Assembly (NCBI GenBank): GCA_943789205.1
Contig: CALSTG010000001.1
Coordinates: forward strand, 310,001 to 374,000
Direction of reading: 5' to 3'
Source of the DNA: an uncultured Flavobacteriales bacterium
Lineage (GTDB): Bacteria > Bacteroidota > Bacteroidia > Flavobacteriales_D > Crocinitomicaceae
Length of the DNA stretch: 64,000 nt
Shown here: positions 1-64,000 of the stretch, in pieces
How the letters are laid out: every line of letters starts with the position of its first letter
How positions within the stretch are numbered: position 1 is the stretch's first letter
Program-made: the position numbers and the translations under genes
Notes under the pieces: model-generated
The model's input: the letters and a program-made list of their open reading frames with translations, nothing else
Databases searched by the model: none
What the model was told of the DNA's origin: nothing

Positions 1-122
1 AAAACATCACCCTTATTGTATCGCTTATAAATTATTCTATCGTCATCATCTAAAGGACGCAACTTATGTACGCCTGATAAAATTTGTTCAATATGCTCTA
101 GACAATACAGACATGTTTCCAT
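1..122 (-). CDS. N-terminal fragment of an unidentified protein (runs off left edge)
   Basis: An open frame starts at an ATG (122..120, minus strand) and stays open for about 40 codons to the window edge. The peptide begins METCLYCLEHIEQILSG, then has an acidic DDDD stretch and a basic segment. The CxxC near the start could bind a metal, but that is only a guess from the pair of cysteines. It lies downstream of the large T9SS gene on the same strand, separated from it by a clear terminator, so it is probably transcribed from its own promoter. I do not recognise the family. Confidence 0.45.
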   Translation of the reverse strand, partial: METCLYCLEHIEQILSGVHKLRPLDDDDRIIYKRYNKGDV

Positions 123-147
123 GATGGTAAATAATTGAGGCAATAAA

Positions 148-171
148 AAAGGCGACTAAATCGCCGCCTTT
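148..171 (-). terminator. Rho-independent terminator of the BNR/T9SS gene
   Basis: An AAAGGCG arm (148-154) pairs with CGCCTTT (165-171), with an alternative inner pairing GGCGA/TCGCC. Read on the minus strand the hairpin is followed by a T-rich run (TTTTTTATTG). It lies directly after the stop codon of the gene at 177-3071. Confidence 0.75.
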
Positions 172-176
172 CAAAT

Positions 177-3071
177 TTATAATTTCATTATCTTTTTGAC
201 CTGCTTCTGTTGATCAGTAACAAGCTGAACAAGGAAAGTACCGCGATGCAACGCGCTTACATCCAAATTCAAAGTTTGAGGACCTGATATAATGTTCTTA
301 AAGCTAAACGCCTTAAGCTCTGCACCTGACAAACTGTATATCTTGACAGATACATCACCTGTTTGTACCATATCGAAAGAAACGGAAAACTCATTTTGAA
401 CAGGATTAGGATATACAGTCATATCCAAATCGTTAGCTTCTAAGCCAATGTTGGAATCATTAGTTCCAAGGTAACCAGTTGAAGCCCAAATACCTCTTCC
501 ATATGTTCCGATGTATATTTCACCAGGACGACCATTTCCTTCTTCTGGAGTTCTCCATGATTGTCTAACCTCCGTAACCACAGTTCCTTCAAAACCTGCG
601 GATGCGTTTGTCCATGACGAACCACCGTCAGAGGAAACAACCATACCCATCAAAGTACCTGCAACAATAACGTTTGGATCATCACGATCAATAATTCCAT
701 CAGTACAAGGTACACCTACAGCGCCCAGATTTGAAAAACTTGGGTTCGCAGCTGTAGCATTCGATGATCTTCTTACATTACCACCAAACATAACCAAGTC
801 ATCTGCATTATTCGGATTTACAGCAATTCCTGTCGCAGCGGCATTATTGATTTTAGTGGCAACCGTATATGTTGGCGTAAACTCATCGCCTCCAGAAGCA
901 AAATAGGACACTTTCTCGTTAAATAGTGTATCGCTTGTATAAACGCTACCTAAACCGTCTATTCTCCATATTCCATTTCCTGCAGAAACGTAACATTGCT
1001 CTAAATCTCTCGAAAACTCCACATCTACACTACCATTATTGTTACCTATGCCTCGTGCAACACAAACCCAATTCGGATCAGCAACTGATAACCTCAACGA
1101 ATTTCTTGTACCCCATAGTTCACCGCCATTAGCACCGACCCAAACAAGAAACCAAGATTGGAAAGGATCTTGAACAGTTAAAGTGTCCCACGAAATGTTG
1201 AAGTCAACAGTATCTGCACCCATTGCATGTAACTCACCCGTTATAGGATTCACACCAAAATTCACAGAATCGTTTGATACTGATGGTGTGTAGTAAAGTG
1301 TATCTGTAAAATAGTAATCTTGCGTCGCTGTAATTGTAATCGTGTCTCCAGAAGACAAACTCGGAACTTTCATTATGTCACCGACGGTATAGTTTCTTGT
1401 CGGGATAAACAGCACACTGTCTTCAGAGTTTTCATCAAAGTTCTCAGCCAAAAATAATTCTGTATGAAAAGGATGAAATGCACCTGATTGCCCAATGGGG
1501 TCATAACTACTCGGTAAGTCTGGTGAAAAATTATTAAATGTTGCTCCACCATCTCCTGTTCTTCTAATTGAGTTATAATAAACCGACGTAAACATTACAT
1601 TCGGATTGTAGTACGAAATCTCACACTCAAATCCATCACCACCACTTACTTCGACAAATTCTTGGAAGGTAGATAAGCTATGGTCGTTGTATAACGTTCC
1701 GTTATCCTGGGCTCCACCCATGACAGCTCCATTTCTGTCGAAAGCAATTCCGTAGAACTGCGTAACATTATATCCTCTATTGGCAGGATACCAGTTGTCT
1801 GCAAAATCATTTGTAATATTTACACCACCATCATTTCCGATGTATAGTCTATTATTTGCATCCCACTTCATTTCATGGTTGTCAGCATGCACATAAATTG
1901 ATGAGGTTGGATTTACAAACCACTGACTCACTTTTTCAAATCCTCCACTTGGCGGATTATTAACTGTTTGCTTCCATCTCCATATATCAATTCCACCAAT
2001 GTAAATTTCTTCTGGGTCAGTCGGATTGGTAGAAACAACAGAATTGTAAGTTCCTTGATCTCGATAAATGTCAAATTCATTCGGAGGGCCTGATGCGCCA
2101 ACAAACTTAGTCCAAGTATCACCATCATCGTGGGAAACATGCATACCTACTAGGCTTGAATTAGTAATTACGGCATACAATGTGTGCATTCCTGCGTCGT
2201 TTAAATCAGCAGAAATAGTATATTCTCTTCGCTGACCGCCTAAACCAACTAAATCACTACTGTTTCCGGACCGGTTTGAAAAGCTTTCTCCTCCGTCCTT
2301 GGAAACCCATGTTTGATTGCTATGATTTGAGATAATGATTTGACCATCTTTCGACACCTTTAACGCAGCACAAGAACCAGAACCAGCTGATACTGTTGTC
2401 AAAGATGTTTCACCTAATTTCCATTTTCTCACGCCTTGCGCAGTTGCAAGCCAAACATAATCATCTTCATCCGAGCTTTCAACTTCCGTACAATTTGAAG
2501 TTCCTGGAATAACATCCCAAGTTTCGCCTTTATCAGTCGAATACCAAACACCATTACCTGAACCACCTTCTTGATTCGAACCAGTCGCGACATACAATAC
2601 ATTGTCCATAGTTTGCGTCATACTCGAAATGTTCGGGCTTGCACCGGCATCAATGTAAGATGTGACTTTTGTCCATGTATTCGCACCGTTGTAAGAAACA
2701 AATAAACCTCCTGAAACACCTCCTGCCCAAATAAGGTCATTCCATTCACGATCAACCTGAATTGCTCGGGTTCGACCACCAATATTATCCGGACCATAAT
2801 CTGCAAAAGCAATAGACTTAGTTGAAGGCAGTCTTCTTAAGTCTTCACGCATTTTTGATATTTCCTCGTTGGTGTAAGGAATACCAGTTTCTAAGTTTAC
2901 AAATTGAGATTTGTACCAAGCAACAGCATCATCACCACCAGTTTTGGCTTCGATTGATGCAAGTTCTTTTGGTTGATAAGTTGAAGTATTTTTTTGAGTG
3001 GTTGTAAGTAAAATAGTAGTTGCAACAAGTGAAACTCCTAATAATGAACCAATTAAAAATCTAATTTTCAT
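177..3071 (-). CDS. Secreted BNR/Asp-box beta-propeller protein with T9SS type A sorting domain
   Basis: This 964-residue protein has an N-terminal signal peptide (MKIRFLIGSLLG..., hydrophobic to about residue 25). Asp-box (BNR) motifs recur along its length, for example STDKGETW, SKDGGESF, SHDDGDTW, RTGDGGATF and SSDGGSSW, as in sortilin/sialidase-type beta-propellers. The last 80 or so residues (YPNPVQNEFSVSF ... GTFLVQLVT...KKIMKL) match the T9SS type A C-terminal signal, so it should be exported by the type IX system and released or anchored at the cell surface. No sialidase catalytic residues can be assigned from this alone. It may bind or degrade polysaccharide or protein, and its substrate is unknown. 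It is a single gene with its own terminator. Confidence 0.88.
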   Translation of the reverse strand: MKIRFLIGSLLGVSLVATTILLTTTQKNTSTYQPKELASIEAKTGGDDAVAWYKSQFVNLETGIPYTNEEISKMREDLRRLPSTKSIAFADYGPDNIGGRTRAIQVDREWNDLIWAGGVSGGLFVSYNGANTWTKVTSYIDAGASPNISSMTQTMDNVLYVATGSNQEGGSGNGVWYSTDKGETWDVIPGTSNCTEVESSDEDDYVWLATAQGVRKWKLGETSLTTVSAGSGSCAALKVSKDGQIIISNHSNQTWVSKDGGESFSNRSGNSSDLVGLGGQRREYTISADLNDAGMHTLYAVITNSSLVGMHVSHDDGDTWTKFVGASGPPNEFDIYRDQGTYNSVVSTNPTDPEEIYIGGIDIWRWKQTVNNPPSGGFEKVSQWFVNPTSSIYVHADNHEMKWDANNRLYIGNDGGVNITNDFADNWYPANRGYNVTQFYGIAFDRNGAVMGGAQDNGTLYNDHSLSTFQEFVEVSGGDGFECEISYYNPNVMFTSVYYNSIRRTGDGGATFNNFSPDLPSSYDPIGQSGAFHPFHTELFLAENFDENSEDSVLFIPTRNYTVGDIMKVPSLSSGDTITITATQDYYFTDTLYYTPSVSNDSVNFGVNPITGELHAMGADTVDFNISWDTLTVQDPFQSWFLVWVGANGGELWGTRNSLRLSVADPNWVCVARGIGNNNGSVDVEFSRDLEQCYVSAGNGIWRIDGLGSVYTSDTLFNEKVSYFASGGDEFTPTYTVATKINNAAATGIAVNPNNADDLVMFGGNVRRSSNATAANPSFSNLGAVGVPCTDGIIDRDDPNVIVAGTLMGMVVSSDGGSSWTNASAGFEGTVVTEVRQSWRTPEEGNGRPGEIYIGTYGRGIWASTGYLGTNDSNIGLEANDLDMTVYPNPVQNEFSVSFDMVQTGDVSVKIYSLSGAELKAFSFKNIISGPQTLNLDVSALHRGTFLVQLVTDQQKQVKKIMKL

Positions 3072-3205
3072 AGTGCTTTGAATAAGTTATGTATATAGTG
3101 GCTAAGTTACGGAATTATTTCCGAAAAATAAACAACAAAAAGAAGAAGAATGTTTTGACAATTCGTTAAAAAAAAAGAGAGACAAACAACAACGGCGGAA
3201 AAGAG

Positions 3206-4072
3206 CTAAAACAAGTGTTTTTCAGCCCTATATGATGACCGTACTAGTGGGCCACTTTCCACATATTTAAAACCCATTTTTAGACCTAAATCCTTATAAA
3301 ATTGGAACTTTTCTGGGGTAATAAAGTCTTGTACAAATAGATGCTTTGGTGTTGGTTGTAAATACTGGCCTAGAGTTAAGACATCCACATTTACATTTCG
3401 CAAATCCTCCATTGTTTCAATAACCTCTTCTTCAGATTCTCCTAAACCCAACATAACCCCAGACTTTGTTTTCATACCTCCTTTTTTCAAACGAAATAAC
3501 AATTCCAAACTGCGATCATATTTCGCTTGAATACGAACTTCTTTGGTCAACCTTCGCACCGTTTCTAAATTGTGTGACACGATCTCAGGAGCAACATTAA
3601 TAATCTTCTGTAAATTTTCCCATTTCCCAGCAAAATCAGGAATTAAAGTTTCTAATGTTGTTCCAGGTGACTCAATTCTTATCTGAGAAACGGTTTCCAC
3701 CCAAATTTCAGAACCTCCATCCGGTAAATCATCCCTATCAACAGATGTCAAAACGGCGTGTTTAACTTTCATTAGCTTTACGCTATCAGCAACACGCTTT
3801 GGCTCCATTAAATCAACAGCGCTAGGCCTGCCCGTTTTTACTGCGCAAAAACCACAAGAACGTGTACAAATATTACCCAAAATCATGAAGGTTGCAGTTC
3901 CTTCCCCCCAACACTCACCCATATTGGGACAGCTCCCGCTTTCACAAATAGTATGTAATTTATGTTTATCGACTAGTCTTCGGACTTCGCGATAACTTTC
4001 ACCTGTTGGCAGCTTTACACGAAGCCATTTAGGTTTACCAATTTTAGTCTGAACTTTCTGGATGTGAGCCAT
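3206..4072 (-). CDS. lipA: Lipoyl synthase
   Basis: A radical-SAM enzyme that inserts two sulfurs into octanoyl groups on lipoyl domains. Counting from the ATG at 4072 (288 aa), the auxiliary cluster cysteines are C43, C48 and C54 ([12 protein letters not shown]) and the SAM cluster cysteines are C69, C73 and C76 (CTRSCGFC). The family RSSY motif is at the C-terminus (LVRSSYRAE). The frame extends upstream to a TTG at 4108, but that would overlap the acyltransferase gene and add 12 atypical residues, so I take MAHIQKV as the start. It lies just downstream of the acyltransferase on the same strand and is probably co-transcribed. Length is normal for Bacteroidota LipA. Confidence 0.96.
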
Positions 4073-4094
4073 ATTTTTTTTTGCAATTCCCCAC

Positions 4095-5384
4095 CTATTC
4101 AGGTGCAATTTCTTTTAATTTAAAACTCAAAGATAAACGCTCTTTTATTAACTCAGAGAGATTCATCTTATTAATCTTGTGACTGGTTATTAATCGTTCA
4201 ATAAAACTTTTAAAACCATAAGCCACAAATCCAGCAAATGGTATAAATAAGAAGTATAACAAAGAGCCCCAAAAACCTATATAATTAGGTAACAAAATGA
4301 ACAGAGATAAGTTTAGAAGTCCCAAGATCAAAATCATCATGATGAGTTTGGTAGAACCCCAAAAAACAGGACGTGCAAAGTTGGCTTCAACAAAACGTTT
4401 TATCGCATAGTAAAACAAACCACAATGAACCGCTCCAAAAATAGAAATTGGCAGTAACAAACATTGCTTCAAAAAGTCCATTTTGGACACAGGGTTATTT
4501 AATGCATCATAAAAGTCATTATCGGAAATTCCTTTGTGTTTTAATTTACCGAAATAATGCCCTGTCTCCTTCTTCAGAGCAAGATACTTTTTAGGAGATT
4601 TATTGAAGTCGTCAACGATAGCTTTGGCATCTCTCCAACGCGCATCTATAGACTTGTTACATTCCATAAACTCTGGCATTCCCCGACGCAGAAGCATCAT
4701 CATTTGCTCTGTAAATTCACATGAGTCGAGATCATTAACGTGAATCATATCAGCCTTAAGCATCTCTTCTAAACGAATGGTAAGCTCTTGAATAATTTTG
4801 TTCGGGTTAGCTTCGAATTCTTGGCGAAAATCATTCAGTTTAATCTTTTCTGAATTCTTCAAATACAAATCACTCTGAAACTTCTCTGGATTACTGTAAT
4901 TACATCCTACCGTGGCTAAATATATATCCTGCTTCCATTCACATGCCTCAAGGGCAGTAAAACCGATACGAACCGCGCCTTTTTTTAGAGGTTTTAATCG
5001 CCGTACAAAAACATCATCCGTAACCCCTTCACTAAAAATAAGCAAGCTTCTTTTGCCCAATAAAATATCTGAACCCTTCTTAAATATCTCTAGATTTTTC
5101 GCCTTTGTATCGACACCATCTTGTTTCCGGTAAATTGGAATCATATGTGCAGTCCAAAATATGGGCTTAGTAAATGTTGTAAAAACATCAGATCGGGTCA
5201 TAAAGAAGACTATTGCTCTATTAAAACCTGCAAGAATTAAGGGATCCATAAATGCCGCTGGATGATTGCAAACATAGATTGTACTTGAATAAAAATCTGG
5301 TTTGTTCTTCACCTTGACTTTTCTGAAGTAAAGCCTTAAGGTATAATTCAAGACAATGTAAAATAAAAAATACAGTAAGCGCAT
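4095..5384 (-). CDS. Membrane PlsC-type 1-acyl-glycerophosphate acyltransferase family protein
   Basis: A 429-residue protein with a lysophospholipid acyltransferase core. An N-terminal hydrophobic segment is followed by the catalytic block NHPAAFMDP (H41, D47) and the substrate-binding block IFSEGVTDD (around 116-124), a variant of FPEGT. The second half contains at least two strongly hydrophobic stretches (about 310-390), longer than simple PlsC enzymes and typical of the large Bacteroidota subgroup annotated as glycerol-3-phosphate or 1-acylglycerol-3-phosphate acyltransferase. It likely acts in phospholipid synthesis at the inner membrane. The exact acyl acceptor cannot be told. It precedes lipA and is divergent from ddl across a 116-bp AT-rich gap. 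Confidence 0.82.
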
Positions 5385-5500
5385 GAGACAAAAATAACAA
5401 AGGATTTTAAATCAATTCACATATACTATGCTGAAAACTTTTTAGCACCAAATCATATACCATATACAGTGAGTGTTAACTTTATAAAAAATTCTGAACT

Positions 5501-6469
5501 ATGAAAAATGTCGGTTTATTTTGTGGAGGGTTTTCATCTGAATATGACATTTCGTTAAAGAGTGCACAGACGATATTCGACACTTTTCCTAAAGACTACT
5601 CCGTATTCAAAATTGAGGTCACTCCTGAGAATTGGTTTTATACCAAGAATTCCAAAAAAATTATTTTTGATAAAAATAAAGGAGCTTTAAAAATTGAGAA
5701 CAAATCCATTCAAATAGATTTTGCGATTATCTGTATTCATGGAGATCCAGGGGAAAATGGGAAAATCCAAGCTTACCTTGATCTATTAAATATTCCGTAC
5801 CTCAATAGTAATGCACAAGCATCCTCATTATCTTTCGATAAATTTATCTGTAATCAATTCTTGAATTCATGTGGCTTTAAAACGGCTGCTTCGCAACTAA
5901 TAACAAAAAGAAGTTCTTTTGATTCAGAAAAGCTCATTGAGAAGCTTAATCTTCCAATTTTTATAAAACCTACAGATTCGGGATCAAGCTTTGGTATTTC
6001 TAAAGTATATAAAGCATCAGATATTGCTCCAGCAGTCCAAAGGGCCTTCGAGGAAGGCGATACGATAATCGCAGAATCCTTTCTTGATGGTATCGAACTC
6101 ACATGTGCTGTTTTCAGATCAAAAAAAGAATTAATAGCGCTTCCTGTAACTCAAATTTCTACAGAAAATGACTTTTTTGATTTTGATGCAAAATATAATG
6201 GGAATTCAAAAGAAGAAACTCCTGCTAATATTGAGGACGAATTAACAAAACAAATTCAAGAAACTTCAAAAGGAATATACAACGCCCTGCAATTGAGCTC
6301 CGTAGCTCGGATTGACTATATAGTTGTAAAAGGAACGCCGTACATTATAGAAGTAAATACAATCCCTGGCTTTTCAAAAGCGAGTATTGTCCCGCAAATG
6401 TTAAAATGTGCAGGCATAGCATTGGAAGACTTTTGGTCATTGATTATTGAAGCTGAGCTCAATAATTAG
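5501..6469 (+). CDS. ddl: D-alanine--D-alanine ligase
   Basis: An ATP-grasp ligase that makes D-Ala-D-Ala for peptidoglycan precursors in the cytoplasm. The N-terminal domain has the VGLFCGGFSSEYDISLKSA block. The central part carries IHGDPGENGKIQAYLDLLNIPY and the ATP-binding strand IFIKPTDSGSSFGISKV. The C-terminal metal/ATP site ends in YIIEVNTIPGFSKASIVPQML. At 322 aa it is of normal length. It converges on dacB with an 11-bp overlap of the gene ends, placing two cell-wall enzymes head to tail. Confidence 0.95.
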   Translation: MKNVGLFCGGFSSEYDISLKSAQTIFDTFPKDYSVFKIEVTPENWFYTKNSKKIIFDKNKGALKIENKSIQIDFAIICIHGDPGENGKIQAYLDLLNIPYLNSNAQASSLSFDKFICNQFLNSCGFKTAASQLITKRSSFDSEKLIEKLNLPIFIKPTDSGSSFGISKVYKASDIAPAVQRAFEEGDTIIAESFLDGIELTCAVFRSKKELIALPVTQISTENDFFDFDAKYNGNSKEETPANIEDELTKQIQETSKGIYNALQLSSVARIDYIVVKGTPYIIEVNTIPGFSKASIVPQMLKCAGIALEDFWSLIIEAELNN

Positions 6470-7924
6470 CCATTTGATTAAAAATCTCTTCCATCTTTTT
6501 TACCAGTTTATAACGAGATCCTTCAAAATTATTTACAATTATAGCAAATGCTAAATTCGACCCGGATTTAGAATTCACATAACCTGCATATGCTTTAACA
6601 TTACTAAGCGTACCACTCTTGGCTTGCATACGTCCTGAGGCACTTTGACCTTTACAAATATTTTTTAAGGTTCCTGAATTTCCGGCTACAGCTAATGTAC
6701 TTCTGAAGAGCTCACTGAGCTTGCTCCTATGAATGTGCTTTAAAAGACTACAAAAGTTTTCCGCAGAAATTGCATTTTTACGAGACAATCCACTACCATC
6801 CTTTAGTTTCATGCCCGATAAATTGACCTTACCCTCTAAATTTTTATAAACGGCTTCAATTCCTGAACTGGTGGAACCTTTACCATTATTATTGAATCCA
6901 ACAAGATTTAAAAGACCTTCAGCAAATAGATTCACGCTATTTAAATTCGTAAGCCTTACGATGTCTATTATTTTTTCTCCCTTGTGCGAATGAATCATCT
7001 TTAATTCTTTATAATTCAAGACATCAGAGGGCATTAATCGAACACCTTTTGGCTTTCCACTCACAAACGAAAATAAGGAGTCATTCTTCAGAAACCTTGT
7101 GAATTCTAATGAGAGCATGTACTCTGGATCATGCATGCTTCCCTTTACTGTAAAACTCTTGCGATTTAAAGGCAGAAAACCAACACCAAAGCGATCGCGA
7201 GAATACGGTGCGCCATATAAGTACGATTGGTCATTTCTAATATTTGCCGCGGTAATACTGTGGCGAAAAATCAAGGAATCATCTGTTGGAAATGTCTTCA
7301 AAAATTTAGCGGCCTCTCCATAGTTGTAGGTGTCAAAATAATACTTCACTGTATTGTCATAAAAATTAATACCACATGCTCCTGAGCCATAATAATTTCC
7401 CATATCTGACCAATCCCATCCATCAGGCACGCCTGCATAACCGAACTGCGATCCATCTGCTATAATCGAACCATTTATTGCATTAATACCTTGAGCTTTT
7501 AATGCTGAAAGCCAGTCATTCATGAATTCATATTCAGAACCCTCCTCATTGAAATATTTACTACCGAGGGTTATATCTCCTTCACCTCTTATATACAAAT
7601 CACCTTGTAAAACGCCCAAAGAATCGACCTTCTCCATTTATGTAAAGATTTGTTTGAGGCCTATATTCTGAACCGAGAACATCTAACGCAGTATAGGTGC
7701 TAAATAGCTTTGCAGTGGAGGCTGACATTAAAACCTTATTGCCATTTATATTTGCAAGCACAGAATCTTTATCAAGATCTACAATACAAATAGATACTGA
7801 AGCAGTACTTATTTTGAGATGTTTTCACAAAATTATCTGCTGACTGCTGCAATGAAATTTGGGCACGAATGAACAAGCAGTTAAAAAGGATAATGAACAA
7901 GGAAAAAAAACTATATTTTTGCAT
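6459..7924 (-). CDS. dacB: D-alanyl-D-alanine carboxypeptidase/endopeptidase, PBP4 type (two frameshifts)
   Basis: The intact part (6459-7637) covers the C-terminal 392 residues, including DGSGLSRKN and the KSGT triad motif (QAKSGTLSNV). The active-site region lies upstream in another frame: translation of 7640-7820 gives VLMSASTAKLFSTYTALDVLG, holding the SxxK motif (STAK). The signal peptide starts at the ATG at 7924 (MQKYSFFSLFIILFNC). Two single-base corrections, one A fewer in the run at 7822-7825 and one base fewer at 7628-7629, join all three pieces into about 487 residues with sensible sequence at both junctions. So the gene is complete in content but broken as read. It would trim peptidoglycan in the periplasm. 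Sequence error is more likely than a real pseudogene, since no other decay is visible. Confidence 0.85.
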
Positions 7925-8022
7925 TGAATTTCTTTCTTACAAAAGAACTTCAAAAAACATACCGTTTTGCGTGAATCGTTATTTTTTTTCAACATAAAAA
8001 TGACGAAATCAAAAAGCCAAAT

Positions 8023-9204
8023 ATGGTCGAAAAGAAAAAAATTAAGGTCCTAAGAATAATAAATCGTTTTAATATCGGTGGTCCGACGTTCAATGCTACC
8101 TTCTTAACCAGATTCATGTCGGACGATTTTGAGACGCTTCTCGTTGGCGGGCTTCCAGAGGAAGGTGAGGCAAATTCATTACATATTTTAAAAGAATATG
8201 GTGTTGAACCGCTTCTTATTCCTGAAATGAAGCGGGAACCCAACTTTAAAAGTGACAGGCTCGCTTTAAAAAAAATAAAAAATATTATTGAGGAATTCAA
8301 CCCTGACATTGTGCATACCCATGCTTCTAAAGCGGGCGCGATAGGGAGAAAAGCTGCCTTTAGTTGTAATGTTCCTATTGTGGTACACACATTTCATGGG
8401 CATGTCTTTCATTCTTATTTTGGTAAAATAAAAACAACATTATTTAAGAATATTGAACGTTATTTAGCAAAGAGATCTACTGGTATCGTGGCTATTTCCA
8501 ATCTTCAGAAAAAAGAACTTTCTGAGGACCACAAAATAACTTCGAAAGAAAAAATAGAGGTAATCCCTCTTGGTTTCGATTTGAAAAAATTTCAAGAAAA
8601 CCACAAAGCAAATAGAAAAAAATTCGTTCTAAATATAATATAGAAGACGATTGTATAGCCATTTGCATCACAGGAAGACTGGCCCCAGTTAAGGATCACT
8701 TCTTCTTTCTAGATGTTATTGAGTCTCTTGGATCCCAAACAAACAAGAAAATTAAAATTTTCATTGTTGGGGATGGTGAGCTCCGCAAAGAAATTGAGCA
8801 ACGAGTTCAATTGCTCAAAAATACAGGAATAGATATCGTAATGACTTCTTGGATTCTTGATATTGCTCGAATTCAATGCAGGCATGGACATTATGTGCCT
8901 CACCTCAAAGAATGAAGGGACACCCGTTAGTTTAATTGAAGCACAAGCCTCCAATTTACCCGTAATATCAACCGATGTCGGTGGTGTTGCAGATATTGTA
9001 CTTGAAAACGAAACCGGATTCATTATTTCTCGTAAGGATAAAGGAAGTTTTATCGAAAAACTAAAGATACTGATTGAAAATGATGAAATTCGAAACCAAA
9101 TGAAAAGTAAAGGATGGGGACATGTACATGCCAAGTATAACTATAACAGACTTGCTAATGATATGGAAACTTATTACAAAAAATTATTAAAACTTAATTC
9201 ATGA
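8023..9204 (+). CDS. Glycosyltransferase family 4, exopolysaccharide synthesis (frameshifted)
   Basis: Two open segments (8023-8643 and 8857-9204) plus the interval between them form one GT4 enzyme of about 393 residues. The N-terminal half has KVLRIINRFNIGGPTFNA and HTHASKAGAIGRKAAF; the middle, in a second frame, reads DDCIAICITGRLAPVKDH and FIVGDGELRKE; the C-terminal half has the nucleotide-sugar motif TSKNEGTPVSLIEAQA. Breaks lie at the A-run at about 8616-8622 and near 8868-8875, each fixable by one base. It is the first gene of the polysaccharide cluster and its stop overlaps the next ATG (ATGA). It probably transfers a sugar to a lipid-linked glycan; donor and acceptor are unknown. 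Confidence 0.85.
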
Positions 9205-10007
9205 GGGATTTAAAGCTTTTTATTTTTGTGGGGATTTCCATTGTTTTACTGAATTCTTGTGCGAACTTCAATAGTAATATTCTATTTAAAATTCCAAAAA
9301 AATCAAGTTTCGCATATGACTCAATCCCTCTTGAACCTGAGGAAGATTTTAGATTGGCCCCAGGGGATCGCTTTAATTTTTTATTCGGGACCAATAACGG
9401 TGAAAAAATCATTTTAAATCAATCAGGTGTTTCTTCAGAAAGTTTAAATGGTCAAAATAATAGCCAATTGAACCAAATGAGAATGCAAAATCAAAACAAT
9501 CAATTCACCTACCTTGTGCGTCAAGATGGAAAGGCGAATCTGCCCCTTCTCGGAGATTTAGTGGTTGCAGGAAAGACAATCTTGGCATTAGAAAATGAAA
9601 TTAAAACACTTTTATCAGAGAATTATATTAGACCGTTTGTCCAAATAAGGGTTACAAATCAGAGAGTCATTATTTTTCCAGGAAAGGGAGATGCTCAAGT
9701 TGTAGGGTTATCCAATGCAAATACAAGTTTGCTCGAAGTAATTGCCTTAGCGGGTGGTATTCGAGATGAAGCACGCTCGAACTCGATTAGACTCATGCGG
9801 AAAATAAGTCCAACAAAACGCGAAATTTATAAAATTGACTTATCAACGATTGAAGGTTTGAAAGATGCTCAAATGATCGTTCAGAGTAATGATTACATAT
9901 ATATAGATTTCAAGCCTAGACTGGCATCAAGTATTCTTCAAGAGATTGGCCCTTGGTTGAGTTTAATAACAACTGGGCTATTGACATACTCAATTATAAC
10001 CCCATAG
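9201..10007 (+). CDS. Polysaccharide biosynthesis/export lipoprotein (Wza-like)
   Basis: A 268-residue protein with a lipoprotein signal (VLLNSCANF, lipobox cysteine near residue 20). A Poly_export region follows (EEDFRLAPGDRFNFLFGTNNG), then SLBB-like segments (VRQDGKANLPLLGDLVVAGKTI and VVGLSNANTSLLEVIALAGGI). A hydrophobic stretch near the C-terminus (IGPWLSLITTGLLTYSIITP) fits the amphipathic or transmembrane helix of the outer-membrane Wza pore. Its start codon overlaps the GT4 stop and wzc follows after 3 bp, so the three genes are one transcription unit. It should form the outer-membrane exit channel for the polymer handled by the adjacent Wzc-like kinase. Confidence 0.9.
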   Translation: MRDLKLFIFVGISIVLLNSCANFNSNILFKIPKKSSFAYDSIPLEPEEDFRLAPGDRFNFLFGTNNGEKIILNQSGVSSESLNGQNNSQLNQMRMQNQNNQFTYLVRQDGKANLPLLGDLVVAGKTILALENEIKTLLSENYIRPFVQIRVTNQRVIIFPGKGDAQVVGLSNANTSLLEVIALAGGIRDEARSNSIRLMRKISPTKREIYKIDLSTIEGLKDAQMIVQSNDYIYIDFKPRLASSILQEIGPWLSLITTGLLTYSIITP

Positions 10008-10010
10008 ACA

Positions 10011-12503
10011 TTGGCAGATAAAGATCAAAAAATAGCATTAAACACTGAGTTTAACCCAATGATTTTGCGAATCATAATTCGCAGACATTGGTTTCTACCT
10101 GTGCTTTACTCGTTGATATTTTCAGCAATTGGCTTTTTTTATATTCGATATACCAAACCAATTTTTAGAAGCTCGTCTATTATTCAGATCATACAAGATG
10201 ATCAAACAAGTAATGTACTAGGAACAGAAAGTCTAATCTCTGATAAAAATATTTTATCCACAGAAATTGAATTGCTTAAATCCGATGTGTTATTCTCCAA
10301 AGCAATTTCAAAGCTGAATCTTGAAACTAGTATCTTCGCCGAGGGTGAAATTCTTACCCAAGATCTCTACCGTACTGCCCCATTTGAAATCATTATATAC
10401 AAGCTCTCAGATTCAAGTTTAATCGACAAAAGGATTGATATTAAAAAAAATAACGAAGAGAACATCACACTTAATATTGGGGGACGCAAATTAATCTCTG
10501 GGAAACTCAACGAACACCTCATTTCTAAAAATTTCGATTTTTTCATTCGAACAATCAATGATGAAAGTACTTATGAGGTACTCAAGGCCAATGATATCCA
10601 CTTTAAAATAAACAACCGCTCTTCCCTAGTCAATCGTTTTAAACCCTTTTTAAATATCAATCTAGTTGATGAAAATGCAAAAACTATAGAAATCTCTTAT
10701 GACTATTCCAATCCAAGACTCGCCTATGATGTCGTAGAAAGTGTGATTGACGAATATTTAGTTTGGGAAAGAGATTCAAAACAAACGGCAGCAAACAAAA
10801 CCATAAAGTTTATTGACTTACAACTAGATTCATTATCAAGAATCCTAAAACAATCAAAAGACAGCCTAAATGATTATCAAAAGCGCGTCAGGATATTAGA
10901 TCCTGATACCTATGGTGAACAATTATCTGAAAATGTCAACAACCTTTCTGATAAGGTTCTAAGTATTGACGAGGAATTGTATACGCTCCAGCTCATCAAC
11001 TCCAAAATAAAAAACAACCCTAACCGCCTTGAAATATACCGATTGATACCTGAAATGGTCGGTAAAAAAAGCTTCGAAGGGTCAGTTTTAAAGCAAATTG
11101 AGGAGCTGAATAATTTACTTGAACAAAAAGATGATTTATTGCGCGAAGTCACGAACGAAAATATACAAATTGTAATCCTTAATGAACGTCTTAGAAACAG
11201 AATTGCATCCATTCAAAAAAGTATAAACGTCATCAAGGAGCGACTAGAAAACGAAAAAAAGATACTTTCCCAAAAAATTGATGAAATCGAGTTAACCTAC
11301 TTCGGCCTTCCTGAAAAGAAGATGGAATACGAAAGACTGAAATATATTGAAGAGTTAAACAACAGGTACTTTTCCATATTTACGGAGAAAAAAATCGAAT
11401 ATGAATTGTCTAATGCTGGGTATTCAACATCTAATCGAATTCTTAAAAAGGCACAGCTTGCTTCACTTCCAATAAGTCCAAACCAAAAATTGATTTATAT
11501 TTTATTGAGTATACTAGGATTTTTAATAGGAATAGGATTAATTACACTTAGGTATTTAACCTACAATGATATCATAAGTGTTCATGATTTAGAAAAAATA
11601 CTACCTCAAGGATACGAGTATACTTGGAGCGGTTCCGTTATACAAGAAGAAAATGAAATACTCTGCAAGTCGTTGTAAGTGAAAACTCCAAATCACGCAT
11701 GGCAGAGGCGATTCGATCAATTCGGTCAAATATGAGCTTTGTTAAAAAAGATGCAAAGGTTATCGCTATATCCTCTTCGATATCAGGTGAAGGAAAAACT
11801 TTTGTGATATCTAAATTTCGCGGGACTCATCGCTGCTAATGGTAAAGAGAACACTGAGTTATTGATCTTGATTTAAGAAAGCCTAAAGTGCATCATGGTT
11901 TTACGTGTCGAGAATACCTGTGAGGCATGAGTAATTTAATCTCTGGTATTTCAAAAATACAGGATGTGATCAATCATTCTGAAATTCCTAATCTAGATTT
12001 TATTACCGCGGGCCCTATACCACCCAATCCATCAGAGCTTATTCAAAGTAATGAAATGTCAAAATTAATTAGTGAACTAAAAACAAAATATGACACCATT
12101 ATGATTGACAATCCGCCGGTCGGTATTGTATCAGATGGCATTAAAATGTTAGCTGAGGCTGATATTCCGCTTTATGTTTTTAAAGCCAATTACTCAAAAA
12201 GAATATTCGGAAAACGTGTGGAGGAACTCATAGAGGTCCAAAAAATTAAAAATCTTAACGTCATTCTAAATGGTATCAATACGAAAAGAGGGGGCTATGG
12301 TTATGGATACGGCTATGGTTATGGTTATGGTTATGGTTATGGTTATGGTTATGGTTATGGTCTATGGCTACGGCTATGGCTATGGATCTGGTTATGGATC
12401 TGGCGGCGATGAGGGCTATTACACTGATGATGAAATTGAATTGAGTCGTTTTCAAAAAATAAAAAGTAAATTATTTTCAAAATGGTGGAAAAAGGAGAAA
12501 TAA
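10011..12503 (+). CDS. Wzc-like polysaccharide co-polymerase / BY tyrosine autokinase (multiple frameshifts)
   Basis: The first 555 residues (10011-11678, TTG start) hold a Wzz domain, with transmembrane segments near residues 30-50 and 495-515 and a long coiled-coil middle. The kinase domain follows in broken frames: VIAISSSISGEGKTF (Walker A) near 11760-11800, DLDLRKPK (Walker A') near 11868, and IMIDNPPVGIVSDG (Walker B) near 12100. At least four or five indels occur between 11660 and 11920, and another at 12361. The C-terminus is a Gly-Tyr repeat followed by GDEGYYTDDEIELSRFQKI and a basic end (stop at 12503), which is the expected tyrosine cluster. With Wza it would control chain length and export. 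The number of indels in 250 bp suggests a poor-quality patch, though decay cannot be excluded. Confidence 0.85.
12289..12406 (+). repeat. Hexanucleotide tandem repeat coding for a Gly-Tyr tail
   Basis: Units of the form GGNTAY run from 12292 to about 12400. Seven perfect GGTTAT copies lie at 12317-12358, flanked by GGCTAT, GGATAC and GGATCT variants. In the kinase frame this codes for alternating Gly and Tyr, giving about 15 GY units and then GS/GY. One 7-base unit (GGTCTAT, 12359-12365) breaks the frame in the middle; a 6-base unit would join the segment to the tail ending at 12503. Six-base units keep the frame when copy number changes. Confidence 0.9.
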
Positions 12504-13030
12504 CAATTGAAGGCATCATATTGATTAAATCAAAAGTTTTTGAGGATGAACGAGGTCTATTTTTAGAAACCTTTAACGAAGATAATTTCAATAAGCTATC
12601 AGGTTTAAAAACAACTTTTTATCAAGACAACTTATCTGTTTCAAAAAAAAATGTTCTTCGTGGACTACATTTTCAAAAACCACCTAATGCTCAAGGAAAA
12701 CTGGTTCAAGTGATTAAAGGAAGAGCGTTAGATGTAGCTGTAGATATTCGTAAAAACTCACCCACTTATGGCGCACATTTCAAAGTTGAATTAAATGATT
12801 TAAATCGATATCAATTATGGATACCTCGAGGGTTTGCACATGGTTTTATTGCATTAGAAGACAATACTATATTTTCTTATAAGTGTGACAATCCTTATTC
12901 TCAAAAAGACGAAATGTCATTGCCCTGGAACGATGAATCGTTAGCAATTGAGTGGGGTGTAAAAAATCCTATTTTATCAGAAAAAGATGCGGATGCAACA
13001 ACTTTTAAACAATTCAAATCTCCATTTTAA
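12482..13030 (+). CDS. rfbC: dTDP-4-dehydrorhamnose 3,5-epimerase
   Basis: This cupin enzyme converts dTDP-4-keto-6-deoxyglucose to dTDP-4-keto-rhamnose, a step of dTDP-L-rhamnose supply. Motifs seen are the ITIEGIILIKSKVFEDERG start, the catalytic-His block LRGLHFQ (H63), VQVIKGRALDVAVDIRKNSPTYG, WIPRGFAHGF and FSYKCDNPYS. At 182 aa it is full length. Its start lies inside the wzc tail (22-bp overlap), so it is translationally coupled to wzc. No rmlA, rmlB or rmlD is in the window. This copy suggests the exported polymer contains rhamnose or a related 6-deoxy sugar. Confidence 0.95.
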   Translation: MVEKGEITIEGIILIKSKVFEDERGLFLETFNEDNFNKLSGLKTTFYQDNLSVSKKNVLRGLHFQKPPNAQGKLVQVIKGRALDVAVDIRKNSPTYGAHFKVELNDLNRYQLWIPRGFAHGFIALEDNTIFSYKCDNPYSQKDEMSLPWNDESLAIEWGVKNPILSEKDADATTFKQFKSPF

Positions 13031-13035
13031 ATGAT

Positions 13036-14098
13036 ATGATTAATTACGTAAACATATTCATTTTTATCATCGGAGGAATTGCAATCTCACTAATATGTAA
13101 TAAATTATTATTACGGTTTTCTGAAAGTTTGGGTATTAGAAACAAAAATGATGTAACGGTAAGATGGAGTAATCAATCCAAACCTTCTTTAGGAGGTATC
13201 AGTTTATTTATTGGCTTTTTATTTGGAACATTTTTATACTTAATGTTAGAACCTGACATAAATATTTTTGGAAATATAGAATTCTTAGGTTTGTTTTTCT
13301 CGGCAAGTCTTGCCTTTTCGATGGGACTGGCTGATGATGCTTATGATACCAAACCTTTATTTAAACTATTTATCCAGATTTCGTGTGGGCTTTTTCTAGT
13401 ATTTTCTGGAACTTCAATTGATCTTTTCCATAATGAGCTCGCAGACGGCATTACAACAATAGTATGGGTAGTTATTCTTATGAATTCTTTAAACATGCTT
13501 GACAATATGGATGGAATTACCGGAACAACCGTCTTATTTGCCCTATTGGCTTGTTTAGTGTCAGCTATGCTTGTAGGGAATCCCGGTCAGATGTATTGGC
13601 TGTACATTCTTGTAGCGGTTATCGGATCTATTCTTGGCTTTTCTGCGCTACAATATAAATCCTTCTAAAATGTTCATGGGAGACGCTGGTAGTCAGTTTA
13701 TTGGCCTTTTTGTTGCCTTCTTTACCATAAAGTTTTTATGGAACCTCGGGTCTATAACTCAAACGCATTCATGGGTAAGTTTGATTCTAACCCTTACAGC
13801 ATTAACCCCTGCTGCAGCAGATACCTTAACAGTTGTTATTAACAGACTAAAGGCTGGTAAATCGCCTATGGTCGGAGGTAAAGACCATACAACACACCAC
13901 CTTGTATATGCCGGTTTCAAGGACCGTCAGGTGTGGATGATTTTTAGCTTTTTGGGTTTTGGCTCTTTCTTATTATCAGTTGGAATTATCTACCTTGTGC
14001 TTATGAGCCGCCTTGAGGTAACCGTTTTATTTTTATTATACTTTTTAGTCGTTTTTGGGGTATTATACAGAAACACAATAAAGTACAAAGCCAGTTAA
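13036..14098 (+). CDS. WecA/MraY-family undecaprenyl-phosphate sugar-1-phosphate transferase (one frameshift)
   Basis: Two overlapping frames (13036-13668 and 13634-14098) together form a multi-pass membrane protein of about 353 residues. Motifs in order: KPSLGGISLFIGF, the Mg-binding GLADDAYDTKP, NSLNMLDNMDGITG, then in the second frame YNINPSKMFMGDAGSQFIGL and GKDHTTHHLVYAG. Removing one T from the TTTT at 13639-13642 joins GSILGF directly to LRYNINPSKMFMGDAG, exactly the family order. It starts polymer synthesis by loading a HexNAc-1-phosphate (or similar) onto undecaprenyl phosphate on the cytoplasmic face. It closes the polysaccharide cluster, 5 bp after rfbC. Confidence 0.9.
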
Positions 14099-14168
14099 AC
14101 GTCTATTGCATTACAATACGAACAAAGTTTTGTGAAATTCTGTTTCCTTTGTATTAAAAAGGAACATT

Positions 14169-16991
14169 TTGCCAAAAGCTGAAGAAATAAAAATTTACGG
14201 CGCCAAAGAGCACAATCTTAAAAACATTGATCTCGTCATTCCTAGAAACAAACTCGTAGTTTTTACGGGCCTCAGCGGAAGTGGTAAGTCATCTTTAGCG
14301 TTCGACACGCTCTTTGCAGAAGGGCAAAGAAGATACATAGAAACATTTTCTGCTTATGCTAGACAGTTCATTGGTGGCATGGAACGTCCTGATGTAGATA
14401 AGATTGAGGGCCTCTCCCCTGTTATATCCATTGAACAAAAAACCGTATCTAAATCTCCAAGATCAACTGTAGGGACGATTACAGAACTCTATGATTTTTT
14501 GAGACTCTTATTTTCCCGAGTTGCTTCCGCATATTCATCTGAAACAGGTGAGCTCATGGTGAAATATACGGATGACCAACTTGCTAATTTAATAGCTACG
14601 ACCTACAAGCATCAAAAAGTAGCTATTCTTGCATCAAAAGTTAGGGCTCGAAAAGGTCACTACCGAGAGCTTTTTGAACAAATTCTAAAGACAGGATACA
14701 CAAAAGTCCGTGTAGATGGTGTAATAATGGATATCGTTCCTGGAATGAAGTTAGATAGATACAAAGTTCATGACATTGAAATAGTAATTGATCGGTTCGC
14801 AGTTCAAGATGTTGATTTAAATAGAATTACCAAAGCTGTAAACACAGCCTTTAGTATTGGAGATGATTATCTCGTCATATTCGACTATAAGGAAAAAAAA
14901 GCACGGAAATACAGCCGTAAATATATTTGTCCAACCTCTGGTATTAGCTATCCAGATCCCGAACCTAATCTATTTTCTTTCAACTCCCCATATGGCGCTT
15001 GTGTTTCTTGTGCTGGGATTGGAATTGTCAAAAATGCAGATTTAAATAAAGTAATCCCAAACAAAACTAAAAGTATACATGATGGCGGGATTGAGCCGTT
15101 GGGAAAATATAAGAAGAATTGGATCTTTCAGGAGATTCAGAAGATTTTAGATCACGAACAAATTAGCTTAAAAGCACCTATAAAAGAAATCGACCCCGAA
15201 ATATTGAAGCTACTGTTGAATGGAATAAATTCCTTTGATAGTATTGATAAAAATCATGAAGGATTTGAAGGAGTTCTCCCATTTTTAAAAAGACACGCCC
15301 AAAATAGCTCAAAAAAAATTCAACGTTGGGCTCAAAGCTATACAACCAATGAAATATGCCCGAAATGTCGCGGCGCTCGATTGAAAAAAGATGCTTTATT
15401 CTTTAAAATCAGCAATAAAAACATAGCTGAATTGAGTCAAATGGGATTGGGTCAATTAAGACAATGGTTGGATACAGTTGATAAGAACTTAAATGATAAA
15501 CAAAAAATTATCGCGCAAGAGTTGCTTAAAGAAATTAAAATTCGACTGGATTTTATCTTAGATGTTGGCCTGGGTTATTTGAGTTTAAATAGATCCTCTA
15601 AATCACTATCCGGAGGAGAGGCACAACGCATCAGACTTGCAACTCAAATAGGTACGGAATTAATTAACGTATGCTATATTTTTGATGAGCCTTCTATTGG
15701 TTTACATCAAAGAGATAATAAAAAGCTCATCGGGTCACTTCAAAAACTAAAACAGAACGGCAACTCTGTAATTGTAGTTGAACATGATAAAGAAATAATG
15801 GAATCAGCTGACTTTATTGTGGATATAGGGCCTAAAGCAGGTGTTCATGGAGGTTCAATTGTTAGTAAAGGAACTTATGCACAAATGCTGCAATCAAACT
15901 CCTTAACAGCACAATATTTAAATGGCGAAAAACAAATTCAAGTTCCAATAAAACCGAGGTCAGGAAATGGAAAACTTTTGGAACTACATGGTGCTAAAGG
16001 AAATAATTTAAAAAATGTTTCGATTAAAATAAAGCTAGGAACATTCACATGTATTACTGGAGTTAGTGGGAGTGGCAAATCGACATTAATCAATCAAACA
16101 TTGGTTCCAATTCTTTTTGAAAAAATTTATAATGGTGTTAGAAAACCTCTAGAATATAAGAAAACTAAAGGTATTGAGCATGTGGACAAAGTTGTAGAAA
16201 TTGACCAAAACCCAATAGGAAGAACACCGCGATCGAATCCTGCTACGTATACAAAGATCTTTGATGAAATAAGACAACTATTTGCGAGTCTACCAGAATC
16301 ACAAATACGAGGCTATAAGCCTGGGCGGTTCTCTTTTAATGTATCGGGTGGGAAATGTGAAACATGTAATGGTGGTGGAATGAAGCTTATAGAAATGAAC
16401 TTTCTTCCTGATGTGCATGTGGAATGTGAAAACTGTCATGGTAAAAGATATAATTCTGAAACCTTGCAGGTAAAATATAAAGGGAAATCAATATCGGATG
16501 TATTAAACATGACAATTGAGCAAGCCTTTAAGTTTTTTGAGGCGCATCCAAAAATAAAACAAAAAATAGGTACACTTTTAAGAGTTGGGCTCGGTTATGT
16601 CAAGTTAGGGCAATCATCAACAACATTATCTGGCGGGGAAGCACAAAGAATAAAACTGGCAAGTGAACTGTCAAAAAAATCTACAGGTAAAACGATTTAT
16701 ATCTTGGATGAACCTTCAACAGGCCTTCATTTTGAGGATATCAAACTTTTATTATCCGTTCTAAATGCTTTAGTAGATGAAGGAAATACAGTTCTTGTCA
16801 TCGAACATAATTTAGATATTATCAAGGTTGCTGATCAAATTATAGATATTGGTCCTGAAGGTGGAGCCGAAGGAGGAAATATAGTATTCTCAGGAAAACC
16901 AAAAGAACTCATAAAGAAAGCAAATGGGAATTCGTACACTGCGAAATACCTAAAAAGAGAACTGTCAATTGAATTGAATGAATTAAAATGA
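14169..16991 (+). CDS. uvrA: Excinuclease ABC subunit A
   Basis: The DNA-damage sensor of nucleotide excision repair. The 940 residues have two ABC ATPase modules: Walker A GLSGSGKSS (34-42) and GVSGSGKST (about 630), and signatures LSGGEAQRIRLA and LSGGEAQRIKLA. The C-terminal zinc finger is intact (CETCNGGG ... CENCHG). The N-terminal finger has CPTSG then CVSC, so one of the four classical cysteines is a serine. The start is TTG at 14169, which keeps the conserved EIKIYGAKEHNLKNIDL N-terminus; no ATG is better placed. It is separated from the polysaccharide genes by 70 bp and probably has its own promoter. Confidence 0.97.
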   Translation: MPKAEEIKIYGAKEHNLKNIDLVIPRNKLVVFTGLSGSGKSSLAFDTLFAEGQRRYIETFSAYARQFIGGMERPDVDKIEGLSPVISIEQKTVSKSPRSTVGTITELYDFLRLLFSRVASAYSSETGELMVKYTDDQLANLIATTYKHQKVAILASKVRARKGHYRELFEQILKTGYTKVRVDGVIMDIVPGMKLDRYKVHDIEIVIDRFAVQDVDLNRITKAVNTAFSIGDDYLVIFDYKEKKARKYSRKYICPTSGISYPDPEPNLFSFNSPYGACVSCAGIGIVKNADLNKVIPNKTKSIHDGGIEPLGKYKKNWIFQEIQKILDHEQISLKAPIKEIDPEILKLLLNGINSFDSIDKNHEGFEGVLPFLKRHAQNSSKKIQRWAQSYTTNEICPKCRGARLKKDALFFKISNKNIAELSQMGLGQLRQWLDTVDKNLNDKQKIIAQELLKEIKIRLDFILDVGLGYLSLNRSSKSLSGGEAQRIRLATQIGTELINVCYIFDEPSIGLHQRDNKKLIGSLQKLKQNGNSVIVVEHDKEIMESADFIVDIGPKAGVHGGSIVSKGTYAQMLQSNSLTAQYLNGEKQIQVPIKPRSGNGKLLELHGAKGNNLKNVSIKIKLGTFTCITGVSGSGKSTLINQTLVPILFEKIYNGVRKPLEYKKTKGIEHVDKVVEIDQNPIGRTPRSNPATYTKIFDEIRQLFASLPESQIRGYKPGRFSFNVSGGKCETCNGGGMKLIEMNFLPDVHVECENCHGKRYNSETLQVKYKGKSISDVLNMTIEQAFKFFEAHPKIKQKIGTLLRVGLGYVKLGQSSTTLSGGEAQRIKLASELSKKSTGKTIYILDEPSTGLHFEDIKLLLSVLNALVDEGNTVLVIEHNLDIIKVADQIIDIGPEGGAEGGNIVFSGKPKELIKKANGNSYTAKYLKRELSIELNELK

Positions 16992-17012
16992 CGCTGAAAA
17001 CAATATTTAAAT

Positions 17013-17020
17013 TAATTTTG
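17013..17020 (+). promoter_or_regulatory. Candidate -7 box upstream of trxA
   Basis: TAATTTTG fits the Bacteroidota -7 consensus TAnnTTTG and lies 28 bp before the trxA start. No convincing -33 TTG sits at the usual distance, so this is a motif match only. Confidence 0.4.
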
Positions 17021-17048
17021 TTTCACATAAATAGAATAAACAAACATT

Positions 17049-17366
17049 ATGGCTTTAGAAATAACAGATGATAACTTTGATGAATTAGTTCTTAAATCAG
17101 AAAAACCTGTTGTGGTTGATTTTTGGGCTGAATGGTGTGGTCCTTGTCGTATGATTGGTCCGCTGATCAATGAGATGTCCAAAGAATTTGAAGGTAAAGC
17201 ACTCGTTGGAAAGGTGAATGTAGATCAAAACGCGAATGTTTCTGCACAATTTGGCGTAAGAAGTATACCAACTGTACTTTTTATTAAAAACGGTGAGGTT
17301 GTCGACAAATCTGTTGGCGCAGTGCCCAAAGCAACATTAGAAGCTAAATTAAACGCTCTTTTGTAG
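17049..17366 (+). CDS. trxA: Thioredoxin
   Basis: A 105-residue cytoplasmic disulfide reductase. The active site is WCGPC (C30, C33) in VVDFWAEWCGPCRMIGP, and the cis-proline loop is RSIPTVLFIKNG. It has normal length, no signal peptide and a single domain. It lies between uvrA and a small membrane protein, with a TAnnTTTG-like box upstream, so it is probably expressed on its own. Confidence 0.97.
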   Translation: MALEITDDNFDELVLKSEKPVVVDFWAEWCGPCRMIGPLINEMSKEFEGKALVGKVNVDQNANVSAQFGVRSIPTVLFIKNGEVVDKSVGAVPKATLEAKLNALL

Positions 17367-17438
17367 GCAGATTCTGTTAAGGTTTCGAGTTTTTTTTGAA
17401 ACGCACTATTAAGTCCTACTATTCATCTATACACTGAA

Positions 17439-18137
17439 ATGACTAATTTCTATCGACGTCTCATGTACTATGGTATAGGTTTTGGAATTGGCCTAATAGG
17501 TGTTTTCTTTTTCTTCAATAATCGAGGATGCTCCTGGCTTCCAGGAAATCGTGTTAAAGAGATGGTAGCTGAAAGAATTATTTATATTTCAGATGCTAAC
17601 CTCCATATTTTAAAAAATTTGAATATCTCTGAAGATGAAATTGGAACTTATATTCAAGACGCAAAAATCCATTTTTCAAAAAGTAAAAAAAACACAGATC
17701 CGCAAATCTATCACTTTGAGGGAGCTACAAAAAACAAGGCGCTTTTTGTAGCCCAACTTGTGCTCTACAAAGATGGTCTCGCATGTGAATTAATTCCCAA
17801 CCAATTTTCATCAGAAAATACAGTCCCGACTAAAAAGGGGTATGGAAAACCCGTAAGTTTTCCCTCAAAAAACAATTTTTTCTATTCTGATTCGAGTGCG
17901 CACACTAATTGCCAAAGAAAAGCGTTAGGTATTATGGAGGATAGCACCTTGAGTACACTTTTCTATAAAAACGGGAAGATTGATATTACTAAATCGAAAT
18001 TTAAGAACAAGCCAAAAAGTGAATATGTTATGGTGTTCAAAAATGATTTAGGTACAGAGATTGAGTTCTTCGCAACGTACTTTAAAGAAAAGGTAAGAAT
18101 ATTTAAATTCATCTTTGATGGTGATAAGTGTCCTTAG
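17439..18137 (+). CDS. Single-pass membrane-anchored protein of unknown function
   Basis: A 232-residue protein with an N-terminal transmembrane segment (about residues 8-27, YYGIGFGIGLIGVFFFF). A short RGCSWLPGNRVKEMV segment follows, of a kind that recurs in Bacteroidota membrane-anchored proteins related to DUF4258. The rest is predicted soluble and probably periplasmic, with charged and lysine-rich stretches and no motif I can assign. It is read as a single gene between trxA and lpxD, with gaps of 72 and 139 bp. Function is unknown. Confidence 0.75.
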   Translation: MTNFYRRLMYYGIGFGIGLIGVFFFFNNRGCSWLPGNRVKEMVAERIIYISDANLHILKNLNISEDEIGTYIQDAKIHFSKSKKNTDPQIYHFEGATKNKALFVAQLVLYKDGLACELIPNQFSSENTVPTKKGYGKPVSFPSKNNFFYSDSSAHTNCQRKALGIMEDSTLSTLFYKNGKIDITKSKFKNKPKSEYVMVFKNDLGTEIEFFATYFKEKVRIFKFIFDGDKCP

Positions 18138-18276
18138 CTGTGTTGAATTCGAAAAAAAACAGATCTCGCATTTGATTAGATTTTGTTTTGAGATGTTTTA
18201 AATGCTGTGCTCCATTAGTTCGTATTTATTTAAGAAATCATGCCAATTAACACCTCACTTTTTATACTTTTGAAAC

Positions 18277-19318
18277 ATGGAATTTTCAGCTGATCAAATT
18301 GCCGGTATTCTTAATGGAGAAATCCAAGGAGATGCAGAAATCACAGTCAATGATTTGGCTAAGATTGAAGAAGGTAAAGAAGGAACACTAAGCTTCTTGT
18401 CAAATCCGAAATATGAAGAATTTATTTATACAACTGGAGCAAGTATTTGTATTGTCAATAAATCTTTTGAACCAAACAAACCACTTCCTGAAAGGCTTAA
18501 CACTCATAAAAGTAGACGATGCCTACTCCTGTTTTGCCAAGCTTCTTGAGTTATATGGTAATCTTTATAAAAAAGAACCAGGAATTGAAAACCAAACACA
18601 AATAGATCCTTCAGCATCAATAGGAGCAAATGCTCATATTGGTTCTTTTACATATGTTGCTAAAAACACCTCAATTGGAGCTAATGTTGTTATTTATCCA
18701 AATTGCTATATAGGAGAAAATGTCACAATAGCAGAAGGAACAAAAATTTATCCAGGTGTAACGATTTATCATGATTGTAAGGTTGGATCAAATTGTATTA
18801 TTCATTCAGGTACTGTTATTGGTTCTGATGGTTTTGGATTTGCACCAGATGAAAAAGGTAAATTTCAAAAAATACCTCAAATTGGTAATGTTGTTCTTGA
18901 AGATGACGTCGAGCTCGGATCAAATGTATCTATAGATAGAGCCACAATGGGATCAACATTCATTCGTAAAGGTGTGAAAATTGATAACCTGTGTCAAATT
19001 GCCCACAATGTAGATGTAGATGAAGATTCTGCTATGGCTGCTCAAGTAGGAATTGCTGGTTCAACAAAAATTGGCAAACATGTGTTAATTGGAGGCCAAG
19101 CTGGGATCAGTGGTCACATAAAAATTGCAGATGAAACTAAAATTGTCGCGCAATCTGGTATTCCTTCAAGTATTAAAAAAGCACAGACCTTAATGGGTTC
19201 TCCTGGCATTCCACTAGATGACTTTAAACGGTCTTATTTTGGATTCAGAAAGTTGCCTGGACTCCTTAAAAAGATACAAGAATTAGAAGAAAAAATAGAA
19301 GCATTAACTAAAGTATAA
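18277..19318 (+). CDS. lpxD: UDP-3-O-(3-hydroxymyristoyl)glucosamine N-acyltransferase (one frameshift)
   Basis: The third step of lipid A synthesis. The N-terminal part (18277 to about 18491) reads [19 protein letters not shown] ... [17 protein letters not shown], and the second frame (to 19318) continues with [20 protein letters not shown] and the left-handed beta-helix hexapeptide repeats, ending in the helical tail [23 protein letters not shown]. Removing one A from the AAA at 18491-18493 joins PLPE to [10 protein letters not shown] and gives a normal LpxD of about 346 aa. Because lpxC/fabZ and lpxA follow at once (4 bp, then 1-bp overlap) and lipid A is normally needed, the break is probably a sequence error. 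Confidence 0.93.
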
Positions 19319-19322
19319 TTTG

Positions 19323-20726
19323 ATGTCTGAAAAGCAAAGAACGCTCAAAGGTATAGTTAAATTAAGTGGTATTGGACTCCATACTGGTGTCGTTGCTAAC
19401 TTAGAAATCCATCCTGCTCCGGCCAATCATGGTTATAAATTCCAACGTATTGATTTAGAAGGAAAACCAATGATCAAAGCGGATGTGGAACGTGTAGTTT
19501 CAACAGAAAGAGGTACTACATTGGAGCAAAACAATGCAAAAGTTCATACTACAGAGCATGTACTAGCTGCAATTTATGGATGTCAAGTTGACAATGCCTT
19601 AATTACCGTAGACGGACCAGAAATTCCAATTATGGATGGTAGTTCTTTAAAATTTGTTGAGGCCATTGAAGAGGTCGGTTATGAGGAACAAGAGGCCGAA
19701 CGCGTATATTTTGAACTTACAGAAAATATACCTTGGGAAGACGAAGAAAATGGCATAGAATTTCTTGCAATCCCTGACGTTAACTACCGACTTACGGTTA
19801 TGGTTGATTACCAATCACCGGTTCTAGGAACACAACATGCGAGCATGTACCATATAGGGGAGTTTAAATCTGAAATTGCAAAATGTAGAACGTTTGTATT
19901 TCTTCGAGAGCTTGAATTTTTAGCAAAAAACAACCTGATCAAGGGTGGCGATTTGGACAACGCAATTGTTATGGTTGAGCGTCCTGAAATTTCAGAAAAG
20001 GAACTTACGGATCTTGCAAAGCTTTTAGGAAAAGAAGATTTGAAAGTTGATATAGACGGCATTGGTGTTTTAAACAGCACCAAATTACAGTACGAAAACG
20101 AACCAGCAAGACATAAATTATTGGATATAGTTGGAGATCTAGCACTGATTGGAAAGCCAATAAAAGCGCATATCCTTGCAGCAAGACCAGGGCATTCAGG
20201 AAATATTCGGTTTGCGAAAGTTCTCAAGGAGCAAATAAAAAAACAGCAACTAAAAGGAAAGCATTTTGACCTTACATTAGATCCATTATACGATATCAAT
20301 GATATTGAAAAAATGCTCCCGCATCGTTTTCCATTTTTAATGGTCGACAAAATCATGGAGATTACTGATGACTCAATTTGGGGTATTAAAAACATCACAA
20401 TGAATGAGCCCGTATTTACGGGTCATTTTCCAGGAAATCCTGTTTTTCCTGGAGTTTTACAAGTAGAAGCCATGGCGCAAGTCGGAGGTATATTTGCCCT
20501 AAGTAAAGTGGAAGAACCTCACCTTTACTCTACCTACTTTATGAAAATCAATAATGTGAAATTCAAGCAAAAAGTACTTCCAGGAGATACGGTTGTTTTT
20601 GAGCTCAAATTAATGTCGGCCATAAGAAGAGGGCTTGTTGAAATGTCAGGTGTTGCCTACGTCAATGGTAAAGTAGTTGCTGAAGCCGAGATGTTAGCGC
20701 AAGTCATAAAAGACAAAGAAGCCTGA
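19323..20726 (+). CDS. lpxC/fabZ: Bifunctional UDP-3-O-acyl-GlcNAc deacetylase / 3-hydroxyacyl-ACP dehydratase
   Basis: A fusion of LpxC (residues about 1-300) and FabZ (about 315-465), an arrangement characteristic of Bacteroidota. The LpxC half has the zinc-binding block HTTEHVLAA (H79) and RHKLLDIVGDLALIG. The FabZ half has MLPHRFPFLMVDKI and the hot-dog active-site stretch GHFPGNPVFPGVLQVEAMAQ. The frame can extend one codon to a TTG at 19320, but the ATG at 19323 is the better start, giving 467 aa. One protein thus links the committed step of lipid A with fatty-acid elongation. It sits between lpxD and lpxA in one operon. Confidence 0.97.
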   Translation: MSEKQRTLKGIVKLSGIGLHTGVVANLEIHPAPANHGYKFQRIDLEGKPMIKADVERVVSTERGTTLEQNNAKVHTTEHVLAAIYGCQVDNALITVDGPEIPIMDGSSLKFVEAIEEVGYEEQEAERVYFELTENIPWEDEENGIEFLAIPDVNYRLTVMVDYQSPVLGTQHASMYHIGEFKSEIAKCRTFVFLRELEFLAKNNLIKGGDLDNAIVMVERPEISEKELTDLAKLLGKEDLKVDIDGIGVLNSTKLQYENEPARHKLLDIVGDLALIGKPIKAHILAARPGHSGNIRFAKVLKEQIKKQQLKGKHFDLTLDPLYDINDIEKMLPHRFPFLMVDKIMEITDDSIWGIKNITMNEPVFTGHFPGNPVFPGVLQVEAMAQVGGIFALSKVEEPHLYSTYFMKINNVKFKQKVLPGDTVVFELKLMSAIRRGLVEMSGVAYVNGKVVAEAEMLAQVIKDKEA

Positions 20727-21505
20727 TGAATATAAGTCCATTAGCATCCATTCACCCAAAAGCGACAATCCATAAGGATGTAACCATTGAGCCTTTTGCC
20801 CATATTCATGATGATGTTATTATCGGTAAAGGAACAAAAATACATTCGAATGTCGTACTTTATCCAGGAACACGAATAGGTGAAAATTGTGAAATTTTCC
20901 CTGGTGCTGTTATTGGTGTTATTCCACAAGACTTAAAATTCGGAGGTGAGTATACCTTAGTAGAGATTGGAGACCACACAGTTATTCGAGAGTGCGTTAC
21001 GATACACCGAGGAACAAATGACAAGCTTTCGACTAAAATAGGATCTCATTGCTTACTCATGACTTATGTACACATCGCTCATGACTGTACCATTGGCGAT
21101 CATGTTATTTTGGCGAGCTATACGGGGATTTCTGGGCACGTTCAAATTGATGATTATGCTATTTTGGAAGGAAAGGTAGCAGCGCAGCAGTTTACACATA
21201 TTGGTAAACATACCTTCATTGGAGGTGCTTCACTCATTAGAAAAAACATACCACCTTATGTTAAAGCTGCCAGAGAGCCATTAACATTTGCAGGCGTCAA
21301 TTCGGTTGGATTGAGGAGAAGAGGATTTTCCGATGAAACCATAAGAGAAATAGAAGACCTTTATAGAATACTCTACATACAGAACAGTAATATTTCTAAA
21401 GGAATTGAAGCTATCAAGTCACAAATTCCCGACAGCGACGTCAGAGAAGAAATCTTAGCATTTATTAGCGCCTCAGATAAAGGTATTATTCGTGGAATGA
21501 TTTAA
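20726..21505 (+). CDS. lpxA: Acyl-ACP--UDP-N-acetylglucosamine O-acyltransferase
   Basis: The first step of lipid A synthesis in the cytosol. The 259 residues start with ISPLASIHPKATIHKDVTIEPFA and form a left-handed beta-helix of hexapeptide repeats, with the catalytic-His region YVHIAHDCTIGDHVILA, followed by the C-terminal helical domain (GVNSVGLRRRGFSDETIREIEDLYRIL). The start overlaps the lpxC/fabZ stop by one base, and rlmD follows after 1 bp. The length is standard. Confidence 0.97.
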   Translation: MNISPLASIHPKATIHKDVTIEPFAHIHDDVIIGKGTKIHSNVVLYPGTRIGENCEIFPGAVIGVIPQDLKFGGEYTLVEIGDHTVIRECVTIHRGTNDKLSTKIGSHCLLMTYVHIAHDCTIGDHVILASYTGISGHVQIDDYAILEGKVAAQQFTHIGKHTFIGGASLIRKNIPPYVKAAREPLTFAGVNSVGLRRRGFSDETIREIEDLYRILYIQNSNISKGIEAIKSQIPDSDVREEILAFISASDKGIIRGMI

Positions 21506-21506
21506 G

Positions 21507-22937
21507 ATGTTTAAAAGAGGAGACAGAATTGAATTAGAAATCACGGACTTTGCCTTTGGAGGAAAGGGTATTTCAAAAATCGATACTGATGCGCAAAGGA
21601 CAATGGTTTTTGTTCCGAATACTTTTCCAGGTCAAAAAGTAAAAGTGGCAATTTCAGCCAAAAAGAAAAAGCATTACGAAGCTAAATTATTAGATATTAT
21701 TGAGCATTCTCCAATTGAAAAAATCAGTAATTATCAACCTATTTCTGGCGCACCCTACATATTTGTTCCTGTTTCAGAACAAGAAAAACTAAAAAAAGAA
21801 TCGACCCTAGAAACCTTCAGACGGCTCTCTGGTATTCAATATATCAAAGAGATATTTGACACCTTTATTTCCGCTCCCGAGCATTTCTACTATAGAAATA
21901 AAATGGAATATAGCTTTTCTTGTATTGAGCATTGTTTAAAAACAGAAACAGAGATTGATAATGCCTTTGCTTTAGGATTCAAGAGAAGAGGAACTTGGTG
22001 GAAGGTAGAAAGCTTAAATAAAGCATCTGGTTTATTTGATAAGGATTGGGAGGATAAGCTGCATCTTGTTCGCGATTATTTGAAACAATCTGGCCTTAGT
22101 GCTTGGCATCCACCTAAAAAAATAGGTTTTTTTAGACATATTGTTGTAAGGAAATCTTTTGCATCCAATCAGCTACTTGTTAACCTAGTTACATCATCTG
22201 AAAACCTCAATAAATTTGATTTACAAGGATTTGCCAACTACATAAAAGAATTATTCGGAGGTCGGGTCGCGGGATTACTACATACCGTAAATGATAATGT
22301 GGCAGATAGAGCAAAAATAGAAAATGGTCAAAGTAATTTACTTTTTGGAAAAGATGTAATACAAGAGAATTTATTGGGACTAAATTTTCAGATGCGGATG
22401 GAAAGCTTCTTTCAAACAAATCCAAAATGTGCAGAATTATTATACAGTAAAGCATTAGATTATGTTTTTGAGGATGGGATCCGAAATGATAAAGTAGTAC
22501 TTGATTTATTTTGTGGTACAGGAACTATTGCCCAGCTCATGGCAAAAAGGAATCCAGAGGTAGGTATCGTTGGAGTTGATATTGTAGAAGAAGCCATCGA
22601 TGATGCACGAAAAAATGCCATAAATAACAACATATCGAATACAGAATTTTTTGCCGCTGACGTAGGTAAATTTCTAAAGTTCAATCCGCAATACAAAGGA
22701 AAGATAGATACACTCATCCTTGACCCGCCAAGAGCTGGTATTGCGCCAAAAACCTTAAAAAAGGTGATTGAATTAGGTGCTTCGAATATTGTTTACATTT
22801 CTTGCAATCCATCAACTCAAGCAAGAGATGCTTCAGCACTATCAGATGCAGGTTTTTTACTCGAAAAATATAGCTTGGTAGACCAATTTCCGCATACAGG
22901 TCACATTGAGTCTATCGCAAAATTTACAAAAAAATGA
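21507..22937 (+). CDS. rlmD: RlmD/TrmA-family 23S rRNA (uracil-5-)-methyltransferase
   Basis: A SAM-dependent RNA m5U methyltransferase of 476 aa. An N-terminal TRAM domain (residues 1-60, GDRIELEITDFAFGGKG) is followed by the central domain and a Rossmann fold with VLDLFCGTGTIAQLMA, the catalytic region LDPPRAGIAPK and the cysteine-bearing YISCNPSTQARD. The CX5CX2C iron-sulfur cysteines of classical RumA/RlmD are absent: the corresponding stretch reads PISGAPYIFVPVSEQEKLKKE. So it is a cluster-less member, and the exact uridine it modifies is uncertain. It is coupled to lpxA (1 bp) and to cinA (4-bp overlap). Confidence 0.88.
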   Translation: MFKRGDRIELEITDFAFGGKGISKIDTDAQRTMVFVPNTFPGQKVKVAISAKKKKHYEAKLLDIIEHSPIEKISNYQPISGAPYIFVPVSEQEKLKKESTLETFRRLSGIQYIKEIFDTFISAPEHFYYRNKMEYSFSCIEHCLKTETEIDNAFALGFKRRGTWWKVESLNKASGLFDKDWEDKLHLVRDYLKQSGLSAWHPPKKIGFFRHIVVRKSFASNQLLVNLVTSSENLNKFDLQGFANYIKELFGGRVAGLLHTVNDNVADRAKIENGQSNLLFGKDVIQENLLGLNFQMRMESFFQTNPKCAELLYSKALDYVFEDGIRNDKVVLDLFCGTGTIAQLMAKRNPEVGIVGVDIVEEAIDDARKNAINNNISNTEFFAADVGKFLKFNPQYKGKIDTLILDPPRAGIAPKTLKKVIELGASNIVYISCNPSTQARDASALSDAGFLLEKYSLVDQFPHTGHIESIAKFTKK

Positions 22938-24169
22938 AAGTTGAACTTATTTCGATTGGAGACGAATTATTAATTGGTCAAACCGTCAATACTAACGCAT
23001 CATGGCTCGGAGAAACTTTATCAAAGGCAGGTTCAGAAATCATTAAAACGGTAGTTATTAGCGATAAAAAAGAAGAAATCATTTCTAGCTTGGAAAATAT
23101 CTCTGATGCAACAAATTGTGTAATTATAACTGGAGGTCTTGGCCCAACGAAAGATGATATCACTAAATACACTTTAGCAGAATACTTTGGAAGTAAGCTA
23201 AAACAAGATAAATATACTTTAGATAAAATTGAATCTTTTTTTAGCCAACGAAATCGACCAATGCTCGACTCTAATTACAAACAAGCGGAACTGCCCGTCG
23301 ATTGTACGATACTCGAAAATGACTATGGCACTGCTGCTGGAATGTGGTTTGAAAAAAACAATAAAATATACATTAGTCTACCAGGAGTTCCCTATGAAAT
23401 GCAAGGTATTATGACCGAGCAAGCAATTCCGAAACTAAAGGAGCGATTCAAGCTTAAGTCCATGTATTATAAAACAGCACTAACTCAAGGAATAGGGGAA
23501 TCATTTTTAGCAGAAAAAATATCGGATTGGGAAGATCTTGTTTACACACAAGGGTTTTCTTTGGCCTACCTTCCATCATCTGGAATCGTTAAGCTCAGAA
23601 TCTCATCAGCGAATGGAAGTGATGATGCTGAAAAAATAAACAACCTATTTTTAGCACTCGAAAAGCAAATTCCAAAGCATTTTTTTGGATACGATAGAGA
23701 TACTTTGCCGCATATTATTGGTAAACAACTTATTGAAAAGAAATTAAGCATTGGAACCGTTGAAAGCTGCACAGCAGGCATGCTCGCTAGTCAAATTAGC
23801 AGTATTCCTGGGGCATCGGCATATTATGAAGGAGCACTCCTCACCTACTCGTACAAAATTAAAACAAGCCTCGCCAAGGTTCCTGCTGAACTGATTCAAA
23901 AAGAAGGTGCCGTTAGCGAACCTGTAGCCATTCAAATGGCCGAAAATGGAAGAGAAATATTGGGTGCCGATATCTGTATATCGACAACAGGAATTGCAGG
24001 CCCAGGTGGTGGAACCGAAACAAAACCAGTCGGTATGGTATGGATTGCGATTGCGACTAAAGAAGGAACCACTACTAAGAAAATGCAATTTTCTAAGCAT
24101 AGAGAACGTAATATTAAAATGACCGTATTGAGTGCATTAAATCTACTTAGACTAGAGCTAAGAAAATAA
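22934..24169 (+). CDS. cinA: CinA family protein (CinA/PncC, NMN deamidase)
   Basis: A 411-residue two-domain protein. Residues 1-170 form the MoaB/MogA-like COG1058 domain (ELISIGDELLIGQTVNTNASWLG, ITGGLGPTKDDITK). Residues about 250-411 form the PncC domain (GTVESCTAGMLASQISSIPGAS, STTGIAGPGGGTETKPVGMVW), which in characterised members deamidates nicotinamide mononucleotide. It likely acts in NAD salvage or pyridine-nucleotide repair. A competence role is historical and not implied here. It overlaps the rlmD stop (ATGA) and converges on the TonB receptor with a 2-bp gap. Confidence 0.94.
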   Translation: MKVELISIGDELLIGQTVNTNASWLGETLSKAGSEIIKTVVISDKKEEIISSLENISDATNCVIITGGLGPTKDDITKYTLAEYFGSKLKQDKYTLDKIESFFSQRNRPMLDSNYKQAELPVDCTILENDYGTAAGMWFEKNNKIYISLPGVPYEMQGIMTEQAIPKLKERFKLKSMYYKTALTQGIGESFLAEKISDWEDLVYTQGFSLAYLPSSGIVKLRISSANGSDDAEKINNLFLALEKQIPKHFFGYDRDTLPHIIGKQLIEKKLSIGTVESCTAGMLASQISSIPGASAYYEGALLTYSYKIKTSLAKVPAELIQKEGAVSEPVAIQMAENGREILGADICISTTGIAGPGGGTETKPVGMVWIAIATKEGTTTKKMQFSKHRERNIKMTVLSALNLLRLELRK

Positions 24170-24171
24170 GG

Positions 24172-26598
24172 CTATTTTCCTTTCCCCTCCAACTTGTATG
24201 TATATTGAACAGTGATTGTTCTTGGAGGCTCAATCTTTAAGGGTCTCAAAGAATACGTTCGGTTAAGAATGTTCGTTCCTATCAATGCCAGTTTATGTTC
24301 ATCTGAAAAATTGAATGATATTCTTGCATCAAAAATCCAATTCCCAAAGCGGTGAGCCTCAAAAAAGTCAATATAACGAAGGTCTTGGAGTACCTCAATA
24401 TCTGTTGTAAATTCCTCAAAGTCTTTAATAATTGCATCCATATTAACGATTTTAGAGAAGTATTTGGCACTTGCACCAATAGAAAATTTATTCTTCCATG
24501 AATATTCAACGTCCATTTTGGCATTGTGAAGAAACCTATATTTAAGAATACCTTGTGACGGATCCATTGATGTAGAATTATAGCTGAAAACTCGATTTAA
24601 GGAATCTGTGGCATAAACATAATCGGGGGTTAGCGTTTTAGGTACGATATAATTATAACCCAGTAAAAAGTTAATTTTACCATGCTTTTTAACCTCAGCA
24701 AAACCAGCGAAAGATAAATCCAGACCCAAAACACGAGATTCCCCGGTATTCAAAAACATAAAGCCTGCACTAGAACCCATTGCTTGAACATCAGTGAGCT
24801 CATTCCAAATTCCGAACATATATTCAATGGTGTTTTGATATTCTTGCCAAAAACCAGCCAAATCAAGATAACCATATATACCACCAAACTTAATACCTTG
24901 CTTCAGTCCTACTTCAGCGTTCCAGCTACTTTCTGGAAGCAAACCTGGATTTGGAAATACGCCAAAATTACCAACACCTGTTCGAATAAAACGCTCTGTA
25001 ATGGTAGGGAAGCGATAACCTTGACCATAGGATGCACGAAGATAGGTCTCCTGATATATTTTGAGACTAGAACCGGCTCTAAATATTGGCTTTAGTGCAG
25101 TAATAGAATCGTTCAATTGAAAATACTCAAGTCTCCCTCCAAATGACAGGTTTAATATATTCTTCAGTTTGGTTTCCATCTGTGAATATGCAGAAACATT
25201 AAGCATTTTATTGTTAGGTGTACCCGAACCAATATAAATATTGGCATATGAGTTGGTGTAGGTTGAAGTCAAACCGCCTATAAATTCAACATTTTGAAAC
25301 TCTTTGTATTTCTTTTTGAACATATAATCTCCATAATAGGTGGTCGCATTATTGGATTGATTCGCACTCATTTCATTATCAGCTCTGAGTATTCTTCCTC
25401 TCAAATAATGTTTGCCATTACTTTGGGTAAAGAAATTAATGAAGGGGTCTAAATTGAATATAAATTGATCTTGAAGAAAAATAGCTCCTGGATAAGCTCT
25501 AAATAGACCTGACGAATCATTTAACCATGCCAAAGGCATCGTTGTATGCATCATCATAAAATTACCATTCAATCCATAATTCAATCCTTTAATTTTTTTC
25601 GACCTGTAGCGCAAATTAAAATTAAATCGCGCGCGTTTAGAGATTAAATCCTCCTCAGTGAAGTTTGTAATGGTATCTGGAAATACAGTAGCTACGATTG
25701 AATCTGTAATCGGTGGTCCAATGTAACCATGGTCATAATTTAAATTGCCTCCTACTACAAGATCGAGATTACCAAACATTTGTGAATGCAGAAAATTTGC
25801 ACCCAATATTATAGGAGATTTGGACCACCATTTTGCATTGGTTTGATTTGGTGAATTATAAAGTCCATTGTAAATATTGATTTTTGTTTTAGGTTTGGAG
25901 GTCGGATATGCTGTTCTAATGTTGACAGATCCGGATAATGCGGAGCTTCCTGACAAAACAGATGCAGCGCCTTTAACCACCTCAATTTGACTGATGTTTT
26001 CAACAGGAATGAACCCCCACTCAGGACGACCTGCATCACCTGAAAGCATAGGCATATCATCAACAATTACAGCTACTTTAGAACCTACTCCGAATGTAAA
26101 ACCACTACCTCCTCTAATTTGAGGCTCGCCATCAAGAATATTTAATCCTGGCGTTTGATCCAATGCGGTTTCAATACTTCTTGTATTTTTATTTTCAATC
26201 AGTTCCGGCTTTAGAACAATCATTGTAACTGTTTGCTCCTCAATTGGCTTATCGAATTTACCGACCTTAACATTTACTTCTTTAAACTCCTTTATGTAAG
26301 AAAACAAAGTGAAGTCCACCGAACGCTTCTCGTTTGCCTTCAGAACGAAAGAAATGGTGTCAGAACGCATACCTGTATAACGACAAATTAATTTGCATTC
26401 ACCGGGAGGAACAACAAGTTCATATGAACCATCTTCTTGGGCGATGGTTCCTTTGGAAACATCAGCACGATAAATTACAGAAGCGCCGAGTAAAGCCTCG
26501 CCACTTTCACTAGAAACGATGCCTTGCACTGTCGCAAACTCTTGAGCATGAGATACAAATAATAGACCTAAAAAAAAGGGTATTAAGAGGTGCTTCAT
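24172..26598 (-). CDS. TonB-dependent receptor with carboxypeptidase-regulatory domain
   Basis: An 808-residue outer-membrane receptor. After a signal peptide (to about residue 18, SHAQ) comes a CarboxypepD_reg-like domain (VQGIVSSESGEALLGASV, about 23-105). The plug follows (RSIETALDQTPGLNILDGEPQIRGGSGF ... VAVIVDDMPML ... IEVVKGAASVLSGSSALSGSVNIRT), then a beta-barrel ending in a Bacteroidota-style YTYKL terminus. It lies 4 bp after the T9SS/PCMD-like gene, so the two are one operon and probably handle one substrate. It is not of the SusC length and no SusD is present. The ligand is unknown; small iron/heme or peptide compounds are possible. Confidence 0.93.
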   Translation of the reverse strand: MKHLLIPFFLGLLFVSHAQEFATVQGIVSSESGEALLGASVIYRADVSKGTIAQEDGSYELVVPPGECKLICRYTGMRSDTISFVLKANEKRSVDFTLFSYIKEFKEVNVKVGKFDKPIEEQTVTMIVLKPELIENKNTRSIETALDQTPGLNILDGEPQIRGGSGFTFGVGSKVAVIVDDMPMLSGDAGRPEWGFIPVENISQIEVVKGAASVLSGSSALSGSVNIRTAYPTSKPKTKINIYNGLYNSPNQTNAKWWSKSPIILGANFLHSQMFGNLDLVVGGNLNYDHGYIGPPITDSIVATVFPDTITNFTEEDLISKRARFNFNLRYRSKKIKGLNYGLNGNFMMMHTTMPLAWLNDSSGLFRAYPGAIFLQDQFIFNLDPFINFFTQSNGKHYLRGRILRADNEMSANQSNNATTYYGDYMFKKKYKEFQNVEFIGGLTSTYTNSYANIYIGSGTPNNKMLNVSAYSQMETKLKNILNLSFGGRLEYFQLNDSITALKPIFRAGSSLKIYQETYLRASYGQGYRFPTITERFIRTGVGNFGVFPNPGLLPESSWNAEVGLKQGIKFGGIYGYLDLAGFWQEYQNTIEYMFGIWNELTDVQAMGSSAGFMFLNTGESRVLGLDLSFAGFAEVKKHGKINFLLGYNYIVPKTLTPDYVYATDSLNRVFSYNSTSMDPSQGILKYRFLHNAKMDVEYSWKNKFSIGASAKYFSKIVNMDAIIKDFEEFTTDIEVLQDLRYIDFFEAHRFGNWIFDARISFNFSDEHKLALIGTNILNRTYSLRPLKIEPPRTITVQYTYKLEGKGK

Positions 26599-26602
26599 TG
26601 AA

Positions 26603-27529
26603 CTATTGTGCTATGACCTTGAAGCTCTGATTTTTTCCTGAAATGAAATACATTCCACTTTCTAGTCGCATACCTGATAATTTCTCTGTGGTTCCACGTA
26701 AGACACAAATTCCTGACATTGAAAACACGTTTAAAATTTCGTTTGATTTAATATTCGTAGAGAAATTTAATCCTTCATCGGTATAATTCGCCCAAAACTT
26801 ATTTGATGCCTCTGCTATTGAAGAAGTATTATATACGAGGGAAATATCGTCTAATAACACCTCATCTCCAGCAGAACCACCTCCTGGCGTTTTATTGGTC
26901 GTAAATGTCACCAAAATAAACTCAGGAGTGCTAGAGGCACCATCATAAATGAATGGTACAGACTTTCGAACCCAATTTCCATTTGTTTTCGCATAATTCA
27001 AACCAGCAGCACCTACAACATGAGATAATGAAGCATCATTAATTGGATCGCGTAACTCATAATCGTCATGTATAACTGCATGAATCCTGGCAGAGTCTTG
27101 AGTGCTACTTGCACTAAATCTAACCCAAAAAACAATAGAATCTGGAAGCGTAGTAAGTTCTTGTGAAAAATCACTATTTGATGTTATCGTGAAGTTAAAA
27201 TTGTCATCGCTGTCAGGAGTGCTACTACCCATATTAATTCTTCCTAAAGTGAGATTTCCATTTGCAACAATGCCTAAAGTACTTTTCGAAAATACTCGGG
27301 CACAATACATTCCGTCGGCACCCATTCTAGTATCCGTAGATTGCTCGACTTGTTGAGAACCAAACAATGACAAACCGCCTGTTGCACTCATAAAACTATT
27401 CCAATTTGACGGTTCTTCACTACTGCTTCCTAGATCATCCCATGATTCCATGGAGCCATTGTCTATTTGCTGACCCATTGCGGAGAGTGTGAAAAAGATT
27501 ACAAAAAAGCTAGAGTAAATTTTATTCAT
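26603..27529 (-). CDS. Secreted PCMD-like protein with T9SS C-terminal sorting signal
   Basis: From the ATG at 27529 the protein is 308 aa. The frame is open to 27583, but the extra residues hide the signal peptide, so MNKIYSSFFVIFFTLSAMGQ is preferred. The body (NGSMESWDD ... PSNWNS ... MYCARVFSKSTLGIVANGNLTLGRI ... VLLDDISLVY) resembles the PCMD jelly-roll family. The C-terminus (NEILNVFSMSGICVLRGT ... GMYFISGKNQSFKVIAQ) is a T9SS type A sorting region. It should be placed on or released from the cell surface. Being the first gene before a TonB receptor, it is probably a surface binding partner or substrate-processing protein for that receptor. PCMD assignment is by pattern and not certain. 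Confidence 0.75.
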   Translation of the reverse strand: MNKIYSSFFVIFFTLSAMGQQIDNGSMESWDDLGSSSEEPSNWNSFMSATGGLSLFGSQQVEQSTDTRMGADGMYCARVFSKSTLGIVANGNLTLGRINMGSSTPDSDDNFNFTITSNSDFSQELTTLPDSIVFWVRFSASSTQDSARIHAVIHDDYELRDPINDASLSHVVGAAGLNYAKTNGNWVRKSVPFIYDGASSTPEFILVTFTTNKTPGGGSAGDEVLLDDISLVYNTSSIAEASNKFWANYTDEGLNFSTNIKSNEILNVFSMSGICVLRGTTEKLSGMRLESGMYFISGKNQSFKVIAQ

Positions 27530-27550
27530 AGTACAGATTTTAGGTTTACT

Positions 27551-27558
27551 CAAATATA
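27551..27558 (-). promoter_or_regulatory. Candidate -7 box for the PCMD-like/TonB receptor operon
   Basis: On the minus strand TATATTTG matches the Bacteroidota -7 consensus TAnnTTTG, 22 bp before the ATG at 27529. The distance fits a short untranslated leader. No clear -33 element is seen. Confidence 0.5.
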
Positions 27559-27650
27559 GCGAAATACTTTTATGGAATAACATTTGTAATCACTCCTGTA
27601 ATTGCATGCTTTTGAAGTGTTAGTTGGCCTATTATCAAAAAGCAAATGTG

Positions 27651-27658
27651 TAACTTTG
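27651..27658 (+). promoter_or_regulatory. Candidate -7 box upstream of queE
   Basis: TAACTTTG fits TAnnTTTG, 18 bp before the queE ATG. A TTG lies at 27624-27626, slightly farther than the usual -33 spacing. Confidence 0.4.
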
Positions 27659-27676
27659 ACTCAAATTAATAAGTAC

Positions 27677-28279
27677 ATGTCTGAACATCTGCCAATAATG
27701 GAGAGCTTCTTGACGATTCAAGGAGAAGGATTCCACACAGGGAAACCAGCGTTCTTTATCCGGACGGGAGGATGTGATGTCGGATGTGTTTGGTGTGATG
27801 TTAAAGAAAGCTGGGATGCAGAAAGCCATCCAAACAAAAGTGTTGATTCGTTGCAATCCTTGGCCTTAGAAAACAAAAGTGAATGGGTTGTACTAACTGG
27901 TGGAGAACCCGCAATGTATGACTTGAGTCCTCTCGTTAGTAAGCTCAAAAATATCAATCGCTCAGTTGCTATTGAAACTTCGGGATGTTATACCTTAAGT
28001 GCTAAAGTTGACTGGTATACATTTTCTCCCAAGAAATTTAAAAAACCTTGTGCTGAAGCGTATGAAAAAGCAGACGAATTAAAAGTTGTAATTTTTCATA
28101 AATCAGATTTCAAATGGGCCTTGGAGCATTCGGAAAAGGTAGGGCCAAATTGTTTACTTTACATTCAACCTGAGTGGTCTAAAAAAGAACAGCTTATGGA
28201 GTCCATTGTCGATTTTGTTAAACGTAACGAAGGTTGGAGAATATCTTTACAAACACACAAATTCATGAACATTCCGTAA
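27677..28279 (+). CDS. queE: 7-carboxy-7-deazaguanine synthase
   Basis: A radical-SAM enzyme that forms the 7-deazapurine ring on the way to queuosine. From the ATG at 27677 (MSEHLPIMESFLTIQGEG) it is 200 aa. The cluster cysteines are C33, C37 and C40 (GGCDVGCVWC, CX3CX2C), followed by VVLTGGEPAMYD and the C-terminal SLQTHKFMNIP. The upstream frame to 27602 lacks homology and overlaps the likely promoter. It is not clustered with other queuosine genes here; the OmpA-type gene follows after 10 bp. Confidence 0.95.
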   Translation: MSEHLPIMESFLTIQGEGFHTGKPAFFIRTGGCDVGCVWCDVKESWDAESHPNKSVDSLQSLALENKSEWVVLTGGEPAMYDLSPLVSKLKNINRSVAIETSGCYTLSAKVDWYTFSPKKFKKPCAEAYEKADELKVVIFHKSDFKWALEHSEKVGPNCLLYIQPEWSKKEQLMESIVDFVKRNEGWRISLQTHKFMNIP

Positions 28280-28289
28280 CTTATTTGAG

Positions 28290-30327
28290 ATGAGACACTA
28301 CATCATTATGTTCATTTTATTAGGTGGTTTTCTGAGCACTTGTGCGCAAATTCCAATGGGTTATTCAACTAAAAGCAAAAAAGCAATAAAACTTTTTGAA
28401 AAAGGCAGGAATGCTCCTGCAGATTTTGCAAATGATGTTACGGGAAAACCCAACTATAAGGAAGGTATCAGAATACTAAAACAAGCAGTTTCAAAAGATC
28501 CCAGATTTTGGGAGGCACAATTATTATTGGGAGAGTTCTATGAATATAGCATGAATTATCCAGAGGCTATTCATCAGTATGAGCTAGCATTAGAACTCAA
28601 CCCATTTCATAGCAGCTCAGGCGCAACCTTCTGTTACCTCGCAAACTTGAATCTTGCACTTGGGAATTATTCGGAAACCATTAAATATTGCAACATTTTC
28701 TTGAAAAATCCGAAAGCCAGTAATAGACTCAGCCCACAAGTTTATTTAATGAAAAGAAGTGCCGAATTCGCGGCACATGCCATTGCCAATCCTGTAGATT
28801 TTGAACCCATAAATTTAGGACCTGAAATCAATACATCGCGACCAGAGTATTATCCTGCACTCACTGTTGATGGACAAACGTTATTGTTTACAAGACTTCT
28901 AGAAATCAAAAATGTAGACTTCAAAGAACAAGAGGATTTCTTTGTGTCGAATAAAAATAAATTTGGAAATTGGAGTCCATCTATTCCTATGCCCCGAAAT
29001 ATCAATACTTCAAATAATGAAGGGGCTCCTACCCTATCAGCCGATGGTAGAAGCTTGGTTTTTGTTGCATGCTCAGATCAAACGGGTTATTATGGATCAA
29101 ACAGAGAAGGTAGAGGAAGTTGTGACTTGTTTTTTGCTAAAAAAATAGGAGATCAATGGCTGGGACCTATTAACCTTCCTGGTTATGTCAATTCAGGAAA
29201 TTGGGAATCCCAACCTTCACTATCTGCCGACGGTAAAACGCTATATTTTGTTAGAGGAAGAAAGGGTGATAGAAGTAATAACAGCGACATCTATGTCTCA
29301 GAGCTTCAAAAAAATGGAATGTGGGGCCCTGCTAGGGCACTTCCTGATTATATCAACACGCCAAATACAGAAGAATCTGTTCACATTCATCCCGATGGTA
29401 GAACACTTTATTTTGCTTCTAAAGGTCATCCAGGTATGGGAGGTTCGGATCTTTATGTTACTCGAAAAGATATAAATGGGAAATGGTCAATTCCGGAAAA
29501 TCTAGGCTATCCAATCAATACAAAATATGATGAAAACTCATTGATGGTATCGGCAGAGGGAGACATCGCTTATTTTGCATCTGATCGCAAGGGAGGTTTC
29601 GGAGATCTTGATATTTATTCATTTGTGCTTCCCAAAGAAGGCACGGGCAATACGCACGCTTTACTTTGACGGTTTTGTATACGATAAACAAAGTAAAGAA
29701 CCTCTTGCTGGTAAATTTGAGCTTTTTGATGTTTCAAGTGGAGAAAGGATTATTGAATCTGAAGCGGATAAAAAAACAGGGACCTTTATGGTTCCGCTTC
29801 CCCTGGACCGCAACTACGTCATTTCAGTAAGCCACGAAGCGTACCATCCTTATTCCTTAAATTTCGATCTCTCAAACAACAAAGCTACCGATAGCTATCA
29901 TGTAGATATACCAATGAGTAAACCAATTTTAACGTCAAAAACTCAAGAAGATTCAATAGATGAACACATATTTGAGAATGTGTTTTTTGACCTTAATAAG
30001 TTTACCCTTCGTAAAGAATCTCGTATTGAGCTAAATCTCTTCGCAGAATACCTAAAAAAGAATATTTCCATTAAAATTGAACTGGGAGGTCATACGGACT
30101 CGAGAGGAAATGAAACAGCGAATATAGAATTGTCACAAAATCGTGCAGCCACCGTATATAGATACCTCATCGAGAAAGGTGTTTCTTCGGACAGAATGAC
30201 CTATAAAGGATACGGCTCATCCATCCCTATTTTCTCAGAACAACACATTAACAATCTGACAACGCCCCTTGAGAAAAAAGAGGCGCATCAAAAAAATCGA
30301 AGAACCGTATGGCGGGAAACCTTATAA
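28290..30327 (+). CDS. PorE-like TPR/PD40/OmpA outer-membrane lipoprotein (one frameshift)
   Basis: Two frames (28290-29669 and 29575-30327) make one protein of about 678 residues. In order: a signal with possible lipobox (FLSTC, Cys 18), TPR repeats (about 50-160), four or so PD40/WD40-like blades (YPALTVDGQTLLFTR, GAPTLSADGRSLVF, SQPSLSADGKTLYFVRG, HIHPDGRTLYFASKG), a carboxypeptidase-regulatory domain (YFDGFVYDKQSKEPLAGKFEL) and a C-terminal OmpA domain (IELGGHTDSRGNETANIELSQNRA). Removing one G at 29640-29641 joins LPKE to ARAIRTLYFDG. This is the domain order of PorE, a peptidoglycan-binding T9SS component, but paralogs of similar layout are common. Its end overlaps the UbiA gene by 19 bp. 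Confidence 0.88.
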
Positions 30328-31229
30328 TTTCTTATCTAAGCCTTACAAGACCGTTAAATCTAATAATAATTATAGCAACAATGCTTGGTGTTTGGTTTTA
30401 CAGTATTTCTGAAAACCCAACGCTATCATTACCCTTCCTAGATTTTATACTACTGATTCTGGCAACCTCATTAATTGCTGCATCCGGGAATATCATAAAT
30501 GATTACTATGACATACATGCAGATGCCATAAATAAACCTACAAAGCAGATTCTTTCAAAATCAGTATCTAAGAAAATGGGATTCAAAATTTATTTAAGCT
30601 TTAATTCCTTTGCGATGCTAATTGGGTTTTATCTCTCTTTAAAATATCAAACCTTCTGGTTCATAACCCTAAATACGTTCTGCATTTTCGCGCTGTGGTT
30701 CTACAGCTATTACTTAAAAAAGTCATTACTACTTGGGAATATGTTAATCGCATTATTAACAGGGTTAATTCCGTTAGCTGCATTGAGTTACTTTGCCTTC
30801 GATCCAAAATTTGGAATTTATGCTTTACAGGACACCTCTAATTGGTTCACTAGTGATGGTTTTAACTTCGTCTTTTATTTGGCTTCGTTTGCTATTTTAC
30901 AAAATCTTGCTCGTGAAATATGTAAGGATATAAATGATGTTGATGGAGACCAATTAATAGGGGTTGTTTCCATACCTATTAGCTATGGACTGGGTAAAAC
31001 TAAATCCGTTATTTCTTTTATTCTGATTTTGGAAATTGTATGCTTTATATTTGTTTTCAAACAGCTATACTTAGAGCTTAATTTCTTACAGCTTACCATA
31101 CTGAGCGTTGCTATCGGAGTTAATCTTATTATTCTATTTTTTCTAAGCAAAAAAAGAGACATGATTAAAAGTTGCGAAGGGCTTCTTAAGCTCAGTATGT
31201 TTATAGGTTTAACCGCTTTATATTTATAA
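30309..31229 (+). CDS. UbiA-family membrane prenyltransferase
   Basis: A 306-residue integral membrane protein with about eight hydrophobic helices. The two aspartate-rich motifs of the family are present: NDYYDIHADAINKPTKQI (around 60) and DINDVDGDQLIGVVSIP (around 215). They bind Mg-prenyl diphosphate. In Bacteroidota such genes are often annotated as geranylgeranylglycerol-phosphate geranylgeranyltransferase, but menaquinone- or heme-type substrates cannot be excluded from sequence. It is translationally coupled to the OmpA-type gene upstream and maf follows after 4 bp. Confidence 0.88.
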   Translation: MAGNLIISYLSLTRPLNLIIIIATMLGVWFYSISENPTLSLPFLDFILLILATSLIAASGNIINDYYDIHADAINKPTKQILSKSVSKKMGFKIYLSFNSFAMLIGFYLSLKYQTFWFITLNTFCIFALWFYSYYLKKSLLLGNMLIALLTGLIPLAALSYFAFDPKFGIYALQDTSNWFTSDGFNFVFYLASFAILQNLAREICKDINDVDGDQLIGVVSIPISYGLGKTKSVISFILILEIVCFIFVFKQLYLELNFLQLTILSVAIGVNLIILFFLSKKRDMIKSCEGLLKLSMFIGLTALYL

Positions 31230-31233
31230 TACT

Positions 31234-31797
31234 ATGGAATTAATTTTAGGTTCTGCATCTCCAAGACGCAAGAAACTTTTGAAGGAAATGGGTTTTGATT
31301 TTAACGTTGTCATACCTGATGTGGCTGAGGTATATAGTCCTGAACTAGAGACTGAAAATGTTGCGCCATTCCTTGCAAAACTGAAAGCCAATAACTTAAA
31401 ATCAGCTTTATATAAAGACCAATTGCTTATTTGTTGTGATACAGTTGTTATAAATAAAGATGAAATACTTGGCAAACCTATTGATTCTGAAGATGCATTC
31501 AACACACTTAAAAAGCTATCAGGAAAGAAGCACAATGTAATGAGCGCAGTATGCATGGTTATCAATGACAACATCATTGAATTTAAAGAAACTACGAGTA
31601 TTGAATTTAAGGCCTTAAGCAACGCTGAAATAGAACATTACATTGAAACATACAATCCTTTCGACAAAGCCGGCTCTTACGGAATACAAGAATGGTTAGG
31701 ACATATCGGTATATCCAGCATAAAAGGGAGCTACACAAATGTCATGGGGCTTCCAACCCAAAGACTCTATTTGGAAATCATGAAACTTGATAGTTAA
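31234..31797 (+). CDS. maf: Maf family nucleoside triphosphate pyrophosphatase
   Basis: A 187-residue house-cleaning pyrophosphatase. Motifs: LGSASPRRKKLLKEMGF at the N-terminus, the catalytic-Asp block ICCDTVV, KKHNVMSAVCM, and YNPFDKAGSYGIQEW. The pattern fits the dTTP/UTP-type (YhdE) subgroup, which is an inference from the motif set. It ends convergently with the OmpA gene, with a 4-bp overlap of stop codons. Confidence 0.94.
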   Translation: MELILGSASPRRKKLLKEMGFDFNVVIPDVAEVYSPELETENVAPFLAKLKANNLKSALYKDQLLICCDTVVINKDEILGKPIDSEDAFNTLKKLSGKKHNVMSAVCMVINDNIIEFKETTSIEFKALSNAEIEHYIETYNPFDKAGSYGIQEWLGHIGISSIKGSYTNVMGLPTQRLYLEIMKLDS

Positions 31798-33029
31798 TCT
31801 AGAGAAAACTCTACTCTTCTATTTTTTGCTGCTTTAAGCTCCTCTTCATCTACATCTGCTATCTCTCTGCTGTTAACTTCCGCACCCATTGACTTTACAG
31901 TTAATCTAGAAGCATCAATACCCTGAGCCATGAAATATCTTTCTGCATATTTCGCGCGAACCATCCCCATATCCTTGAACTCATCTTTCGTCGTCCCTAA
32001 CTCTTCTTCTTTGGCGTCCGAATGCCCAGAAATTACAATCGTTAATTCAGGATTAGATTTAAGCTGCGCTGCAACAAATTTCAATGCCTCTTTCGATCCT
32101 GCGGTAAAGTCTTTTTTTCCAAAACCAAAATACGCCACATTTGCGGAGAACTTTTCTGCTAGGCTCATTGTCTCATCAACGTTTGCTGCCTTAGCATAAA
32201 CTAAGGTTGAATACTCCTCAACATTCGCCATTTGATTCGTTGCAATGCATTGACATTCTTCTTCACTGTCAATCAATTTAACAGTCACGTTGTCCACATA
32301 ATAATAGGCGTGCTTAAGTGCCTCAACGTCTGAAGTTTTTGGTTTCTTTACCGTAATGAACTTTGTTGCTGAATTGGCGTCAAAATTTCCAATTGTAATA
32401 AATTTTTCGTCGCCTTTAGCAGTATAAATCTGACAAACTTTATCCCATCCAAAAAATCCCTGATGAATTCTATTATGCTTACCACGAATTAAATTTTCAG
32501 AAGCATTAATAATTCCTGACGGTGTTGTGGGAGCTTCTTTGGTAAGATATGCCCCTACATTATTACAAGCAAACTTGGATGATTCAGCCAAAGAAACATC
32601 AAATTGAATACAATACTTTAGACCTTTCGAGAGAGAAATATTACTCTTACCCTTTAAAAATGGAATAGTAATATAGCTTCTTAATGAAGATTCTCTTCCA
32701 GGACGGTAGGCGACAAAACCTGCAAAAACACTTCCTCCATTTTCAGCAGTCATTTCATTTCCAAATACATTATTAGGAACGCCAAATTCGTTACCAGCGC
32801 CTTTTTGAAATAAATCAGCCGCATTTTCCGTTGGCGAACTTACACCATTTTCTAAAATAGAAATAGCCCCAAGCTCAGTGACAGACTCATCATCTTGAAG
32901 CTTTTCAAAAGTCATGTTCAATATATCAGATGAGGTGGATTTTCCGCGCTTACCTTTTTTCTGAGCAGTAATGGTTGTCATTGACAACACAAGTGTCAAT
33001 GCTGTAATAAAGGATAGATTAAATTTCAT
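31794..33029 (-). CDS. OmpA family outer-membrane protein
   Basis: A 411-residue exported protein. The signal peptide is MKFNLSFITALTLVLSMTTITAQ. A central region of about 220 residues (about 40-260) looks like the jelly-roll domain often found ahead of OmpA domains in Bacteroidota. The C-terminal OmpA domain follows (TIVISGHSDAKEE ... MVRAKYAERYFMAQGIDASRL ... NRRVEFSLD), with an acidic insertion, and should bind peptidoglycan. It is the last gene of a minus-strand run starting at purT, and its start overlaps the hemE stop by 11 bp. Confidence 0.92.
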   Translation of the reverse strand: MKFNLSFITALTLVLSMTTITAQKKGKRGKSTSSDILNMTFEKLQDDESVTELGAISILENGVSSPTENAADLFQKGAGNEFGVPNNVFGNEMTAENGGSVFAGFVAYRPGRESSLRSYITIPFLKGKSNISLSKGLKYCIQFDVSLAESSKFACNNVGAYLTKEAPTTPSGIINASENLIRGKHNRIHQGFFGWDKVCQIYTAKGDEKFITIGNFDANSATKFITVKKPKTSDVEALKHAYYYVDNVTVKLIDSEEECQCIATNQMANVEEYSTLVYAKAANVDETMSLAEKFSANVAYFGFGKKDFTAGSKEALKFVAAQLKSNPELTIVISGHSDAKEEELGTTKDEFKDMGMVRAKYAERYFMAQGIDASRLTVKSMGAEVNSREIADVDEEELKAAKNRRVEFSLD

Positions 33030-34047
33030 AGTTTTTTACAGTTTTAATAAATGCTTTCACATGTTCTGGTTTGATATCGGGATAAACACCGTGTCCCAAA
33101 TTTACAATATGTCGTTGACTTTTAAAAGAGTCTAGGAGCTGAAGTGTCTCATTTTCAATAGCTGACTCTGTTCCATAAAGTACACAAGGGTCAAGATTAC
33201 CTTGTAGCGTTTTGTTTTCTCCTGCAAGTGATCTAGCGTATTCAATATTCATATTCCAATCAAGTCCAACGGTTGTACAGGATAAATCCATAAGTGAGGG
33301 CAATGCACTATAAGCCCCTTTTGAGAATACTGTGAAGGGACCCTCAATAGCATGTACTATTTGTTGAATATATTTCATTCCGAATTCTTGATATTGTTTA
33401 TGTCCCAAAATACCTGCCCATGAATCAAACAACTGCAGTGCATCAGCACCGTGTTTTAATTGTGCTTTTAGGTAAACTATTGTAACATCTGTAATCCTCT
33501 GTAGCAATTCATGTGCCAACTTCGGTTTTGTGTATAGCAACTTTCGAGTTTCAGAAAAGGTTTTAGAACCAGATCCTTCTACCATATAACATAATATAGT
33601 CCAAGGTGCTCCCGCAAAACCGATAAGGGGTACCCTGCCATTTAACTCACGTTTTGTAATAGAAATTGCCTCTAATACGTATGATAATCTATCAGCGACA
33701 TTTATTTCAATATCAAGTCTTTTCAAATCTGACTCGGAACGGATCGTATGTTCAAACCATGGACCCTTTTTCTCAATCATTTGATAAGGCAATCCCATAG
33801 CATCTGGAACAACAAGAATATCAGAAAATATTATTGCGGCATCAACACCAAGTATATCTACTGGCTGGACGGTGACTTCAGCTGCAAGTTCTGGCGTTTC
33901 AGCCAGCTCTTTAAAACCTGAAACACTCGCTCTTACTGCGCGATATTCAGGCAAAATTCGTCCTGCTTGTCGCATTAACCAAACTGGATAACGTTCAATC
34001 TTCTCTCCTCGAGATGCTCTTAGGTATAAATCGTTTGAAATTTTCAT
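33019..34047 (-). CDS. hemE: Uroporphyrinogen decarboxylase
   Basis: Converts uroporphyrinogen III to coproporphyrinogen III in heme synthesis. From the ATG at 34047 the protein is 342 aa. The N-terminal signature RYPVWLMRQAGRILPEYRAVR and the second signature GFAGAPWTILCYMVEG are clear, as are FSDILVVPDAMG and NLGHGVYPDIKPEHV. The frame extends three codons to a TTG, but the ATG is better. It is 25 bp downstream of ung and overlaps ompA by 11 bp. The neighbours are not heme genes. Confidence 0.97.
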   Translation of the reverse strand: MKISNDLYLRASRGEKIERYPVWLMRQAGRILPEYRAVRASVSGFKELAETPELAAEVTVQPVDILGVDAAIIFSDILVVPDAMGLPYQMIEKKGPWFEHTIRSESDLKRLDIEINVADRLSYVLEAISITKRELNGRVPLIGFAGAPWTILCYMVEGSGSKTFSETRKLLYTKPKLAHELLQRITDVTIVYLKAQLKHGADALQLFDSWAGILGHKQYQEFGMKYIQQIVHAIEGPFTVFSKGAYSALPSLMDLSCTTVGLDWNMNIEYARSLAGENKTLQGNLDPCVLYGTESAIENETLQLLDSFKSQRHIVNLGHGVYPDIKPEHVKAFIKTVKNYEI

Positions 34048-34072
34048 GAGCTGCAAATATAGGAATGAATAA

Positions 34073-34744
34073 TTACCAATTAATCATTGAAATACGATTC
34101 TTCGCAAGATATTCATTTGTCTTGCTAAAATGTTTACAATCAAAGAATCCTCTGTAAGCAGATAAAGGTGAAGGATGAGGTGCCATCAAGACATAATGCT
34201 TTTGGGTGTCGATCAATACTTTTTTAGCTTGTGCCTTTGCACCCCATAATAAAAAAACAAGATGCTGTTTTTCATTAGAAAGGTTTTGAATGACAGCATT
34301 AGTAAATTGCTCCCATCCGATACCTTTGTGACTATCGGGCTTCCCTTCTTCCACTGTTAAAACTGCATTCAAAAGCAACACCCCTTGTTGTGCCCAATGT
34401 GTCAAATTTCCGTGTACTGGGGGTGTCTGATTCAAATCATTTGAAAGGGCCTTAAAAATATTATTCAAGCTTTTCGGAAGTGGTTTAACATGTTCCTTCA
34501 CGGAGAAAGACAAACCATGTGCATGTCCCATAGTAGGGTACGGATCCTGACCCAATATTACGACCTTCACTTGATTAAAATCACACAGCTTAAAGGCGTT
34601 AAAGACCTCATCTTCCGAAGGGAATACTTTTGTGTTATGATTCGATAAAAATGTATTTAACTTATTTTTAAGTAATTGAAAATAAGGCTTTTGGTTTTCT
34701 TTACCTAATAAATGACTCCAACTATTTGATTCAGGTAAAATCAC
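34073..34744 (-). CDS. ung: Uracil-DNA glycosylase
   Basis: A family-1 base-excision enzyme of 223 aa that removes uracil from DNA. It has the catalytic GQDPYP (Asp67), the LLLNAVLTVEEGKPDSH region, and the leucine-loop motif HPSPLSAYRGFFDCKHF (His190). Length and motif spacing are normal. Its start overlaps the stop of the BNR gene (4 bp), and hemE follows. Confidence 0.98.
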   Translation of the reverse strand: MILPESNSWSHLLGKENQKPYFQLLKNKLNTFLSNHNTKVFPSEDEVFNAFKLCDFNQVKVVILGQDPYPTMGHAHGLSFSVKEHVKPLPKSLNNIFKALSNDLNQTPPVHGNLTHWAQQGVLLLNAVLTVEEGKPDSHKGIGWEQFTNAVIQNLSNEKQHLVFLLWGAKAQAKKVLIDTQKHYVLMAPHPSPLSAYRGFFDCKHFSKTNEYLAKNRISMINW

Positions 34745-36045
34745 TCGAAATTTATTAGCGCAGTCCAGAGGGTAATCTTACCGTTATCCATTCTGGGCCA
34801 GACAGGGCGAACAACATTATCTACTGCGGCGATATTTAAATAATCTCCAAAAAATACCGTTCCCGAAGGCTCGAAGGATTGCTCAGAAATCACCTCTTCA
34901 ACAAAAGATCCTCCTCCATTTTTACTACTCGCCCATACAACATCTGTCGCCTTAGATTTTCGTGACTTTCGGTAATAGACAAAATGAAGATTCCCATTTG
35001 ATGGATCAACTGTTATCCACGTTAAAAAATGATTGTACTCCGAACTGTCCTTGTGGACTTGAACAGGTGAAGACCAGCTTTCTCCATTGTCCTCAGATTT
35101 TGAAAAAAGAACGGATGTTCTTCCCGTTTCCTCGTCTTCAATAGCCCAATTCAAATATAGATTCCCATAAAACGGCGAATCGGGGTTGTGGTCACTAATA
35201 AAAACCGGCAGGCCATTACTTCGGTAAAAATCAGGAACGTCAATCGTCCATCCACCTTCATGTTTAAATAAAATTTGCTCTGTTGGGCTCCATGTTTGCC
35301 CTCGGTCCGCTGAACTTCGCAGTATAAGTCCATGTGGTCCAGACCAAACGGTATAGAGCATTCCTTCTTTACCCAATGCGGGCATAGCTCCCTCTACAGT
35401 ATCATCTCCATCCAAGCAATCTCCTCCTTTGATCGAAATTCGAACAGGATCGGTCCATGTTTCTCCATCATCCGATGATTTTGCAAAATGAATGAATGAG
35501 CTATCCTTAGAATTGGTCGAGTTATACGCATCGAATTGCGTCCAGGTCATGTAAATCTCATCGGTTTCGGGGTCAATTACAATCCAATGTTTGTCTTGAA
35601 CTTTACTTCCATTCGGTTTTGAATATGATCCTTCATTAAATTTTCCTTTCAAGTCATCGGCTCTCTGACAAACAATCCTGTCTAAATGTGACGTTTTATT
35701 ATATGATGATAAGTGCAAATAAAAAATATTCCCCTTACCGTTGAATTTAAGAACTGGGTCTCCATATACCCCGTACGGACTCTTTAGTCTTTCAGCTTTC
35801 CAAGTTTTACCAGAATCCTCGGAATAATGATAGCCATCTAAAATAGAACCTACCGCAATGTTATTCGGGTTGTTTGGATCGATATCAATTGAAGGTTCAC
35901 AACCGCTGTAGGTATAAAATCCTTTCGTAAGTGGTATTTGAACATTTTTATAATCACTTTGCCCTAAAACTAAAAATGGAAGGCAAACGATTAAAATACT
36001 GATGAGTTTAACGCAGCCAGTAGTCACGGAGCTTATTTTCTTCAT
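34741..36045 (-). CDS. Secreted BNR-repeat (sialidase-like) protein
   Basis: A 434-residue exported protein with signal peptide (LISILIVCLPFLVLGQ, cleavage near residue 29). Asp-boxes occur at regular intervals: SEDSGKTW, SSDDGETW, SADRGQTW, SEDNGESW, as in six-bladed sialidase-type propellers. No T9SS tail is evident (it ends TLWTALINFE). Catalytic residues of true sialidases cannot be assigned, so the activity is unproved. Its start lies 38 bp inside the M61 peptidase gene and its stop overlaps ung. It is a secreted protein embedded in an otherwise housekeeping run. Confidence 0.88.
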   Translation of the reverse strand: MKKISSVTTGCVKLISILIVCLPFLVLGQSDYKNVQIPLTKGFYTYSGCEPSIDIDPNNPNNIAVGSILDGYHYSEDSGKTWKAERLKSPYGVYGDPVLKFNGKGNIFYLHLSSYNKTSHLDRIVCQRADDLKGKFNEGSYSKPNGSKVQDKHWIVIDPETDEIYMTWTQFDAYNSTNSKDSSFIHFAKSSDDGETWTDPVRISIKGGDCLDGDDTVEGAMPALGKEGMLYTVWSGPHGLILRSSADRGQTWSPTEQILFKHEGGWTIDVPDFYRSNGLPVFISDHNPDSPFYGNLYLNWAIEDEETGRTSVLFSKSEDNGESWSSPVQVHKDSSEYNHFLTWITVDPSNGNLHFVYYRKSRKSKATDVVWASSKNGGGSFVEEVISEQSFEPSGTVFFGDYLNIAAVDNVVRPVWPRMDNGKITLWTALINFE

Positions 36046-37768
36046 TTGTAAGGTTAAATAGATATCTTGGTTTCGTGTAATTTGTCATGGTAAAATTGAC
36101 AGCAAATAGAATTTCATCCCTTGAAATTAATAAGTCCAATTCATCCCCTTCTCTTATTCCTCTCATAATACCCTCAATATCAGCCTTACTAACTCTGTAG
36201 CCGTTACATCCAATAATCTCATCATTAACACTCAATCCCGCATCCTCAGCAGCAGAATTCGAACGTATCCTTGAAATAATTGCTTTTCCACCAGAGCTTC
36301 TTATAGTGGCACCAAAGTCTGGCTTGGTTGAGCTTACGTTTGTTACTTGAACGCCCATATTCGCAAATAGATCTGTATAATTCGGTATAGCAGTTCCATC
36401 GATATAATCTTCATAAAAGGCATCTAAGTTTTCACCTGTAAATCCCTCTAACTCTCTCTTGAATTCAGAAGAGGTGAATCCCCTACCCGCTTTCACATAA
36501 AATTTATCGTAAATATGTTGAAGAAAATGATCCAAACATTTTTCACCGTTTGTATTGCGAATAATTTTGACATCTAAGAAAGCAGCTAAAATAGAACCCC
36601 TTGTATAGTAGGTCATTGTTGTATTTGAACTGTTCTCATTTGGTCTATAAGCTTTAATCCACGCATCGTAACTTGCATGTGCTACGGGTTGAACGCGTGC
36701 ACCAACTGATCCTTCAACATAATTAATAGAGCTTTCCATTTTTGAAAGAAATTCAGACTTGGTATAATATCCTGCTCTAAGTAACAATAGCTCGTCGTAA
36801 TAGGAGGTAAATCCTTCCATAACCCACAATAGATCAGTATAGTTCTCCTTGTTGTAATCAAATGGCCCAAGTTCAAATGGTCGAATTCTTTTAACATTCC
36901 AAAGGTGAAAATATTCATGAGCGACCAAGCTCAGAAACTTCACGTAGCTACTTCCCGAATAGGTCCATCTATTCACACTGAGTGTGGTAGAGTTTTTGTG
37001 CTCAAGACCTCCCTGGCCATCAACAACGTTGTGGATTATAAAAAGATACTCCTTATTCGGGTTTTGACCAAAAACCTTAGTTTCTTCCTCTATAACTTTA
37101 GACATATCGCGCTTTAAGCTTTCTATATCAAAGTTGCCTTCTCCATAAATCGCGACAGTGTGCTTTACACCAGAGGCATTGAATTTAAATATAAGCTGGT
37201 TGCCAATTTCAATTGGGCAATCCACAAGATGGTCATAGTCGGAGTAGGCAAATACATACGGCTTATTCTTTTCCTTTCTCGGCAAAGCAGTTGAAACCTC
37301 CGAAAACCCTTCATATGGCACTACTACAACATCACCATTTACATCCAAATGGTTTTCAACGAACATAAATACACCGCTTCCACTTACAAAACCATGGGTA
37401 AGATCTAAAAAAGAGGTGCGTACAGATAATTCAAATGCATAAACGTCATAGGCAATGCGAATTTCAGATGACTTACCTTTTGTAATGGACCAAGTGTTCT
37501 TTTTCTTTTTTTGAACCTTTAATGCTTTACCAGAACCATTAGTTGCAGTAACCAAGTTGATGTTTTTAGCAAATTCACGTACTAAGTATGAACCTGGTGC
37601 CCATACCGGAAGCGAAACATCAATTATTTTTTCATCGAATCCCTCTAAAACCATCTCCACATGGAAATAATGATTCTGGGGTTTTGGCATAGATAGGTAA
37701 TATTTTACCGTTTGTCCATATACCGACCCGCAGCATAAGAAAACAAACAAGAGTGCTTTTAATTTCAT
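36008..37768 (-). CDS. M61-family metallopeptidase (glycyl aminopeptidase) with PDZ domain
   Basis: A 586-residue exported protein. The signal peptide ([18 protein letters not shown]) is followed by a beta-rich N-terminal domain. The zinc protease motif is [14 protein letters not shown] (HExxH), with the downstream acidic ligand region [24 protein letters not shown]-terminal PDZ domain is at about 480-560 ([31 protein letters not shown]). In characterised members M61 enzymes cleave N-terminal Gly or Ala. It overlaps the purT stop by 4 bp and the BNR gene by 38 bp. Confidence 0.93.
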
Positions 37769-38922
37769 TTTACGTTTATTTTTGCCGCCATTTCTTGGGC
37801 TTGTTCAACCAATTCTTTAACATCATTCGTGCCATATTTCAGTGTGACCCCCATTCGCCGATAGGGACGCGTAGCTGGTTTCCCAAACAAGCGTACTTCT
37901 GAATTAAGGGTATTCATCGCATCTTCAAGTCCTTTAAAAACGGGAGTCGCTGTAGACTCTCCCTCTGCCAATACAACAGCACTCGCTCCATTTTGAAGCA
38001 ATTTAATTTCTGGGATTGGGAGTGATAGGATCGCACGTGCGTGCAATTCAAATTCATTTAAGTTTTGTGTTTTACCAAGTGTAACCATACCCGTATCATG
38101 TGGTCTGGGTGATAGCTCTGAAAAATACGCACCTTCAGCCGTAATGAAAAACTCAACACCCCAAATACCTGCGCCTCCAAGCTCCGCGGTAACCTTTGCT
38201 GCCATATCCTGTGCCTCTTTAAGGTGTTCAGGGATCATGGGCATCGGCTGCCAGCTTTCTTGGTAATCTCCCCGCTCCTGTCGATGACCAATTGGTGGAC
38301 AAAATAAAGTAGGTCCATCATTCTGGGTCACGGTGAGTAAGGTGATTTCATAATCAAAATCAATAAAACCCTCCACAATCACTTCCTGTAAATCCCCGCG
38401 AGAACCCTCACAGGCATAGGTCCATGCCTTCTCAATATCCGCTTCAGCTCGAATCACTGACTGTCCTTTCCCTGAGCTCGACATTAAAGGCTTCACAACG
38501 CATGGCATTCCACATTTATTGACACCTTCTCGCAGCTCCTCTGCATTTATTGCGTAACTATACGTTGCCGTACGTACACCTAAATCAATTGCTGCCATGT
38601 CACGTATGGCCTTTCTATTCATGGTATAGTTTGCCGCTTTTGCACTTGGAATGACCTTGATGCCTTGTTTTTCATAATCGTAAAAACGTTCTGTTCGAAT
38701 CGCTTCAATTTCAGGTACAATAAAATCGGGTTGGTGTTTGGCCACTATCCGATCGAGTGCTTCACCGTCAAGCATAGATATTACCTCAGATTCGTCGGCC
38801 ACCTGCATTGCAGGTGCATTGGCATAGCTATCAACAGCGATAATGTGTTGTCCGAGACGCTGGCAAGCAATCACAAATTCTTTGCCTAGCTCTCCGGAAC
38901 CTAAAAGGAGTATTTTTTTCAT
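37765..38922 (-). CDS. purT: Formate-dependent phosphoribosylglycinamide formyltransferase
   Basis: An ATP-grasp enzyme of purine synthesis that uses formate and ATP to formylate GAR. The 385 residues start [23 protein letters not shown] and include [16 protein letters not shown], the [19 protein letters not shown] block and [17 protein letters not shown] near the end. The length is standard. It is the first gene of the minus-strand run (purT, M61, BNR, ung, hemE, ompA), divergent from a DUF456 gene across a 125-bp region with a palindrome. Confidence 0.97.
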
Positions 38923-38959
38923 GGAAACAAAGATAATCGACTTTTAGAAATCACCTGAG

Positions 38960-38967
38960 CAAATATA
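38960..38967 (-). promoter_or_regulatory. Candidate -7 box for the purT operon
   Basis: TATATTTG (minus strand) matches TAnnTTTG, 38 bp before the purT ATG. A second match, TATCTTTG at 38928-38935, is so near the ATG that it would give a leaderless message. Confidence 0.4.
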
Positions 38968-38973
38968 AATCCA

Positions 38974-38985
38974 CTTATTAATAAG
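38974..38985. promoter_or_regulatory. 12-bp perfect palindrome in the purT/DUF456 divergent region
   Basis: CTTATTAATAAG is its own reverse complement and lies next to the -7 box candidate, between two divergent genes. It could be an operator, but AT-rich palindromes arise by chance in this DNA. Confidence 0.3.
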
Positions 38986-39047
38986 CGTTATTGCACTGCA
39001 TCGATGTTTCATCTTATATTTAAGCAAAAAAATAGTTCCGATTAAAA

Positions 39048-39533
39048 ATGGAAGAAATCATATGCCTCCTTGGCTTATTAATAATGATCGTTGGCTTAAT
39101 CGGCTCATTTGTTCCTATCATACCAGGTCCATTCATTAGTTTTCTCGGAATATTATTGATAGATAGCTTTACCTCACTGCCTATTAGTAGCTATGCGATT
39201 GTGATGTTAGGAGCACTAATGGCTATTGCTATGGCAGGCGATTATATTTTACAAATCGTGGGAGTCAAGAAACTTGGCGGAGGAAAAAAGGCGATTCGAG
39301 GGACGCTCATCGGAACCCTTTTAGGCATGTTTATCCCTCCCATAGGTATCCTTTTGGGTGCAATCATTGGGGCATTTATTGGCGCAAAAATGGAACAAGG
39401 TTCAAATAGGCAATCTCTCAAAATAGCCTTAGGCGCTTTTTTTGGTTTTATGCTTGGAACAGGCGTCAAACTGATCTACAGCGCATATGTGTTGTATATT
39501 TTCACTGAGCTCCTGCTAAAGGCATACTTTTAA
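39048..39533 (+). CDS. DUF456 family membrane protein
   Basis: A 161-residue protein with four or five hydrophobic helices. The glycine- and proline-rich loops GSFVPIIPGPFISFLG and GTLLGMFIPPIGILLGAIIGAFIGA, with a KKLGGGKKAIRG cytoplasmic loop between them, are typical of DUF456. The function of the family is unknown. It is a single gene between purT and the MuiA-type gene. Confidence 0.9.
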   Translation: MEEIICLLGLLIMIVGLIGSFVPIIPGPFISFLGILLIDSFTSLPISSYAIVMLGALMAIAMAGDYILQIVGVKKLGGGKKAIRGTLIGTLLGMFIPPIGILLGAIIGAFIGAKMEQGSNRQSLKIALGAFFGFMLGTGVKLIYSAYVLYIFTELLLKAYF

Positions 39534-39623
39534 TCAAAAAACCTTCAGTAATTTCACTAAAATCATTTTTTTATGTCCTCGAATTGAGTTATATTATATA
39601 CTAGAAATAAAAAACAAACTCTT

Positions 39624-41630
39624 ATGAAAAACCTCACCCTTCTTCTGTCCATTTTAATTTCCGTTCATAACCTATTTGCAGGCGACACTTTAAAAGTTTC
39701 CTCAAAAATAAAGGATGTCACCTGTTTCTTTCAAGGCGCCCAAGTTACACGCACCGCATCGGTGAGACTTCCTAAAGGAAAACAAATATTGGTCTTTAAT
39801 CAGCTACCTTTTACTTTAAATGATGAAAGCGTTCAGCTCAAAAGCTCTGACAACTGTAAGGTTTTGTCCGTAAAGCATGAGCTCGTCTATCCAAGCACAC
39901 GAAAAAGTGCTGAAGAAAAGAAAATCGAAGACCAAATTGAAGCACTGGAAATTGAAATGAAGGCTGTTCAAAATAAATTTGACGTTTTTGGATTGGAAGA
40001 AAAATTGCTGATGGACAATAGCAATATTGCCAAAAAATATGAGGGCGCCGAAATCGCAAATATCAAAGATGCAGCAAACTATTACCGCGCTAGACTCAAC
40101 GAAATCAGACAAGGAAAGCTAGACTTATCCATCAAGATGGACCTTAAAAGAGAAAAAATAAAGGACCTATATGCAGCACTAAATACCCTAACATCGATTA
40201 AAAGGAACAACTACAGCAAAGTCATTGTAGCTGTTGATTGCAGTAGCGAGGCAAAAGAGGAGCTAAAGCTAAGCTACTACATGTATCGTGCGGGATGGAC
40301 TCCGAACTATGATTTCCGTGTGGATGACGTCACAAAACCACTCGATATTGTTTACAACGCAAATGTATTTCAATCCTCAGGCGAGAGCTGGGATAAAGTA
40401 AATTTAACACTCAGCACGAGCGACCCAACCCTGGATGGAGAAAAGCCCGAGCTTGTCAATTGGATTTTGGGGAATGCTGACCCTTACAAAAAAGAAATAA
40501 AACAGAAAGGCTCTGGAACACTTAAAGGAGTGATTCAGGATGCGGAAAGTGGAGAGCCCTTGCCTTTTACAAAAGTCCTCTTGAAAAAAAACGGATCAAT
40601 CCTTGGAGGTGCCAACACCGATTTTGATGGAAAATTTATGATTAAGCCGATTCCAAGTGGAACCTATGATGTAGAATTTAAAACCGTTGGTTTCCAAAAG
40701 AAACTAATTAAAGGTGTTCGCATCTCTAACGATAAAATCACCTTTTTAGACGAATCACTAAATTCAGAGGTTCAAATGCTCGAAGAAGTGACGTTGGTTC
40801 AATATGCGAGGCCACTGATTGATATGGATGGTGGAGCAAGCAGTAGTACTGTTACCAGAGAGGATATCAGTAGGATGCCCGAAAGGTCTGCCGCAGGGGT
40901 AGCCGGGATAGTCGTTAGGGGTTCTCGAAATGAAGCTACTTACTATTACATGGACGGAGTAAAAGTTAGAAATGATAATAATTTCAAGAAAACTGACTAT
41001 ATCTCTAATTCCTTAAAGACTACCGTCGCGAATCTTGAATACGAAATTGATATACCATATACGATTCCCTCAGACGGTCAAGATTATAGCATTAAAATGA
41101 AAGAGCTGAGTGTACCTGTAAAGTATATTTATCACGCCGTACCTAAGCTTGATGAGGATGCATTCTTGACAGCCGAGCTCACTGACTGGACCAAGCTCAA
41201 TTTGCTTCCCGGTAAATCTAATATTTACTACGAAGGTACCTTTGTAGGTTCCTCAAATATAGATACCGAAAAAGCAAGCGATACGCTCAGTATTTCATTG
41301 GGAAGAGACAAGAACATCGCCATCAAACGCGAAGGAAATACCGAGCTATTTGATAAAAGAGTGGTCGGAAGTTACATCAAAGAAACCATCGGCTGGAAAA
41401 TCTCTGTACGAAATAACAAAGACGCAAAAATTAATATCGTGATTGAGGATCAGTTCCCTATTTCCTATCGCAAATCCATTGATGTAGACCGCATAGATTA
41501 CGTGGGTGCAAAGCTCGACGATAAAACTGGAATGTTATTGTGGGACCTTGAGCTTAATGCAAATGAAAGCAAGGATGTTCAATTTAATTACCAGGTGCGT
41601 TATCCAAAGTACCTAAATATGAATTATTGA
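39624..41630 (+). CDS. MuiA-type DUF4139 protein with inserted carboxypeptidase-regulatory and plug-like module
   Basis: A 668-residue exported protein (signal to about residue 19). Residues about 30-125 match DUF4140 (DVTCFFQGAQVTRTASVRLPKGK), then a coiled coil (95-190). The DUF4139 region starts near 200 (LSYYMYRAGWTPNYDFRVD) and resumes after 450 (VKYIYHAVPKLDEDAFLTAELTDW ... LPGKSNIYYEGTFVG). Between them, residues about 297-385 are a CarboxypepD_reg-like domain (LKGVIQDAESGEPLPFTKV) and 386-450 resemble a TonB plug (TREDISRMPERSAAGVAGIV ... YYMDGVKV). The family name comes from a mucoidy phenotype and the molecular role is unknown. It is monocistronic and converges on DUF3820. Confidence 0.88.
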   Translation: MKNLTLLLSILISVHNLFAGDTLKVSSKIKDVTCFFQGAQVTRTASVRLPKGKQILVFNQLPFTLNDESVQLKSSDNCKVLSVKHELVYPSTRKSAEEKKIEDQIEALEIEMKAVQNKFDVFGLEEKLLMDNSNIAKKYEGAEIANIKDAANYYRARLNEIRQGKLDLSIKMDLKREKIKDLYAALNTLTSIKRNNYSKVIVAVDCSSEAKEELKLSYYMYRAGWTPNYDFRVDDVTKPLDIVYNANVFQSSGESWDKVNLTLSTSDPTLDGEKPELVNWILGNADPYKKEIKQKGSGTLKGVIQDAESGEPLPFTKVLLKKNGSILGGANTDFDGKFMIKPIPSGTYDVEFKTVGFQKKLIKGVRISNDKITFLDESLNSEVQMLEEVTLVQYARPLIDMDGGASSSTVTREDISRMPERSAAGVAGIVVRGSRNEATYYYMDGVKVRNDNNFKKTDYISNSLKTTVANLEYEIDIPYTIPSDGQDYSIKMKELSVPVKYIYHAVPKLDEDAFLTAELTDWTKLNLLPGKSNIYYEGTFVGSSNIDTEKASDTLSISLGRDKNIAIKREGNTELFDKRVVGSYIKETIGWKISVRNNKDAKINIVIEDQFPISYRKSIDVDRIDYVGAKLDDKTGMLLWDLELNANESKDVQFNYQVRYPKYLNMNY

Positions 41631-41654
41631 TTGCAGTAATGCAGCTGGACGATA

Positions 41655-41891
41655 TTAGCGCTTCGCGAATTGTGCTTTAATGGGCTTGAGTAGATACTCA
41701 AGCCCATTGAGTTTGATTTCATAAATAGAAGCCAAAAGCTGTCCCATTTGACCTTTAGGGAAACCTTTTGCGTTATACCACGAAAGGTAAGGCTCCGGCA
41801 AATCGCACAATAATGTTCCTTTGTATTTTCCGTATGGCATTCTCATGGTTACGAGCTGAATGAGCATTTTAGATTGTGGGCCTTGTTCCAT
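41655..41891 (-). CDS. DUF3820 family protein
   Basis: A 78-residue protein. The core MPYGKYKGTLLCDLPEPYLSWYNAKGFPKGQMGQLLASIYEI is the DUF3820 signature, related to small nuclease-associated modules but without known function. It follows the BASS transporter by 11 bp on the same strand, so it is probably co-transcribed. The N-terminus (MEQGPQSKMLIQL) is normal for the family. Confidence 0.85.
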   Translation of the reverse strand: MEQGPQSKMLIQLVTMRMPYGKYKGTLLCDLPEPYLSWYNAKGFPKGQMGQLLASIYEIKLNGLEYLLKPIKAQFAKR

Positions 41892-41902
41892 AAAATTTAA
41901 TC

Positions 41903-42895
41903 CTAAAGCTTTTTGTTTTTTAAGAAATAGGCGATACTAAGCCCAGAAATAATATGCCAAATGCCCCACCAACCTGCGACAATCGCCATCCCTCCCATTC
42001 CATCAAAGAAAGCGAAAATCAAACCGAGGCCTAGTCCAGAGTTTTGAATCCCTGTTTCGATGGCCAAGGTCTTTTGGTCAGCAGAAGGGAGCCTGAATAT
42101 TCTTGCTAATGAAAACCCGGTAAGAATGCCAAGTGCGTTGTGGGCCAACACAATAAATACGATCAGGTGAATGTACTTGACGAACAAATCTGTATTGGCA
42201 CCAAAGGCAAAAACGACAATTCCTCCAAAAATCAAGATGGAACCATAATGGGTAATCGGTATCAAGAAATCGGCTATTTTGGGTTTAAATTCTCGCAGCA
42301 GCATACCGATTGTAAGCGGAATCAATAAAATCATCCCCACAATTTTTAGCATCGCAAAGAAATCCAGACTGACATCGCTAAGAATCTCGGATGTTGGTGC
42401 ATACATACCACCCCAAAATGAAATATTAAATGGTGTCATGAATACTGCTGTAACGCTAGCGATGGCTGTCATACATACCGAAAGCGCGGTATTTCCATTG
42501 GCTAGAGCTGTCATGAAATTCGAAATATTACCTCCTGGGCATGCGGCAACGATCATCATACCCATTGCCACACTTGGCATCGGATTTAAAATTAAGACCA
42601 ATAAGAAGGTTAAAAAAGGAAGCGCGACAAATTGGGATAGAAATCCAATAAGTACTGATTTCGGTGCAGAAAAAACAAGGATAAAATCTTTTACCCGCAG
42701 CTTAAGCGCAACACCAAGCATAATGAATCCAAGGCTAATATTCATGAATAGAATATTGTCCTCGTTCATTTTAAGCACCGCATTGTCAAGGTCGCCATCT
42801 TCACCACAAGCGCTTAGCATAAACAGTGCAGAAAACAAAAACAATAAAGTTCTTGTGCGTTTCGAAAATTGGGTTTTATCTTTTAACTGAAACAT
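41903..42895 (-). CDS. Bile acid:sodium symporter (BASS/SBF) family transporter
   Basis: A 330-residue membrane protein with about nine or ten hydrophobic helices. Family motifs are MMIVAACPGGNISNFMTALANGN and the second crossover ETGIQNSGLGLGL. The substrate is probably a sodium-coupled organic anion. The N-terminus is unusual: RTLLFLFSALFMLSACGEDGD looks like a lipoprotein signal with lipobox LSAC before an acidic linker and the first transport helix. DUF3820 follows closely. Confidence 0.93.
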   Translation of the reverse strand: MFQLKDKTQFSKRTRTLLFLFSALFMLSACGEDGDLDNAVLKMNEDNILFMNISLGFIMLGVALKLRVKDFILVFSAPKSVLIGFLSQFVALPFLTFLLVLILNPMPSVAMGMMIVAACPGGNISNFMTALANGNTALSVCMTAIASVTAVFMTPFNISFWGGMYAPTSEILSDVSLDFFAMLKIVGMILLIPLTIGMLLREFKPKIADFLIPITHYGSILIFGGIVVFAFGANTDLFVKYIHLIVFIVLAHNALGILTGFSLARIFRLPSADQKTLAIETGIQNSGLGLGLIFAFFDGMGGMAIVAGWWGIWHIISGLSIAYFLKNKKL

Positions 42896-42971
42896 ACTTT
42901 TCTAAAGGACACTAAAATTTTTGACTTAGGCAATTCTATGTTCAGACCAAAACAATATAAAAAAGGATATT

Positions 42972-43745
42972 TTACCAGTTGTTTTTTGTCCTTAAACGGT
43001 TTACAAAACCATCCAGTTTTCTTCGAATGAGCCTCTCTGCAAATCCAGTTCGCTTCACAAATCTAACGAGCAAAGGAGAAAAAGCATAATAGTTTGCAAT
43101 AAAAACCCTTCCCATAAATGTTTTATTCAACTTTTCATCTCTAAACCTTCTCAATACAAGGACCTCTGGTGCATCATAGGAGCCATATGCCATAGTTGCA
43201 ATATAACAACCAATGGAAGATAAAAAGGAATTAACTATTGTTGTAACAATTAATGCAATCAAAAGAATCCCACCTAAAATACCACCAACAATGATACCCA
43301 CAGTACCTAGAACAGTTCGAGTCGTTGTTGTAGCGTTCGATGCTCTATGTTGCCTGATAGAAGATGGCGTAACAAAAGAGACCACCTCAATGATATCTGA
43401 AGGCTCGAAATAACTCTTCACACGTTCTTCAATAACTGTATCTTGAACAAAAACATGAACCTCATTTTTCCTGTATTCATCACCTGGGTTTAATGCAACA
43501 GGAATTGGTTCAACAAAACGTTCGACTAAAACAGTGTTGAAAGCACCATCGTTAATCGAAGATGATCGACCCTAATAGGTCTTACCCTTACGGTCGTGGA
43601 TATAAAAATCCCACAATTCAGGAGTTTGCGCAAATTCATCTGCATTAAATAAAATATCAGAAGAATGGTAAGTGGTATCAAAATTATATTTCGAACAACT
43701 GCAAAGCAATGAAACTAAGGCAACAAGTAAACATATTTTTTTCAT
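42972..43745 (-). pseudogene. Exported lipoprotein gene interrupted by an in-frame amber codon
   Basis: One frame runs from the ATG at 43745 to 42972 (258 codons) and is open except for a TAG at 43572-43574 (codon 58). The start gives a lipoprotein signal (MKKICLLVALVSLLCSCSKY, LCSC lipobox). The part after the stop continues with sensible coding sequence (VLVERFVEPIPVALNPGDEY) and a hydrophobic TVGIIVGGILGGILLIALIVT segment, then a basic C-terminus that looks like the CFI-box (YGSYDAPEVLVLRRFRDEKL ... ANYYAFSPLLVRFVKR) found in surface proteins. If read as it stands, only 57 residues are made. Whether this is a nonsense mutation, sequence error or readthrough cannot be told. Confidence 0.7.
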
Positions 43746-43772
43746 ACAAGAAATATAGAAAATCTTTGAAAT

Positions 43773-43790
43773 GCTAAATCATAATTTAGC
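43773..43790. repeat. 7-bp inverted repeat upstream of the interrupted lipoprotein gene
   Basis: GCTAAAT (43773-43779) and ATTTAGC (43784-43790) are separated by 4 bases, about 28 bp before the ATG on the minus strand. It could be an operator or a 5' leader hairpin. The sequence is AT-rich, so chance is possible. Confidence 0.3.
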
Positions 43791-43970
43791 TAAATTAAAA
43801 TGCAAAAAAGGATACTTTTTGAGTGATAGTAATTATATTAAATAAACCTCACTGTTGTGAAAAATTAATTTCTCTAATTATAAAATATCTAGCTTTCAGA
43901 TTTAAAAAATAGTGGTCACTTAAATAATCAATTGATTTTCTCGTATTTTCACCAATTCAAACTTCTTATT

Positions 43971-44186
43971 ATGAAAAAGAAAATATTCAACATTACGGTC
44001 ATTATTGGGATTGGAATTGTTATCATGTCGATATCAGAGATTTTTAATAGTCTCAACTTGTCTTCATCTACGCCAATATTTTATACCATAGCGGCCATTT
44101 TATGTTATGAACTTGGGCAATACTCAGAAAAAAAATACGGCTCCTCCGAAAAGGCAATTGAGTCGGAAGAGGATACTGAAGACTAA
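43971..44186 (+). CDS. Small membrane protein of unknown function
   Basis: From the ATG at 43971 this is 71 aa (the frame is open to a TTG at 43932). It has two hydrophobic segments (IFNITVIIGIGIVIMSIS and FYTIAAILCYELGQYS) and an acidic tail (EKAIESEEDTED). I do not recognise a family. It lies 5 bp before the next small gene on the same strand. Confidence 0.55.
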   Translation: MKKKIFNITVIIGIGIVIMSISEIFNSLNLSSSTPIFYTIAAILCYELGQYSEKKYGSSEKAIESEEDTED

Positions 44187-44191
44187 AATAT

Positions 44192-44650
44192 ATGAGGCCC
44201 TTTTCGTTATTGTTTATTTTAGTCTTTTTCCCAATTCTCGGATTTTCTCAGGACCATAAAAATATTATTTCTGGAAATATATTGGGTTCGTCATCGGCAA
44301 TAGGTTTGAGTTATGAACGCATTGTAAGTGATAATTTAAGTCTAGAATTAGGCGCTGGTATCATTGGTCTCGGTGCGGGAATATCAGTTTATCCATGGAA
44401 AATTCAAACTTCCAGTTTGTGTTTTTACACTGGATTAAAAGTAAGTTCATTCGTTCTTGTTGATGTAGGAGGCGGAACTGTCGCTTATGTTCCTTTTGGG
44501 GCTTCATTCTTTACCCCTTCAAATTGGATAATTGGACTAGATGTCGGACCTGCAAATGGGAAGTTAGTTTCTAGCAGCTTCGGTGGCGCTACCTCAGAAA
44601 CTACTCACTTTTATATCTATGGTAATTTAAAATTAGGCTTCCGCTTTTAA
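44192..44650 (+). CDS. Predicted small outer-membrane beta-barrel protein
   Basis: A 152-residue exported protein with signal peptide (LLFILVFFPILGFSQ). The mature part has alternating short hydrophobic strands rich in Gly, Ser and aromatics (LGSSSAIGLSYERIVSDNLSLELGAG) and ends in FRF, typical of outer-membrane barrels. No family-specific motif is seen. It is 5 bp after the small membrane protein and 77 bp before the VTC-type gene. Confidence 0.6.
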   Translation: MRPFSLLFILVFFPILGFSQDHKNIISGNILGSSSAIGLSYERIVSDNLSLELGAGIIGLGAGISVYPWKIQTSSLCFYTGLKVSSFVLVDVGGGTVAYVPFGASFFTPSNWIIGLDVGPANGKLVSSSFGGATSETTHFYIYGNLKLGFRF

Positions 44651-44726
44651 TTGAATTAAAAAAATCTTTTTTACAACGATCATGTTAAGATTTTATTAGT
44701 AATGTTTAATCAACTAAATTTGAGAC

Positions 44727-45482
44727 ATGTTAACTGAGAGATTTAAAACAATTACAGATCCTTTTGAAGCTACTAATTTAGCAGAGATGGATGCTGTCGC
44801 TCTAATGAATCGGGTTGACACCAAATATGCTATTCATGAGGATGTTTTTATGGAGATACTCCCAGAACTACAACAACACTATAAAATCCTGGAAGTTGAG
44901 GGTTTGAAGTACTCAAAATACGAAAGTCTATACTTCGATAGTCCAGATTTTGAATTCTTCTCCGACCATCATAAAAAGAAAAATGACCGTTTAAAAATAA
45001 GAATTCGAAAGTATGTAAATAATAACCTTTCTTTTCTTGAAGTGAAAAGAAAAAGAAAAGGCAGAACTGAAAAAACAAGATTGAAAACGCATCAATGGGG
45101 TGCAGACTTCAGCGATGAGGAGTTTTTATTTTTGGAACAATCATATTCAGATGCTAAATCGCTTAATTCAACAATATCAAATAGCTTTAGTAGAATCACT
45201 CTTGTCCATAAAACAAAAGCAGAACGACTTACTTTTGACCTGAATATAGAATTTCAAGATTCAAAGAAAACCAAATCTTTAACTAATTTGGTGATTTGTG
45301 AACTTAAACAAGGGAATTCAGACCGCTCAAGTGCGTTTTACTTAAAAATGAAAAAAAGAATGATTCGGCCTTTGAGAGTTAGTAAATATTGTGTCGGAAT
45401 CATGAAGTTTTTTCCTGCACGTGAACTCAAACAAAATAGATTTAAAAAGAAAACTTTATCCTTAAACAAAATAACATGTTAA
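44727..45482 (+). CDS. VTC-domain polyphosphate polymerase family protein
   Basis: A 251-residue protein made largely of a VTC catalytic domain of the TTM (triphosphate tunnel) fold. Typical features are NRVDTKYAIHE, YFDSPDFEFFSDHH, the basic tunnel strands RLKIRIRKY and FLEVKRKRKGRTEKTRL, and CELKQGN. In yeast Vtc4 this fold makes polyphosphate from ATP. Bacterial members are mostly uncharacterised, so the product is an inference. It is directly paired with a DUF4956 membrane protein (7-bp overlap), a known recurrent pairing. TAAATTTG (44715-44722) is a possible -7 box just ahead of the ATG. Confidence 0.85.
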   Translation: MLTERFKTITDPFEATNLAEMDAVALMNRVDTKYAIHEDVFMEILPELQQHYKILEVEGLKYSKYESLYFDSPDFEFFSDHHKKKNDRLKIRIRKYVNNNLSFLEVKRKRKGRTEKTRLKTHQWGADFSDEEFLFLEQSYSDAKSLNSTISNSFSRITLVHKTKAERLTFDLNIEFQDSKKTKSLTNLVICELKQGNSDRSSAFYLKMKKRMIRPLRVSKYCVGIMKFFPARELKQNRFKKKTLSLNKITC

Positions 45483-46141
45483 TCAACCTATTTTTAGCGA
45501 AAAACAAAGCAAACAACGTCATTGGTCTTCAATGGTTTGATGAAGACTTTTACCTTTTACTAATAAGGTTGTGTGTAAATGTGGTATTTATAACCATACT
45601 CATTAGGTTCTTATACTATGCAAAGACCAAACGTAAAGACTATTTATTCACGTATTATCTTATTGGTACCATCACGTTCTTTCTTTGCTTCGGTTTGAAA
45701 AAACTAGATATCGACACCGGAATGGGGCTTGGGCTTTTCGCCATTTTCGGAATTATAAGGTATCGAACAGATGCCATTGAAATTAAGGAGATGACGTATC
45801 TCTTTTTGATTATTGGATTAAGTGTTGTCAATGCGCTAGCATCAAATCAGCTCAGTATTGCTGAAATGGCCTTAATTAATGTTTTCATGGTTGTTCTCAC
45901 CTACATATTAGAGTTCTTGTGGCTAATGAAACATGAGACACGAAAGACCATTAATTATGAAAGAATAGACCTCATAACCCCAGACAAAGCCTCTGAAATG
46001 AAAAAGGATATTGAGACACGAACAGGTCTTTCTATCAATCGTTTCGAGATTGGAAAGATTGATTTTTTAAATGACACGGCTCAGGTTAGGATCTTTTATT
46101 ACGCTGAGGAACAAGAATTTTCAGATTACCACGTTGATTAA
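45476..46141 (+). CDS. DUF4956 family membrane protein
   Basis: A 221-residue protein with four hydrophobic helices (about residues 25-145) and a soluble C-terminal domain (INYERIDLITPDKASEMKKDIETRTGL). The conserved loop GLFAIFGIIRYRTDAIEIKEMTYLF marks DUF4956. It overlaps the VTC gene by 7 bp. The pair could be an enzyme with its membrane partner, for example a polyphosphate translocator or anchor, but the role is not established. Confidence 0.88.
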   Translation: MLINLFLAKNKANNVIGLQWFDEDFYLLLIRLCVNVVFITILIRFLYYAKTKRKDYLFTYYLIGTITFFLCFGLKKLDIDTGMGLGLFAIFGIIRYRTDAIEIKEMTYLFLIIGLSVVNALASNQLSIAEMALINVFMVVLTYILEFLWLMKHETRKTINYERIDLITPDKASEMKKDIETRTGLSINRFEIGKIDFLNDTAQVRIFYYAEEQEFSDYHVD

Positions 46142-46156
46142 GTAATCAACATTTAA

Positions 46157-47173
46157 ATGAGGTATCTATTACTTCCCATTTCAGGAATATATTATTTAAT
46201 TATTTTTATTCGAAATAAACTTTTCGACTGGCAATTTATTCGTTCTAAAAAGATATCCAAAAGCATTGGTATTGGGAATTTATCAATGGGAGGAACAGGT
46301 AAAAGCCCGCTTTCGATTTACCTCTCAGAATTCCTTATTCAAAATAATACAACGCCTGCGCTTTTAAGCCGCGGTTATGGTAGGGAATCAAAAGGTTTTA
46401 TAGAAGTAAAAGAAAATGCATCTATTCAATCTGTAGGTGATGAACCCCTAATGTTCAAGCAAAGGTTTGAGGAACGCGCCCTTGTTTTTGTATGTGAAGA
46501 CCGTGTATTTGGCAGCGAAAAGATAAGAAATGATCATCGGGAATGCACTATCATTTACGATGATGTTTTTCAGCACCGAAAAATTACTCCAACATTATCA
46601 ATTCTAACAACTCCTTTTGATGACCTATTTACAGAAGATAAAATACTTCCTGTTGGTAGGCTTCGAGAACCAATTAAAAATGCCAAGCGCGCAGATATAA
46701 TAATGGTGACTAAAAGCCCTGAAAAACCAACTGAATTAAAATTACTAGAAATTCAAAATCGACTAAACCGATATGGAAAACCCGTCTTTTTTAGTAGTAT
46801 TAGCTACGGTAAAATGGTGCCTTTTGACAAAAAAATAAAAACAATTAAAAACATTCTGCTTGTCACAGGAATTGCCAATCCTGAACATCTGTTAAATCAT
46901 TTGAAAAACAACTTCTTAGTACATTCGATTTCATTTCGAGACCATCATGTTTTTACACGAACAGACTTAAATAAAATCCATGAAAAATTTGATACCTTTG
47001 ACCTAGAAGAATCGATTATTCTTACAACGGAAAAGGACAAGGTTCGGCTTTCAAAATTTAAGACACTAATTTCTGAAGGCGATTATCCTTGGTACTATCA
47101 GCCAATGAATATTCGAATCCGAGAAGAAAGTGATTTTCAATCTTTAATAAAAAAGCATGTTAGAGGAATTTAA
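46157..47173 (+). CDS. lpxK: Tetraacyldisaccharide 4'-kinase
   Basis: Phosphorylates the lipid A disaccharide at the inner membrane. The 338 residues start with a membrane-associated helix (LLLPISGIYYLIIFIRNKLFD) and the Walker A-like block GIGNLSMGGTGKSPLSIYL, followed by LLSRGYGRESKGF and the Walker-B-like region IIYDDVFQHRKI. It belongs with lpxD/C/A and lpxH of this window in the same pathway. It overlaps the purine phosphorylase start by 17 bp. Confidence 0.96.
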   Translation: MRYLLLPISGIYYLIIFIRNKLFDWQFIRSKKISKSIGIGNLSMGGTGKSPLSIYLSEFLIQNNTTPALLSRGYGRESKGFIEVKENASIQSVGDEPLMFKQRFEERALVFVCEDRVFGSEKIRNDHRECTIIYDDVFQHRKITPTLSILTTPFDDLFTEDKILPVGRLREPIKNAKRADIIMVTKSPEKPTELKLLEIQNRLNRYGKPVFFSSISYGKMVPFDKKIKTIKNILLVTGIANPEHLLNHLKNNFLVHSISFRDHHVFTRTDLNKIHEKFDTFDLEESIILTTEKDKVRLSKFKTLISEGDYPWYYQPMNIRIREESDFQSLIKKHVRGI

Positions 47174-47969
47174 GGCAGCTGCTTCATACATCCAAGGAAG
47201 AACGGATGTGAAGCCTTCAATTGGCATTATTCTTGGCACCGGGCTCGGTGGGCTGGTGAATGAAATAGATATCGTGCATGAAATTGCATACGAAGATATC
47301 CCTCATTTCCCAGTGTCAACTGTAAAAGGGCATTCGGGAAAATTAATTTTCGGATTATTGGGGGGGAAATCTGTAGTGGCGATGCAAGGCCGATTTCATT
47401 ATTATGAAGGCTACGATCTTAAGGAGGTTACCTTTCCTGTGCGCGTCATGAAATTTCTAGGTATAGAAAAACTGTTTGTTAGTAATGCGTCCGGTGGTGT
47501 TAACGAAGCTTTTGAGATTGGTGAAATAATGATTCTTAATGACCATATTGACTTATTCCCTGGGAATCCATTAATCGGTAAAAACTTCGAGGAACTAGGC
47601 CCACGTTTCCCAGATATGAGTGAGCCATACTGTCACAAAATGATTGAGAAAGCTCAAGAAATCGCAGATTCGAATAACATTAAAGTTTCTCAGGGTATTT
47701 ATGCTGGGTTGACTGGACCAACTCTTGAAACTCCTGCAGAATATCAGTATGTTCATGCTATTGGTGCTGATGCAGTAGGTATGTCAACCGTTCCAGAGGT
47801 TATTGTTGCCAGACATATGAGTATACCATGTTTTGCGATATCAATAATTACTGATCTTGGTGTGCCTGGAAAAATAAAAAAAGTTACGCATCAAGAAGTT
47901 ATTGAGGTGGCAGCTAAGCAAGAGCCGAAAATGACATTGATAATGAAAGAATTGATTTCAAGCATCTGA
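47157..47969 (+). CDS. punA: Purine-nucleoside phosphorylase
   Basis: A trimeric-type (PNP I) enzyme that phosphorolyses inosine and guanosine in purine salvage. The 270 residues show GIILGTGLGGLVNEI, HSGKLIFGLLGGKSVVAMQGRFHYYEGY, NASGGVNEAFEIGEIMILNDHIDLFPG, and the substrate-binding region GPTLETPAEYQYVHAIGADAVGMSTVPEV. The start ATG lies inside the lpxK end (17 bp), and gatB follows after 2 bp. Confidence 0.97.
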   Translation: MLEEFKAAASYIQGRTDVKPSIGIILGTGLGGLVNEIDIVHEIAYEDIPHFPVSTVKGHSGKLIFGLLGGKSVVAMQGRFHYYEGYDLKEVTFPVRVMKFLGIEKLFVSNASGGVNEAFEIGEIMILNDHIDLFPGNPLIGKNFEELGPRFPDMSEPYCHKMIEKAQEIADSNNIKVSQGIYAGLTGPTLETPAEYQYVHAIGADAVGMSTVPEVIVARHMSIPCFAISIITDLGVPGKIKKVTHQEVIEVAAKQEPKMTLIMKELISSI

Positions 47970-47971
47970 TA

Positions 47972-49429
47972 ATGACACAAGAGCAAAGAGATAAATACGA
48001 GGCCGTGATTGGTCTTGAGGTACATGCACAGCTTTTAACAAAAACGAAAGCATATTCCTCTGATATCAATGCATACGGGGCATCACCAAATACACAAACG
48101 AGCCCAATTACTTTAGGTCATCCGGGAACACTTCCTGTCATGAATAAAAGATCTATTGAATATGCTATCAAACTAGGAATTGCACTAAATTGTAATATCG
48201 CAGACCATCAATATTTTGCTAGAAAAAACTACTTCTATCCAGATTTACCTAAAGGTTACCAAATCACGCAGGACAAAACACCAATCTGCACAGATGGAAT
48301 GATGCTTCTCAAATCAAAAGAAGGAAATTCAAAAAGAATAGGAATCACAAGAATTCATATGGAAGAAGATGCCGGTAAGAGCATCCATGATGTTGATGTA
48401 TATGATACACTTGTAGATTTAAATCGTGCTGGAACTCCACTACTAGAGATTGTTACAGAACCAGACCTAAGAAGTTCAAACGAAGCACATCTATACTTAT
48501 CAGAGATTAGAAAATTAGTGCGCTATTTGGATATTTGTGATGGTAATATGGAAGAAGGGTCTTTAAGATGTGATGCCAACATATCCGTGAGAATTAAAGG
48601 TCAAAAAGATCTGGGTACAAAGGTTGAAGTAAAGAATATGAATTCGATTCGAAACGTTCAAAAAGCCATTGAATTCGAAATTAAACGACAGATTGAAGAA
48701 CTGGAGTCTGGAGGTAAACTTTCACAAGAAACAAGAGGTTTTGATGCCTTAAATGGAAGTACGATTGCCATGCGTTCAAAAGAAGCCGCAAACGACTACA
48801 GGTATTTTCCAGAGCCGGATCTACAGCCCCTATTTGTTGATGCAAAACAAATTGAGCTTGTAAAGGCTGAAATGCCTCCACTACCCGACTTTCTCTATAA
48901 AAAGTACACCAATGATTTAAAGCTTTCAGATTATGATGCACAAAACATAACTGAATCTAAAGATATTGCACTTTATTTTGAAGATTTGATTCAATTCACT
49001 AAAAATTATAAAGCCGCAGCAAACTGGATCATGGGAGATGTAAAGTCATTTTTGAATGATAAAGGGGTAACGATTCATTCATTCCCAATCAAGCCCAAAA
49101 CTCTAGCAGGTCTTATTGCCCTTATAGATGAAGGTAAAGTCTCAAGTACTATTGCCTCCCAAAAAATATTTCCAGAAATGCTTACTTCAAATAAAGAAGC
49201 AGCTCAAATTGCCGAAAGCTTAAATCTTATTCAGGTTTCTGAAGAAAGTGATTTGATACAATTTATCGAACAAGTGATTTCAGAAAACACCTCTGAAGCT
49301 AAAAGATTTAAGAACGGTGAGCAACAGCTTATTGGGTTTTTTATGGGGCAACTGATGCGGGTCTCCAAAGGAAAAGCAGATCCCAAAATTGCAAATGCAC
49401 TTTTAAGACAAAAATTAAATGAAGCTTAA
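47972..49429 (+). CDS. gatB: Asp-tRNA(Asn)/Glu-tRNA(Gln) amidotransferase subunit B
   Basis: The tRNA-binding kinase-like subunit of GatCAB, which converts mischarged Glu-tRNA(Gln). The 485 residues begin YEAVIGLEVHAQLLTKTKAYS and include the zinc-less Bacteroidota GatB pattern YFYPDLPKGYQITQ, RIHMEEDAGKS, GTPLLEIVTEPDLRS and KVEVKNMNSIRNVQKAIEFE, with a C-terminal YqeY-like helical region. It sits in a co-directional run and its end overlaps the next gene by 11 bp. gatA and gatC are not in the window. Confidence 0.97.
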   Translation: MTQEQRDKYEAVIGLEVHAQLLTKTKAYSSDINAYGASPNTQTSPITLGHPGTLPVMNKRSIEYAIKLGIALNCNIADHQYFARKNYFYPDLPKGYQITQDKTPICTDGMMLLKSKEGNSKRIGITRIHMEEDAGKSIHDVDVYDTLVDLNRAGTPLLEIVTEPDLRSSNEAHLYLSEIRKLVRYLDICDGNMEEGSLRCDANISVRIKGQKDLGTKVEVKNMNSIRNVQKAIEFEIKRQIEELESGGKLSQETRGFDALNGSTIAMRSKEAANDYRYFPEPDLQPLFVDAKQIELVKAEMPPLPDFLYKKYTNDLKLSDYDAQNITESKDIALYFEDLIQFTKNYKAAANWIMGDVKSFLNDKGVTIHSFPIKPKTLAGLIALIDEGKVSSTIASQKIFPEMLTSNKEAAQIAESLNLIQVSEESDLIQFIEQVISENTSEAKRFKNGEQQLIGFFMGQLMRVSKGKADPKIANALLRQKLNEA

Positions 49430-50522
49430 ACTCACCTACTTTTTTACTGCATGTATCCTATTAATTGGGTATTCGTGCAATAGCGAATACGACGAACCTT
49501 CATTTGAGGCGCAATTGAATGCCGATAAGAACCCCAACACGTTTTTAAGTGGACGAATTATAGACAGTCAAGATACAGAAATAAGTATTGAGGTTCCCTT
49601 GCTAAAATCTAGAGGTGAAAATATAGTCTTAGCCACAACAAAATCAGATGCTGAAGGACAATTTAAGTTGAATGTAAATATTCCTGGACTGGGATATTAC
49701 CTTTTAAAAATTAAAGGTACCACTCTTGACTCTATCGCTTTGCCATTGGCACCGAGCGATTCGTTATTTATTGAAGGACATAGCGATTCAATCTCATCGA
49801 CAATTCAGGTAAAAGGAGTTCCGTGGGCAAAAAACCTCGAGAAATATCAGAAAATCCGTGCTACAGACAATGGGAAAGCATTGTCAGATTTTGCAGCAAA
49901 AACGATGAAACGCGATCCACAAGGTGCATTTAACATCATTCTTTCAAATCATATTATGGACTCGCCTGAAGACTGGAATGAAGAGCGAATTCAAATTTTC
50001 GGAAATGTCGCGGCTGAATTTTATAGTCGGGATCCACAATCGGATGTTGCACTCAATTTCGTTAAGCAATTTGAGATTATGCAGACATACATGCTTAATA
50101 ATGGTTTTTATGAGGCTCCTGATTTTGAATCGTCAAATATATCTGGTGGAAGTATTAGCCTTTCAGATTTAAGAGGCAAATATGTCCTAATTGATTTTTG
50201 GGCATCTTGGTGCGGTCCTTGTAGAAGAGAAAATCCAAATGTCGTTCGGATTTATAAAAAGTATAAGAAAAAAGATTTTACCATTTTATCCGTTTCTTTA
50301 GACGAAGATATGAGTAAATGGAAAGCTGCTATAAAGAAAGATGGGCTTGAATGGCCTTATCATGTCAGTGATTTAAAAGGATGGAATTCTGCTGTTGTAC
50401 CTTTGTATAAGATTGAAGGAATCCCCTTTACAGTATTAGTAAATCCTGAAGGACGTATTATAGGCATGAATCTTAGAGGTCAAAATCTAGAGTCACGTCT
50501 TAAAGAAATTTTTAAATATTAA
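49419..50522 (+). CDS. TlpA-like thioredoxin-fold lipoprotein (first of tandem pair)
   Basis: A 367-residue exported protein. The lipoprotein signal ends LIGYSCNSEYDEP (Cys about 20). A DUF4369-like beta domain (about 25-120) and a helical linker are followed by a redoxin domain with the active site FWASWCGPCRRENPNVV (CxxC) and a cis-proline region EGIPFTVLVNPEGRI. Such proteins reduce or exchange disulfides at the periplasmic face. The next gene has the same layout and long identical stretches around the active site, so the two arose by tandem duplication. It overlaps gatB by 11 bp. Confidence 0.92.
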   Translation: MKLKLTYFFTACILLIGYSCNSEYDEPSFEAQLNADKNPNTFLSGRIIDSQDTEISIEVPLLKSRGENIVLATTKSDAEGQFKLNVNIPGLGYYLLKIKGTTLDSIALPLAPSDSLFIEGHSDSISSTIQVKGVPWAKNLEKYQKIRATDNGKALSDFAAKTMKRDPQGAFNIILSNHIMDSPEDWNEERIQIFGNVAAEFYSRDPQSDVALNFVKQFEIMQTYMLNNGFYEAPDFESSNISGGSISLSDLRGKYVLIDFWASWCGPCRRENPNVVRIYKKYKKKDFTILSVSLDEDMSKWKAAIKKDGLEWPYHVSDLKGWNSAVVPLYKIEGIPFTVLVNPEGRIIGMNLRGQNLESRLKEIFKY

Positions 50523-50525
50523 ACC

Positions 50526-51635
50526 ATGAAGACACTACTATTCATACTCACCATGACGTTATGTGGACAGTTTCATGCCCAAGAAGCAACTATCAAATTA
50601 TCAGGATCTATTTTTGGTTCAGATTCTGATATGCTCTTTATATCTCAGATGTATGACGACAATAAGATTAAAGATTTCGATACCATTCTAATGGATAAAG
50701 AGGGTAAGTTTGAAAAAAGCATAATACTCCCAAGAGAAGATTATTATTTATTGCGTTTGGCGGAATTTAATATCCACTTAGTTTGCAGAAATAATGCAGA
50801 TATTAAAATCTATGGTGATGGAAAAAAACTAAATAATTATTGCAACATCTTAAACTCAGATGAATCCGTAGCAATGAATTCATTTTCGAAAACCCTCGAG
50901 GACTTTCAGTATAAAAATGATTCAGCTGTTAAAGCGATAAAGGAAAATCCAGAAAGACAAAAAGTGGTTAATGAATACATGCAGAAGGAATATTTTGCTT
51001 TTCAAAATAAGCTCAAATTATTTATTGGAAGTAATCAAAACTCTGCGGCACTCGTAATGGCTTTAAGTGCCATTAATTTTAATCAAGATTCAAAATCCTA
51101 TGAGGCTGTTATTAATCAGCTTAAGAAGGCATTCCCCCAGAGTTTAACTGTTCAAAAATATATTCAAAATTTTGAACTATTGAAAGCTGAAAAAGAACGA
51201 AACAAGCCCTTAGGTATTGGCAAAGAGGCGCCAGATTTTTCAGAATTAATGGTTGATAGAAAAACGAATTTAAAATTATCTGATTTAAGAGGTAAAGTTG
51301 TTCTCATTGACTTTTGGGCGTCTTGGTGTGGGCCGTGTCGAAGGGAGAACCCAAACGTAGTTAAAACCTACAATAAATATAAAGATAAGGGTTTTACGAT
51401 TATGAGTGTTTCTCTCGATAAAGACTTAGAAAAGTGGAAAAAGGCGATTAAAGATGATCAATTGTCCTGGCCAAATCACGTAAGTGATTTAGGAGGGTGG
51501 CAAAGTAAAGTCTCAAGATTATATGAAGTAGGTAGCGTTCCTTTCACCGTTCTAATTGACCAAGAAGGAAAAATCATAAAGACCAATTTAAGAGGATCGG
51601 CATTAGAAACAGCATTGGAAAAAATATTCAAGTAG
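50526..51635 (+). CDS. TlpA-like thioredoxin-fold protein (second of tandem pair)
   Basis: A 369-residue exported protein. The N-terminus (MKTLLFILTMTLCGQFHAQ) is a signal peptide with a cysteine at residue 13, but a clear lipobox is less obvious than in the paralog. A DUF4369-like domain is followed by a redoxin domain with FWASWCGPCRRENPNVVKTY and a cis-proline motif VGSVPFTVLIDQEGK. The C-terminal halves of the two paralogs are closely similar, while the N-terminal halves have diverged, suggesting different partners. It lies 3 bp after the first copy and lpxH follows at once. Confidence 0.92.
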   Translation: MKTLLFILTMTLCGQFHAQEATIKLSGSIFGSDSDMLFISQMYDDNKIKDFDTILMDKEGKFEKSIILPREDYYLLRLAEFNIHLVCRNNADIKIYGDGKKLNNYCNILNSDESVAMNSFSKTLEDFQYKNDSAVKAIKENPERQKVVNEYMQKEYFAFQNKLKLFIGSNQNSAALVMALSAINFNQDSKSYEAVINQLKKAFPQSLTVQKYIQNFELLKAEKERNKPLGIGKEAPDFSELMVDRKTNLKLSDLRGKVVLIDFWASWCGPCRRENPNVVKTYNKYKDKGFTIMSVSLDKDLEKWKKAIKDDQLSWPNHVSDLGGWQSKVSRLYEVGSVPFTVLIDQEGKIIKTNLRGSALETALEKIFK

Positions 51636-52436
51636 TTGAAAAAGATCAAACAGCTTAGCGGAAAAAAAATATATTTTGCCTCTGACTTTCATATGGGTGC
51701 GCCCTCATTTGCCTCAAGCCGTAAAAGAGAGCTTGCCATCATTGCATGGCTTGATAGAATTTCTGAAGATGCACAATGTATTTTTCTTGTAGGAGATATT
51801 TTTGACTTTTGGTTTGAATATAAACAAGTCGTCCCAAAAGGTTTTGTGAGGCTTCAAGGAAAAATCGCGGCCCTTGTTGATGCTGGTATTGATGTTTACT
51901 TCTTCCTTGGCAACCATGATATGTGGATGAAAAATTACTTCACCAAAGAATTGGGTGTAACGATGATCACTGATGAGCTTGAGCTTGAAGTTAATGGAAA
52001 AAATTTCTTTATCGCTCACGGAGATGGTTTAGGCCCCGGAGACCATGGATATAAATTCATTAAGAGAATATTCCGAAATAAATTTTGCCAATTCCTGTTT
52101 TCATGTTTACATCCGAGAATAGGACTTTCACTTGCGCAATATTTTTCAAATAAAAGTAGGATTCATACAGGAACAAAAGATGACAACTATGATGGAAAAG
52201 ATGCAGAATGGTTGTATCAGTTCAGTAAAGAGAAGTTGAAATCCGCGCAATACGATTATTTCATTTTTGGACATCGGCATTTGCCAATGGATATCCAAAT
52301 TTCAAATTCTCGATACATCAATCTTGGAGAGTGGATGAACTATGCAACCTTTGCTTATTACGATGGAGAAAACCTATCGCTCAAGGTATGGAGAGATGGG
52401 GATATCGAAGAATTTAAGGGTATTCAAGAATCCTAA
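51636..52436 (+). CDS. lpxH: UDP-2,3-diacylglucosamine diphosphatase
   Basis: A calcineurin-like metallophosphoesterase that makes lipid X from UDP-diacylglucosamine. Metal ligands lie in FASDFHMGAP (D17, H19), LVGDIFDFWFEY (D54), FLGNHDMW, IAHGDGLGPGDHGYK and FGHRHLP. The start is TTG at 51636, directly after the previous stop; later ATGs would remove the first metal-binding motif. It is 266 aa, a normal LpxH length, and completes a set with lpxA, C, D and K. tsaE follows after 1 bp. Confidence 0.94.
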   Translation: MKKIKQLSGKKIYFASDFHMGAPSFASSRKRELAIIAWLDRISEDAQCIFLVGDIFDFWFEYKQVVPKGFVRLQGKIAALVDAGIDVYFFLGNHDMWMKNYFTKELGVTMITDELELEVNGKNFFIAHGDGLGPGDHGYKFIKRIFRNKFCQFLFSCLHPRIGLSLAQYFSNKSRIHTGTKDDNYDGKDAEWLYQFSKEKLKSAQYDYFIFGHRHLPMDIQISNSRYINLGEWMNYATFAYYDGENLSLKVWRDGDIEEFKGIQES

Positions 52437-52437
52437 A

Positions 52438-52872
52438 ATGACAAAGTACACCATCAAAAATTTAAAAGAACTGGAAGTATTTGTTGCTCAGAAAAAGGAA
52501 TTCTTCAATCAGGAAAAATGTTATGCCTTTAAAGGCGACATGGGTGCCGGAAAAACAACCCTTATACAGGTATTATTACAGACATTAGGAGTAACTAACC
52601 TACAAGGATCACCAACTTATGCCATTGTAAATCAATATGCTATAGAACAGACTCAAAGAGAATATTTTCATTTAGATTGTTACCGAATAAAAAATATGGA
52701 TGAAGCGTATGACCTTGGTTTAGAAGAATTATTCAATGAAAAAAAAGCTATCTTTATAGAGTGGCCTGAAAAAGTAATTCAGTTTCTTCCAGAGGAAACA
52801 GTATGGATTTCAATCCACAGTGAATCAGACAATACAAGAACCATTATCCTAGATTATGAATACCGATCCTGA
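52438..52872 (+). CDS. tsaE: tRNA threonylcarbamoyladenosine biosynthesis ATPase TsaE
   Basis: A 144-residue P-loop protein needed for t6A at position 37 of ANN-decoding tRNAs. It has Walker A GDMGAGKTTL (33-42), NLQGSPTYAIVNQY, the YHLDCYR-like block YFHLDCYRIK and the Walker B region AIFIEWPEKV. The frame extends to 52342 but that overlaps lpxH, so MTKYTIKN at 52438 is the start. tsaB and tsaD are not in the window. Confidence 0.96.
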   Translation: MTKYTIKNLKELEVFVAQKKEFFNQEKCYAFKGDMGAGKTTLIQVLLQTLGVTNLQGSPTYAIVNQYAIEQTQREYFHLDCYRIKNMDEAYDLGLEELFNEKKAIFIEWPEKVIQFLPEETVWISIHSESDNTRTIILDYEYRS

Positions 52873-54076
52873 ATTACTAAAAAAACTCATTCAAAAGGGG
52901 AACCTACTTCCTCAAGAGGAAATGCTTGAAGTTGCCCGTAAAAAAGGCAGCTTAAATATTGGTATTCCTAAAGAAACTTCATTCCAAGAACGGCGCGTGG
53001 CCTTGGTTCCTGAAACAGTTTCACTTCTTGTTGCCAATGGACATCATGTGAAAATTGAAACTCAAGCTGGAATTGGTGCAAATTTTAGCGACCAAGAATA
53101 TAGTGAAGCAGGTGCAGAAATATGTCAAGGACCTGCTGAAATATACGAATGCAATATTGTTTTTAAGGTAACTCCTCCCTCTGATGAAGAGGTAGATTTA
53201 ATGCCAGGGCACCAAACATTAATCTCTGCGCTTCAAATATCCATTCAACCTAAAGAAGTTTTAAGTAAGCTCATCCGAAAAAAAATAACAGCTATTGCAT
53301 GGGATTACATCAGAGACGAAGATGGGGTATTCTCATTAGTAAGAACGGTTGGTGAGATTGCAGGTAATACGAGTATTTTAATTGCTGGCGAACTCATATC
53401 TTCTTTTTCATCAGGTAAAGGAATGATGCTCGGAGGAATTGCTGGAGTTCAACCTACTGAAGTGGTAATCATTGGTGCGGGAACGGTTGGTGAATTTGCA
53501 ACAAGAGCGGCACTCGGTTTGGGTGCTTCTGTAAAGGTTTTTGACAATCGCCTTTCTAAACTCAGAAGATTACAAAACGATATTGGAAAAAGAGTTTATA
53601 CCTCCATTATACAACCCAAAGTACTTGCGAAAGCAATAAAACGAGCAGATATTGTAATCGGTGCCTTGCGTTCAAATGTCGGAAAAACACCATGTGTTGT
53701 TACCGAAATGATGATTCAAGATATGAAATCAGGATCGGTAATCGTTGATGTTAGTATTGATCAAGGAGGATGCTTTGAAACTTCACAAATCACCAATCAC
53801 GATGACCCAACATTTATTAAGCATGGTGTGACACACTATTGCGTGCCCAATATTGCATCTCGTGTTTCGCGCACAGCATCTTTCGCAATTTCAAATATCT
53901 TTTCTCCGCTATTATTGGAAATGGGAGAATGTGGAGGCGTTGTTGAACTCATAAGGTCGAATAAAGGATTCAGAAATGGTGTCTACATATACAAGGGCAT
54001 ATTGACCAATGAAGTTCTCGGAAAGGTATTTGATTTAAACTACAAGGATATCAATCTAATTCTTCCTGGTATTTAA
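52856..54076 (+). CDS. ald: Alanine dehydrogenase
   Basis: An NAD-dependent enzyme of the AlaDH/PNT family that interconverts alanine and pyruvate. The 406 residues include the N-terminal IGIPKETSFQERRVALVPETV, the central EVGIAGNTS-like stretch and the Rossmann fold VVIIGAGTVGEFATRAALGLGASVKVFD, plus VIVDVSIDQGGCFETS and THYCVPNIASRVSRTAS. It starts inside tsaE (17-bp overlap). Its N-terminal 25 residues are a short helical extension before the conserved core, as in many Bacteroidota versions. Confidence 0.95.
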   Translation: MNTDPELLKKLIQKGNLLPQEEMLEVARKKGSLNIGIPKETSFQERRVALVPETVSLLVANGHHVKIETQAGIGANFSDQEYSEAGAEICQGPAEIYECNIVFKVTPPSDEEVDLMPGHQTLISALQISIQPKEVLSKLIRKKITAIAWDYIRDEDGVFSLVRTVGEIAGNTSILIAGELISSFSSGKGMMLGGIAGVQPTEVVIIGAGTVGEFATRAALGLGASVKVFDNRLSKLRRLQNDIGKRVYTSIIQPKVLAKAIKRADIVIGALRSNVGKTPCVVTEMMIQDMKSGSVIVDVSIDQGGCFETSQITNHDDPTFIKHGVTHYCVPNIASRVSRTASFAISNIFSPLLLEMGECGGVVELIRSNKGFRNGVYIYKGILTNEVLGKVFDLNYKDINLILPGI

Positions 54077-54534
54077 TGACGTCTATTGTACCCTTAAATC
54101 TTCCGAAAACAAACTTATCTCTGAGCCGTTCAGGGAAGAACATTTATGTAAATTGCTTGGTTCGTAGGAAGAAAATTATTTTAACTCCAGAAGAATGGGT
54201 AAGACAACATTTTGTCGCATACTTCATCGACAAACTTAAATATCCAAAAGGATTGCTGACTATTGAAAAGAAAATTCAATATGGCGGACTTGAAAAAAGA
54301 TGGGACCTCGCAGTTTTTAAGCGGGATCAAAGCTGTTTTTTGTTACTTGAGTGTAAAGCTCCTTCCATACCCATTAACCAAGCTGTTTTTGAACAGTCTT
54401 TGACTTACTATAAAGAATTACAAGCTGAATATCTTGTTATGAGCAATGGTAATGACCATGTTATCTTAAAAAAAGAAATAAATGGTTTTAAAAGGCTGAC
54501 TGATTTCCCTATTTACAATGCTCCTACTGCATAG
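54076..54534 (+). CDS. HsdR_N (type I restriction R-subunit N-terminal-like) domain protein
   Basis: A 152-residue protein with a PD-(D/E)xK-like fold core: LTPEEWVRQHFVAYFIDKLKYPKG, KKIQYGGLEKRWDLAVFKRDQSCFLLLECKAPS, which holds the D...ExK signature (WDLAVF / LLECKA). It is a stand-alone domain without helicase or methylase partners, so it is not a restriction system. Stand-alone copies are widespread in Bacteroidota and have no known role. It overlaps the ald stop by one base and converges on the DUF4924 gene with an 11-bp overlap. Confidence 0.85.
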   Translation: MTSIVPLNLPKTNLSLSRSGKNIYVNCLVRRKKIILTPEEWVRQHFVAYFIDKLKYPKGLLTIEKKIQYGGLEKRWDLAVFKRDQSCFLLLECKAPSIPINQAVFEQSLTYYKELQAEYLVMSNGNDHVILKKEINGFKRLTDFPIYNAPTA

Positions 54535-55072
54535 AAGAATAGTCTCCAGACTTCATTTTGTGGTATTCGCGCACTAAGAATGCAAGCTGAATCCTCATAG
54601 TGTCAAGTGCCTCCTCTGTTTCTTGCGTAATTTCTTTTTTACGTAATCTAAATTGGAGTTTCATGTGCATCGCATGAATTAAAATTTCAACATCATGATG
54701 ATTTTTCATTGATGCTTTACCTCTAAATTCTTCAATGTATGAGGTTGAGTTCTTACACAAAGCTTTGTATTTATTTTCATCTTTTACAGAAAGCAGTGTG
54801 TTGTGCAAAAATACAAGCTCCTTCATTACCTCCATTACGCGGTCTAGATGCCCTTTTTTAGTTAGGTTAGAACGCTTCATTTCTTGAATAAGTTCAGTAT
54901 ACCATTTACGATACTGGCTTTCAAATGAACGATCTGGAAGACTTGGCCTTACGACAGACTCCATAATCTGATCAATATCAAAATTTAAAGACCTAATTAA
55001 ATCTTCAATTTGGAATAAATACAAAACGTATTCAGCAATGTTTTCCTGCTGTTTCTGCTGCGCGACTAACAT
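54524..55072 (-). CDS. DUF4924 family protein
   Basis: A 182-residue, mainly helical soluble protein without signal peptide. The start MLVAQQKQQENIAEYVLYLFQIEDLIRS and the closing QLAFLVREYHKMKSGDYSSM are recognisable as DUF4924, which is restricted to Bacteroidota and has no known function. It lies 1 bp after the OmpH-like gene on the same strand. Confidence 0.85.
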   Translation of the reverse strand: MLVAQQKQQENIAEYVLYLFQIEDLIRSLNFDIDQIMESVVRPSLPDRSFESQYRKWYTELIQEMKRSNLTKKGHLDRVMEVMKELVFLHNTLLSVKDENKYKALCKNSTSYIEEFRGKASMKNHHDVEILIHAMHMKLQFRLRKKEITQETEEALDTMRIQLAFLVREYHKMKSGDYSSMQ

Positions 55073-55073
55073 A

Positions 55074-55670
55074 CTATAAATCCGCCTCGATGGCTTTTTG
55101 TTGATTGTTTAAAAAATCAATAAATGAGCTTGTGACATCCATAGAAGGATTGACATAATTAATTTGACCACCATCAGCATACCCTAATAAAAGATCAATA
55201 CCATTTACTTCACTAAATGTTTTACCAAATGCTTTGACCTTATTGTTTATTGCTGTAAGCTCCCTCATGACTTCAGCCTCCAAACGTGCACCTTCATTTT
55301 GCTGATATTGCATAAGCTCTGCCTCCATACGTTGTGCTTTTTCTTGAATCTTAGCGATCTCATTTTGAGACAACAAACCTTGATTGGCCTCTGCACCCTT
55401 TTTTGTAATGAAGTTTTCTAGTGTTCTTGTTTTTGATTGGAGTTCATTTTGATAACTCAAATTCTTTCGACTCACCATTTCATCAATTTCTTTATAATAA
55501 GTAAACCCTTCTTTTAGGCTGTCATTGTAATAAAAAGCAATAACTAAGCCTGCTGTATCTTTTGCTAGCACATTGACTTGAGTCGTCGAAAGTTCTTTTT
55601 TCTCTTCAGAAGATTCATTTGCGCAAGAACATAAAAAGCACAAACTCAATAAATACAAACTAATTTTCAT
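55074..55670 (-). CDS. OmpH/Skp-like lipoprotein
   Basis: A 198-residue protein with a lipoprotein signal (YLLSLCFLCSCANESSEEKK, LCSC lipobox near residue 16). It has a central coiled-coil region (about 70-150: LQSKTRTLENFITKKGAEANQG, QRMEAELMQYQQNEGARLEAEVMRE) as in the Skp/OmpH chaperone arms, and ends YADGGQINYVNPSMDVTSSFIDFLN. The second-domain layout fits OmpH-family periplasmic chaperones for outer-membrane proteins, here lipid-anchored. It overlaps the preceding small gene by 11 bp. Confidence 0.87.
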   Translation of the reverse strand: MKISLYLLSLCFLCSCANESSEEKKELSTTQVNVLAKDTAGLVIAFYYNDSLKEGFTYYKEIDEMVSRKNLSYQNELQSKTRTLENFITKKGAEANQGLLSQNEIAKIQEKAQRMEAELMQYQQNEGARLEAEVMRELTAINNKVKAFGKTFSEVNGIDLLLGYADGGQINYVNPSMDVTSSFIDFLNNQQKAIEADL

Positions 55671-55914
55671 TTTTCATAGAATTTAAAGCGGATGTAAAAT
55701 CCGATCTCATGGATACAAAACGTTTGAGACAATTACTTAAAAACGCGTTCGAATGAATTATTGCTTCGATAACATCTGGTCCTAAATCATCCATTTCAGC
55801 AATTTTAAATGATTGCGCGTAGTCTTCTAAAGTGATTTTCAAAATATACTTTTGATTGTACTGATGAAGCTCAATTAGATAGCGTTCATGTGGAATTGTT
55901 TTTAAAAGTCTCAT
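55660..55914 (-). CDS. Small conserved-looking protein of unknown function
   Basis: An 84-residue protein starting MRLLKTIPHERYLIELHQYNQKYILKI with alternating charged and hydrophobic residues consistent with a small beta-then-helix fold. No signal peptide and no recognised motif. It is the first gene of the minus-strand trio with the OmpH-like and DUF4924 genes, with an 11-bp overlap, which supports that it is real. Confidence 0.65.
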   Translation of the reverse strand: MRLLKTIPHERYLIELHQYNQKYILKITLEDYAQSFKIAEMDDLGPDVIEAIIHSNAFLSNCLKRFVSMRSDFTSALNSMKNEN

Positions 55915-56292
55915 TATTGCTGCAAATGTACTGATAATATGTTTTTTAAAAATATGAAGTTTGTATAAACTAGTTTATAACTCACCAAGGACATAATGCG
56001 ACCGAATTAAAACTTTATAGAAATTGCGACTAATGACAATAAAACACTGAAAAAATATAAAAACCTTCTCAATGTCACATTCAATTTCAATTATGTACGC
56101 ATAACATTACTCCCCATTTTCATTGGGCTAAATACCAATAATTATAATTTAGGCATCGAAACACAGCATCTAACAGTCTGAAAAGTAGCATGTAAATAGG
56201 TGTTTTGAAGAGAAAAGTGTGAACTATTTCAATTATTTATTCTAATTTCGAACTCTAATTACAAATAGAAAATTAGTTCTGATTAAATTTTT
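55915..56292. other. 378-bp non-coding stretch between divergent genes
   Basis: No credible gene is seen here. It is AT-rich and separates the minus-strand small gene from the plus-strand RRM gene. A palindrome AAACTAGTTT lies near 55968-55977. The long leader-like distance before the RRM gene could hold a regulatory 5' untranslated region, which is inferred only from the length. Confidence 0.45.
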
Positions 56293-56841
56293 ATGACAAG
56301 TATTTTTGTAGCCAAATTAGATTTTGGTGTTTCGAAAGAGCAGCTAACAGACCTGTTCGCACAACATGGTTCAGTAGGAAAGGTACACCTTCCTTTGGAT
56401 AAGGATACCGGTAAACCAAGAGGCTTTGCCTTCGTGGAAATGTTTAATGATGATGAAGCAGCCAAAGCCATAGACGCTTTAGACGGTTTTGAAATCAACA
56501 GAAGACGTATCGCGGTAAAAGTTGCGGAAAATAGAAATGATAGATCTCGTCCGTCAGGAGGCGCAAATAGAGAACAAAGACCATCAAATACGTCTGCCCC
56601 TCGAAAAAATTACAACGCCGATCAGCCAGCTCCATCTGCACCAGAGGAGACAAAAAACGATAGTCGAAAAAAATCATTTAAAGGAAAAACCACTAAAAGC
56701 TACGATTCAGATCAAGGCGGTGGCGGTAAGAAAGCGAAAAAGATGACTGCTCATAAAAAAAGTGGTAAGAATTTCAAATACTTTGATGATGATGAACCGA
56801 TAGAAGGGGGCTTATTTTCTTTTGATTCAGACGACGATTAA
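56293..56841 (+). CDS. RRM-domain RNA-binding protein
   Basis: A 182-residue protein. Residues 1-80 form one RRM: RNP2 is IFVAKL near the N-terminus and RNP1 is RGFAFVEM at about 37-44, with INRRRIAVKVAENRND closing the fold. The rest is low-complexity: a basic and Ser/Lys-rich linker (KNDSRKKSFKGKTTKSYDSD) and an acidic end (DDDEPIEGGLFSFDSDDD). Such proteins often bind RNA under cold or stress conditions. It stands alone after a 378-bp gap. Confidence 0.93.
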   Translation: MTSIFVAKLDFGVSKEQLTDLFAQHGSVGKVHLPLDKDTGKPRGFAFVEMFNDDEAAKAIDALDGFEINRRRIAVKVAENRNDRSRPSGGANREQRPSNTSAPRKNYNADQPAPSAPEETKNDSRKKSFKGKTTKSYDSDQGGGGKKAKKMTAHKKSGKNFKYFDDDEPIEGGLFSFDSDDD

Positions 56842-56884
56842 ATCAAGCTATCTTTTTCATTAAACAGGCTCTGCTAAGTTTGTT

Positions 56885-56892
56885 TATTTTTG
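56885..56892 (+). promoter_or_regulatory. Candidate -7 box upstream of cca
   Basis: TATTTTTG fits TAnnTTTG and ends 9 bp before the cca ATG. The same octamer lies upstream of sucD (60921). No -33 TTG at a typical distance is seen. Confidence 0.4.
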
Positions 56893-56901
56893 CAGTGACT
56901 T

Positions 56902-58332
56902 ATGGAAGCAAACTACGCGTCACATTTAAACCATCCCGTATTTAAGGTCATCTCAAAAGAGCTAGAAAACTCCTCGGATTGTGCTTTTGTTATTGGTGGA
57001 TTTGTTCGTGACCTCGTCTTGGGTAATAAATCCAAAGACATAGATATCGTAGTTCAAGGTGATGGGACCGTTTTCGCTCAGAAAATCGCTAAAACATTAC
57101 GCGTCAAAAAAGTATCCATATTTAAAAACTACGGCACTGCGCATTTCAAATACAAGAATATAGATGTAGAATTTGTAGGGGCTCGTAAAGAATCTTACAG
57201 TGAGATTTCTAGAAACCCTGATGTTGAACCAGGTACGCTAAAGGATGATCAGCTGCGAAGAGATTTTACAATTAATGCGCTTGCATTAGATTTACACCCA
57301 GAAAGGTTAGGAAATCTAATTGATCCTTTTGATGGCATTGGCGACTTAAAAAAAGGTATTGTAAGAACGCCTTTGGATCCAAATACCACTTTTAACGATG
57401 ATCCTCTTCGGATGCTCAGAGCGATTCGGTTTGCCACGCGATTGTCTTTTAAAATTGAAATTACTTGTTTAAAATCCATAAAAGCTCAATCTGAGAGAAT
57501 TAAAATTATTTCTCGTGAAAGGATAACAGATGAATTGAATAAAATTATTCTTACCGAAGAACCTTCTCGGGGTTTTAAACTTTTGAAATCAACTGACTTG
57601 CTCGCGCATGTTTTTCCAGAATTATTAAATCTATCCGGAATTGAAACAATAAATGGCAAGGGTCATAAAGATAATTTCTTACACACCTTGCAAGTGTTGG
57701 ACAATATCTCGGCACATACCGACTCATTGTGGCTTCGTTGGGCTGCAATCATGCATGATATTGCGAAACCTGCAACAAAAAGATTTGATAAGAAGGTAGG
57801 ATGGACATTTCACGGACACGAAGAACTTGGGTCAAAAATGGTTCCACGTATTTTTAAATACCACAGACTCCCTTTGGATTCTAAAATGAAGTATGTCCAA
57901 AAGCTTGTTCGGCTTCATTTACGTCCAATAGCGCTGGTTAAAGGTAATGTTACGGATACTGCAATACGTCGTCTACTCAATGAGGCAGGGGACGACATTG
58001 ACGATCTTATGAAGCTTTGTAATGCCGATATCACATCCAAAAACGAATTTAAAGTCAAAAAATTTCGTGAAAACTTCAAAATAGTTTCGAGAAAACTAGA
58101 AGAAGTTGAGGCCAAGGATCAAATACGAAATTTTCAACCTCCTGTTACTGGAGAAGATATCATGAGAACTTTTAATATTGGTCCTTGTTATGAAATAGGG
58201 GTTATTAAAAATAGAATAAAAGAAGCCATACTCGACGGTGAAATTGAAAACTCAGCATTAGAGGCAAAAGCATTAATGCTGAAGTGCGGCAAAGAATTAG
58301 GACTGACTGCAATTCAAACGAGCAATAAATAG
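56902..58332 (+). CDS. cca: CCA tRNA nucleotidyltransferase with HD domain
   Basis: A 476-residue class II tRNA nucleotidyltransferase that repairs or builds the 3' CCA. The catalytic DxD block is GGFVRDLVLGNKSKDIDIVV (around 32-51), followed by LRRDFTINALALDLHP and a head-neck domain with DDPLRMLRAIRFATRL. A C-terminal HD domain is present (WLRWAAIMHDIAKPATKRF). It is the first gene of a co-directional run to the FKBP gene. The tRNA-Glu gene in this window ends without an encoded CCA, so the enzyme is needed. Confidence 0.96.
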   Translation: MEANYASHLNHPVFKVISKELENSSDCAFVIGGFVRDLVLGNKSKDIDIVVQGDGTVFAQKIAKTLRVKKVSIFKNYGTAHFKYKNIDVEFVGARKESYSEISRNPDVEPGTLKDDQLRRDFTINALALDLHPERLGNLIDPFDGIGDLKKGIVRTPLDPNTTFNDDPLRMLRAIRFATRLSFKIEITCLKSIKAQSERIKIISRERITDELNKIILTEEPSRGFKLLKSTDLLAHVFPELLNLSGIETINGKGHKDNFLHTLQVLDNISAHTDSLWLRWAAIMHDIAKPATKRFDKKVGWTFHGHEELGSKMVPRIFKYHRLPLDSKMKYVQKLVRLHLRPIALVKGNVTDTAIRRLLNEAGDDIDDLMKLCNADITSKNEFKVKKFRENFKIVSRKLEEVEAKDQIRNFQPPVTGEDIMRTFNIGPCYEIGVIKNRIKEAILDGEIENSALEAKALMLKCGKELGLTAIQTSNK

Positions 58333-58348
58333 AATAACATAAAATGTC

Positions 58349-58882
58349 ATGGCTGGAATAAAATTTCGAGTATTGTTGGATTCAAATCAAAAAGAAGAAG
58401 TCTTTTGTGACATTCTGTTATCTATAGATGATAATTTCGAATCTTTCTTCAATAGTATTGTAAAAGCTTACGATTTTAAAGGAGACCAAATGGCCAGCTT
58501 TTATGCCTCAAATGAGGAGTGGGATAAAGGCGAAGAAGTTAGCCTCATGGACGTTAGTTTCGGTGAGGAAGATCAACAAAGAACAATGTCAAATACCTCA
58601 ATAAGAGCAATGGTTGAAGCGCCAGATCAAAAATTCATTTTAGTGTATGACTTTATGAAAATGTGGATTTTTCTCATTGAATGTATCGGCTTACAAGAGG
58701 AAACCCCAAGTGAACCGGTTGTAATACTTAGTGTAGGTGAAAAACCAAAAGAAGATTCTAAAGAACTAGATGAAGAGTTTCAAATGCCAGCAGATTCAGA
58801 GGAAAAAGAAGACGAAGATGAATTTGGTTTTAATGATTTCGAAGACGGTTTCTCTGATGAAGATTTAAATCCTTACATGTAA
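58349..58882 (+). CDS. pRiA4b ORF-3/IS1096-passenger-like domain protein
   Basis: A 177-residue protein. The N-terminal 125 residues (FRVLLDSNQKEEVFCDILLSIDDNFESFFNSIVKAYDFKGDQMASFYASNEEW ... FILVYDFMKMWIFLIECIG) match the plasmid pRiA4b ORF-3 family (PF07929 type). An acidic tail follows (EEFQMPADSEEKEDEDEFGFNDFEDG). The family name derives from mobile elements, but no transposase or terminal repeats are seen here and the gene sits in a normal operon. Function unknown. Confidence 0.8.
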   Translation: MAGIKFRVLLDSNQKEEVFCDILLSIDDNFESFFNSIVKAYDFKGDQMASFYASNEEWDKGEEVSLMDVSFGEEDQQRTMSNTSIRAMVEAPDQKFILVYDFMKMWIFLIECIGLQEETPSEPVVILSVGEKPKEDSKELDEEFQMPADSEEKEDEDEFGFNDFEDGFSDEDLNPYM

Positions 58883-58885
58883 TCT

Positions 58886-59602
58886 ATGGCTGAAGATTTT
58901 TCATCAAATGACCCTTTTGGTAATGCTATTCTAGACTATGCATCTTCAAAAGAACCTAAAATAATTCGTGTTTCTTCCGATTTATGTGACGATGACGAAC
59001 TCCCTGTTGCATATCTTTTTAGAAGTTATGATCGAATGCCTGCTGTAGAAAAAGAGGCCTTAGGGCTTTGTAAAGGAAAAATTCTTGATGCAGGTGCAGG
59101 AGCTGGTGCACACCTTAAATTTTTAAAAGAAAAGGGGCATTCTGTCTTTGCTCTTGACGTTTCACCTGGGGCACTTTCTCATCTTCAAAAACACAACATC
59201 CCCTGTGCCTTATCCCCTATTCAAAATTTTGAAACCAACGAACGTTACGATACCATTTTACTGATGATGAATGGAATTGGAATTAGTGAAAAACTCGATG
59301 CCCTTAAACCCTTTTTGGCCAAGTGCAAATCGCTACTTAAAGAAAACGGTCAAATTCTTCTTGATTCTACGGATATAAAATACCTTTATGAAGATGAAGA
59401 TGATAGTGTTTGGATTGATCTGAACAGCTCCTATTATGGTGAATTCCAATTTCAAATGCATTACAAAGAGGAAAGCGGACCCTTTTTTAACTGGTTATAT
59501 GTTGACTTCGAAACGTTGAAATCTCATGCTAGGGCGGTCGGTTTAAATTGTAATAAGGTCTTCGAAGACGGAGATCATTACTTAGCAAAACTTCAAGCAT
59601 GA
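58886..59602 (+). CDS. Class I SAM-dependent methyltransferase
   Basis: A 238-residue protein with a Rossmann-like methyltransferase core: motif I LDAGAGAGAHLKFLKEKG, motif II HSVFALDVSPGALS, then YDTILLMMNGIGI and NGQILLDSTDIKYLY. Motif I is of normal type. The substrate cannot be told. It lies 3 bp after the pRiA4b-like gene and overlaps the next start by 4 bp. Confidence 0.9.
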   Translation: MAEDFSSNDPFGNAILDYASSKEPKIIRVSSDLCDDDELPVAYLFRSYDRMPAVEKEALGLCKGKILDAGAGAGAHLKFLKEKGHSVFALDVSPGALSHLQKHNIPCALSPIQNFETNERYDTILLMMNGIGISEKLDALKPFLAKCKSLLKENGQILLDSTDIKYLYEDEDDSVWIDLNSSYYGEFQFQMHYKEESGPFFNWLYVDFETLKSHARAVGLNCNKVFEDGDHYLAKLQA

Positions 59603-60450
59603 GGTGGATATTAATGGTCGCTATTGGTTTAATGCAGGTTCAGCTATCTGCTCAAAAGCAATCTCTTTGTTATGAAATTACGAATCCACAACTAGGCACT
59701 AAAACGTCTTATCTTTTCGGAACCATGCACGTAATGGAAGAAAGCAGTTTCTTTTTTCCAAAAAAGATTTCAAAACTTTTAAAAAAGTCTAAAGTTTTAT
59801 GTTTAGAGGTTAAGGATGTAGCCTCTGTATCCATAGACCCAAAATTATTATTTGATACTACTTTTTCAATAAAACAATATTGTAATTCTAGCCAGTGGGA
59901 TAGTCTAATGAATTGGGCTAATGACATATTATTATTAAATCCGAAACAATTTGAAAACACCTTTTTAAATGCCAAACCCTTTCTATTTCTTCAATTTATA
60001 CTCGCTACAGACCTACCTAAAAAAACCAAATCACATGAAATAGAATTGGAAAAAATAGCAAAAGGTAAAAACCTAACTATTTTCCAATTGGAGGGTATTG
60101 AGACGCAGCTTTCAATATTTGATGAAATTCCATACGAAGGACAAGTAGAATTAATTTTTACTGCGTTGAAAGATCTAGAGCAAGGCAAGCAAGATTTCAT
60201 TGAAATGCAAAAACTTTATGCAAACCAAAATTTAGACGAATTGTGTGGGTTCGCTATAAAAGGCTTTCTCGAAGAATATAGAGCTTTGTTTTTAGACCAT
60301 CGCAATAAGAAATGGATTGAAACAATGGAACGTTTGATGCTCGAGGATTCAACTTTCTTTGCTGTTGGTGCAGGACATCTTTGCGGTGATGATGGACTGA
60401 TAGCGCTTTTAGGGCAGAAAGGCTACCAAATAAAAGTTATTTATTTATGA
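59599..60450 (+). CDS. TraB/GumN family protein
   Basis: A 283-residue exported protein with signal peptide (MRWILMVAIGLMQVQLSAQ). The two conserved GxxH motifs of the TraB/GumN (TIKI-like metalloprotease fold) family are present: YLFGTMHVMEES (around 36) and FAVGAGHLCGDDGL near the C-terminus. Members may be metal-dependent proteases, but most are uncharacterised. It overlaps the methyltransferase and FKBP genes by 4 bp each. Confidence 0.88.
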   Translation: MRWILMVAIGLMQVQLSAQKQSLCYEITNPQLGTKTSYLFGTMHVMEESSFFFPKKISKLLKKSKVLCLEVKDVASVSIDPKLLFDTTFSIKQYCNSSQWDSLMNWANDILLLNPKQFENTFLNAKPFLFLQFILATDLPKKTKSHEIELEKIAKGKNLTIFQLEGIETQLSIFDEIPYEGQVELIFTALKDLEQGKQDFIEMQKLYANQNLDELCGFAIKGFLEEYRALFLDHRNKKWIETMERLMLEDSTFFAVGAGHLCGDDGLIALLGQKGYQIKVIYL

Positions 60451-60887
60451 GAAGATTAATTATTCTTTTGACAATTTTTTGTGCTTCCTGTTCTACCTAC
60501 TCGGAAAATGATTTAGGTGAGTTTGATAAAAAAATAAAAACTTGGATTAAAAAGAATCAATCAGCGTTTAAGCGAACAGAGTCAGGTTTATATTATCATT
60601 TTGACGATGAAGGCTCGGGAAGAAAAATCAAATACACGGATAGTGTATCTGTAATCTTTAAAGGAGCTCTGCTCGACGGGACTGTTTTTGAAAAGGAAGA
60701 AAAGCCATTAACCTTTGCAGTAAAGGAAGTGATTACGGGTTGGAAAGAAATATTATTGATGAGTAAAATGGATTCGAAGGTACAAATAATAGTCCCTCCG
60801 CAGCTAGGCTATGGTGATCATGAGCTGGATAAAATACCTCAAAATGCCATCCTATTCTACGAAATTGAAATTGTTGATATAAAATAA
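60447..60887 (+). CDS. FKBP-type peptidyl-prolyl isomerase lipoprotein
   Basis: A 146-residue protein with lipoprotein signal (LLTIFCASCSTYSEND, lipobox CASC, Cys 16). The FKBP core includes YTDSVSVIFKGALLDGTVFEKEEKPLTFAVKEVITGWKE and IIVPPQLGYGDHELDKIPQNAILFYEIEIVDI. It should speed proline isomerisation in the periplasm. Compact, without the extra dimerisation domain of FklB/FkpA. Last gene of the cca run. Confidence 0.93.
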   Translation: MRRLIILLTIFCASCSTYSENDLGEFDKKIKTWIKKNQSAFKRTESGLYYHFDDEGSGRKIKYTDSVSVIFKGALLDGTVFEKEEKPLTFAVKEVITGWKEILLMSKMDSKVQIIVPPQLGYGDHELDKIPQNAILFYEIEIVDIK

Positions 60888-60920
60888 AGAAGAATTGACG
60901 CGTTTATCACTTCCAATTCT

Positions 60921-60928
60921 TATTTTTG
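60921..60928 (+). promoter_or_regulatory. Candidate -7 box upstream of sucD
   Basis: TATTTTTG fits the -7 consensus TAnnTTTG, 20 bp before the sucD ATG. A TTG at 60895-60897 lies 23 bases ahead of it, slightly farther than usual. Confidence 0.5.
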
Positions 60929-60947
60929 GCTTCAAATTAAAGACTAC

Positions 60948-61820
60948 ATGAGCGTTCTAGTAAATAAAGATTCGAAAATCATTGTTCAAGGTTTCACAGG
61001 AAGTGAAGGCACGTTCCACGCAGGACAAATGATCGATTACGGTACTAATGTTGTTGGAGGTGTAACTCCGGGTAAAGGAGGTCAAACACATCTTGAAAAA
61101 CCAGTATTTAATTCTGTCGCAGAGGCTGTTGAAAAAACAGGAGCTGACGTATCGATAATTTTTGTACCTCCTGCATTCGCTGCAGACGCGATAATGGAAG
61201 CTGCTGAAGGTGGGATTAAAGTGATTGTTTGTATTACGGAAGGTATTCCTGTAAATGATATGGTTAAAGCGAAGGCTTACATTGATAAATTTGACAGTAG
61301 ACTTGTTGGGCCAAACTGCCCAGGGGTAATTACGGCTGACGAAGCAAAGGTTGGTATTATGCCAGGATTTGTGTTTAACAAGGGTAAGGTAGGTATCGTT
61401 TCTAAGTCGGGAACACTTACATATGAAGCTGCAGACCAAGTGGTCAAAACTGGACTAGGTATCACAACGGCTATTGGTATAGGTGGTGATCCAATTATCG
61501 GAACGACTACAAAAGATGCTGTTGAACTTTTAATGAACGATCCTGAGACTGAAGGCATTGTTATGATTGGAGAAATTGGAGGTAACCTTGAAGCTAATGC
61601 TGCTAAGTGGGTTAAAGAAAATGGAACCAAACCAGTAGTAGGCTTCATTGCCGGAGAAACTGCTCCGAAAGGCAGAACAATGGGACATGCTGGTGCTATT
61701 GTTGGTGGCTCAGATGACACCGCTGAAGCAAAGAAAAGAATTATGAGAGAATGTGGTATTCATGTTGTTGATTCACCTGCACAAATTGGAGCCAAAATGT
61801 ATGAGGTATTAGGGAAGTAA
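60948..61820 (+). CDS. sucD: Succinate--CoA ligase subunit alpha
   Basis: The CoA-binding, histidine-phosphorylated subunit of succinyl-CoA synthetase in the TCA cycle. The 290 residues have the CoA-binding N-terminus [23 protein letters not shown], the signature [14 protein letters not shown], and the phospho-histidine region [16 protein letters not shown]. The sucC subunit is not adjacent, which is common in Bacteroidota. It has its own promoter-like box and converges on the porin gene with a 3-bp gap. Confidence 0.98.
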
Positions 61821-61823
61821 TCT

Positions 61824-63569
61824 TTAATTCCAAAAATCCCAAGTTAGTCCGACGCGCAAGGTGGATTCTGGTAGATAAACACCTTCAATATATTGCCAAG
61901 TGGGACTGTTCCAGAAATACCCTATGTTGCTGAATTTGACATAAAACCTAAAAGTTTCGATTTCCATTCCAAGCATAGCTCCCATTGTAAATAATGGATT
62001 CTTTAAGACCTCATCTGATACATTCAGTAAATCATAAACACCTACGTTTTCTATTATTGGAATAACGTTTGTCTTTGAATTCAACCTGTAGGACAAACCA
62101 AATGTTACTTTTAATTTTTTAGCTTTAAACAACCCTAAACTTGTCATTAGTGAACCTTGAAGTTGATGGACGGGTATAATGTGTTTTTTGAGATTTGACA
62201 ACGTCAAAATATACTTTTGTTGCCATTTCAGCTTCTGAAATTTAAAATTTGAATTCAAATAGAGCTGTTGAATAATACTCGAACTTAATGCGGTTTGATT
62301 AGACCAATTCGAGATCGAATTGTCATAAAAATATATTCCGCGGTTTGATTCCAGCAGATAGCGTGCGCCCAAGTCATAAGATTTATCTTTATAATTTACC
62401 TCAGCTGAGCTAGAGGTATATCCTTGAAGACTCAAATTTGAGTTTGAATAATTGGTATTATTGGCGCTATAAAATCTTTGAAAAATTGCTGGTAATTTTT
62501 GACCTATTCTACTTTGAAGGAAAAAGGACCAGTTTTCATACTGATAATAAAGCTGGTTTCTTGTAGACCATGTCTGTGCTGCACCAATTGTATTTAATGT
62601 AGCTTCATGAAGGAAACTTAGCTTGTTTTTTTGATATTTAAAATCATGAAAAGTATTTAATTCAATAGTGTCTCTATAAAGATTCATATTTCTATAATTC
62701 CAAAAAGTCGATGACAAACCAATTGAATAAACTAAATGGTCATTATGAAAATATATTGCACTTTGATTTTCTAACCTTCCTATCTGATATTGATCATTTG
62801 TAGAAACAGAATCGAAATAAATAGATGCGTAAATACCAGCAAGAGTATCACGTTCATTAAACACGCGATTTTCACCATTTACATTTATCTTATGACGAAT
62901 ACCAAAACTATTTTTTCCATTGTCAAAAAAGGTCAAATACCCCAAAGCTTCAACATCAAAATATTTCAATTCAGAATTACATGTTGATTTATAGACGGGT
63001 ACTGTAAGGGGAGCAAAAACCTCAAGTAATGAAGCATCAATAACTCCCCCACTCCATGATCTAGAGAACTTTGAGGTGCGACCTGTAAAAGAAATACCGT
63101 ATCTATCGCGCCTCTTTGAAACCGAAGCTTCAAAATCGGTTTTTCCCAATGCCATATTCCTAAAATAACCTAATGATTTTACATTACTGACCTGTGAATT
63201 CAAAACCCAGTCTCCCTTAAATACCTGCTGATACTCAAAACCCAAACGTTGTGCTCCCTGCATACCAAACGTATAACTAAAACCAATATGGGGCAATGGA
63301 CTTACAATGTGTAAGATTTCTTTTTTACGAAATTGATGAATCTTTGAACCGTATGTACCAAAAACTGAGGCGGAAAGAAAAGGGGATGTTTGATCTGGAG
63401 TCATGAAAGCAGCGTCAAAAAATTGAGAGCTCTGCTCCAATTCGAACATATCTCCATCTATTCGATAATCACTACGAAGGGAATCATATGATGCTCGAAA
63501 ATTATTGATTTGAGCTATACCATTTAGAGGTAATACTGTTAGAAAAAAAAGGATGAAAAGGACCTTCAT
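61824..63569 (-). CDS. Putative outer-membrane porin (beta-barrel)
   Basis: From the ATG at 63569 the protein is 581 aa (a TTG lies three codons upstream). The signal peptide is VLFILFFLTVLPLNGIAQ. The mature part is rich in alternating aromatic and polar strands (HIGFSYTFGMQGAQRLGFEYQQVF, FRNMALGKTDFEASV, LRVGLTWDFW at the end). The N-terminal RASYDSLRSDYRIDGD linker is typical of the Bacteroidota putative porin family. A channel or transport role is inferred from the barrel. Terminal Trp-Asn is a little unusual for a barrel end. Confidence 0.82.
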   Translation of the reverse strand: MKVLFILFFLTVLPLNGIAQINNFRASYDSLRSDYRIDGDMFELEQSSQFFDAAFMTPDQTSPFLSASVFGTYGSKIHQFRKKEILHIVSPLPHIGFSYTFGMQGAQRLGFEYQQVFKGDWVLNSQVSNVKSLGYFRNMALGKTDFEASVSKRRDRYGISFTGRTSKFSRSWSGGVIDASLLEVFAPLTVPVYKSTCNSELKYFDVEALGYLTFFDNGKNSFGIRHKINVNGENRVFNERDTLAGIYASIYFDSVSTNDQYQIGRLENQSAIYFHNDHLVYSIGLSSTFWNYRNMNLYRDTIELNTFHDFKYQKNKLSFLHEATLNTIGAAQTWSTRNQLYYQYENWSFFLQSRIGQKLPAIFQRFYSANNTNYSNSNLSLQGYTSSSAEVNYKDKSYDLGARYLLESNRGIYFYDNSISNWSNQTALSSSIIQQLYLNSNFKFQKLKWQQKYILTLSNLKKHIIPVHQLQGSLMTSLGLFKAKKLKVTFGLSYRLNSKTNVIPIIENVGVYDLLNVSDEVLKNPLFTMGAMLGMEIETFRFYVKFSNIGYFWNSPTWQYIEGVYLPESTLRVGLTWDFWN

Positions 63570-63583
63570 ACCAAACAAAACTA

Positions 63584-63610
63584 ATAAAAAAAGGGGCGCA
63601 AGGGCCCCTT
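63584..63610 (-). terminator. Rho-independent terminator of rpsT
   Basis: A stem AAGGGGC (63591-63597) / GCCCCTT (63604-63610) with a 6-base loop is followed on the minus strand by a T-run (TTTTTTTATTAG). It lies 26 bp after the rpsT stop and ahead of the porin gene. Confidence 0.85.
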
Positions 63611-63635
63611 CTTAATTTCGTATATTCAAACGACC

Positions 63636-63887
63636 TTATAGTGCGTTCACAAAATTTTGTAAACCTGATTTTAGGTTTGCCGCTTTGTTGTTATGAATAA
63701 TATTTTTCTTCGCAAGTTTATCAATCATGTTGAAAACACCTGGTGCTAATTTTTCAGCGTCTTTTTTCTTCGTCGCCTCTCTTAACGCTTTTATAGCATT
63801 ACGAGTTGTTTTATGCTGGTATTTATTCAATACTCTTCTTTTCTCATTGGAACGAATCCTTTTGATTGCTGATTTATGATTTGCCAT
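63636..63887 (-). CDS. rpsT: 30S ribosomal protein S20
   Basis: An 83-residue small-subunit protein that binds 16S rRNA. The sequence is very basic and helical: MANHKSAIKRIRSNEKRR at the start, then NKYQHKTTRNAIKALREATKK and KGVFNM-like (LAPGVFNMIDKLAKKNIIHNNKAA). Length is normal. It is preceded on the same strand by tRNA-Glu after 30 bp and followed by a terminator. Confidence 0.97.
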   Translation of the reverse strand: MANHKSAIKRIRSNEKRRVLNKYQHKTTRNAIKALREATKKKDAEKLAPGVFNMIDKLAKKNIIHNNKAANLKSGLQNFVNAL

Positions 63888-63917
63888 GTTCTAAATTTAA
63901 TTTCACTATTAATACTG

Positions 63918-63989
63918 TAGCCCATAGGAGAATCGAACTCCTGTTACCAGGATGAAAACCTGGCGTCCTAACCACTAGACGAATGGGCC
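63918..63989 (-). tRNA. tRNA-Glu (anticodon TTC)
   Basis: On the minus strand the sequence begins GGCCCATTCGTCTAGTGG and folds as a cloverleaf: acceptor GGCCCAT/ATGGGCT with a G1-U72 pair, D-arm with AGTGGTTAGGAC, anticodon arm CCAGG-TTTTCAT-CCTGG with anticodon TTC, and a T-arm AGGAG-TTCGATT-CTCCT. Length is 72 nt to the discriminator A. No CCA is encoded (CAG follows). It precedes rpsT by 30 bp on the same strand. Confidence 0.95.
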
Positions 63990-64000
63990 AAAAAGTAGCC

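Follow-up and report, generated by a model that had tools for sequence, protein, structure and literature searches.

A Gly-Tyr repeat forms the C-terminal tyrosine cluster of a Wzc-type BY-kinase and is common among its relatives

The window analyzed here, a stretch of 64,000 nucleotides, contains a hexanucleotide array that encodes alternating glycine and tyrosine. Judged by its coding sequence, this repeat is the C-terminal tyrosine cluster of a BY-kinase of the Wzc type (PCP-2a) encoded within a polysaccharide export locus. The protein is of a known kind, with a regular tail that is common in its relatives and variable in length. In our assessment, the best composite explanation, to which we assign a probability of roughly 60%, is that the tail serves as a ladder of YxY steps, that the frame breaks in the gene are assembly errors, and that the tail grows in blocks of 12 bases. 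Tyrosine-rich tails in general were already known, as were the (YGX)4 repeat of CpsD and the tyrosine cluster of Ptk1. A Gly-Tyr repeat tail appears to go unmentioned in the listed titles and abstract openings on BY-kinase tails and repeats, drawn mostly from outside subscription journals. A specialist may be surprised by two features, the 12-base register of the array and the missing glutamate of the active-site pocket.

A Wzc-type kinase among polysaccharide genes

The kinase gene lies within a run of polysaccharide genes, all on the forward strand. Upstream are a glycosyltransferase of the family 4 type (8023–9204; PF13439, E 1.8e-20 on 8023–8622), broken at 8623 and 8868, and a Wza-like polysaccharide export protein (9201–10007), which matches PF02563 above cut-off (E 9.2e-12, 45.4 bits) and SLBB models below theirs. 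Downstream, the same locus encodes a dTDP-4-dehydrorhamnose 3,5-epimerase (12482–13030; PF00908, E 3.4e-69) and a glycosyl transferase of family 4, WecA/MraY type (13036–14098; PF00953, E 2.5e-14 on 13036–13641), broken at 13642. Between them, the N-terminal Wzz/GNVR part of the kinase is unbroken (10011–11606); it matches PF02706 above cut-off (E 5.2e-10) and PF13807 (GNVR) at 24.4 bits, below the cut-off of 27.7. In a frameshift-aware alignment to genome G026, the catalytic domain (11607–12292) shows breaks at 11607, 11662, 11807, and 11853, and a stop codon interrupts it at 11921. Its longest open piece, 11927–12358, scores 100.6 bits against TIGR01007, short of the cut-off of 108.05; with stops read through, the whole domain reaches 148.4 bits and exceeds it.

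The syntenic orthologue in G026 is intact at 827 residues, with PF02706 above and PF13807 below cut-off and the kinase domain in the same chain. Membrane part of the Wzz/GNVR type and kinase are thus found in one chain, the window's own chain being broken. Compared with solved structures, this orthologue is most similar to E. coli K30 Wzc (7nhr, E 1e-42), in an alignment that reaches the tyrosine tail. With patterns of our own making, the 157 loci that have a whole kinase domain yielded 156 matches for Walker A, 148 for A', 152 for B, and 151 for ExxRxxR; on a shorter cut of the domain the counts for A, A', and B were 87, 145, and 146 of 158, Walker A probably having been clipped. The pieces preserved in the window read SGEGKTF, DLDLRKP, MIDNPP, and EAIRSIR. 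Family models, motifs, and the Wza-like and sugar-gene neighbors agree with what an earlier note on this DNA had proposed from the letters: a BY-kinase tyrosine cluster in a polysaccharide context. A search of the genome for LMW-PTP returned one match, at C1:1454776, far from the polysaccharide locus.

Composition of the array

Eleven Gly-Tyr units (12293–12358) continue in frame from the end of the kinase domain: GGCTAT, GGTTAT, GGATAC, and GGCTAT at 12293–12316, then seven perfect copies of GGTTAT at 12317–12358. A unit of seven bases, GGTCTAT (12359–12365), which is probably an assembly error, shifts the tail to the next frame, where further Gly-Tyr and Gly-Ser units follow (12366–12401; GGCTAC, GGCTAT, GGCTAT, GGATCT, GGTTAT, GGATCT). 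The distal tail (12402–12503) consists of an acidic GYYTDDE and then a basic end with two tryptophans, a layout similar to that of relatives, and closes with the stop codon at 12501–12503. In all there are 18 tyrosines, 11 ahead of the seven-base unit and 7 from that unit on. The earlier count of seven GGTTAT copies with variant units, about 18 tyrosines, and a single frame-breaking unit is therefore correct.

TRF reports three tandem arrays in the window, of which this one has the top score (132; 16.8 copies of 6 bases). The run of seven identical units is longer than expected from how the gene's unbroken part uses its Gly and Tyr codons (p = 0.00024), and is only a mild excess over shuffles of the array's own codons (p = 0.038). 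Relative to the G026 orthologue, the array has pN 0 and pS 0.68 over 22 codons, a pS that is near saturation.

Frame breaks in the kinase and its neighbors

Proteins from 80 kb of G026 were aligned to the window in a frameshift-aware manner, and internal breaks were counted. Twelve were found, at 7629, 7804, 8623, 8868, 11607, 11662, 11807, 11853, 12359, 13642, 18490, and 29640; ten further frame events were left out by eye, either because they coincide with stop-to-stop frame ends (5386, 17038, 26600, 27672, 55677, 58881, 63615, 63889) or because the gene junction in which they lie aligned badly (9129, 9160). Ten of the 12 breaks fall within 7.6–13.7 kb, which spans the polysaccharide genes and an adjoining gene, and ten of the 12 are of type +1. 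The kinase itself has five breaks within 753 bases in addition to its stop, its first 1596 bases being spared.

Most likely, the seven-base unit and the breaks upstream of it are consensus errors of the assembly. Such a burst fits a poor long-read consensus, perhaps—and here we guess at the cause—one arising from differences in polysaccharide loci among the strains of one population. Were the strain to have truly lost its kinase, leaving the repeat as a pseudogene relic, one would likewise see five breaks and a stop crowded into 753 bases and neighboring genes broken as well. Nonetheless, decay strikes us as quite unlikely, since the breaks form a local burst dominated by one type, with the first part of the gene intact and just two of the 12 breaks outside 7.6–13.7 kb. 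Amino acids are also conserved: the broken part of the kinase has pN 0.106 and pS 0.778 against G026 (pS near saturation; decay of very recent date would look no different), compared with pN 0.196 in the unbroken part and 0.057–0.253 in five neighbor genes, of which one is itself broken. L038, the genome's second BY-kinase, has an open frame of 826 residues.

An on/off switch at 12359–12365, as the earlier note had envisaged, finds no footing in these data. With four breaks and a stop already upstream, a switch at 12359 would be idle, and none of the arrays inspected among relatives' tails is frame-broken; one (L041) has a point stop, and a few are ended by contig ends. A frame break in the window locus is therefore not to be taken as a switch at face value. 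The point stop of L041 (genome G051, about 2780–2830) is a TGA where a glycine codon is expected in the Gly-Tyr array. Contigs end inside the kinase gene in L009 (G014:C104, within the repeat) and in L028/L055 (G018:C26), such that some draft assemblies may lose tails of this sort.

Gly-Tyr tails among related kinases

Comparison of the genes indicates that the Gly-Tyr tail is common among relatives and that its protein sequence is conserved with synonymous variation. Three consecutive Gly-Tyr units occur in 141 of 158 loci (about class level) versus 3 of 36 other-class loci, the latter hand-picked among the matches listed. Of the 158, 83 are marked as same class or nearer (82, plus L147 of the same order), and 71 of these have the three units; the remaining 75 are 74 named records, presumed to be of the class, and L150, which belongs to another class. 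Moving L150, with its three units, across raises the tally for other classes to 4 of 37. Even among the 32 same-class-or-nearer loci that were found by a tail-free query, 26 have three units in succession.

Since the best matches were chosen, near relatives are over-represented in these samples. Within the genus, 42 of 61 genomes (own included) were matched by a tail-containing query, which may favor Gly-Tyr tails, and 51 of 53 places were examined, leaving out the window gene and one at a contig end (G040:C105). A tail-free domain query supplied the best 80 of more than 590 named-record loci and the 30 best of a phylum sample of 198 genomes. From these 110 we dropped L066, L067, L068, L091, and L146 as duplicates of genus rows, L069 at a contig end, and L087, which was removed as a duplicate by contig yet is a different kinase with 5 GY units. 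The 154 tails are thus 51 plus 103; 40 further loci were taken from the same 198-genome phylum sample, and four of this further set complete the 158. L009, cut within its array, and L041, with the stop in its array, were kept in the counts, and the own-genome stretches L061–L065 were not used. Three MAGs carry labels that look doubtful—Chryseobacterium gleum (L067), Chitinophaga pinensis (L070), and Actinomyces viscosus (L080)—because their kinases resemble those of Flavobacteriales records.

All 51 genus loci have tyrosine-rich ends, with 3 to 18 GY units, and over the full set of tails 148 of 154 have at least three such units and six have fewer. The median tail has 11 tyrosines (n = 154) and the richest has 20, successive tyrosines being spaced by exactly two residues in 1121 of 1528 steps. 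In 141 of 154 tails the last tyrosine of the cluster is followed within six residues by an acidic one, and all 134 tails long enough to judge have a net basic distal end. Among the exceptions are L112, L172, and L173, whose tyrosine-rich ends lack the repeat, and L082, whose end is very short. Other-class loci mostly have tyrosine clusters of a different pattern, for example SYYKYYYYYS, with 5–15 tyrosines.

A putative ladder for stepwise autophosphorylation

The point of reference is E. coli Wzc. Two accounts describe the tail of one subunit entering the active site of the next, with phosphorylation proceeding from the C-terminal side and the octamer dissolving after the fourth step (PMC8285477, PMC11986026). 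The tyrosine two residues before the one in the active site is mostly pocket-bound, and the YxY arrangement is named a ratchet in the second account (PMC11986026). By analogy, the Gly-Tyr tail would be a long YxY ladder for stepwise autophosphorylation, its tyrosines entering the neighboring subunit's active site one at a time. Since Gly-Tyr units in succession keep the YxY series unbroken, a longer ladder is the simplest reading. Each added unit would then allow a further phosphorylation before the octamer comes apart, and tail length would bear on the persistence of the polymerase complex. Counting against the fit are the six tails with fewer than three GY units and the clusters that lack the repeat altogether (such as L112, L172, and L173).

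The active-site pocket adds a complication. E675 of E. coli K30 Wzc is a pocket glutamate thought to reject phosphotyrosine (PMC11986026). An acidic counterpart is present in none of the 158 loci versus 8 of the 36 other-class loci; the column holds Phe in 103 and Met in 41 of the 158, with Arg or Lys two residues before it in 151, in a helix whose alignment is uncertain by a residue or two. Consequently, the ratchet may be gated differently in these kinases or not at all, or the alignment may be off.

Within the tail, glycine is no freer to vary than tyrosine: 80 of the 1121 YxY steps have a residue other than Gly at x, and Tyr is replaced in 71 YGxGY places. Neither a need for tyrosines nor the ladder is by itself enough to account for this. 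Moreover, as four phosphorylations dissolve the E. coli octamer, 18 tyrosines may exceed need. One could imagine instead a sticky, low-complexity tail, with tyrosines as stickers and glycines as spacers, through which the kinase would cluster or its partners dock, phosphorylation acting as a solubility switch. Up to 20 tyrosines compared with four functional steps in E. coli Wzc, glycines as constrained as tyrosines, and a pocket without an acidic residue would all be at home in such a model. On balance we think it unlikely: the two-residue spacing seen in 1121 of 1528 steps is, it would seem, stricter than stickiness should need, and other-class kinases have 5–15 tyrosines in another order. 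Under the preferred reading, a regular ladder of widely differing length in related species would make a graded set in which step number could be related to octamer life and to polymer length.

Comparison with characterized tails

Like E. coli K30 Wzc, the kinases described here have the order Wzz, kinase, tyrosine tail, along with the Walker motifs, ExxRxxR, and YxY spacing. Unlike it, they lack an acid at the E675 position and usually carry, beyond the final tyrosine, an acidic motif and a basic end. Five tyrosines are phosphorylated in the K30 protein, and N711 interrupts its YxY series, compared with up to 18 continuous Gly-Tyr units here.

The CpsD capsule autokinase of S. pneumoniae reportedly has a (YGX)4 repeat at its C-terminus. 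It is alike in placing repeated Tyr-Gly units at the end of a capsule autokinase and unlike in having a repeat of three residues in four copies. A further difference is that the CpsD kinase is separate from its membrane partner CpsC (PMC4574921), in contrast to the single chain here.

P. gingivalis belongs to the same phylum as the window organism, and its Ptk1 is a single-chain BY-kinase as here. Six tyrosines within 16 residues of Ptk1 are reported to be autophosphorylated (PMC8863745), a shorter cluster than those described above, and the kinase is needed for exopolysaccharide (PMC8863745, PMC4082711). VpsO of V. cholerae is likewise a BY-kinase with a tail, although one with six tail tyrosines at irregular spacing. 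Its phosphorylated tyrosine tail governs oligomerization, and tail phosphorylation represses polysaccharide production (PMC7485978). Depending on the system, phosphorylating the tail acts in one direction or the other (PMC7485978), a further caution for the ladder reading.

How the number of units changes

Variability in unit number, predicted from the repeat itself, is evident when species are compared: the GY count runs from 1 to 18 over 154 tails, and from 3 to 17 in the 25 genus loci nearest the window gene. Even close pairs can differ. For instance, L019 and L025 are 97.4% identical in kinase-domain DNA (570 bases) and have 9 versus 7 GY units, and L012 and L016 are 96.8% identical with 7 versus 6. 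Other pairs at 90–95% identity have the same number (L015/L018, L144/L148, L035/L036, L113/L117); the pair L009/L011 was not counted, L009 being truncated.

The order of synonymous codons along the arrays offers a clue to mechanism. In 123 arrays of at least four units, window array excluded, identity between units was scored by lag and compared with codon shuffles. Neighboring units are depleted for identity at lag one (166 of 776 identical, 187 expected, z −2.2), and units two apart are enriched (221 of 653, 157 expected, z 7.0). The remaining lags of the full set gave z 3.1 at three, 3.7 at four, and −2.0 at five, the enrichment at lag three running counter to a pure 12-base register. Thinning to kinase domains less than 80, 70, and 60% identical by ungapped comparison left 85, 54, and 29 arrays, in which lag two gave z 6.5, 5.6, and 3.7, lag one −2.4, −1.6, and 0.0, and lag three 2.6, 0.3, and 0.4, respectively. 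In Gly and Tyr codons outside the array there was no lag effect (z −1.3 to 1.1).

This pattern suggests that units are for the most part gained or lost as 12-base blocks, adding or removing two tyrosines per step. Selection against slippage-prone perfect runs is an alternative to 12-base growth for the lag pattern, and the data do not separate the two. If growth by blocks is correct, the synonymous 12-base register is a measurable trace of how the tail has grown. More ambitiously, the tail in capsule kinases of the class might count phosphorylations by its length. Its ladder, with about 18 steps at most, would be gated by an aromatic and basic pocket in place of the pocket glutamate known from E. 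coli Wzc, and the number of steps would set octamer life and through it polymer length, with growth by two tyrosines at a time through 12-base duplications. So specific a chain, pieced together from comparison of genes, seems to us rather doubtful.

Plain slippage by hexanucleotides, which the earlier note had favored, does not emerge as the general mode, given that most arrays mix synonymous codons and show a 12-base register. A contingency locus, in which 6-base replication slippage tunes tyrosine number and the seven-base unit switches the kinase off and on, is very improbable. It would account for the seven identical units in the window and the seven GGTTAT copies of L038, for the 8 of 51 genus arrays in which the identical run is longer than codon use gives (p < 0.05), and for close species that differ, such as L019 and L025. 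However, relatives do not keep a long perfect repeat, runs of at least five identical units occurring in just 10 of 123 arrays, and adjacent identical units are somewhat depleted rather than enriched (with z reaching 0.0 in the most thinned set). Also against it stand the breaks and stop upstream of 12359, the unbroken frames of relatives' arrays, and a MutS with an open frame of 894 residues. That open MutS frame likewise leaves loss of mismatch repair unsupported as a source of homogeneous arrays. On gene conversion between the genome's two kinases, the 48 identical bases that they share are uninformative, being mostly GGTTAT itself. The window array and that of L038 are among the more homogeneous; L038 (G000:C1:2022500–2026200) has its seven GGTTAT copies uninterrupted, a run that the similar G026 kinase L045 does not have.
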